NCBI GenBank assembly: GCA_016841385.1
Contig: JAENZF010000002.1
Location: 5,268-43,987, forward strand
Source of the DNA: Methanobacteriota archaeon
GTDB lineage: Archaea; Halobacteriota; Methanomicrobia; Methanomicrobiales; Methanoculleaceae
DNA length: 38,720 bases
Reading direction: 5' to 3'
The position numbers and the translations under genes are program-made. Below the pieces are notes generated by a model, which was not told the DNA's origin, did not search any database, and was given only the letters and a program-made list of their open reading frames with translations. Of this stretch, positions 1 to 38,720 are shown piece after piece (within the stretch, counting starts at the first letter, position 1; the number at the start of each line of letters is the position of its first letter).

Positions 1-295
1 TATGGGGCTGCCATCCCGGGTGGACGGGGAGCAGACCCTGTTGAATACGTCCTCTCCCGGATATATGAACCCCCTACCGTGCGGGGAGAAAGTGAACGAT
101 CCCGGAGCACCACCGGTGCCACGCAGCCTGCAGACCCCGCCCACATATAAAGGACCCACACAGAAGGGCGTAGGCGCCCGATCGCCTTCTTCGGCAACCA
201 TTCCTATGCGGAAGCCCGCGAACCCGGCCCATATGCGCGATACGGAGCCCCCGAACTCGGACGACCACCGGCCAGGCGTCGCACGAGCATCTGAC

Positions 296-419
296 CGGCG
301 CTCGGGCTCCGGTTCTACGAACCGTCGCACACCGCACCTCCGGCGCTCGGGCTCCGGTTCTACGAACCGTCGCACACCGCACCTCCGGCGCTCGGGCTCC
401 GGTTCTACGAACCGTCGCC
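296..419. repeat. Tandem 45-bp repeat array (2.75 copies)
   Basis: Units start at 296, 341 and 386: CGGCGCTCGGGCTCCGGTTCTACGAACCGTCGCACACCGCACCTC; the third copy is truncated at about 419. Each unit contains the hairpin CGGTTC-TAC-GAACCG. Confidence 0.95.
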
Positions 420-785
420 ATTCACACCCGATACCGGCCGGCCGTGCTGCTTGGACACTTCCGGCGATGCCTGACATCAGCCCATCTGCGTCGCCAGGTG
501 AAGGGCGGCCCCCCATAAGATCCAATACCTCCATGCCATGCCCCGATTGAGGCGAGGCCTGATCTAAAAACCCAAATTCCCATCCCGGCTTCGGGAACAA
601 AGAGGCAGACATAAACCACATGCTGCTATACATAAAAAGGAGTGAGGGGCAATCATGAGATCCGTGGAGCCTGCGCACAACCGGACCCCGCGGCACACCC
701 GATTCCCTCAATCGCCATCTCAGCCAAGGCGTATCGTTCAATCAGCCTTATTGAAATAGCAAAACCAACAAGTGGGATAGGTAAA

Positions 786-1328
786 ATGGAAGAGTCTGAC
801 AGCATCAAAGACCCGAACAAGTACCAGAAGTTCAAGAAAGTAGATGGCGCCACCTACCAGCGGGTCAACCAGTTCCTGCGCAAACACACCCACATCACCG
901 CCCGCGAGTGGGCGATCGCACGCCTCTGCGCAGACTTCAAGACCACCAGTGGCTCGGAGATGACGTTCATCGGCGAAAACCTCCCTGAACTCTGCCCGTT
1001 CATGGTCGACTCCTACACCCCGCAGGCGGTCAACCAGGCAAGGAGTTCGTTCAAGAAGAAGGTGAAGAAAGCAGGAGCCACGTTCTTCTACGGGGCCATG
1101 TGTGGCTTTTTCACTGCAGAAGAACTCGACGAGATCCTCTTCGAGGCGAGCGAGGTCGCCCGGTTCCTGCTGGAGGTGGAAGGGACGAGCCTGAACCTCG
1201 ATGACGAGATCGACGTCGAGGACCGGATCACCGAGGTGATGCGGGGCGTGGCCGAGGCGGCTTCGGTCATCTTAAAGTCCAGGCCCGGCCAGGAAGAGGA
1301 GAACCCGATAGAGGGGGAGGACGCATGA
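786..1328 (+). CDS. DUF5806-like conserved archaeal protein
   Basis: MEESDSIKDPNKYQKFKKVDGATYQRVNQFLRKHTHITAREWAIARLCADF...GATFFYGAMCGFFTAEELDEI resembles the archaeal family annotated DUF5806. The ATG at 786 is preferred over 642. Confidence 0.8.
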   Translation: MEESDSIKDPNKYQKFKKVDGATYQRVNQFLRKHTHITAREWAIARLCADFKTTSGSEMTFIGENLPELCPFMVDSYTPQAVNQARSSFKKKVKKAGATFFYGAMCGFFTAEELDEILFEASEVARFLLEVEGTSLNLDDEIDVEDRITEVMRGVAEAASVILKSRPGQEEENPIEGEDA

Positions 1329-2080
1329 AGATCGTTCAGATTGTCGGCCGCTCAAACACCGGGAAGACCACATTCATAAAGAGCCTGATCGGAGCACTCT
1401 CCACACGCGGGACCGTCGGAGCGGTCAAGCATGTGGGGCACCACGGCTTTTTGCTCGAGCCCGGAAAAGACACCACCGTATACTATGAATCGCATGCTGC
1501 TATATCCAGCGGGGTCGATGAAGAGAAGTCGGTCATCATCAGGCGCGAGAACGACCTCGACTCCACCCTGGAGATCCTCTGCAATGCCGGAGTCGAATAC
1601 GCCATACTCGAGGGGTTCAAGTCCCGGCCGTTCCCGAGGGTAGTGATAGGCGACCTCCCGAGCGGGAACGTCGTGCTCCGGAACCCCACCGTCGACGAGG
1701 TGATCGCCGCACTTTCAGAGTTCGAGGAGTACTATACCGTCGAGGGGCTGGTCCGGGAGCTGAGGCGCGAGTGCGGCGTCTCGCATGCCGGGGCAGTCCT
1801 CACGTTCAACGGGCTTGTTCGGGAATGGACCGGCACCGAGCGGACCGAATACCTGGAGTTCGACGAGACCGTCGACGCCCTGACGGAGAGCATCCGAAAA
1901 GAGATGGAAGCAGTCCCGGGGATCATCGGTGCACGATTCTACCACCGGAAAGGACGGCTCTATGCCGGAGAAGATATAACCTATCTTGCTATACTTGCAG
2001 AGCACAGAGAGGAGGCGTTCGCCGCCGCCGGCAGTGCAATCGATAGGCTGAAGCGGGAGCTACACGACGTGGAGAAGTGA
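1325..2080 (+). CDS. MobB-MoaE fusion (molybdopterin-guanine dinucleotide biosynthesis P-loop protein fused to molybdopterin synthase large subunit)
   Basis: N-terminal Walker A GRSNTGKTTF and VGAVKH (MobB); C-terminal HAGAVLTFNGLVRE...AILAEHREEAF (MoaE). ATGA overlap with the upstream gene. Confidence 0.85.
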   Translation: MKIVQIVGRSNTGKTTFIKSLIGALSTRGTVGAVKHVGHHGFLLEPGKDTTVYYESHAAISSGVDEEKSVIIRRENDLDSTLEILCNAGVEYAILEGFKSRPFPRVVIGDLPSGNVVLRNPTVDEVIAALSEFEEYYTVEGLVRELRRECGVSHAGAVLTFNGLVREWTGTERTEYLEFDETVDALTESIRKEMEAVPGIIGARFYHRKGRLYAGEDITYLAILAEHREEAFAAAGSAIDRLKRELHDVEK

Positions 2081-3465
2081 CGGAGATGCGAAACGGAAAA
2101 CGGATGTTTGGAACAAACGGTGTGCGGGGCGTGATCGGAGAGATGATGACACCGGCCCTCGTCCTCAAGATCGGCGCCGCGCTCGGATCGATGAGGAAGG
2201 GCACCATCGCGGTCGGCAGGGACACGAGGACGTCCGGCGAAGCCCTGGCCCACGCCCTCAAGGCCGGGCTCCTGATGACCGGGTGCGACGTGGTAGACAT
2301 GGGCATCCTCCCCACGCCGGCCCTGCAGTATATCATAAAGACCAACCGGTTTGCCGGCGGCGCGATGATCACCGCATCCCACAACCCGCCCGAATACAAC
2401 GGCGTGAAGATCGTCGAGGCCGACGGCACCGAGATGTCAGACGACGAGATCATCCGGCTCGAAGACCGGTTCTTCGCCGGCGAGTTCAACGTGGCCCCCT
2501 GGGACGGCGTCGGCGCGGAGGCCGCCGCACCCGACCGGATCGAGGAGTACATCGAGGCCGTCGTGGGGCACTTCCCGACGGGCATCGGCGAGGGCATGAC
2601 CGTCGTCGTCGACCCCGGTTCCGGCCCCGCGGCGCTCACGACCCCGATCATCCTCTCAAGGATGGGCTGCCGGGTCCATACCATCAACGCCCGGCTCGAC
2701 GGCACCTTCCCGGGCCGGATGCCCGAGCCGACCCCCGAAGGGCTGCAGCCCCTCTCGGAGATGGTCATTGCCACGGGTGCCGATTTTGGGGTGGCGCACG
2801 ACGGCGATGCTGACCGGGCGGTCTTCGTCGATACCAAAGGGCGCTATATAGAAGAGAACTACGAGTTCGGTCTGGTCGAGGACTACGTCTGCGGCAGGAA
2901 CGGTGGCGGACTCGTCGTCACCCCGGTCGCCACCTCCCGGCTGATCCGGGATATCGCAGAGAGACACGGATGCACCGTCGACTACACCCCTGTCGGGAGT
3001 ATCTACGTCGCAAGGAGGATGATCGAACTGATGAGCGAGGGAAAGAAAGTCTCGTTCGGGGGTGAAGGAAACGGCGGCCTGATCTACGCCGACCACCAGT
3101 TCTGCCGGGATGGGGGCATGACCGCCGCCATGATGGTGGCGGTTCTCGCAAGCCATAACGGCAGGAAGCTCTCGGATATCCTCGATGAACTCCCTGCATA
3201 TCACCTGATCAAGGAGAAGCACCACGCCAGGAACCCGTCCGCGCTGGTCCGCACCGTCGAAGAGGCATTCTCGGGAGAGACCATCGAAAAGATCGACGGA
3301 ATCAAGATCGTCAGGGACAATGCCTGGGCTCTGGTGCGGGCATCGGGCACGGAACCGATGATCAGGGTCATGATCGAGGCAAAGGACCCGGGCGTCGCGG
3401 ATGCCATGTACCGGGAGATCATGCAGGTTGTGACGGGTGCGACGGGCCGAAGGGCCGGAGCATGA
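2077..3465 (+). CDS. glmM: Phosphoglucosamine mutase / phosphomannomutase family protein
   Basis: MFGTNGVRG, TASHNPPEYNGVK (active-site Ser), DGDADR, GGEGNGG, RASGTEPMIRV motifs. Confidence 0.9.
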   Translation: MTEMRNGKRMFGTNGVRGVIGEMMTPALVLKIGAALGSMRKGTIAVGRDTRTSGEALAHALKAGLLMTGCDVVDMGILPTPALQYIIKTNRFAGGAMITASHNPPEYNGVKIVEADGTEMSDDEIIRLEDRFFAGEFNVAPWDGVGAEAAAPDRIEEYIEAVVGHFPTGIGEGMTVVVDPGSGPAALTTPIILSRMGCRVHTINARLDGTFPGRMPEPTPEGLQPLSEMVIATGADFGVAHDGDADRAVFVDTKGRYIEENYEFGLVEDYVCGRNGGGLVVTPVATSRLIRDIAERHGCTVDYTPVGSIYVARRMIELMSEGKKVSFGGEGNGGLIYADHQFCRDGGMTAAMMVAVLASHNGRKLSDILDELPAYHLIKEKHHARNPSALVRTVEEAFSGETIEKIDGIKIVRDNAWALVRASGTEPMIRVMIEAKDPGVADAMYREIMQVVTGATGRRAGA

Positions 3466-3690
3466 GAAATTCGAAGAGTTTCGAGCCGGAACAGGAGCAC
3501 CGCAGGTGCGGGTGGTCAGGCAGGCATGAACGCCTCGCACCTAACGGTGCTCGAGCTCCGGCTCCCACCCTTCGGGTGCTCACGCTCCGGTCCTGCGGAC
3601 CATCGCGGCTCGAAGACCTTCGGTCTTCTCAAGCTCCGGGCGTCCCGTCCGTCGCACCCTTCGGCCCGTCGCACCTCACCCCTCACAAAC
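3436..3690. repeat. Complex modular hairpin repeat (copy B), including an inverted core overlapping the glmM 3' end
   Basis: Consecutive small-loop hairpins GCACC-GCA-GGTGC, GCACC-TAAC-GGTGC, CACCC-TTC-GGGTG, GGTCC-TGC-GGACC, GAAGACC-TTC-GGTCTTC, joined by TCGAGCTCC / TCACGCTCC / TCAAGCTCC linkers. Confidence 0.85.
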
Positions 3691-3816
3691 GGGATCGAAC
3701 CCATGAAGTCTTCTATTCGGAGTGCTCCAGGGGACTCTTGTCGTCCACCATATCCCCAATATTTACGAGGATCTCTCTAAATCCCATTGAAAAACATTCT
3801 TGTGAGAGGGGCGCAA

Positions 3817-3839
3817 TCTATATATCCGATAATGGATAT
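3817..3839 (+). promoter_or_regulatory. TATA-like element overlapping ATATCC-GATAAT-GGATAT palindrome upstream of the 1188-aa ORF
   Basis: TCTATATAT at 3817-3825; 6-bp inverted repeat 3822-3827 / 3834-3839. Confidence 0.45.
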
Positions 3840-3875
3840 GCATGATGCAGAACCCACGGGAGAGCGCTGATCAAA

Positions 3876-6800
3876 ATGGATGGAAAACTACAGATAAAAC
3901 AGAAGATCAACTCCGCTATCTCTTCTGGCGATCTGCGTGAGCTTGAAAAGGTAGTTTCAGACATATCGGAGACCCAGACCAGGAAGGAGAAGAAATCACT
4001 CTACGAGCAGATGAATGCCGCCCTGGTTGAAGCGGCGTTCGACGAAGGCCAGCCCGAACTCTTAAGCCAGCTCGTCGAACCTACCAGAGAAGAGATATTC
4101 ACCCTCGCCAGGCGTGCTGCCGTGCTCTATAGTGAGAACAAGGATGAAGCATGGTTCTCTGCAATATTTACCCTGGTCGACAAACTCGACCGTAAGAGCC
4201 ACCAGTCCGATATCCTCGCCGGGATCTCACGCGACCTGGTCCAGGCCGGGGTCGATACCGGCGACATCCACTATATTGAGAGAGGAGGAGAGGCCTTCGA
4301 TAAGATCAGCATTCGCAAATACCGCTCGACAATCCTCTCCGAGATCATCCCGCTCTTCATTCGGTACGGACAGAAACACCGAAACGTCGATATCATGCAG
4401 TATGCTCTCCAGATGCTCCCCGAGATCGGCGACATATCAAGACAGTCACAACTCCATGCCGACGTGGCCCGGGCAATCGCCGGTTCCGGCATCGAGTCAG
4501 GCAACATCAGCCTGGTGATCAGCGGGCTTTCGAGCGCTACCGAGATCAACCAGAAGATCCGGCGCACCAACTCGATCGCCGACATCGTAGACGCCGCCTG
4601 GAAATCCTCGTTGAAGAAGGAGATCTCCGACATCGAGCAGATCATAGACTCCCTCCCGGACATCCCCGAAGAACGGCTCACCGAGGTTCTCGCGATCCTG
4701 ACCGAGCAACTCCTCGACCGCCAGCGGGACAAGAAACAGATATACACCAAACTGCTCAGGATCGACGACGAAAAGGCGTGGGCGGGTCAGACCCTCGTCC
4801 TTGAACTCCTGAAAAAGGCAGAGCGGAGCGGCGAGCGCTGGTTCCTTGAGAAGGCGTTCGAGTTCAATGCCCGGCGCGTGGGGGAGACCCAGCTGCCCAT
4901 CGAAGAGATCGTCCTCTCCGGGATCGCGGTCGTCGAGAAGAGCGGCAACCCGACCATCCTCCTCGACATCACGCCATTGATCGACGAGTCCTGTGACGCC
5001 ACGAAGGCAGCCCACCTCTACCGGCAGATCACCGACGCACTCTCACGGATGGGCGACTTCTACCACGCGATCGAGGTCATGAAGAAGGCCAGCAGCAGCG
5101 CCCAGAGGATCAACGCCCAATTTTTCGATACCAGTGTCCGCCTGATCAAGGAGGGTGTCCGGCGTGACGAGATCAAACTCGTCCGTGAGAACATCCTCGC
5201 CACACTGGATATCGAGATTGCCGACTCGCTGGTACACCAGGCGGTGACCGACTTCTGCAAGGAGTACGACTTTGACGAAGTCATCAGGCACATACCAGCC
5301 ATAAAGGAACTTGCTGGATCGCACCGCGCACAGGACCCCCTGCTCCTCGAATGCAACACCATCCTGATCGAGCGAGGGTTCGTCCGCCAGAAAGACCCGT
5401 CGGCCCTCGTGGATCTGGTGAGCCAGATCGGAGAGCAGGCCCTGCGCGAGCTGGCAATCTCGACCATCGCCGTTGAGATGGCACGGATTGGCGTCGCCCG
5501 GAAAGACCGGGATCTCCTCCGGCATGCGACCGGGCTCACCTGCGAGATCATGGACCAGCAGGCACGGGCCGAGGCGATGGGCGGCATCGTGGATCAGGCA
5601 GCCGTACTCGCCGTCGAGGACGGCGACCTCGACCTGCTCCACGGGATGCGGGTCCTCTCCACATCCCTGCTGGAGCGGGAATACTGCCTCTTTGCGATGG
5701 GCAAAGTCGTCCACGGCCTGATCATGTACGGGATCGAGCAGCTCTCGCTCCAGGCGCTGGATGAGGCCGCCCAGATCCTCTCCCAGGTCACCGACCCGTC
5801 CCTGCAGCGGCAGCTGGCCGATCCCCTCATCGAAGGCTACGTCCGGGTCGGGAGCCTGCAGGCGGCAGACCAGCTCTCCCGGGGAAAAGCCCGGATCTTC
5901 GACGGCATGATGGAGCCGTTCGAGATCGCGCTCGCTCTCCTCCAGACCAGCACCTCGCACGAGGAGATCTCGATCAAGATAGCAAGCTACGTCGATATCA
6001 TGCTTGAGTACACGCAGGTCTACAGAAGCCCGATCTTTGCGGTCCCCATGACGTTCTTCACCCTGGAGATCGAGGGAGGTTACGAGCGGACCGCCATGAT
6101 CCAGAGGATCCTCACCTTCTTCACCAACTACACGAAGGAGTTCGACTCGGCCGATCCCTACGAAGTGATGGCGTACCTGCTCGAGGGGATCGAGGGAGGA
6201 GCGGCGGCACAACCGGTACTCGAGTTGATGTACCGCCTCTTCGAGCACACCACCGACGTCTATGCCCGCTACTCCGGGATGTACCGGATAGTGAGCGCCT
6301 ACTCGGTCCTCGGCAACGAAGAGCGGGCCGAGACGATCATCCGGAGGCTCCATGAGACCATCGGTACCATCTCCGATCCGTCCATCCGTGCGATCATGCT
6401 CTCCGACCTCGCCGGACTCATGGCCGGGATCGACCACAGCGCAGCCAGAGATTATCTTGCCGAGGCGCAGGGGGCGCTTGAGTTCGTGGGGCCGGAGCGG
6501 GAGGCATTCGTCAGGAAGAACCTGATCTACGCCGCAAGAAGCCTCAGCGCCGTAAACCGGCAGGAGAAGGACATCGACTGGGCGATTGGGCAGGTCGGCA
6601 GGATCGAGGATCCGGTCGAGTACGTGGACGCCCTGGCAGCGGTCTTTGACATGGTCAGCGAGCCTGCACAGAGGAAGGAGATCCTCTCGGCAATGTGCCA
6701 TACCGTGGTCAGCATTCCTTCCCCCTACATCCGGCTCTCGATGCTCTTTGACGTGGCGCAGTTCGCCGAGATTTACGGCGACGAAAAGGAGATCGACGAA

Positions 6801-7442
6801 CTTCTGGAGGGTATGGCGAGAACCGCCGGTTACGTACAGATCCCGTTCATCACCGCCATGACGCAACAGCGGATGGCCCAGATGCTCTTCTCGTTCTACC
6901 GGGCGAGCGGCAAGCCGGCCGCCCAGCAGCGGGCTGCCGACATCGTCTCCACCATCGACGACGACAGGATCCGGTACAGTCTGACGGTCCAGCTCGAGCA
7001 GGTCATGCCCCAGTCCTGGAAGAACACAGTCTACGGCAGGATCCTCGACTGCCGCGACAAGATCCGGAGCGGCGATTACACCACAAAGGACATGGTCACG
7101 CTCGACCGGGCGATACGGGCGGCACCTGACCGGGCAAAGCGGGCGACCTACTACACCGAACTCTACCTCATCGCCAGAAACGCAGGACAGCATGAGGTTG
7201 CAGACAGGATGCTGCTCTGCGCGCTCGAAGAGGCGCGGATCATCAGGCCGCTCTCGCGACGGGCCTTTGTGCTCGGTGATATGGCGTGCCGGATCTATGC
7301 AGAGCGCTACGAAGACCGGTCGAGGGAAGTCCTCGACATGGCCGTGAGCGAGGCCCTCAACATTCGCGACTCGACGCTCCGGGACGAAGTCTACGACGAG
7401 CTGGATATGTCCATGCGGATCATCCAGGAGCACTGGCTGTGA
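3876..7442 (+). CDS. Large (1188 aa) alpha-helical repeat (TPR/HEAT-like solenoid) protein of unknown function
   Basis: Single uninterrupted ORF with repeated helix-helix texture (A..I/L..G spacing), no signal peptide or TM segments; family not recognised. Confidence 0.85.
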   Translation: MDGKLQIKQKINSAISSGDLRELEKVVSDISETQTRKEKKSLYEQMNAALVEAAFDEGQPELLSQLVEPTREEIFTLARRAAVLYSENKDEAWFSAIFTLVDKLDRKSHQSDILAGISRDLVQAGVDTGDIHYIERGGEAFDKISIRKYRSTILSEIIPLFIRYGQKHRNVDIMQYALQMLPEIGDISRQSQLHADVARAIAGSGIESGNISLVISGLSSATEINQKIRRTNSIADIVDAAWKSSLKKEISDIEQIIDSLPDIPEERLTEVLAILTEQLLDRQRDKKQIYTKLLRIDDEKAWAGQTLVLELLKKAERSGERWFLEKAFEFNARRVGETQLPIEEIVLSGIAVVEKSGNPTILLDITPLIDESCDATKAAHLYRQITDALSRMGDFYHAIEVMKKASSSAQRINAQFFDTSVRLIKEGVRRDEIKLVRENILATLDIEIADSLVHQAVTDFCKEYDFDEVIRHIPAIKELAGSHRAQDPLLLECNTILIERGFVRQKDPSALVDLVSQIGEQALRELAISTIAVEMARIGVARKDRDLLRHATGLTCEIMDQQARAEAMGGIVDQAAVLAVEDGDLDLLHGMRVLSTSLLEREYCLFAMGKVVHGLIMYGIEQLSLQALDEAAQILSQVTDPSLQRQLADPLIEGYVRVGSLQAADQLSRGKARIFDGMMEPFEIALALLQTSTSHEEISIKIASYVDIMLEYTQVYRSPIFAVPMTFFTLEIEGGYERTAMIQRILTFFTNYTKEFDSADPYEVMAYLLEGIEGGAAAQPVLELMYRLFEHTTDVYARYSGMYRIVSAYSVLGNEERAETIIRRLHETIGTISDPSIRAIMLSDLAGLMAGIDHSAARDYLAEAQGALEFVGPEREAFVRKNLIYAARSLSAVNRQEKDIDWAIGQVGRIEDPVEYVDALAAVFDMVSEPAQRKEILSAMCHTVVSIPSPYIRLSMLFDVAQFAEIYGDEKEIDELLEGMARTAGYVQIPFITAMTQQRMAQMLFSFYRASGKPAAQQRAADIVSTIDDDRIRYSLTVQLEQVMPQSWKNTVYGRILDCRDKIRSGDYTTKDMVTLDRAIRAAPDRAKRATYYTELYLIARNAGQHEVADRMLLCALEEARIIRPLSRRAFVLGDMACRIYAERYEDRSREVLDMAVSEALNIRDSTLRDEVYDELDMSMRIIQEHWL

Positions 7443-7726
7443 GGACGATCGAGATCAGGATCTCGGGAAGGGTGCAGGGCGTCGGGTTTCGTGCATGCAT
7501 CAGAAGGATCGCCACCAACCTCGGCGTCGGCGGTGAGGCGATGAACCTCCCTGAAGGGACAGTGCTCATCACCGCAACCGGCGAACCCGTCATCCTCGAC
7601 AAGTTCGTCTCCATGCTCTACGGGTGCCCCCGGGTCGTCATCAGGGACCTTATCCAGCAGGAGATCCCCCTTGCCGCCTACCCCGAGTTCACCATCCAGC
7701 GGGGCAGTTACCAGTACAGCACATGA
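7439..7726 (+). CDS. acyP: Acylphosphatase-family protein
   Basis: GTG start; VRTIEIRISGRVQGVGFRACIRRIA...AMNLPEGTV retains the GVGFR Arg and the NLP Asn. GTGA overlap with the upstream ORF. Confidence 0.85.
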   Translation: MRTIEIRISGRVQGVGFRACIRRIATNLGVGGEAMNLPEGTVLITATGEPVILDKFVSMLYGCPRVVIRDLIQQEIPLAAYPEFTIQRGSYQYST

Positions 7727-8643
7727 AATTCGGCGTTCGTGAGGAGCGCATCCCGCAGGATGCGCACCTGAGCATCGATACGCGACTGGTCGATGGAGTC
7801 GCGGAGCGCCGCGACCAGCCGGGCCGAGAGGTTCCCATCAAGATAGCATCTCTTTTCACCGCATTCATAGTCCCCGTCCGAGACCTCGTCCCGGGCAAAC
7901 CGGAGGACGGCACGGTCCACCATCGCCGCTTTCTGCGGTTCGATGAGGTCGTGGACGAAGCTCCCGGCCCCCTCGTGAAGCATGCCGAGGTCGGGGTCGA
8001 GGTGGGCACCGATCATTGAGACGCAACAGTTGCCATAAAGCATCGCGTATCCGAGCGAGAACATGGCATTGACGGGGTCGAGGTAAGGGCGGCTCGTCCT
8101 GCGCCGGAACCCGAGTCCCGGCGGAAGTGTGCGGGAGAGGATCTCATAGTACATATCGGTGGTCAGGCGGGAGAGCCTCCGGAGCTCCTCCATGGTGACC
8201 GCGACCGCGAGTTCCTCCCTGGCCTGGTGGAGGAAGTCAAACTCTCCGGCGTAGAAGATATCCTGCCCGGCGCGGTCGTAGAGTTCCTCAAGGAGGAGAA
8301 GCCTCGACTGGAGGCCGGCCGTTGCCAGCGGCTGCGCGAACCGGTGGGGGGCGGCCCGTTCCTGGGCGAGGCGCACCGCCTCGTCCGGCCGGTAGCCGTA
8401 GGGATACAGGTATCCGACGGGCGTGCCGTCGATATCGAAGAAGGTGATGGCAGCACCGGCTTTGAGGAGGTTTGTCACCGCCGAGGTGTGCAGGGTATGG
8501 CCGCCGACGACCAGGAGGTGCTTCACCGCCTGGAGGGGGTAGCGCCGGGTGGCGCTCCCGTGCGCGATGACCAGTTCCTGTGTCGTCGCTTTGATGTGCC
8601 CCCCGTAGCCGAAGACGGGAAGCCAGGGTTCCGTCGCTGTCAT
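7708..8643 (-). CDS. cas1: Stand-alone Cas1-family protein
   Basis: MTATEPWLPVFGYGGHIKATTQELVI...LLVVGGHTLHTSAVTNLL...YLDPVNAMFSLGYAMLYG...LGMLHEGAGSFVHDLIEPQKAAMVDRAVL: Cas1 fold motifs. Start set at the internal ATG at 8643. Confidence 0.88.
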   Translation of the reverse strand: MTATEPWLPVFGYGGHIKATTQELVIAHGSATRRYPLQAVKHLLVVGGHTLHTSAVTNLLKAGAAITFFDIDGTPVGYLYPYGYRPDEAVRLAQERAAPHRFAQPLATAGLQSRLLLLEELYDRAGQDIFYAGEFDFLHQAREELAVAVTMEELRRLSRLTTDMYYEILSRTLPPGLGFRRRTSRPYLDPVNAMFSLGYAMLYGNCCVSMIGAHLDPDLGMLHEGAGSFVHDLIEPQKAAMVDRAVLRFARDEVSDGDYECGEKRCYLDGNLSARLVAALRDSIDQSRIDAQVRILRDALLTNAEFHVLYW

Positions 8644-9085
8644 CCGATCACTCTGGAAAGGAGTATTGGGCGGTTTTCGGTGATTAATGCATCGAACCGC
8701 CGGGATACAAAGAGGACGTAATGTCACCGGAGGGCAGACCGGACGGCCGAGCGTCTACGCCGTCATCACTCCCGGAAACGCGACCTGCCCTGACGAAGCG
8801 CGGAAGTTTGTAGACTTTGTTCTGGACGCGTTCCGAGAAGGGAGGGCCGGATGGCCCGTCCTGGTGGGACCAGGGGCGGAGGCTGCCACTGTGTGCCGTG
8901 CCACGAAGTGACAAACCTTTTCCGCACCGCCCGCCCATGTAGAGGTAGAGTATACCCGGCGGTGAGGATTCTGCAGATCACCGGACGGCCGCCGGAAGTA
9001 CCGCAACCGGATAAAGAATGCCGGGCAGTATGCGGCCGAGGATGGAGGTGACCCTCTCCGGCCGGCGAAACACCGATGGGATACT

Positions 9086-10375
9086 ATGTTCTGGAACAGA
9101 GCGATGGAGACGATCCGGCCTGATGACCTCGCGGATCTCCAACTGAAGCGGCTGAAATGGTCATTGCATCAGGCACAGAAAGTAGGGCTATATCAGAGAA
9201 AATTTAAGGAAGCGGGCGTCTCGCCGGACGATATCAGGACGCTTGACGACGTGCAGAAACTCCCCTTCACTCACAAACAGGAACTCCGGGCCGGATACCC
9301 GTTCGGCCTCTTCGCGGTCCCCTTGAAAGAGATCGTCCGGATCCACACCACTTCCGGCACCACCGGCAAACCGACCGTCGTCGGCTACACCCGGCAGGAC
9401 CTGGAGAACTGGTCGGAACTGATAGCGCGGAACATGTCTATGATCGGCCTTGGCGAAGACGACATCTTTCAGAACGCGGTCAATTACGGTCTCTTCACCG
9501 GAGGGCTCGGGTTCCACTACGGCGCCGAGAGGATCGGGATGACCGTGATCCCGAGCGCCACGGGCAACACCCGCCGCCAGATCGAGATGATCGAGGACTT
9601 CGGGGTGACCGCCATCCACTGCACGCCAAGTTACGCCCTCCACATCGCCGAGGTGGCCGAGTCGATGGGAAAGACACTGGACTCCCTCAAGACCGGGATA
9701 TTCGGGGCCGAACCCTGGTCGGAGAGCATGCGGACAGAGCTCGAGCGGCGTCTCGGCGTGAAGGCCTACGACAGTTACGGGCTCTCGGAGATGTACGGCC
9801 CGGGTGTGGCGTTCGAGTGCCCGGAATGCAACGGCCTCCACCTCTGGCACGACTGCTACCTTGCAGAGATCATCGATCCCGAGACGGGCGAGCGGCTCGC
9901 TCCCGGGGAGCGGGGCGAACTCGTCATCACGCCGCTCGTCAAAGAGGCCCTGCCGCTCGTCCGCTACCGCACCGGCGACGTGACCCGGCTGATGGATGAC
10001 GGGTGCGTCTGCGGGCGCGGACAGAAGATCGAGCGGATCACGGGCCGTAGCGACGATATGCTGGTCATCAGGGGGATCAACGTCTTCCCGTCCCAGATCG
10101 AGCACGTGCTGAGGGCCCTCCCGGAGGTCGGGGAGCAGTTCATCGTATATATCGATCGCGTCAAACATCTTGATGAGATGACTATCGAGGTGGAGATGAG
10201 CAGAGCGGGTTTCTCCGGCGAACTGCAGGAGCTAGCCCGTATGCAGAAGGGAATCGCCGGCGAGCTCCATAACACGCTCGGACTCCGAACCGCGGTAAAA
10301 CTGGTGGAACAGGGGTCGCTGCCCCGGTTCGAGGGGAAGGCGAAACGGGTCATCGACCGGCGGGGGGCGATCTGA
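9086..10375 (+). CDS. Phenylacetate-CoA ligase family (PaaK-like) adenylate-forming enzyme
   Basis: TSGTTGKPTVVGYT, YGLFTGGLGFHYGAERIG, YGLSEMYGPGVAFEC, GRSDDMLVIRGINVFPSQIE. Confidence 0.92.
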   Translation: MFWNRAMETIRPDDLADLQLKRLKWSLHQAQKVGLYQRKFKEAGVSPDDIRTLDDVQKLPFTHKQELRAGYPFGLFAVPLKEIVRIHTTSGTTGKPTVVGYTRQDLENWSELIARNMSMIGLGEDDIFQNAVNYGLFTGGLGFHYGAERIGMTVIPSATGNTRRQIEMIEDFGVTAIHCTPSYALHIAEVAESMGKTLDSLKTGIFGAEPWSESMRTELERRLGVKAYDSYGLSEMYGPGVAFECPECNGLHLWHDCYLAEIIDPETGERLAPGERGELVITPLVKEALPLVRYRTGDVTRLMDDGCVCGRGQKIERITGRSDDMLVIRGINVFPSQIEHVLRALPEVGEQFIVYIDRVKHLDEMTIEVEMSRAGFSGELQELARMQKGIAGELHNTLGLRTAVKLVEQGSLPRFEGKAKRVIDRRGAI

Positions 10376-11676
10376 TGGCGCCCTGGAACCCGCGGATGGA
10401 GGAGATCACGCCCGAGGAACTGCGGCGGCTCCAGTTTAAACTCGCCAAGTCCCTGGTGTACCGGCTCTACAGCTTCAACGACTTCTACCGACGCCGGATG
10501 AAGGAGCAGCAGGTTCACCCCGACGATATCAGGACGCTTGAGGATGTCGCGAAACTCCCGTTCATGTACAAGGCGGACCTGCGGGACGGCTACCCGGACA
10601 GGATCTTCTCCGCCGAACAGAATGAACTGGTCAGGTACCATGTCTCCTCCGGAACAACCGGGAAGCCGACGGTCGTTGGCTATACAGAGCGCGATATCGA
10701 GAACTGGAGCGAGTCCCTGGCACGGGGGTTCTCCTCCTGCGGCCTCGGGCGGGGGGATGTGATCCAGGTGAGTTACGGCTACGGCCTCTTCACCGGCGGC
10801 CTCGGTGCCCACTACGGTGCCGAGCGCGTCGGCGCAACCGTCCTCCCGACGAGCGTCGGGAACACCGAGCGGCAGGTCGAGCTCATGCAGGACCTCCACG
10901 TCACCGCCATCGCCTGCACCCCCTCCTACCTCCTCCACATGGGGGAGGTGGCGGAGAAGATGGGAGTCTCGATCAAGAACGATACCGACCTTCGCATCGG
11001 CTTCCTCGGCGCCGAACCCTGGTCGGAGCAGATGCGAACCCGGATAGAGGACTGGCTCGGGATCCGTGCCTATGACATCTACGGCACGAGCGAACTCTCC
11101 GGCCCGATGTTCACCGAGTGCACCGAGCAGCAGGGGATCCACGTCTGGGGGGATCTCGCGCTCGTGGAGATCGTAGACCCCGCGACCGGTGAGGTGCTCC
11201 AGCCCGGGGAACAGGGCGAACTGACCATCACCATGCTGCAGAAAGAGGCCCTCCCCATGGTCCGGTACAGGATCGGGGACCTCACCGCCCTCGACGAGAG
11301 TGCCTGCGCCTGCGGCCGGACCCATCCACGCATCGGCCGGATCCAGGGAAGGGTGGACGATATGCTGATCATCCGCGGCATCAACGTCTTCCCGTCGCAG
11401 GTGGAGCATGCGCTGCTCGAGATTCCGGAGGTCGGCAGGCACTTCCAGATCGTCGTCGACCGGAAGGGCGCGCTTGATGCCATGCTCGTGCGGGTAGAGG
11501 TGAGCGAGGAGGCGTTCTCCGACAAGATCACCGACCTGATGCTGATCAGGAAGATGGTGGAGCACCGCCTGCGGGGTTCCCTGAACGTGAGCGTGGATGT
11601 GGAACTGGTCGAACCGGGCTCCCTGCCGCGGTTTGAAGGCAAGTCGAAGAAGGTCGTTGACAGGAGGTCATTATAA
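10375..11676 (+). CDS. Phenylacetate-CoA ligase family (PaaK-like), tandem paralog
   Basis: SSGTTGKPTVVGYT, YGLFTGGLGAHYGAERVG, GRVDDMLIIRGINVFPSQVE; TGATG overlap with the upstream gene. Confidence 0.92.
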   Translation: MAPWNPRMEEITPEELRRLQFKLAKSLVYRLYSFNDFYRRRMKEQQVHPDDIRTLEDVAKLPFMYKADLRDGYPDRIFSAEQNELVRYHVSSGTTGKPTVVGYTERDIENWSESLARGFSSCGLGRGDVIQVSYGYGLFTGGLGAHYGAERVGATVLPTSVGNTERQVELMQDLHVTAIACTPSYLLHMGEVAEKMGVSIKNDTDLRIGFLGAEPWSEQMRTRIEDWLGIRAYDIYGTSELSGPMFTECTEQQGIHVWGDLALVEIVDPATGEVLQPGEQGELTITMLQKEALPMVRYRIGDLTALDESACACGRTHPRIGRIQGRVDDMLIIRGINVFPSQVEHALLEIPEVGRHFQIVVDRKGALDAMLVRVEVSEEAFSDKITDLMLIRKMVEHRLRGSLNVSVDVELVEPGSLPRFEGKSKKVVDRRSL

Positions 11677-12107
11677 TGGAGAAATCGTATATCGTCAAAC
11701 AGATCTCAATCTTTTCGGAGAACCGCCCCGGACGGCTGGCGGCGATCGCCGGTGCGTTGCGGGATGCGGGAATAAACATCTTTGCATTCAGTATCGCCGA
11801 GGCAAACGGATTCGGGGTCGTCCGTGCGCTCGTCGACCGGCCGGAGGACGCCCACCGGACGCTGACCGACCTCGGGTTCCGCGTCTCGTTCACCGATGTC
11901 ATCGGCGTGAAGATGCGTGACGAGCCCGGCGGCCTCTCGGATATTGCGGCTGTCCTCGGTGATGCTGAGATCAACATCGAGTACGCCTACGCGTACTCAG
12001 GGAAGGACGGGGCGGTCCTGATCCTGCGCGTGGACCAGGTCGAGGACGCCGTCCGGCAGATCCTCGGTCGCGGCGGAGAACTCCTCAAAGCGTCTCTCTC
12101 GCGGTAA
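11676..12107 (+). CDS. ACT domain-containing protein
   Basis: QISIFSENRPGRLAAIAGALRDAGINIFAFSIAE and MRDEPGGLSDIAAVLGDAEINIEYAYAY: two ACT repeats. TAATG overlap with the upstream gene. Confidence 0.9.
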   Translation: MEKSYIVKQISIFSENRPGRLAAIAGALRDAGINIFAFSIAEANGFGVVRALVDRPEDAHRTLTDLGFRVSFTDVIGVKMRDEPGGLSDIAAVLGDAEINIEYAYAYSGKDGAVLILRVDQVEDAVRQILGRGGELLKASLSR

Positions 12108-12115
12108 CTCCGGGT

Positions 12116-12493
12116 TCAGACAGGAGCATGGGGCACTCCCGGGCCCTCGTGCTCTCCGGCGTCACCTTTGCGGAACATGTGAACTCTCCCTGTGACGTGC
12201 CGGATCGGGATGACGAACGCAAGACCCATCCCCGGTTGGTCCAGTTCGGCGGCGGCGACGATCGCCTCGAGCACCGCATCGGTTCGGGCGGCGGCGACGA
12301 CCGTCAGGATGATCTCTTTCTCAGGCTCGATGGCGATCCCAAGAAGGGTCTTCGTCTCATGAATACCGGTTCCGCGGCCGAGGAGGATAGTCCCTCCCTC
12401 GGCCCCGGCGCCGCGGGCCGCCGCGAGCACCGGCTCGGACCAGCCCCGTTTTACAATCGTGACAATCAGTTCGTTATCATAATCACTACTCAC
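12116..12493 (-). CDS. PII-like regulatory protein
   Basis: LIVTIVKRGWSEPVLAAARGAGAEGGTILLGRGTG...EKEIILTVVAAARTDAVLEAI; overlaps the start of the adjacent DUF1538 operon gene. Confidence 0.8.
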   Translation of the reverse strand: MSSDYDNELIVTIVKRGWSEPVLAAARGAGAEGGTILLGRGTGIHETKTLLGIAIEPEKEIILTVVAAARTDAVLEAIVAAAELDQPGMGLAFVIPIRHVTGRVHMFRKGDAGEHEGPGVPHAPV

Positions 12494-13212
12494 GAATCTT
12501 CACCTCGTGTTCTCCGGTACAGGATGCCGAGCATCAGCACCGAGAGGATGGGTGCAAGCGCTATCAGCGCAATCAGCCCGAAACCGTCCACGACGGGGTT
12601 GCGGCCCTCGATCCCCGCCGCAACCCCGACGGCAAGGGAGAGGAGGAAGGTGACCGCCATCGGGCCGGTGGCGACACCCCCTGAGTCGAACGCGATCCCG
12701 ACAAACCCCCCGTCCGAGAAGCGGAGAAGGATGAGGGCAAGGAGGTAGCCGGGGATAAGGAAGTACAGCAGCGGGATCCCGTAGACGAGACGGGCCATGC
12801 CGAACGCTACGGAGACGGCGACACCAAGGGAGAGGCTGTAGAGGATCAGGGAATCCCCGATGGAACCGCCCGACGACTCCTCGACCTGGTAGCAGAGAAT
12901 CCGGACGGCAGGCTCCGCGTAGGTGGCAAGAAACCCCAGGAAAAACCCCAACGGAATAAGCAGCCACCGCTGATCGAACGCGACGAGGCCCTCCCCGATC
13001 TCCCGGCCCGCCGGGAGGAACGCGACATTGACGCCCTGGAGAAAGAGGACCATGCCGAGGAACGCGAACAGGATGCCTCTGGCCAGGTTCACGACGTAGA
13101 CCCGGGGAAGTTTCAGGTAGAAGAACTGGAACACCAGAAAGAAGGCAAGCAAGGGGAGAAGCGCCCGTGCGACCTCGAGGATGATCCGGTCCACACCGTC
13201 AAGGAGCGCCAC
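12490..13212 (-). CDS. DUF1538 family membrane protein (second of pair)
   Basis: Multi-TM protein with ATYAEPAVRIL and AFDSGGVATGPMAVTFLLSLAVGVA, DGFGLIALIALAPILSVLMLG. Confidence 0.85.
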   Translation of the reverse strand: MALLDGVDRIILEVARALLPLLAFFLVFQFFYLKLPRVYVVNLARGILFAFLGMVLFLQGVNVAFLPAGREIGEGLVAFDQRWLLIPLGFFLGFLATYAEPAVRILCYQVEESSGGSIGDSLILYSLSLGVAVSVAFGMARLVYGIPLLYFLIPGYLLALILLRFSDGGFVGIAFDSGGVATGPMAVTFLLSLAVGVAAGIEGRNPVVDGFGLIALIALAPILSVLMLGILYRRTRGEDS

Positions 13213-13217
13213 CGCAA

Positions 13218-13913
13218 TCAGGAGTAGATCACCCCCATCACCATGACGCCGAGGATGGGACCGATCGAGGCGAGGCCGATCAGCCCGAAGCCGTCAGTGA
13301 GAGCTGAGCGCCCGGCGAGTACCTTACTGACGCCGGTCCCGAGCGCCAGGATGACCGGGACCGTCAGCGGTCCGGTCGTCACGCCGCCTGCATCGAACGC
13401 GACGGCAAGGAAATCCAGGGGTGTAAAAAGTGCAAGGAGGAGGACTGCTCCATATCCGGCTGCAAAGAGATAGGCGATCGGGACGCCGAAGATGATCCGG
13501 AGGACGGCCACGACGGCAAAGAATCCGACGCCGACACCGATAACGATCATCAGGGGTTCCTGCCCGATGCCACCCCCAGAGACGGTATCAACCATGCCTG
13601 AAAGGACGCGGACGTCGGGTTCCGCCACGGTGGCAAGGAACCCGAAGAGGAACACCCCGAGGACGACCAGAGGAAGCGAGCCACGGGCGGGGAGTTCGGA
13701 CCCTATCGCCTCACCGATCGGGAGGAGGCCCGCCTTCACGCCGGAGAGAAAGAGCGCGATCCCGAGAACGACCATTCCGCTCCCGATCAGGAACTGGAGG
13801 AGGGCGGACGGCGAGGTTCCCAGGACGCCGATCTCCAGGGCGACGATGACAAGGATTATGGGGAGGACTGCCCGGAGAACCTCAAAGACCGCCTCCCTGA
13901 TATCCTGCATCAT
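13218..13913 (-). CDS. DUF1538 family membrane protein (first of pair)
   Basis: ATVAEPDVRVL, AFDAGGVTTGPLTVPVILALGTGVS, DGFGLIGLASIGPILGVMVMG. Confidence 0.85.
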   Translation of the reverse strand: MMQDIREAVFEVLRAVLPIILVIVALEIGVLGTSPSALLQFLIGSGMVVLGIALFLSGVKAGLLPIGEAIGSELPARGSLPLVVLGVFLFGFLATVAEPDVRVLSGMVDTVSGGGIGQEPLMIVIGVGVGFFAVVAVLRIIFGVPIAYLFAAGYGAVLLLALFTPLDFLAVAFDAGGVTTGPLTVPVILALGTGVSKVLAGRSALTDGFGLIGLASIGPILGVMVMGVIYS

Positions 13914-13988
13914 GTTGCCGCTCCTCCCTGAGTGCCGGGTGTCAGGTACTCTGTCGCAGACGCAGATAAAGACGGTGCCCGCCGCCGG

Positions 13989-15278
13989 TTAGTGCCGCTT
14001 CTCCCATTTCAGGAGTTCCGAGACCTCCGAGAGCGTCCGCCCGCGCCGGATCTCCTCGCGGATCCTCTCTTCGGTTTTTTTCACCTCCATCGCCCGGCGT
14101 GCGACCTCGTAGGCCCGCTCCCGGGGGACCACAACGACGCCGCTCTCGTCGGCGACGATCCAGTCACCCGGCCGCACTTCCTGCCCGCAGCAGGCGATCT
14201 CGGTGTTGATCTCCCCAAGACCCTTGGGATCCCCGGCGTTCGGGACGGTCGCCCGAGCAAAGACCGGAAACCCCATCTCGCGGATATCGTCCACGTCCCG
14301 GACCGCTCCGTCGATCACGACAGCCGCGACTCCCCGGTTCCTCGCGGAGTGGGTGGCGAGTTCCCCCCAGGGTGCGACGTCCGTCCTCCCATCGTTGCTG
14401 ACGACGAGGACATCTCCCGGCCCGGCGACGTCGATCGCCTCGACGGGTTTTGCCCAGTCTCCGGCGATGGTCCTGACCGTCACCGCCCGGCCGACCCCCT
14501 TGACCCGGCCGCAGATGGAGACGATGCCCGCCATAGCCCCCTTCCGGTGCATGGCGTCGGTGACGTTCGGTGCGGAGACCGCTTCGAAGAGGCGGCGGGT
14601 GACAGCGTCCGGGCTCTCCTCCTCCCGCGGCCGGATCTCGGGTCGGTCGATAGCGTCCCTGACCCGCCGCGCCGCCCCGGTCACGTCGGCGGCCTTGATG
14701 ATGTTGCCGCCAACGATGACGATCGAGGCCCCGGCGGCAACCGCCTCAGATGCAGTCTCTGCATCGAGCCCTCCTGCGACGGCGATCGGGATGCTCACCT
14801 CTCCGGCAAGGCGGCGGAGAAGGTCGAGCGACGACCTGCCGATCATCTGCTGGTCGATGCCTACGTGGGCGTTGATGTAGTCGACGCCGAGCGCCGCAAG
14901 TTCACGGGAACGGGAGACGGGGTCCGGGGCGTTGATGAGGTCGGCCATGATCCGGACGCCGTATTTGCGTGCCGAACGAACCGCCTCGGCGATCACGGTG
15001 TCGTCGGCATCGGCGAGGATGCAGACGATACCGGCACCGGACTTCGCCGCCATCTCCACCTCGACGGCCCCGGTGTCGGCTACCTTCATGTCCGCTACGA
15101 TCTCGTGCCCGGGAAAACGCTCCCGGAGCGTCCGCACGGCCTGCATCCCCTCGCTCTTGATCAGGGGCGTCCCGGCCTCAATCCAGTCCGCACCACCACG
15201 GACCGCCTCATCTGCGATCTCTACCGCACGATCGAGCTCGAGGAGATCGAGCGCCACCTGGAGAGTAGGCGTTGCCAT
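13989..15278 (-). CDS. 3-hexulose-6-phosphate synthase (HUMPS/OMPDC fold) fused to RraA-like domain
   Basis: N-terminal [20 protein letters not shown]...[14 protein letters not shown]...[13 protein letters not shown]-terminal RraA-like [30 protein letters not shown]...[21 protein letters not shown]. Confidence 0.9.
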
Positions 15279-15306
15279 ACTGTACTGTATGGCAAGGATT
15301 ATATTT
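15272..15306 (-). promoter_or_regulatory. hps-rraA promoter: TATA box plus 9-bp-arm palindromic operator candidate
   Basis: TTGCCATAC-TGTACT-GTATGGCAA at 15272-15295 with perfect 9-bp arms; minus-strand TATA AAATATAA at about 15299-15306, centred about 25 nt from the ATG at 15278. Confidence 0.7.
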
Positions 15307-15438
15307 ATGGAGTGCCGGACCGGGGAAACCTATATGAACCGGGATGCTTGAGGTAGCCGGCGCCCACGCCCGTCCCTATCATGCCCCGAAGAAGGGAAGG
15401 CAGGGACGGCCATATCGGCGGCACGGATGTGATGACTG

Positions 15439-16401
15439 ATGGTCGAAATTGGTTACAAACTGGCGAGCGAGGAACACGGGCCCCTTGACCTGGTCTGCAA
15501 CGCCCGCCAGGCGGAAGATGCCGGTTTTACGTTTGCCATGATATCGGACCACTACCACCCCTGGACGAACCGGCAGGGGCAAAGCCCGTTTGTCTGGGGA
15601 GTCATTGGCGGCATCTCGCAGGTGACGGCGGACCTCCGGCTGGTGACGGGCGTTACCTGCCCGACGATACGGATACACCCCGGCGTCATCGCCCAGGCCG
15701 CCGCAACCGCCGCCGCGATGATGCCGGAGCGGTTTATCCTGGGCCTTGGGTCGGGCGAGAACCTCAACGAGCACGTCTTCGGGGACCGCTGGCCCCCGGC
15801 GCCGGTCCGGATAGAGATGCTCGAGGAGGCGGTGGAGGTGATCAGGATGCTCTGGAAGGGGGGCATGCAGGACTACTACGGTTCCTTCTACACCCTGGAG
15901 AACGCGCAGGTCTTCTCGCTCCCGGAGAAACTCCCCCCGATCTATATCGCATCCGAAGGCCCGATCAGCGCTTCCATGGCCGCCCGGGCCGGTGACGGGT
16001 TCATCAACCCGGACAGCAACGCGGAGGAGAACCTCATCATCTTCCGGGACTCCGGGGGCGGCGATAAACCGGCATACATCGAGACCTCGGTCTGCTGGGC
16101 AGAGACCGAGGAGGAAGGGCAGACGACCGCCTACGAGCAATGGCCCACCGCAGCAAACAAAGGGGAACTCAACAGGCTCCTCCCCACACCGGTCCACTAC
16201 GAGCAGGTGGCGAAGATGGTGACGCCGGAGGATGTGGCGGAGCACGTAGTCTGCGGTCCCGACCCGGAGGCGCACATCGAAAAGATCGAGGAGAGCGTCA
16301 GGAAAGGGTTCGACCACGTCTGCATCCACCAGATCGGCCACCAGCAGCGGGAGTTTATGGAATTTTACACGAACGAGGTCCTGCCGCACTTCCGGGAGTG
16401 A
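15439..16401 (+). CDS. LLM-class (F420-dependent type) oxidoreductase
   Basis: VEIGYKLASEEHGPLDLVCNARQAEDAGFTFAMISDHYHPW...GLGSGENLNEHV...PIYIASEGPISASMAARAGDGFI; resembles the TIGR03557-type family. Confidence 0.87.
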   Translation: MVEIGYKLASEEHGPLDLVCNARQAEDAGFTFAMISDHYHPWTNRQGQSPFVWGVIGGISQVTADLRLVTGVTCPTIRIHPGVIAQAAATAAAMMPERFILGLGSGENLNEHVFGDRWPPAPVRIEMLEEAVEVIRMLWKGGMQDYYGSFYTLENAQVFSLPEKLPPIYIASEGPISASMAARAGDGFINPDSNAEENLIIFRDSGGGDKPAYIETSVCWAETEEEGQTTAYEQWPTAANKGELNRLLPTPVHYEQVAKMVTPEDVAEHVVCGPDPEAHIEKIEESVRKGFDHVCIHQIGHQQREFMEFYTNEVLPHFRE

Positions 16402-16458
16402 CGGCGGGAGAGAGAATTCGGCAGAAAGAGGGAGATATCCGGGACACTTAAAGGCCCG

Positions 16459-16468
16459 CTAAAAAAAG
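16459..16468 (-). terminator. T-tract terminator after glnK
   Basis: A7 run on + (T7 on -) directly downstream of the minus-strand glnK stop at 16471. Confidence 0.6.
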
Positions 16469-16470
16469 GG

Positions 16471-18013
<1,543 letters not shown>

Positions 18014-18061
18014 ACCCCGGCCTCCGGAACCCACATGAGTTGCTGTTGCGGTTCATCGGAA

Positions 18062-18088
18062 GGAAGTTGCCTTCCTACGGATATAAAT
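18062..18088. promoter_or_regulatory. NrpR-type operator (GGAA-N6-TTCC) adjacent to the amt TATA box
   Basis: GGAAGTTGCCTTCC at 18062-18075; ATATAAAT (TATA, reads as ATTTATAT toward amt) at 18081-18088. Confidence 0.7.
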
Positions 18089-18110
18089 TTTTCTAAATGT
18101 GCCGTACACC

Positions 18111-18716
18111 ATGGAAGGACTGATGCATCCTGCAGTCAAAGATCATCTGCGTGATGCGATGAGCACGATCCGGGGTCCGGCAGACGTCCGCCAGACTTGC
18201 GCCCGCCTGCGGTCGGCAAAGACCGGGGCGGAACTCGCGGCGGTCCTCTACCGCGAGGTCTCCAGCTACTCGCTCTTCGACCTCCAGGCACTGCGAGGGA
18301 GGGTGGAGCAGGACCTCCGGTCCGTCCCCGCCGGATACCGGCAGCGCCTCTACCCACGGGCGATGGAGCAGATCTTTGAGACGCATCATACCCTCATCTC
18401 CACCATGCGCCGGAGCGACCCGGACGTGCCGCATGAGCCGCTCGCCGGGGAGTTCCAGGACTTCTCTCGAATGGTCGAGAGGACGTGCCTTGCGCAGGAT
18501 GAGGGGGAGCAGCACCTCGAACTCCTCTACTTCCTCCTTGCCGCCTTCAATATCTTCGTCCTCGGGCGCCCCGGTCACCCGGCGGGCACACCGTTCCCCG
18601 GCGGACTCGAGGTGGAGATCAGGGACGGCGAGTATCTCTGCCCCGTCCGGGAGAAGGCCGACGATGTTCCAAACGCCCTCTGCCCCTACTGCCCGGCAAA
18701 GCAGAGCGATGGGTGA
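18111..18716 (+). CDS. DUF2115 (UPF0305-like) methanogen protein
   Basis: MHPAVKDHLRDAMSTIRGPADVRQTC...FLLAAFNIFVLGRPGHPAGTPFPGGLEVEIRDGEYLCPVREKADDVPNALCPYCPA. Start ambiguous (18111 or 18123). Confidence 0.78.
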   Translation: MEGLMHPAVKDHLRDAMSTIRGPADVRQTCARLRSAKTGAELAAVLYREVSSYSLFDLQALRGRVEQDLRSVPAGYRQRLYPRAMEQIFETHHTLISTMRRSDPDVPHEPLAGEFQDFSRMVERTCLAQDEGEQHLELLYFLLAAFNIFVLGRPGHPAGTPFPGGLEVEIRDGEYLCPVREKADDVPNALCPYCPAKQSDG

Positions 18717-18735
18717 GAGAGGGACCTGAAGCACT

Positions 18736-18742
18736 GTAAAAA
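18736..18742 (-). terminator. T-tract downstream of the nitroreductase gene
   Basis: GTAAAAAAGA on + (T6 on -) about 25 nt beyond the minus-strand stop at 18765. Confidence 0.45.
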
Positions 18743-18764
18743 AGATAATCCGTGTTGTACCAGC

Positions 18765-19292
18765 TTATTCTTCTTCATAGCGCTCGAAGAACGTGACCTC
18801 GTCGAGGAGTTTCTTCTTCGCGATCTGGATCTCCTCGGGGTATCCCGCGGGCACGAGAGATACAAGCGTGTACTCCTCCGGGACGTTGAGGAGCTTCCGG
18901 ACATCCTCGGCGTAGTCCTTCTTCTCCCCCGCAACCCAGCAGGACCCGACCCCCCATGCCTGGAGCGCGAGGAGGAGTTGCATCGTCGCCGCACAGCAGT
19001 CTTCGAGGTAGTACTTCGCATCCCTCTTTCCGAAGACGGCGAAGCAGATGGGCGCATCGGCGATGAACCTGGCATTTTCGGTCAGGTCCGCGATCGCCCG
19101 AAGCACATCACGGTCCTGGATGGTTCCAAAGAGCCAGGGCTGCTCGTTTCGGGCAGTCGGGGCAAGGCGTGCGCAGTCGAGAGCATCCTTGATGGTCTTC
19201 TCCTCGATAGGGCTGTCCTTGTACTTCCGCACGCTGTGCCTGCTCCGTATGACGGTAACACCGAGATTAACCGTTCCACCAATCGGACTCAT
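18765..19292 (-). CDS. Nitroreductase family protein
   Basis: RSRHSVRKYKDSPIEEKTIKDALDCARLAPTARNEQPWLF...LLALQAWGVGSCWVAG. Exact start uncertain. Confidence 0.9.
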   Translation of the reverse strand: MSPIGGTVNLGVTVIRSRHSVRKYKDSPIEEKTIKDALDCARLAPTARNEQPWLFGTIQDRDVLRAIADLTENARFIADAPICFAVFGKRDAKYYLEDCCAATMQLLLALQAWGVGSCWVAGEKKDYAEDVRKLLNVPEEYTLVSLVPAGYPEEIQIAKKKLLDEVTFFERYEEE

Positions 19293-19369
19293 GCAACGAT
19301 GGTGGGCACTCCAGACCTAAATACCTTGGGGAAACCGAAACAGGGATGCCCCCCTTGAGGGGAGCGGCC

Positions 19370-20566
19370 CTAGAAGAGGCCCTGTATCATCTGCAGCATG
19401 TTCGAGAAGCCGTCGACGATGACCACGGTCGGATCGATCCCGAGGACCGGGAAGATGAATATGAAGTAGGCGATGGTCCCGAGCGTGCTCCCGACGTTGG
19501 CAAGAGCGGCGACCAGCACCACCCGGAAGAGCGGGATCGTCCGCATCTCCGAGAAGGTCTCCGCCTCGACGATCTGCCGCAACTCACCGGCGGCGGGCTT
19601 CCTTATCTTCGCCTCGACGATGGCTGCAAACCATCCCGCCGCAAGCAGCGGGTTGAGCGACGTCATCCAGGAGACGGCAAACGCCGTGGCGGCCGAGAGG
19701 GGGTGCCCGCCGGCGAGCAGGGTGAATGCGGCGCTCAGAACCCCGTTGATCAGGACCCAGTAGAGGAGGGCGGTCAGCAGGACGTCGAACCCCACGCCCG
19801 AGAAGGCTATGGCGACTATCAGGAGGAGGAAGAGGACGGTGACGGCCCCCCCGAGGAACTTCGCCCACGGCAGGCCCTTCACCTCGGCTGTCAGGGCAGG
19901 GAGCGGCGGCAGCGTCTCCGGCGCGTCAAGGTAGCGTTGCACTCCCCGGATGTGCCCGGCACCGACGACCGCCAGCACCCGCTCGTACCGGCTCCCGAGC
20001 ATCAGGACCTGGTGAGCGAGATAGGCGTCCCGTTCATCGATCAGGGCCTGGGCACCCCCGGGAGAGAACTTTCGGAACTCCTCCATCGCGGCACTCACCA
20101 CGTCCTGGTTCGTGAACTCGTCCACGTCGATCTTCTGGCCCTCGACACTCACCAGCGAGTAGATCAGGGCCCCGAGGAGCTTGATCTTCTCCCAGATCCC
20201 CATCATCCCCCAGAACCGGGCAAGCGTGATCCGGATATCCCGGTCGATGAGCGCCACGGGCTTCTGGTGCGCTTCAGCCTCCTCGATGGCGACCAGCATC
20301 TCGGCACCGGGTTTCACGCCGGTCTCGGCACCGATCCGCTGCTGGATGTAGGTGAGCACCCACTGGACAAGGAGCCGGCCGAAGTTCCCGCCTTTCAGGA
20401 TATCCGTGACCGAGGGCTCGTCCACCTCCTGCGTGAGCGATATAAACCGGCCGCGGTCGAGTTCGACGCCGACGATATCGGGCTGGAACTCCTCGATAGC
20501 GGATCGGACTTCCTCAACGCTCTTCTGCGAGACGTGGGCCGTCCCGACAAGACGGATCTCAGTCAT
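19370..20566 (-). CDS. TraB/PrgY-family membrane protein
   Basis: RLVGTAHVSQKSVEEVRSAIEEFQPDIVGVELDRGR...VLAVVGAGHIRGVQRYL plus C-terminal TM segments. Confidence 0.9.
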   Translation of the reverse strand: MTEIRLVGTAHVSQKSVEEVRSAIEEFQPDIVGVELDRGRFISLTQEVDEPSVTDILKGGNFGRLLVQWVLTYIQQRIGAETGVKPGAEMLVAIEEAEAHQKPVALIDRDIRITLARFWGMMGIWEKIKLLGALIYSLVSVEGQKIDVDEFTNQDVVSAAMEEFRKFSPGGAQALIDERDAYLAHQVLMLGSRYERVLAVVGAGHIRGVQRYLDAPETLPPLPALTAEVKGLPWAKFLGGAVTVLFLLLIVAIAFSGVGFDVLLTALLYWVLINGVLSAAFTLLAGGHPLSAATAFAVSWMTSLNPLLAAGWFAAIVEAKIRKPAAGELRQIVEAETFSEMRTIPLFRVVLVAALANVGSTLGTIAYFIFIFPVLGIDPTVVIVDGFSNMLQMIQGLF

Positions 20567-21101
20567 GGAGCACCTTCACGCCTTCGCTGTCGATTACGAC
20601 GCGTTTACCCGGCGGCACCGCTGCTTTCCGGTAGACGGCGCGGATACCGGCCTCTTCTGCCGCCTCGGCTGCCTGCCGCCTGCAGAGATCTGCTGCCGCA
20701 TCATGCGCGCCAGGAGGAGAAAGAGGCGTGCCGAGGCCGGGGCATTCCGAGACCAGCAGATCGTCATCCACCAGCATAAACGGGTAGGTGCGGCAGATCC
20801 AGGGACGATGGGCATAGACGGAGCACCGCCCGTCCCGGAGAAAGATACAGGCATCAGCCGTACGCCTGATGCACCAGGCAAGGGTGTACTCCCCGCCGTT
20901 TCCGGCATAGATGAAGTCGGGATAGGGCTCGGCAACCTCATCCCAGGCCATCCCGGTCGCCGACATGACTGCCCGCACCTCGGCAGGGCTCACGATCACG
21001 AGGTTTGAGTCCTCCGTGACCCGCCGGCAGCAGGCACCGCACTCCCGGCAGCGGAACCCAAAGGACCCGACCCGGCTCGCAACGTCGTCTATTCCGAGCA
21101 T
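20559..21101 (-). CDS. YkgJ-family cysteine cluster protein
   Basis: FRCRECGACCRRVTEDSNLVIVSPAEV...CIRRTADACIFLRDGRCSVYAHRPWICRTYPF. Confidence 0.87.
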   Translation of the reverse strand: MLGIDDVASRVGSFGFRCRECGACCRRVTEDSNLVIVSPAEVRAVMSATGMAWDEVAEPYPDFIYAGNGGEYTLAWCIRRTADACIFLRDGRCSVYAHRPWICRTYPFMLVDDDLLVSECPGLGTPLSPPGAHDAAADLCRRQAAEAAEEAGIRAVYRKAAVPPGKRVVIDSEGVKVLHD

Positions 21102-21643
21102 ATTCTGTCGAAATTCTCAAAGAGGAGCCGCCCGTTGACGGTATGGCTGACCTCCGGGTGCCACTGGACACCGTAGAGGCGCTCATCGGGAGACGCCATC
21201 GCCTCTACACTACAGATGGCCGACTCTGCAAGTCGGACAAACCCTTCCGGAACCACCGAGACCTCATCCGCATGCGACGCCCATACACCAATCCGGTCCG
21301 GGTAGCCCCGGAGGAGGCTACTCGGTTCGAGGATCTCAACCTCGACCGCACCGAACCCCCCGCTCGCACCCTGGCGGATCGCGCCCCCCCGGGCCGTCGC
21401 CATGATGTGCAGCCCAAGACAGATGCCGAGGACCGGGAGGCCAAGGTCAAGGTACGCGGGAGCGACCCCGGTGCGGTCCAGGGTCGGGCCGCCGCCGAGG
21501 ATGATGCCCCGGCAGCCCCGGGCGACCTCGGCCGGCGGCGTAACGTTCGAGATCATTGTGGTCTCGATATCCATATCACGGAGCGTCCTGAGGATCAGGT
21601 GGTTGAACTGTCCGTGATTGTTGACCACATAGAGAGGAAGCAT
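21089..21643 (-). CDS. guaAa: GMP synthase glutaminase subunit (class I glutamine amidotransferase)
   Basis: YVVNNHGQFNHLILRTLRDM...GIILGGGPTLDRTG...LPVLGICLGLHIMA...GVQWHPEVSHT. Confidence 0.93.
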   Translation of the reverse strand: MLPLYVVNNHGQFNHLILRTLRDMDIETTMISNVTPPAEVARGCRGIILGGGPTLDRTGVAPAYLDLGLPVLGICLGLHIMATARGGAIRQGASGGFGAVEVEILEPSSLLRGYPDRIGVWASHADEVSVVPEGFVRLAESAICSVEAMASPDERLYGVQWHPEVSHTVNGRLLFENFDRICSE

Positions 21644-21680
21644 TGCTTATAGGTGGATGTAAAAAGGTATAGTCCTTCCC

Positions 21681-22697
21681 TCAGGCATACTTCCTGACGA
21701 AATCAAAGATTTTCCGGGTGATCTCCTCCGGTTCGTGGCCCATCAGGTAGGCGAGCGTCAGGGCCCCACCGGCACCCATCCCCTCTTTGACCTCACCGAT
21801 GCAGTAGCGGGCGAGCCCGACGTGCCCGATACCGGCGAAGTTCGGATCAACGAAGTATGCGGTGGTGCCGACGTCGGCGACCGATCGGACGAACCCGGCG
21901 GAGGGATCGTCCCTGACGTAGACCGTCGTCGCGAGGCGCGGCACCCGTTTCCCGAGCGCTTTCAAGGTAGCCGCGACGGCAAGCATCTGGGTCCCGCCAG
22001 CGAAGAGGATGTCGCCGGAATAGGCGCTCGCGATCCCTGCCGCCACCGGCATCATGGGATCGCCCGCAGCGCGAAGGATATCCATGGGCCCTCTTGCGCC
22101 GGTCTCATCTATCCGGGCGAGCACTTCCCTGCAGACGGCATCCTTCAGGCCCATCGGGTTCTCAATGAAGGCACTGCTGACCGAGGCATCGTAGCCGAGC
22201 GCCCGGAGGACGCAGAGGGCGGTGGTCGTCCCGCCGGGAACGCACTCCCCAAGCATCAGGAAGTCGCTGTACTGCGCAAGAAGCCTGCCGACCATCTCGC
22301 CCCGCTCAAAGAGGAGAGCGGCATGCGGCACTGCGTCCTCCTTCCTCGGATCGCCGCCGGGGCTTCCGTAGACGTCCAGGCAGGGGACGGTGGGGGCATG
22401 GGCGAGCCCCGCGTTGATGATGACGGGGGATAGATCGGTCAGTTCCACCATGGACCGGGTGATGGTCGCCGGCGTCGGGCATCCGGTGGGCGTGTTCGGC
22501 CGGGCCGGCACGCTCGTGATCGCGCCGGTCGTGACGAGTTCCGCGTCCAGGACCGGCGTGAGCAGGGTCTTTTCCGGGGTCGGCCCGGCGCCCGATATGC
22601 CGGGGACGGTGGAGAGCATGGTGTTGCCGAGGACCAGCGCCATCATCGGGCGGTGCGGCCTGATTCCCGGGTCTTCCGAGAGGAACGGGTGAGACAT
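21681..22697 (-). CDS. cobT: CobT-like nicotinate mononucleotide-dependent phosphoribosyltransferase (archaeal type)
   Basis: MALVLGNTMLSTVPGISGAGPTPEKTLLTPVLDAELV...LMLGECVPGGTTTALCVLRALGYDA...PVAAGIASAYSGDILFAGGTQMLAVAA. Start trimmed to the ATG at 22697. Confidence 0.85.
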   Translation of the reverse strand: MSHPFLSEDPGIRPHRPMMALVLGNTMLSTVPGISGAGPTPEKTLLTPVLDAELVTTGAITSVPARPNTPTGCPTPATITRSMVELTDLSPVIINAGLAHAPTVPCLDVYGSPGGDPRKEDAVPHAALLFERGEMVGRLLAQYSDFLMLGECVPGGTTTALCVLRALGYDASVSSAFIENPMGLKDAVCREVLARIDETGARGPMDILRAAGDPMMPVAAGIASAYSGDILFAGGTQMLAVAATLKALGKRVPRLATTVYVRDDPSAGFVRSVADVGTTAYFVDPNFAGIGHVGLARYCIGEVKEGMGAGGALTLAYLMGHEPEEITRKIFDFVRKYA

Positions 22698-22794
22698 CAG
22701 GTACAGAGTAGGTGCCGCGGGATAGAAGAGGTTGCTGTCGGCGGCGTGCCGGAGGGGAGAGGATTCCGGGTGTGGCTGGTGAGGGGGGGCGCAA

Positions 22795-22960
22795 CTGCAC
22801 GGGGAGCGTGGTCGGGATTTCCTTTGCGCCGCCCACACCTGACGGTGCTCGAACTGCAGCCCCTCAGCCCGTCGCTGCTCGAAAACGCTTCGCGTTTTCT
22901 CGAGCTCCTGTCCAACGGACAGTCGCTGATCCAAACGCGGAAATACCTGCGGGCCTCAAT
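22795..22960. repeat. Modular hairpin repeat (copy C) in the cobT-cobZ divergent intergenic region
   Basis: CACCTGACGGTGCTCGAACTGCAG..., GAAAACGC-TTC-GCGTTTTC, TCGAGCTCCTGTCC-AAC-GGACAGTCGC. Confidence 0.8.
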
Positions 22961-22969
22961 ACATGAACA

Positions 22970-23413
22970 ATGTTCGAGATCGAGCACAGGCTGGAAGAGA
23001 AGGGCATCGCAAGGAGCGATATCGTCGCCTCCGCGATGGAACTCTACGTTCCCCACGGGATAGGGGCACAAGAGGCCGTGGGCAGGCTGGATGAGAAGAT
23101 CGGGAAAGCTCTTCAGGACCCCAACGTGTCGTCGCTCCTCCTCGGCGCCATCCTGCTCGAGGACGAACTCTACCTGAAGCGGAAGAACTCCGAGATCGCC
23201 GACGACCCCGTCTTTCTGCTCTCGGACGAGATCATCGGGATGGCCATCGCCGAGGTTATCGGGGGGACCTATGCGCGGTTCGAGTTCACCCGCTATGATC
23301 AGAAGAAACCGGGGATCTTGAGCATACTCGGGCCGTTCCTCGACGATGCCGTCGCCGGGCTGATCGCGGGCTGCACGTCACGCCTCTACAGCGAGTCGAT
23401 GGGATCGATGTGA
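22970..23413 (+). CDS. cobZ: Alpha-ribazole phosphatase CobZ-like (PgpA-related)
   Basis: MELYVPHGIGAQEAVGRLDEKIGKALQDPNVSSLLLGAILLEDELYLK...LLSDEIIGMAIAEVIGGTYARFEFTRYDQKKPGIL; context with cobS and cobT. Confidence 0.85.
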   Translation: MFEIEHRLEEKGIARSDIVASAMELYVPHGIGAQEAVGRLDEKIGKALQDPNVSSLLLGAILLEDELYLKRKNSEIADDPVFLLSDEIIGMAIAEVIGGTYARFEFTRYDQKKPGILSILGPFLDDAVAGLIAGCTSRLYSESMGSM

Positions 23414-24120
23414 AGTCCGTCATTGCCCTCCTGCAGTTCTGCACCCCGCTCCCCCTCGGGAGACCGGTCGACTTCGAGCACTTCGCCCGCCGCTCCTACC
23501 TCTACCCGCTCGCCGGTTATGTCATCGGCGGGATAGCAGCCGGTATCGCGTACTGGGTAGCGTCGCCGGTGGTGGGTGCGGCCGTCGCCCTCGCCATGGT
23601 GCTCCTTCTCTCCGGGTGCAACCACTTCGACGGCCTGCTGGACTTCGGCGACGGGCTCATGGCCCACGGGAGCCGGGAGAAGAGGATCGCGGCCATGACC
23701 GACCGGACCACCGGGGCCGGGGCCGTCGCGGCAGGGATCGTCGTCACGCTCCTTGCGTTTGCCGGACTCCAGAGTGTCGCATACCTCCCGGCGGCCATCC
23801 TCATCGCCGAGGTCTGCGCAAAGGTCGCGATGTCCTTCCTGACCACAGTCGGCGTGCCGTTCCGGGAGGGGATCCATTCCTACCTCCACGGGTTTGCAAA
23901 ACCGTGGTTCCTTGTCCCGGCCACCCTGCTCGCGCTGCCCCTCTTCCTGCTGCCGCTGCCCCGGGTGAGTGTCGCGCTCGCACTCGTGGTCACAGTCGTC
24001 ATCGTTACACTGATGATGCTCCTCTCCCGTCGCCTCTTTGGCGGCGTCAACGGCGACGTCGTCGGAGCCACAAACGAGATCACCCGGGCCGGCGTCATCC
24101 TCCTCCTTGCCCTCCTGTAA
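23410..24120 (+). CDS. cobS: Adenosylcobinamide-GDP ribazoletransferase
   Basis: LQFCTPLPLGRP...LLSGCNHFDGLLDFGDGLMAHGSREKRIAAMTDRTTGAGAVAAGI; ATG/TGA overlap with cobZ. Confidence 0.93.
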   Translation: MKSVIALLQFCTPLPLGRPVDFEHFARRSYLYPLAGYVIGGIAAGIAYWVASPVVGAAVALAMVLLLSGCNHFDGLLDFGDGLMAHGSREKRIAAMTDRTTGAGAVAAGIVVTLLAFAGLQSVAYLPAAILIAEVCAKVAMSFLTTVGVPFREGIHSYLHGFAKPWFLVPATLLALPLFLLPLPRVSVALALVVTVVIVTLMMLLSRRLFGGVNGDVVGATNEITRAGVILLLALL

Positions 24121-24157
24121 TCACCTTTTTTATCCCGGCTGCCGCTACTACTGTAGA

Positions 24158-25039
24158 ATGATGCAAGATCGTACCCTCTACTCCCGGGGAGGGATCATCA
24201 CCGAGCGGAACGCAGACTACGCGACGATACGGTTGCGGGTTCCGGCAGGAGTCCTCTCCGCAGCGCAGGTCAAGCAGCTCGCTAAGATCAGCGAGAAGTA
24301 CGGGGACGGCTCACTTCACCTCACCATGCGCCAGGCAGTGGAGATCCCGCACGTGAACCCCGAGAACCTCAAGAAGATCGCAAAAGCACTCGATAAGAAC
24401 GGTACACCCATCGGGGCTGAGCAGAACGAAGTAGTCAACATCATGGCCTGCCCGGGCACGGAACGATGCAAGTACGCCAACTGCGAGACGATCGACCTTG
24501 CACGGAAGGTCGACGAACGGGTCTTCGGGAAGGAACTCCCGATAAGGCTCCGCATCGCCATATCCGGCTGCACCTACATGTGCAACAGCCCGCTCTTAAA
24601 CGACATCGGGATCATCGGCAGGATCAGGCCGCTGCGCACCCCCGGGCTCTGCACGGGGTGCGGCACCTGCGTGGAGTACTGCAAACAGTGTGCCATTGCG
24701 CTGAAGAACGGTGCGTCGGTTCTTGACGAGAGCAAATGTGTCCAGTGCGGCATCTGCGTCCACTCCTGCCCCTACCACCTCCTGAAATCCGAGTACGCCC
24801 ACTACCAGATCACGGTCGGCGGCCGGCGCGGAGCCTCCCCCGCCGCAGGAAAGGAACTTGTCACCGTCGAGACCGAAGAGGATGTCGTCGAGGTAGTCGA
24901 CCGTATCGTCTACTGGATCTACCGCAATGCCTGGAGCGGCCGGCCTCTCGCCGACCAGATGGACGAGATCGGGTTTGATACATTCGCGGAAGGGATCAAA
25001 AAAGAGTTTGGGCCGAAGGAACAGGCAGCTGAAGACTGA
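24158..25039 (+). CDS. Small sulfite/nitrite reductase-like siroheme protein with C-terminal 2x[4Fe-4S] ferredoxin domain
   Basis: LHLTMRQAVEIPHV, MACPGTERC (C-x5-C), SGCTYMCNSP (C-x3-C), then CTGCGTCVEYCKQC and CVQCGICVHSCP. Confidence 0.88.
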   Translation: MMQDRTLYSRGGIITERNADYATIRLRVPAGVLSAAQVKQLAKISEKYGDGSLHLTMRQAVEIPHVNPENLKKIAKALDKNGTPIGAEQNEVVNIMACPGTERCKYANCETIDLARKVDERVFGKELPIRLRIAISGCTYMCNSPLLNDIGIIGRIRPLRTPGLCTGCGTCVEYCKQCAIALKNGASVLDESKCVQCGICVHSCPYHLLKSEYAHYQITVGGRRGASPAAGKELVTVETEEDVVEVVDRIVYWIYRNAWSGRPLADQMDEIGFDTFAEGIKKEFGPKEQAAED

Positions 25040-25044
25040 GGGCG

Positions 25045-25061
25045 GGCCCGGCAACCGGGCC
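25045..25061. other. GC hairpin downstream of the sulfite reductase-like gene
   Basis: GGCCCGG-CAA-CCGGGCC, 7-bp stem, triloop, no following T-run. Confidence 0.5.
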
Positions 25062-25193
25062 GGAAACACTATTGGTGAGAGCAGGCAGGGGAGACCACCC
25101 GGGCCCATTGCCGAACCGTGCCACCCGACCTCGCGCAGGAAGAAGCGGCAATCTGAAGCCACCTCTTTGCGCGGATGGGAACGCGGCCGCCAC

Positions 25194-25496
25194 CTAGCGG
25201 CGGTACATCGAGCTGAACCCTTCGCCCGCGTCGTCCTCGCACTCGATAGCGGTGCCGTCCCGGACGAGGGTGTTGAACATGACGGCGGCGTTCAGCAGGT
25301 TCTCGTCCGGGTTTGCGCCCTGCTTCACGCCGGAGAGAGCCTGCCGTTGCGGTGTCGGGATCGTCCGCCTGCCCACCCGGACACCCGCACAGTGCCGGCA
25401 GTAACCACAGTAGGAGTGAACTGACACCTCACGATCTGCGCATGCTACCGTCACCCGGTCCTTCGCATCGTCACGGTGAAACTCAAGTGTCTTCAT
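25194..25496 (-). CDS. Conserved small cysteine-rich hypothetical protein
   Basis: 100 aa, plausible start, C-x2-C-x2-C (YCGYCRHCAG) motif, coding-like composition. Confidence 0.6.
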   Translation of the reverse strand: MKTLEFHRDDAKDRVTVACADREVSVHSYCGYCRHCAGVRVGRRTIPTPQRQALSGVKQGANPDENLLNAAVMFNTLVRDGTAIECEDDAGEGFSSMYRR

Positions 25497-25558
25497 GGTA
25501 CGAAGAACGTAGATTTCCGGAGAATAAGATTCTGTCGATTACCCGGGGTTTTGGGGGA

Positions 25559-25597
25559 ATGCACGCTATTGGCGTGCATAGAAATGCTTTATATGGA
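25559..25597 (+). promoter_or_regulatory. EF-1A promoter: inverted repeat plus BRE/TATA
   Basis: ATGCACGC-TATTG-GCGTGCAT (25559-25579) followed by GAAATGCTTTATATGG (TATA about 25588-25596). Confidence 0.65.
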
Positions 25598-25674
25598 GGA
25601 CGTCATACGTATAAGTTACTCGCATAAGCAGGCTGTTCGAGCTGACAGGCCTATTTGAGTGGAGGATACTATCT

Positions 25675-26952
25675 ATGGCAGTTGAAAAGCCCCACATGAA
25701 TTTAGCAGTAATCGGACACATCGACCACGGGAAGTCTACTACCGTCGGTCGGTTACTCTTTGAGACGGGAGCCGTAGCGCCCCACATCATCGAGGGGTAC
25801 AGGAAGGAGGCCGAATCCAAGGGTAAGGGCTCGTTCGAGTTCGCCTGGGTTATGGACAGCCTCAAGGAAGAGCGTGAACGTGGTATCACCATCGATATCG
25901 CCCACAAGCGGTTCGACACTGACAAATTCTACTTCACCGTTGTGGACTGCCCCGGGCACCGTGACTTCGTCAAGAACATGATCACGGGCGCATCCCAGGC
26001 AGACGCCGCACTGCTGGTCGTCGCCGCACCTGATGGCGTGATGGAGCAGACCAAGGAGCACGTCTTCCTGGCCCGTACACTCGGTATCAACCAGTTGATC
26101 ATCGGTATCAACAAGATGGATGCCGTCAAGTACGACGAGAAGCGCTACAACGAGGTCAAGGAACAGCTCTCCCAGCTGCTCAAGATGGTCGGCTACAAAC
26201 CCGACGGCATCAATTTCATCCCGATGAGCGCGTTCATGGGCGATAACATCTCCAAGTCCAGTGAAAACACCCCCTGGTACAAGGGACCGACGATTCTCGC
26301 TGCACTCAACTTGCTCACCGAACCCGAGAAGCCCACAACCCTGCCCATGCGTCTCCCCATCCAGGACGTCTACTCCATCTCCGGTATCGGAACCGTGCCT
26401 GTGGGCCGTGTCGAGACCGGTGTGATGAAGAAGGGAATGAAGGTCAGCTTCATGCCCGCCAACAAAGAGGGTGAGATCAAGTCCATTGAGATGCACCATG
26501 AGGAGATCCCGCAGGCGCTCCCGGGCGACAACGTCGGGTTCAACGTCCGTGGTATCGGCAAGGGTGACATCCGCCGTGGCGACGTCTGCGGTCCGGCCGA
26601 CGTGCCGCCGACCGTTGCAGACGAGTTCATCGCGCAGGTCGTCGTGCTCCACCACCCCAGCGCCCTGACCGTCGGCTACACCCCGGTCTTCCACTGCCAC
26701 ACCGCCCAGATCGCGGGCACCTTCATCGAGCTCCAGAAGAAACTCGACCCCCGCACCGGCCAGGTCAAGGAAGAGAACCCCACGTTCCTCAAGACCGGCG
26801 ATGCCGCTATCGTCAAGATCAGGCCAACCCAGCCAATGGTCATCGAGAAGGTCAAAGAGATCCCGCAGCTCGGACGGTTCGCTGTCCGTGATATGGGATC
26901 CACCATTGCGGCGGGCGTGTGCATCGACATCACCCCCAAGCAGATGAGATAA
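25675..26952 (+). CDS. tuf: Translation elongation factor EF-1 alpha
   Basis: [81 protein letters not shown]. Confidence 0.98.
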
Positions 26953-26982
26953 GAAGGTACCTATAATTTTTTGGTGGTAAAT

Positions 26983-27291
26983 ATGCAGAAGGCCAGAATA
27001 CGTCTTTCCGGAACTGATTTCGAAAAACTTGAGATGGTCTGTGATAGGATCAAAGAGATAGCAGAGCGCACCGGCGTCAATCTGGCAGGTCCGATACCGC
27101 TACCCACGAAGAAACTCGTGGTGCCCACCAGGAAGAGCCCTGACGGCGAAGGTACCGCAACCTGGGATCGCTGGCAGATGCGGGTGCACAAGAGACTCAT
27201 CGACATCGACGCCGATGAACGTGCACTGCGTCAGCTGATGCGCATTCAGGTCCCAAAAGACATCGGCATCGAGATTGTGCTGGAGAGTTGA
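26983..27291 (+). CDS. rpsJ: 30S ribosomal protein S10 (uS10)
   Basis: [75 protein letters not shown]. Confidence 0.97.
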
Positions 27292-27303
27292 GGTGAGAGC
27301 GGC

Positions 27304-28998
27304 GTGAAGGCCGCCGTGTTCGCGGCACGGGCCCGTGAACAACTCTCATTCGAGGGGCTTTTTCTCCTCATACTTCTGGCCACAATTGCTCTACGTTTTT
27401 ACTCCCTGGACTTAAAGCTCTTTCACCACGACGAGGCTATTCATGCGTGGTTCTCATATAGACTCCTGACCGAGGGGATCTATACCTACGACCCCATGTA
27501 CCACGGGCCGTTCCTCTACTATATGACGGCCGGGATCTTCTCGCTTCTCGGGGACTCCGACCTCGTAGGCCGGCTCCTTCCGGCGCTGCTCGGCACCCTG
27601 CTCGTCCCGCTGCTCTACCCGATCTATAAGCTCGGCTACCTTGATAAGAAGCAGACCCTGGTAGCGGCGCTCTTCCTTGCCGTATCGCCGAATATGGTCT
27701 ACTTCTCGCGGTTCCTCAGGAACGATATCTTCATCGCCTTCTTCACGATGGTGCTCCTCGTCGCCCTCCTCTACTACTTCGAGCGGCACAAGATGCGGTA
27801 TGCGCTCATCGCCGGGGCGGCCATCGGTCTCGGGATGACCGCGAAGGAGAATATGCCGATCATCATCCTGATCTTCGGGGTGTACCTCCTCTATCTGATC
27901 TGGACGAGAAAGGTCCGGCTCCCAACCTACTGGGTCCGGGACCTGGTGCTCGGGGCTCTCGTCGCGGTCGGGATCATGGCGATCCTCTACTCTTCGCTCG
28001 GCGCTCATCCCGATGTGCTCATGGACGGGTGGATCCGGGCTATCGAACACTGGACTTCGATGCACCAGGCACAGCGCCTCGGGGGGCCGCCGTACTTCTA
28101 CATCCTGCTCTTCATCCTCTACGAGGTGCCGATCCTGATCCTCGCCGTGGTCGGGGCCCTGCAGTTCGTCGACATCCCCGGCATCGTCTCCCGCTGGAAG
28201 GAGCGGAGGGCACGTCGCGAGGGAGCCCCGGAGGTTGTAGCCGTGAGCGTGGATCACGGGGAAGTTCCGGAGGAAGAGGAACCCCCCGAGGTTGAAGCCC
28301 CACCCGTAGAAAAGGCGCAGGGCTGGAAGGATCGGCTTCGCGAGGTCTTCTCCCGCGGCGAGGGATTCCGGCCGGTCGACCGGCAGAAGGAGTTCGCACG
28401 GTTCGCCATCTTCTGGATGCTTCTCTCGCTTGCGGTCTATGCCTACATCGGCGAGAAGGTGCCGTGGCTGATCCTCCACCAGCTCCTGCCCATGATCTTC
28501 GTTGCGGTCTATGCGATGACCACGAAGAAGGCGGTCATCGCCGTCGTGGCAAGTATCTTCCTGGTCGCCATGACGTTCCATGTGGCGTTCACCCCGGCGG
28601 ACATCAACGAGCCCATCGTGCAGGTGCAGAACTCCGAAGACCTGCGGGAGGTCTTCGCGAAGATCGATGCCGCGGACAAGGTGGCGGTCGCGACCGACTC
28701 TTACTGGCCGCTGCCCTGGTATTACCGGGGCGATCGCGCCTCAAAACTCGCTTATTACAGCCAGAAGGTGAGCGAACCGACGATCTATGGGGGAGATTTC
28801 GATATCGTGATCACCCACGACGGCGATACCTACCCGACCCTGGAGGGCTACGTAAAGGAGACGAGTCGGCTGAACTACTGGTTCTCGTACGAGGAGAACA
28901 AAGAGAGGCTGCTCGAGTACTACTTCCTGCGGGACGGGAAGATGGGGAGCAGAAACCTCGAGGTCTTCTCGAGGGTTCCCGCAGGGACAACTGCTTGA
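27304..28998 (+). CDS. TIGR03663-type membrane protein (GT-C-like, Agl23/flippase-associated family)
   Basis: LLATIALRFYSLDLKLFHHDEAIHAWFSYRLLTEGIYTYDPMYHGPFLYYMTAGIFSLLGDSDLVGRLLPALLGTLLVPLLYP; many TM segments. Confidence 0.87.
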   Translation: MKAAVFAARAREQLSFEGLFLLILLATIALRFYSLDLKLFHHDEAIHAWFSYRLLTEGIYTYDPMYHGPFLYYMTAGIFSLLGDSDLVGRLLPALLGTLLVPLLYPIYKLGYLDKKQTLVAALFLAVSPNMVYFSRFLRNDIFIAFFTMVLLVALLYYFERHKMRYALIAGAAIGLGMTAKENMPIIILIFGVYLLYLIWTRKVRLPTYWVRDLVLGALVAVGIMAILYSSLGAHPDVLMDGWIRAIEHWTSMHQAQRLGGPPYFYILLFILYEVPILILAVVGALQFVDIPGIVSRWKERRARREGAPEVVAVSVDHGEVPEEEEPPEVEAPPVEKAQGWKDRLREVFSRGEGFRPVDRQKEFARFAIFWMLLSLAVYAYIGEKVPWLILHQLLPMIFVAVYAMTTKKAVIAVVASIFLVAMTFHVAFTPADINEPIVQVQNSEDLREVFAKIDAADKVAVATDSYWPLPWYYRGDRASKLAYYSQKVSEPTIYGGDFDIVITHDGDTYPTLEGYVKETSRLNYWFSYEENKERLLEYYFLRDGKMGSRNLEVFSRVPAGTTA

Positions 28999-29070
28999 CA
29001 CTCGCGAGGCCGCTAGCAGCCCGGGAGAATCCTGATTGGCCGAAACTTGCACCACTATTCTCCCCTCCCC

Positions 29071-29164
29071 TTCGCGTGAGACCACGTTACCAACCATACA
29101 CTGTTGATTCACGCGAGACCCTATTACCATCCATACACGTCGGTTCACATGAGAACAGGGCACC
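29071..29164. repeat. Degenerate tandem repeat, about 36-37 bp period, about 2.5 copies
   Basis: Units at 29071 (TTCGCGTGAGACCACGTTACCAACCATACACTGTTGA), 29108 (TTCACGCGAGACCCTATTACCATCCATACACGTCGG), 29144 (TTCACATGAGAACAGGGCACC...). Confidence 0.75.
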
Positions 29165-29346
29165 ACCCCTCGCGTAGATTCGGGCGCCCCAATCCTGCAA
29201 GTCTCCTGACGCATGAAGCAGACCTGCTGTTCAGCATGGACACCCTCTCCTGAGGCTCAAAGAATTCTGGCAGAAAGCCCCCCCCAGTCAGGGACTCCCT
29301 GGGGTAGTTGCCCACGAATACTCAAGTCAGGGGACAGGATACGGAC

Positions 29347-29369
29347 AAAAAAATCAGGTGTGAAAAAAA
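29347..29369 (-). terminator. Double T-tract terminator after the CetZ-operon membrane protein
   Basis: Two A7 runs on + (T7 on -) within 25 nt, immediately downstream of the minus-strand stop at 29385. Confidence 0.6.
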
Positions 29370-29384
29370 GGGGTTTCCCGGAGG

Positions 29385-30470
29385 CTATCCGAGCTCGTCC
29401 CAGCCGGTCTTTCTCCGGTAGAAGACAACGCCCACGACAACGAGGACAAGAACGACCCCGATGCCGATGTAGAGAAGGAGGTTGCCGCCGAAGTTGAACC
29501 CCTCGCCGATCCTCTCCTTCAGGGTATTCGCATCGGTCAGGGCCTCGTTCGCCTTGCTCAGGCCGTCGGCCGCCTTCGAACGCGCCAGCGGATAGTTCCC
29601 GGCATTAAGGTTGTCCTGTGCCTGGGAGTAGAACTGGACGGCGCTCTCGCGCTTGGTCATGATGGCGACCACCTGCGGGTCGCTGTTCATGGAGCGGTTC
29701 TCAACAAAGTAGGTGATCATCCCGTCGAGAGACTCGATCGCCGCGCCGGTGTTGGCGACCGCTTTCTGGGCCCATGTCTTATCGAGGAGCGCAGTTGCCT
29801 CGTCTATATCGGTCTTGGCGGTGGCGATGTAGCTCGCTGCCTGTGCCGGACCTGCCGACGCGGCGCTGGTGAGCGCCTGGTTCGCGGCGTTGTACTCGGC
29901 CTGGACGGCGGTGATATCCACGCCCTCTGCAGCCTTCTCATCCATGTCGGCCTTCAGGTCCTTGAGGCGCTGCTGCTGGGCGGAGAGAGAGCCCTCGACC
30001 TGGGCCGAACTCACAACGTCGCGGGTCACGGAGTGAGTGTCCTTCACATCCTTATCCCGCAGGTGGTCGATCTTGGTCACCAGAACCTTCGAGCTCGCGC
30101 TCGAGGGTACGATGCCGCGCACCTGGGCATCCAGTTCAATATCCCCGTCACCGTAGGCGATCTCGAACTCCGTCAGGACCGGGTAGTACCCGGTCTTCTT
30201 GGTGGTGTAGATGGCAACCCCGTCGCGGTAGATGATGAAGTCCCAGGAGGGGTTCTGCAGTCCGGTGCTGAACTCGAACGTCTCGTCGTTCCCGGAGGAG
30301 GTGACCATGTCGTAGGTGAGCACGTAGCGCGCGGTCACCTGCTGGCCGGGTTCGAGAGCGCCGCTTGCGGGGTTGACGGTCTCAGTCTTGATGTCGAACG
30401 CCGATGCCACCTGCACGACACAGACCAGTGCCAGCAGGAGAATGATCCATCTGCTGATGTTTGCCTTCAT
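29385..30470 (-). CDS. Secreted/membrane-anchored protein with signal peptide, coiled-coil-like region and C-terminal TM helix
   Basis: N-terminal MKANISRWIILLLALVCVVQVASA; central Ala/Gln-rich helical region (LSAQQQRLKDLKADMDEKAAEG...); C-terminal LLLYIGIGVVLVLVVVGVVFYRRKTG. Confidence 0.85.
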   Translation of the reverse strand: MKANISRWIILLLALVCVVQVASAFDIKTETVNPASGALEPGQQVTARYVLTYDMVTSSGNDETFEFSTGLQNPSWDFIIYRDGVAIYTTKKTGYYPVLTEFEIAYGDGDIELDAQVRGIVPSSASSKVLVTKIDHLRDKDVKDTHSVTRDVVSSAQVEGSLSAQQQRLKDLKADMDEKAAEGVDITAVQAEYNAANQALTSAASAGPAQAASYIATAKTDIDEATALLDKTWAQKAVANTGAAIESLDGMITYFVENRSMNSDPQVVAIMTKRESAVQFYSQAQDNLNAGNYPLARSKAADGLSKANEALTDANTLKERIGEGFNFGGNLLLYIGIGVVLVLVVVGVVFYRRKTGWDELG

Positions 30471-30479
30471 AACGTCTCC

Positions 30480-31646
30480 TCACTCGAACAGGGGCTCTAT
30501 GCCGTCATCGAACATGGTCGAACGCTTTTCCTTCGATTTGAGGACATCTTCCTTCGTGGATTTTGCAATCTCGAGGAGATCGGTGATCCGGGGAGCATTC
30601 CCGATCGTCGCAAGAACAACCACCGCAGCGATGTAGTCGCTCTGCACCGGGTAATCCCCGCCACGGACCTCGACGCCGGCGATGTTCTCTTCCACCCAGC
30701 TCTTCGACTTCTCCACGCCCTTGCGGTCCATCTCATCCGGCGGGCCCGCGAGGAGAACGAGGCCCCGCTCAGCCGTCGAGTAGTCGCACGGCAGGGTGAG
30801 GCGCCCGAGCATGGCACGCCTGACGAGAGCAATTATCTTCGCCGACTTGTCCTCCCCGGTCAGCACCTCCTCGGTCTTCTCCTTCTTCCGCATCAGGCCG
30901 GAGAGGAGCCCCTGATTCTGCTTCGTGCGGGGGCTGACCTTCTCGCTGATGGCATATCCAACGGTGCTGATGCCGCCGCCGCGCAAGGTGTTGATGACCT
31001 CGCTCGAGTCCACCACCATCTCACCGACGCCCGCCTTGCCGACCTCACCTGCACGGAAGAGCACGCCGAACCGGCGGACAATCTCGTCGTTCAGCCGGTT
31101 ATAGGCGTCCTTGACGCTCTCTCCCTCGTTCTTCCAGGCGCTGTTATCAAAAATAAAGGTATTATCCGCCTCGTTCACGAGGGTGCTCAGGGAACGGGCT
31201 GCGTTATACGAATAGAGCCGGCCTTCCTCGGGGGCAGGCAGGATACCAATCGCGTAGACCGGTTCCCGGTAGATACGCTTCAAGTGCCGGGCCAGGACCG
31301 GCGAACCCCCGGAACCTGTTCCGCCGCCGAGACCGGCGATGATGACGAAGGCATCGACATCGTGCGTGCCCCGCGAGTCGATGGCGTTGATAATTGCGTC
31401 AATCTCATCGGCGGTCACCCGTGCCCCGGTTACGTTATCGGTCCCGACACCGTGGCCTTTGACCACCGTCTGGCCGATCAGGAGCCGGTCCTTCAACTCA
31501 ATGTTTTTAAGCCCCATCAGGTCAGTACGCGCCGTATTTACCGCGATTCCCCTGAAACTCTGGGTCTGCATTCGTTTGTCCTGTTCGACGAACATATCGA
31601 CAATTTTGCCCCCAGCCTGACCGAATCCTATGAAGAAGACCCTCAT
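30480..31646 (-). CDS. cetZ: Tubulin/FtsZ superfamily protein, CetZ-like
   Basis: FFIGFGQAGGKIVDMF, IAGLGGGTGSGGSPVLARHLK (tubulin signature), GILPAPEEGRLYSYNAARSLSTLVNEADNTFIFDNSAW. Confidence 0.9.
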   Translation of the reverse strand: MRVFFIGFGQAGGKIVDMFVEQDKRMQTQSFRGIAVNTARTDLMGLKNIELKDRLLIGQTVVKGHGVGTDNVTGARVTADEIDAIINAIDSRGTHDVDAFVIIAGLGGGTGSGGSPVLARHLKRIYREPVYAIGILPAPEEGRLYSYNAARSLSTLVNEADNTFIFDNSAWKNEGESVKDAYNRLNDEIVRRFGVLFRAGEVGKAGVGEMVVDSSEVINTLRGGGISTVGYAISEKVSPRTKQNQGLLSGLMRKKEKTEEVLTGEDKSAKIIALVRRAMLGRLTLPCDYSTAERGLVLLAGPPDEMDRKGVEKSKSWVEENIAGVEVRGGDYPVQSDYIAAVVVLATIGNAPRITDLLEIAKSTKEDVLKSKEKRSTMFDDGIEPLFE

Positions 31647-31760
31647 TCAGCTTCACACCCTCATATTGACTAATTAATTATATCCACGCTTATCTATAAA
31701 GACCATACATACATTATAACCCAAAAGTGTTCTTATAATTTTCATACGTAGTGGTGAGCG
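31647..31760. promoter_or_regulatory. AT-rich divergent promoter region between cetZ and the glycan gene operon
   Basis: Only markedly AT-rich stretch in the area; CTTATAAT (about 31732-31739) toward + and GGATATAATT-like TATA toward -. Confidence 0.6.
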
Positions 31761-32993
31761 ATGAAGATCTGCGTTGTGGGGGGAGGTCTATCTGGTCTGG
31801 TTTCGGCTCTCGAACTTGCCGGAGCACACCAGGTAGATCTCTTCGAGCGAAAGCCCATCCCGGGCGGCTGCCTCGGTTCGTACCGGATCGGCGATTACTG
31901 GATCGAGGAGTACTACCACCATTGTTTTGCCGGCGATACCAGCCTGCTCAACCTCTTCGATACGCTGCAGGTGACCGACCGGCTGGAGTGGCTCAAGGGC
32001 ACCACCGGCTACTACGTCGACGGGACCATTCACCCGCTCACCACCCCGACCGAGATCCTGCGCTACCCCCACCTCACGCTCACCGAGAAGGCCCGCCTCG
32101 GCCTGCTGACGCTGCGCTCCCGGCGGCTTGACGCGGCAGCGCTCGACGGGATCACCGCGAAGGATTTCATCCTCGACAACCTCGGCCCCGGCATCTATGC
32201 CTCGTTCTTCGAACCGCTCTTAAAGAGCAAGTTCGGAGACCGCGCTGGCGAGGTCTCCGCAGCCTGGCTCATATCCCGGATCGCGATCCGGTCGGACCGG
32301 GGCGCCGGGGGCGAGCGCCTGGGTTACCTGAAAGGGGGATTCCGGCACTTCATCGCGCGGCTCGAGGAAGAGGTGGCAGGACGGGGCGCCTCGATCATGC
32401 CGGACTCTCCCGTCGAGGAGATCCGGCGGGAGGGTGACGGCTGGCTCGTCAACGGGAAGGCCTATGACTGTGTCATATCGACGCTCCCCCCCCAGGTGAC
32501 AGCGGACCTCGCCGGTCTCGACATCGCCCCGGTGCCCTACCAGGGCGCCGCCTGCATGACCCTCGCACTCGACCGGGACGTGACCGACGGCATATACTGG
32601 CTGAACATGAAGGACGCGGCCCCCTACGGTGCGGTAGTCTCGCACACCAACTTCGCCCCGCTGGCGTGGTACGGCGAGCATATCGTCTACCTTGCATCAT
32701 ACTTCACCGACCGGCTCCCGGAGAGCTTCGAGAAGTCGATGCTCAACGACTTCTGCAGGCGGTTTGCCGTCAGCGAGAGCGAGGTGCACTGGCACCGGCT
32801 CGCCGTCGACCGGTATGCGGGACCGGTCTACACGACCGGACTCCGGAACCGCCTGCCCGCCTATGAAGAGCACGGGCTCTTCCTCGCCGGGATGTTCAGC
32901 CCCCCGAACTACCCGGAGCGGAGCATGAACGGTTCGGTCGTCGCCGGGCAGGAAGTGGCAAAGCGGGTTCTCGCGAGGTTTTTAGATGCGTGA
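31761..32993 (+). CDS. FAD-dependent amine oxidase / protoporphyrinogen oxidase-like or UDP-galactopyranose mutase-like protein
   Basis: MKICVVGGGLSGLVSALELAGAHQVDLFERKPIPGGCLGS (Rossmann, ADP-binding) ... GLFLAGMFSPPNYPERSMNGSVVAGQEVAKRV. Confidence 0.87.
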   Translation: MKICVVGGGLSGLVSALELAGAHQVDLFERKPIPGGCLGSYRIGDYWIEEYYHHCFAGDTSLLNLFDTLQVTDRLEWLKGTTGYYVDGTIHPLTTPTEILRYPHLTLTEKARLGLLTLRSRRLDAAALDGITAKDFILDNLGPGIYASFFEPLLKSKFGDRAGEVSAAWLISRIAIRSDRGAGGERLGYLKGGFRHFIARLEEEVAGRGASIMPDSPVEEIRREGDGWLVNGKAYDCVISTLPPQVTADLAGLDIAPVPYQGAACMTLALDRDVTDGIYWLNMKDAAPYGAVVSHTNFAPLAWYGEHIVYLASYFTDRLPESFEKSMLNDFCRRFAVSESEVHWHRLAVDRYAGPVYTTGLRNRLPAYEEHGLFLAGMFSPPNYPERSMNGSVVAGQEVAKRVLARFLDA

Positions 32994-33705
32994 GATCGAG
33001 GTGAGCGCCGTCCTGCCGGTCTACAACGACCTCTCAGCGCTCAAGACCGCCATACCGCGGTCGCTCGAGGAACTGGAGGCGATCGCGCCCGGAAGGTTCG
33101 AACTGATCGTCGCCGAGGACGGAAGCACCGACGGGAGCACCGAGTTCGTCAGGGAGTACGAGACGAGCGATCCCCGGGTCCGCCTGCTTCATGCCGACGA
33201 GCGGCTCGGGCGGGGCCGGGCACTCAACCGCGCGTTTGCCGGAGCGAAGGGGTCGATCGTCTGCTACTACGACGTCGACCTCGCCACCGACATGCAATAT
33301 CTCGGTGAACTGATCGGCGCCATCCGGGACGGCTATGATCTCGCAACAGGCTCCCGCCTTCTCCCAAGGAGTGATATCACCCGGAGCGGCGGGCGGGAGA
33401 TCGCGAGCCGCGGCTACAACATGCTCGTCCGGACGATCCTCGGGAGCTCGCTCCACGACCACCAGTGCGGGTTCAAGGCGTTTCAACGTAACCGCCTCAT
33501 CGACCTGCTCCCGACGGTGACCGCAGACCACTGGTTCTGGGACACCGAGGTGCTGGTGCGGGCACAGAAGAACGGGTACCGGATACAGGAGTTTCCCGTG
33601 CAATGGCGGCAGGGAGAGGGGACGACTGTGCGCAGAAAAGACGTAATCGAGATGGGATCGGCGATTGTGCACCTCTGGTGGCGGCTTCATGTGGAAAAAG
33701 GTTAG
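32986..33705 (+). CDS. Family 2 glycosyltransferase (dolichyl-phosphate glycosyltransferase-like)
   Basis: SAVLPVYNDLSALKTAIPRSLEELE, VAEDGSTDGSTEFVREY, YYDVDLATDMQYLGEL, DHQCGFKAFQR. Confidence 0.92.
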   Translation: MREIEVSAVLPVYNDLSALKTAIPRSLEELEAIAPGRFELIVAEDGSTDGSTEFVREYETSDPRVRLLHADERLGRGRALNRAFAGAKGSIVCYYDVDLATDMQYLGELIGAIRDGYDLATGSRLLPRSDITRSGGREIASRGYNMLVRTILGSSLHDHQCGFKAFQRNRLIDLLPTVTADHWFWDTEVLVRAQKNGYRIQEFPVQWRQGEGTTVRRKDVIEMGSAIVHLWWRLHVEKG

Positions 33706-34669
33706 CGCGGTCGTCATCCCCACCCTGATCGCGGTCGGGATTGTCGTTTACATGCTCTACCGCGTATGGGACGACCTCCTGCTGACGCTCGAGCACGCCG
33801 TGATACCCTTCCTCTTTGCCGCCTTCGGGATCTGCGTTGTGGCCTGGGTCCTCCGGGGGTACCGGTACCAGTTCATCCTGCGGGGGCTTGACGTCAAGAA
33901 GAGCCTCTGGTTCTCGACCGCCTGCATCTTCATCTCCCAGACGGCGAACCTCATCGTTCCCGCACGCCTCGGCGACTTTGTACGGATGCTCATCCTCAAG
34001 CACGAGGACGATGCCACCTACTCGCAGGGGTTCTCGTCCCTCGTCGTCGAGCGCGTCTTCGATATCCTGATGATCGCGGTGCTCGGCGCCGTCGCGCTCC
34101 CGTTCGTCCTCGCTGTCCTCGACGTCCCCGACTGGTTCATCACGGTCATCATCGTCCCCCTCGCCGCAGGCGGCATCTTCTTTGCCGTGCTCCTCTGGTC
34201 GGGCAGGATGAAGTCCGGGAACCGGATCGTCGTTGCCGTCCAGAGGATGCTCGATGAGGTGAAGCGAGCCTCCCTCAACCCCCGGGCCCTCGTTGTGCTC
34301 AGCGGATCCTCGCTCCTCATATGGATCGTCGACGTGCTGGTCTGCTACGCAGTCGTCCTGATGTTCCAGGAGCCGGTCCCGTTCGGGATCGTCATCCTCG
34401 CGATCGTCATCGGCAATCTCGTCAAGGCGGTCCCGCTCACCCCGGGAGGGGTGGGAACCTACGAGCTGGCACTCGCGCTGACCTTCGGGCTCGCGGGGAC
34501 GCCGGCAGTCACGGCGACACTGATCGCGGTCGTCGATCACCTGATCAAGAACCTGGTCACGCTCATCGGGGGTGTCGGGTCAATCTACTACTTCGGCGAC
34601 TGGTCGATGGACCTCTTAAAGAAGGCCTTTTCCAGGGAGATCGAGAAGGAGGAGACGTTTGGCGGGTGA
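33689..34669 (+). CDS. Lysylphosphatidylglycerol synthase TM region / UPF0104 flippase-like membrane protein
   Basis: WVLRGYRYQFILRGLDVKKSLWFSTACIFISQTANLIVPARLGDFVRMLILKHED...KAVPLTPGGVGTYELALALTFGLAG. Confidence 0.88.
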   Translation: MWKKVSAVVIPTLIAVGIVVYMLYRVWDDLLLTLEHAVIPFLFAAFGICVVAWVLRGYRYQFILRGLDVKKSLWFSTACIFISQTANLIVPARLGDFVRMLILKHEDDATYSQGFSSLVVERVFDILMIAVLGAVALPFVLAVLDVPDWFITVIIVPLAAGGIFFAVLLWSGRMKSGNRIVVAVQRMLDEVKRASLNPRALVVLSGSSLLIWIVDVLVCYAVVLMFQEPVPFGIVILAIVIGNLVKAVPLTPGGVGTYELALALTFGLAGTPAVTATLIAVVDHLIKNLVTLIGGVGSIYYFGDWSMDLLKKAFSREIEKEETFGG

Positions 34670-36659
34670 ATTCGTCGTCCCCGTGCTGCTCTGGCTTGCG
34701 GTCATCAAAGTGCTCCATCTCGGCACCTGGCCGGCGCTCGACCGCACCCTCGGCAACCTCTCGGCCGCCGCTGCATTCCCGGCATCGGTCCTCCTCTTCA
34801 CGCTCGGGTCCTGGTACTGCGGCCTATTGGGCCTGCCCGTCTGGCTCGCCCTCCTGCCGTTCCTCGCCGCAGTCGCCTACGCAGGGTGGCGGCGGTTCTA
34901 CACGAGGGAGCGCCTGCGATCAGCACTCCCCTGGGACCTCGCCTTCCTGGTTCCCTTCCTCTTCATGCTCGAGGTGCGCTGGATCAATCCGACCATCTCC
35001 TACGCCGAGAAGTTCATGGACCACGCCATCCTTGCGTCGATCATGCGGCTTCCAACCATCCCGCCGCTCGACCCCTGGTACGCAGGCGGGACGCTGGACG
35101 TCTACTACTACCTCGGCTACTGGATGAGCGGGGTGCTCGGGCTTGCATCCGGCGTGCCTTCGACGGTCACCTTCAACCTCGCCCTCCCGACCGTGCTCGG
35201 CCTCGCCGTCGTCTCGCTCTACGCCCTCGGGCATCTTCTCCTCGATCGCTACCGGTGGCTCCCGGTGCTTGCGCTCTTCATCCCGAACCCTTCGGCGATC
35301 TACCACATCCTGATCGGTGACGCATGGTTTGACGTCCTCTGGGGGAGCACCCGGACGATCACGAACACCATCAACGAGTATCCCATCTTTTCGATGCTCT
35401 GGGGCGACGTGCACCCGCACGTCATGAGCTTCTTCAACCAGGGGTTCCTGCTCTTTCTCCTGGTCTTTGCCTACATGCGGTGGGGGACTCTCTCCATGCG
35501 GGGACGGGCAATCCTCTGCGGGCTTGCCGCCCTCGCCCTCGGGTCCATGCCCGGGTTCAACTCCTGGGACGTGCTGGTCTATGCCCCGGTCACGCTGGTC
35601 TTCGGCCTCCTGATCTGGCAGCGCTTTGGGAGCCTTGCGTGGGACAAACAGAAGTCCTGGATGGTGCTTGCGGCGGTGCCGCCGCTCGCGATCATAGCGT
35701 ATCTCCCGTTCTACCTGCAGCTCAACAGCCCCGGCGTCGGCGGGATCGCGATCGTCCCGGTGCCCTCCGAACCGCTGGAGTTCCTGCTGGTCCACGGGTT
35801 CTTCCTCGCGGTGCTGGTCGCCTATTGTATCCCGGATATCAGAAAACGCCCCTACCTCCTGCTCGCCGCGGTGCCGTTCGTGCTCGCCGGCTACCCGGCG
35901 GCGGCCATCGCCGCCGTCCCGCTGATCTACCTCATTGCCCGCCGCAAGTTCCCGGCCACCGATACGCTCGCCATCCTCGGGCTCCTGATCGTCCTCGCTA
36001 CCGAGCTCGTCTACCTCAAGGACAACATGGGGGAGACCTACTTCCGGATGAACACGGTCTTCAAGTTCTATCTCCCCGCCTGGATCCTGATGGGGACGGC
36101 AAGCCTTGCCGTCATCGGGGAGTGGCTCCGGAGCGCTGAAATCGGCCGGCATATCCCCGCCCGGATGGAGAAGGTATTACCGGCCCTGGCTGTGGTGCTG
36201 CTCCTTGCCGCACCCTTCGCGATCAATGTCGACTTCGGCTACGGGAGCCACACCCTCGACGGGGCGGCATACCTCGAAGGCTCGCACCCGGGGGATGCGG
36301 CAGCGATCGCGTTCCTCCGGAGCCTTCCGGGCGACCACATCATCGTCGAGGCGGAGGGCGGAGATTACACCTACTACTCACGGGTGTCGTCGTTCACCGG
36401 GATCCCGGCAGTCATCGGGATGCCGTTCCACGAGTATATGTGGCGGGGAGACGAGGGACGTATAAGCGAACGGAGCGCTGACGTGCGGAGAATATACGAG
36501 CAGCCGTCGAGGACCATCGACCTTTCGCGGGCGTACAACGCCACGCTCCTGTACGTGGGTGCCGAAGAGCGCGATCGCTACAATGTTTCCATCCCGACAG
36601 AGGCGCTCGGACTCATCTACGACGCACAGGGGGTCCGGATCTATCGGATCCCTGCATAA
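34659..36659 (+). CDS. DUF2298 (Chlor_Arch_YYY-type) multi-TM protein
   Basis: TTG start with GGAGGAG SD; RWINPTISYAEKFMDHAILASIMRLPTIPPLDPWYAGGTLDVYYYLGYWMSGVLGLASGVPSTVTFNLALP. Confidence 0.88.
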   Translation: MAGEFVVPVLLWLAVIKVLHLGTWPALDRTLGNLSAAAAFPASVLLFTLGSWYCGLLGLPVWLALLPFLAAVAYAGWRRFYTRERLRSALPWDLAFLVPFLFMLEVRWINPTISYAEKFMDHAILASIMRLPTIPPLDPWYAGGTLDVYYYLGYWMSGVLGLASGVPSTVTFNLALPTVLGLAVVSLYALGHLLLDRYRWLPVLALFIPNPSAIYHILIGDAWFDVLWGSTRTITNTINEYPIFSMLWGDVHPHVMSFFNQGFLLFLLVFAYMRWGTLSMRGRAILCGLAALALGSMPGFNSWDVLVYAPVTLVFGLLIWQRFGSLAWDKQKSWMVLAAVPPLAIIAYLPFYLQLNSPGVGGIAIVPVPSEPLEFLLVHGFFLAVLVAYCIPDIRKRPYLLLAAVPFVLAGYPAAAIAAVPLIYLIARRKFPATDTLAILGLLIVLATELVYLKDNMGETYFRMNTVFKFYLPAWILMGTASLAVIGEWLRSAEIGRHIPARMEKVLPALAVVLLLAAPFAINVDFGYGSHTLDGAAYLEGSHPGDAAAIAFLRSLPGDHIIVEAEGGDYTYYSRVSSFTGIPAVIGMPFHEYMWRGDEGRISERSADVRRIYEQPSRTIDLSRAYNATLLYVGAEERDRYNVSIPTEALGLIYDAQGVRIYRIPA

Positions 36660-36841
36660 ACACTCAGCGGCCATGTTCATGCGGGCAGGCACGAAAATGG
36701 CGGAACTGCACCCCCCTTTGCGGGGTCGAATGACAAACCTTTATCACTCCTCTTAATGACATAATAGAGCGCATTCGATCAGCTACGCTACTGATGAATG
36801 ATGACGGAGCAGCAGTGGGCTGCCCCCGAAAGAGGTGAGTT

Positions 36842-37210
36842 ATGGCAAAGGCATATGTAAAATTCGAGATTCCGGAAGAGATCCAGAATAAGGCCCTTGA
36901 AGCTCTTGAAATCGCAAGAGATACCGGTAAGGTGAAGAAAGGGTCCAACGAGGCAACAAAAGCAGTCGAGCGGAACATCGCCCAGCTGGTTCTCATCGGT
37001 TCGGACGTTGAGCCTGAAGAAATTGTAATGCATCTGCCGCCGCTCTGCGAAGAGAAGCAGATACCTTTTGTCTACATCACGAAGCAGAACGATATCGGTT
37101 CCGCGAGCGGCCTCGAGGTCGGCTCAGCTGCTGCCGCTATCGTCAAGTCCGGCAAGGCAAAGGACCTCGTCGAAGAGATCGCGAAGCAGATAACTGCACT
37201 GAGAGAGTGA
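36842..37210 (+). CDS. rpl7ae: 50S ribosomal protein L7Ae (eL8)
   Basis: [78 protein letters not shown]. Confidence 0.98.
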
Positions 37211-37220
37211 GGAATAGATT

Positions 37221-37430
37221 ATGGCAAACGACGGAACGCCCGCAGAAGTTATCGAGATCATCGGCATGACCGGCATGCATGGCGAAGCCCAGCAGGTGAA
37301 GTGCCGGGTTCTCGATGGCCCGAACAAGGGGCGGATCATCACCCGCAACACCGTGGGCCCCATCAGGGAGGGAGACATCCTCTCGCTGCTCGAGACCGAG
37401 CGTGAGGCCAAGAAACTCTCGAGGCGGTAA
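37221..37430 (+). CDS. rps28e: 30S ribosomal protein S28e
   Basis: [61 protein letters not shown]. Confidence 0.97.
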
Positions 37431-37432
37431 CC

Positions 37433-37624
37433 ATGGTCGATAAATACGTCTGCAGTTTCTGTGGAGATCTCCTGGAGCCCGGCACCGGCAAGATGTTCGT
37501 CAAGAGGGACGGGACCATCTACTACTTCTGCAGCACCAAGTGCCAGAACAACTACAGGCTCGGCCGGGTGCCACGCCGCGTCGAGTGGACCGCGGCGGGA
37601 CGCAAGGCCCGCGGCAAAGAGTGA
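37433..37624 (+). CDS. rpl24e: 50S ribosomal protein L24e
   Basis: [47 protein letters not shown] (C-x2-C...C-x3-C zinc motif). Confidence 0.96.
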
Positions 37625-37629
37625 TCGGC

Positions 37630-38079
37630 ATGGACCGCACCTTTGTGATGGTCAAGCCCGACGGCGTCCAGCGCGGACTCGTCGGGGAGATCGTCTCCCG
37701 GTTCGAGGCTAAAGGACTCAAACTCGCAGGGGCAAAACTCGAGCTCCTCCCCGAGGAACGGGTCGTCGAGCAGTACCGGGAACACCTGCAGAAGCCCTTC
37801 TTCCCGGGTCTCGCGGCCTACATCATGAGCGGACCCTGCTTCCTGACGGTCTGGGAAGGAAAAGGTGCAGTCGCGGTCGTCCGCAGCATGATCGGCGCCA
37901 CAAACCCTGCAGAGGCTGCACCGGGTTCCATCCGCGGCGACTTCGCTCTCGACATCGGGCGGAACGTGATCCACGCATCCGACTCCCCCGAGAGCGCCGC
38001 CCGTGAGCTCGGTATTCACTTCGCGTCCGGCGAACTGGCCGATTACTCGAAGATCGACGAGCCCGTCCTCTACGAGTGA
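37630..38079 (+). CDS. ndk: Nucleoside diphosphate kinase
   Basis: [34 protein letters not shown]...[31 protein letters not shown] (active-site His). Confidence 0.97.
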
Positions 38080-38109
38080 GTGCCGGGACCGCCATTTCAG
38101 GCGGAAACC

Positions 38110-38123
38110 GCTTATTTTTTCTT
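38110..38123 (+). terminator. T-rich archaeal-type terminator after ndk
   Basis: CTTATTTTTTCTTG about 30 nt after the ndk stop. Confidence 0.6.
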
Positions 38124-38261
38124 GAGTGTCCGGCTGCGTAGCGGTGCGTGGGCGTCTCGTCCCCGGGAAGGATACAGTTCAGACCTTTGCTTGCACAGCG
38201 GGACATCGCGAAACTGTACACGGATTTCCAGTGGATATCGCGACTGGGGGAAGGGGCTGAC

Positions 38262-38287
38262 GGGGAGGGGGGCCTGCCCCCCTCCCC
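38262..38287. other. Very strong GC hairpin
   Basis: GGGGAGGGGGGC-CT-GCCCCCCTCCCC, 12-bp perfect arms. Confidence 0.9.
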
Positions 38288-38329
38288 TGTCTCTACCGCA
38301 TAATGGGATACACGTAACCCCCACCCCGC

Positions 38330-38410
38330 CCGGCCTCCGGCCTCCTCAGTCGCACCTTCGGTGCTCATGCTCCGGCCCTATGGCCCGTCGCACCCCACAC
38401 CTCGGGGCGG
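38330..38410. repeat. Modular hairpin repeat (copy D)
   Basis: GTCGCACC-TTC-GGTGCTCATGCTCCGGCCC-TAT-GGCCCGTCGCACCCCACACC; core 38364-38394 matches the reverse complement of 3436-3466 at 29/31 positions. Confidence 0.88.
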
Positions 38411-38697
38411 GGGCAGTCATGGCGATACCCGGTGGAAAGCCGTGCTCCGGAGTGCAGCCATCCGCGAAGGCGCGAAATCTGTGGGGGTGCTATCCCTGCG
38501 CTTTCCTTTCGCGGCAACGCGAGCGACGGGCGATCCCTCACATACCAAAGCCCTCAAAATAAGGTGAAATAGTCCACTAGATAACCCCGCGCCAACGTAA
38601 ACTGCCGGCGGAAAAAATCTTCACCGGAGCAGGTTTCCAGGGAAACGGATCGTCCGTCCTCCCCTCAAACCACAAGTGCTAATATCGAACCTGCCAC

Positions 38698-38720
38698 ATG
38701 CCTGATCACGAATGGTGGAC
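38698..38720 (+). CDS. Possible start of a truncated CDS (MPDHEWW..., methyltransferase-like N-terminus)
   Basis: ATG CCT GAT CAC GAA TGG TGG AC runs off the window; too short for a real call. Confidence 0.25.

Follow-up and report, generated by a model that had tools for sequence, protein, structure and literature searches.

The paired hairpins scattered through the analysed archaeal DNA belong to a family of repeat units of 43–51 nt. We regard these units as probably being very small, non-autonomous mobile double-hairpin elements that spread in Methanoculleus-like archaea, with a folded single strand as the likely substrate of an enzyme acting in trans, or of replication and repair. Elements are named here on the strand as presented, and the window is a 38,720 nt stretch of G000, a draft genome of 2.17 Mb in 260 contigs.

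Architecture of the double-hairpin element

The initial annotation had picked out four loci sharing the order hairpin 1, linker, hairpin 2 and RTCGC, and we found this order in the sequence at all four. Copy D is a complete element on the plus strand (38350–38393), made up of TC (38350–38351), hairpin 1 GCACC-TTC-GGTGC (38352–38364), TCATGCTCC (38365–38373), hairpin 2 (38374–38386), GTCGC (38387–38391) and AC; it matched our covariance model with an E-value of 2e-13, and its opposite strand folds as single-stranded DNA with z = -3.1. Copy C, delimited from the sequence and its orthologues in the genus, is also complete (22879–22928, plus strand) and contains hairpin 1 GAAAACGC-TTC-GCGTTTTC (22881–22899), the linker TCGAGCTCC (22900–22908), hairpin 2 (22909–22921) and the tail GTCGC-TG (22922–22928), with an opposite-strand fold of z = -4.1. 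On its 5' side lies a degenerate unit, CACCTGACGGTGCTCGAACTGCAGCCCCTCAGCCCGTCGC (22836–22875, plus strand), which was matched by the model at G000:C106:28099-28144 (E 8e-4).

Copy B is an outer, host element (3535–3672, plus strand) split by two inserts. Its hairpin 1 (3537–3550) and TCGAGCTCC (3551–3559) are followed by the hairpin-2 left arm GGC (3560–3562), while the right part CCTTCGGCCC (3658–3667) and the tail GTCGC (3668–3672) lie beyond the inserts, and this split architecture recurs at other loci. Insert 1 (3563–3608, plus strand) reads TCC-CACCC-TTC-GGGTG-CTCACGCTCC-GGTCC-TGC-GGACC-ATCGC-GG and insert 2 (3609–3657, plus strand) reads (C)TC-GAAGACC-TTC-GGTCTTC-TCAAGCTCC-GGGCGTCCCGTCC-GTCGC-AC, with model matches at 8829–8875 and 8876–8924 of C106, respectively. 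Copy A consists of three tandem 45 nt units (295–429, plus strand), recognized from sequence and model, with hairpin 2 GGTTC-TAC-GAACC and an imperfect hairpin 1 that carries an A.C mismatch. At the 3' end of a phosphomannomutase-like gene, sequence and model also revealed a minus-strand array (3432–3512), in which the hairpin-2 arm of a decayed element encloses a complete one. This array, the mismatch in copy A and the nesting of copies in one another go beyond what had been described. Within the window, we counted 26 occurrences of TCNNGCTCC where 11.8 were expected, a number that none of 100 shuffles reached, and GCTCC-N8-20-RTCGC occurs 13 times against 7.3 expected, a count reached in 3 of 100 shuffles.

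The unit can be written as TC-[hairpin 1]-TC-NN-RC-TCC-[hairpin 2]-RTC-GY-N'N'. In the 26 elements from which the covariance model was built, 90.8% of cells are paired, compared with 28–48% in slid controls and with 0 of 500 shuffles as high, which supports the compensatory stem changes proposed earlier; the inner-stem pairing rate is biased, because pairing was required when elements were collected, and unbiased evidence comes from pattern matches collected without a pairing rule, most of which form the hairpin. Across 175 distinct elements from six genomes, 70 hairpin-1 and 106 hairpin-2 sequences occur in 161 combinations, indicating that the two hairpins vary largely independently.

The linker had been described as constant; it is not simply constant, as it pairs with the 3' tail, a feature that had been overlooked. 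The linker R is paired with the tail Y in 157 of the 175 elements (shuffle mean 100; by type, G-C 112, A-T 45, A-C 14 and G-T 4), and the second N of the linker is paired with the first N' of the tail in 110 of 175 (shuffle mean 60). Neither value was equalled by any shuffle, and the outer linker–tail pairs had played no part in choosing elements. A 4 bp outer helix was rejected, since the fourth pair was found in 58 of 174 elements, below the shuffle mean of 65; the outer helix is therefore 3 bp long. Because the linker pairs with the tail, hairpin 2 can be divided into this 3 bp outer helix, then a TC/TC internal loop, and innermost a stem capped by a loop of 3–4 nt. TC also directly precedes hairpin 1 in 136 of 175 elements, a feature not used in selection. 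At the copy C site the R.Y pair has switched in place, being G-C in G000, G055, G063 and G077 and A-T in G070, G064 and G057, and is paired in all of them; G055, for example, has GAGCTCC...ATCGCTGA and G057 has GAACTCC...GTCGTTAA, with the same nested hairpin between.

The TC/TC loops correspond, on the opposite strand, to GA/GA, a tandem sheared mismatch of the classical type. When distinct hairpins are counted on that strand, 68 of 106 triloops are GNA (mirror motif, 4) and 31 of 51 tetraloops are GNNA (mirror motif, 0), with a C-G pair closing 82 of 99 GNA or GNNA loops. Of the 31 GNNA loops, 26 have a pyrimidine as their third base (GNYA), so they are not of the RNA-type GNRA class. Nakano et al. 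reportedly found in 2002 that the d(cGNNAg) class forms unusually stable DNA. Of 100 elements, 92 have a GA strand more stable than the strand presented when DNA parameters are used, and 96 when RNA parameters are used; because the RNA parameters favour it too, it is the GNYA loops alone that argue for DNA over RNA. The sequence d(GCGAAGC), an extraordinarily stable DNA mini-hairpin (PMC10527192, PMC4686876), occurs in the GAAAACGC-TTC-GCGTTTTC hairpin type.

Copy number, movement and nesting

The family is dispersed, as had been proposed, and none of the outcomes named beforehand as refuting the proposal was observed. The copy counts rest on searches by model and by pattern and on genome stretches totalling about 2.3 Mb. 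On this basis, G000 holds at least 160 covariance-model matches at E up to 0.1, and CTCNNGCTCC-N8-20-RTCGC occurs 97 times in this genome against 16 for the pattern read backwards. Pattern counts were raised in most of 35 genomes of the element's own genus (probably Methanoculleus or very close to it), the highest being that of the single-contig G052 (202 against 15 for the reversed pattern), and some congeners were at the background count. Outside this genus, an order-wide survey of 232 genomes found a high count in one further genus of the same family (G082, 46 against 10) and a few model matches in other families of the order. Among the genome records with names, complete elements occur in Methanoculleus sediminis, in Methanoculleus MAGs and in Methanomicrobiales or Euryarchaeota MAGs. 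A 14-base exact pattern was searched in the whole GTDB collection; among the matches listed (at least 119 named loci), a complete element was present in 8 of 9 methanomicrobial loci and in 0 of 110 non-methanomicrobial ones, and spread beyond the order was rejected on these matches. The phage and plasmid records searched held no similar DNA. Just as the initial annotation had recognized no named family, Rfam gave no family match to the element above the gathering score, and at E up to 1 returned chance miRNA matches only, all outside the element. No description of the family was found in the literature searched, where subscription journals were mostly missing.

The units are mobile, as the same site in related species may lack a unit, carry one or carry a different one. 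At the copy B site, the phosphomannomutase-like locus, the nest of G000 has no counterpart in G055, G064, G046, G074 and others, all without an element there, and different units stand there in further species; the site orthologous to the minus-strand array lacks it in several congeners. The copy C site is empty in G072 and others, and the species in which it is filled differ in hairpin-2 contents at the identical nucleotide. Two close species make a clean comparison: G052 is empty at GACGGGGAG|GGGGGAGC, and G051 has one 46 nt unit between the same flanks. Tandem amplification contributes to copy number too, and a whole hairpin-2 stem-loop can be swapped with hairpin 1 and the linker kept (L388 of G071 versus L314 of G052).

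Other changes were observed at particular loci. Arrays at L304, L309 and L314 of G052 have been amplified to as many as 6–8 tandem units, and related species have one to three at two of these loci. At L357 of G055, orthologous to L309 of G052, hairpin 1 has an inverted loop (GAAGACC-GAA-GGTCTTC), as would result from an in-place flip of the palindrome. A further long palindromic repeat, CTTCGCGTTCTTCGCGGCTTCGCGTGAG together with its inverse, has been inserted in other species at the intergenic sites of copy C (L262, L277 and L279) and copy B (L243).

Units also nest in the second hairpin of other units. Cutting out a complete unit restored an intact host hairpin 2 in 23 of 199 elements (six genomes); in all 23 the insert points the same way as its host, and in none the opposite way. 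Some nests are copies of one another, and we therefore estimate the independent number to be nearer 18. The mixed-flank control gave 19 of 631 (3%) in the same orientation and none in the opposite. Split hairpin-2 arms separated by 36–60 nt numbered 19 against 2 in the decoy, a few of them being tandem copies rather than nests. The insertion point is at the 5' edge of the hairpin-2 loop or adjoins it, with neither duplication nor deletion, as in the exactly restored hosts GTTCC^GTTGGAAC, GCTCC^TCCGGAGC, GTTCC^TCCGGAAC and TGCC^GTTCCGGCA; copy B of the window is a GGC^CCTTCGGCCC nest with two inserts. An autonomous, gene-carrying version was rejected, since arms separated by 601–3000 nt showed no excess (197 against 216 in the decoy).

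At L266 (G055) and L259 (G057), both at the copy C site, and at L352:3005 (G055), the insert is a single hairpin: a TC-flanked hairpin 1 stands alone in a hairpin-2 loop, in the form GCTCG[TTCGAAGACCTTCGGTCTTCTC]CGAGC. These inserts suggest that a single hairpin may be the smallest module able to move.

The fixed boundaries, the single orientation in a near-symmetric target, the lack of target duplication and the choice of a hairpin loop as target together point to a folded single strand as the substrate of movement. Telling the two sides of a palindrome apart is not to be expected of a transposase that acts on double strands. We also considered purely mutational upkeep, in which template switching at replication forks (quasi-palindrome correction) creates and mends the palindromes, slippage and recombination between copies spread them, and neither an enzyme nor selection on the fold is needed. 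The common tandem expansions and contractions are consistent with such a process, as are the hairpin-2 stem-loop swaps between orthologues and the searches for a mobilizing enzyme described below (Y1, reverse transcriptase and IS110), which gave none. However, template switching could keep stems paired but would not conserve unpaired bases or unit boundaries, yet the TC before hairpin 1 and the GNA and GNNA loops are kept; nor does mutational upkeep account for fixed-boundary units that lie where unrelated stems meet their loops, always in a single orientation, or for single units at dispersed sites. We consider this explanation unlikely.

Genomic position and the search for a mover

Intergenic enrichment, which had been put forward as a check, was apparent: of 212 elements, 183 lie between genes, and a simple gene caller assigns 84% of the sequence to coding regions. 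The preference is above all for convergent gaps, which contain 53% of arrays against 28% expected by length, and divergent gaps contain 10% against 25% expected. Elements between tandem gene pairs show no strand preference (14 versus 17, p = 0.72), and neighbouring elements lie on the same strand in 76 cases versus 21. An in-frame hairpin unit, GTCGGGTCGAAGTCTGACGACTTCTCCCGCTCC...GTCGCGACGGCGAG, was also seen within a coding gene at L070:9241 (G000) and L313:10892 (G052); its shorter version in G051 could be a deletion remnant.

Enrichment in convergent gaps and depletion in divergent ones would suit a structured RNA or 3'-end signal kept by the host, such as a terminator or an element of mRNA processing or stability, and the element folds well as RNA. 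Nevertheless, we rejected a strand-specific RNA role on the even strand counts at tandem gene pairs, and an RNA function also sits poorly with orthologous sites that are empty beside conserved genes in congeners, with tetraloops that are mostly GNYA rather than GNRA and with the lack of an Rfam match. The structured-RNA option raised by the initial annotation is accordingly disfavoured, and we judge a host-kept RNA or 3'-end signal to be improbable.

Less probable still is a REP/REPIN-type element moved by a Y1 (RAYT) transposase, since the units are indeed short, palindromic, intergenic, present in hundreds of copies and free of target duplication, but G000 and nearly all high-copy genomes, the single-contig G052 and G048 among them, lack Y1_Tnp, and the element has no GTAG tag. 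Y1_Tnp was found mainly in low-copy relatives; among genomes of the genus with a full match, only G063 was raised in count, G056, G065, G068, G075 and G078 being low-copy. Mobilization by TnpA-REP/RAYT, as initially suggested, was rejected on this distribution. A group II intron or retroelement mover was rejected because the reverse transcriptase profile RVT_1 (PF00078) was found in only 4 of 40 family genomes and was largely absent from high-copy genomes. An IS110/IS1111 non-autonomous derivative was rejected because DEDD_Tnp_IS110 (PF01548), detected in 9 of 40 family genomes of mostly low or middle copy number, was found in neither G000 nor the highest-copy genomes. The Y2_Tnp profile (IS91/Y2) had no match in any genome, control genomes included.

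Within the favoured reading of non-autonomous mobile elements with a folded single-stranded substrate, we tentatively put forward a more specific possibility: a self-targeting folded ssDNA element that may be recognized by its shape (tandem GA/GA and GNA or GNNA loops) by an enzyme other than HUH-Y1, IS110 or reverse transcriptase, its stems drifting freely while paired. The substrate would be a folded single strand, probably the one opposite to that presented, on which the conserved unpaired bases would form tandem GA/GA mismatches and GNA or GNNA loops. A trans-acting enzyme, or replication and repair, would read this shape rather than the stem sequence, and the unit would be joined into an exposed hairpin loop. 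Copies unable to fold would cease moving, which could explain why stems drift yet stay paired.

Relation to known elements

The closest kinds are REPs and mitochondrial double-hairpin elements. As a short palindromic intergenic repeat with many dispersed copies, the element falls among REPs broadly defined, and the earlier view of it as REP-like in kind holds. It resembles REPs of the GTAG and CGTC super-families in being a short, high-copy palindrome with stem subsets that is intergenic and mostly 3' of genes (PMC3733652). REPs, however, are single hairpins of 20–40 nt with an unpaired end tag, have been reported from bacteria and usually occur as head-to-head dimers (PMC3733652), whereas our element has two hairpins in fixed order, conserved internal loops, mostly head-to-tail arrays and self-nesting. 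Its consensus lacks the unpaired GTAG tag and single hairpin of GTAG REPs. CGTC REPs, which have no associated transposase and so provide a bacterial precedent, have a single 8–9 bp hairpin, a terminal unpaired CGTC and a CCA-like tail (PMC3733652); here there are two hairpins of mostly 4–8 bp, and (C)GTCGC lies 3' of hairpin 2 with its GC paired with the linker.

Nearest in anatomy are the double-hairpin elements of Allomyces, which show no target duplication (discussed in PMC2800124). The fungal and sponge mitochondrial elements described there are likewise tandem hairpins with few complementary substitutions, and their frequencies differ between close relatives; our element has two adjacent hairpins with compensatory changes and a distribution that differs in close relatives. 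The mitochondrial elements are organellar and unrelated in sequence, and no mention of one-orientation nesting in loops was found in PMC2800124. Common descent is not likely, and the resemblance is one of kind.

Single-strand transposition of the IS200/IS605 type involves orientation-specific insertion without target duplication, and subterminal hairpins. The element differs from that type in the lack of Y1 in nearly all high-copy genomes, in having no fixed tetranucleotide target and in stems without constant sequence. In Methanoculleus marisnigri, satellite families with 45 and 51 nt repeats have been given as tandem repeats, the families being mostly ascribed to genes (PMC6749651); on repeat length and genus, these satellites may be tandem arrays of the element.

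REP-like and double-hairpin elements that lack a transposase have, since their first description, raised the question of how they move. The mechanism is testable in this family because it is abundant, occurs in many sequenced species of a single genus for which complete genomes exist, varies between close species and leaves nests that record site, boundary and orientation. The family may offer a natural example of shape-recognized DNA mobility, and in Methanoculleus the element will interfere with assembly, gene calling and the annotation of 3' ends.

Finally, copy D lies within a separate 226 bp element (window 38219–38444) with terminal inverted repeats CACGGATTTCCAGTGGATATCGC and GCGATACCCGGTGGAAAGCCGTG and GC-rich inner palindromes. 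Elements resembling it occur throughout the genus (L070, L313, L363 and L393), often with a hairpin unit inside, and it looks like a second, MITE-like family.
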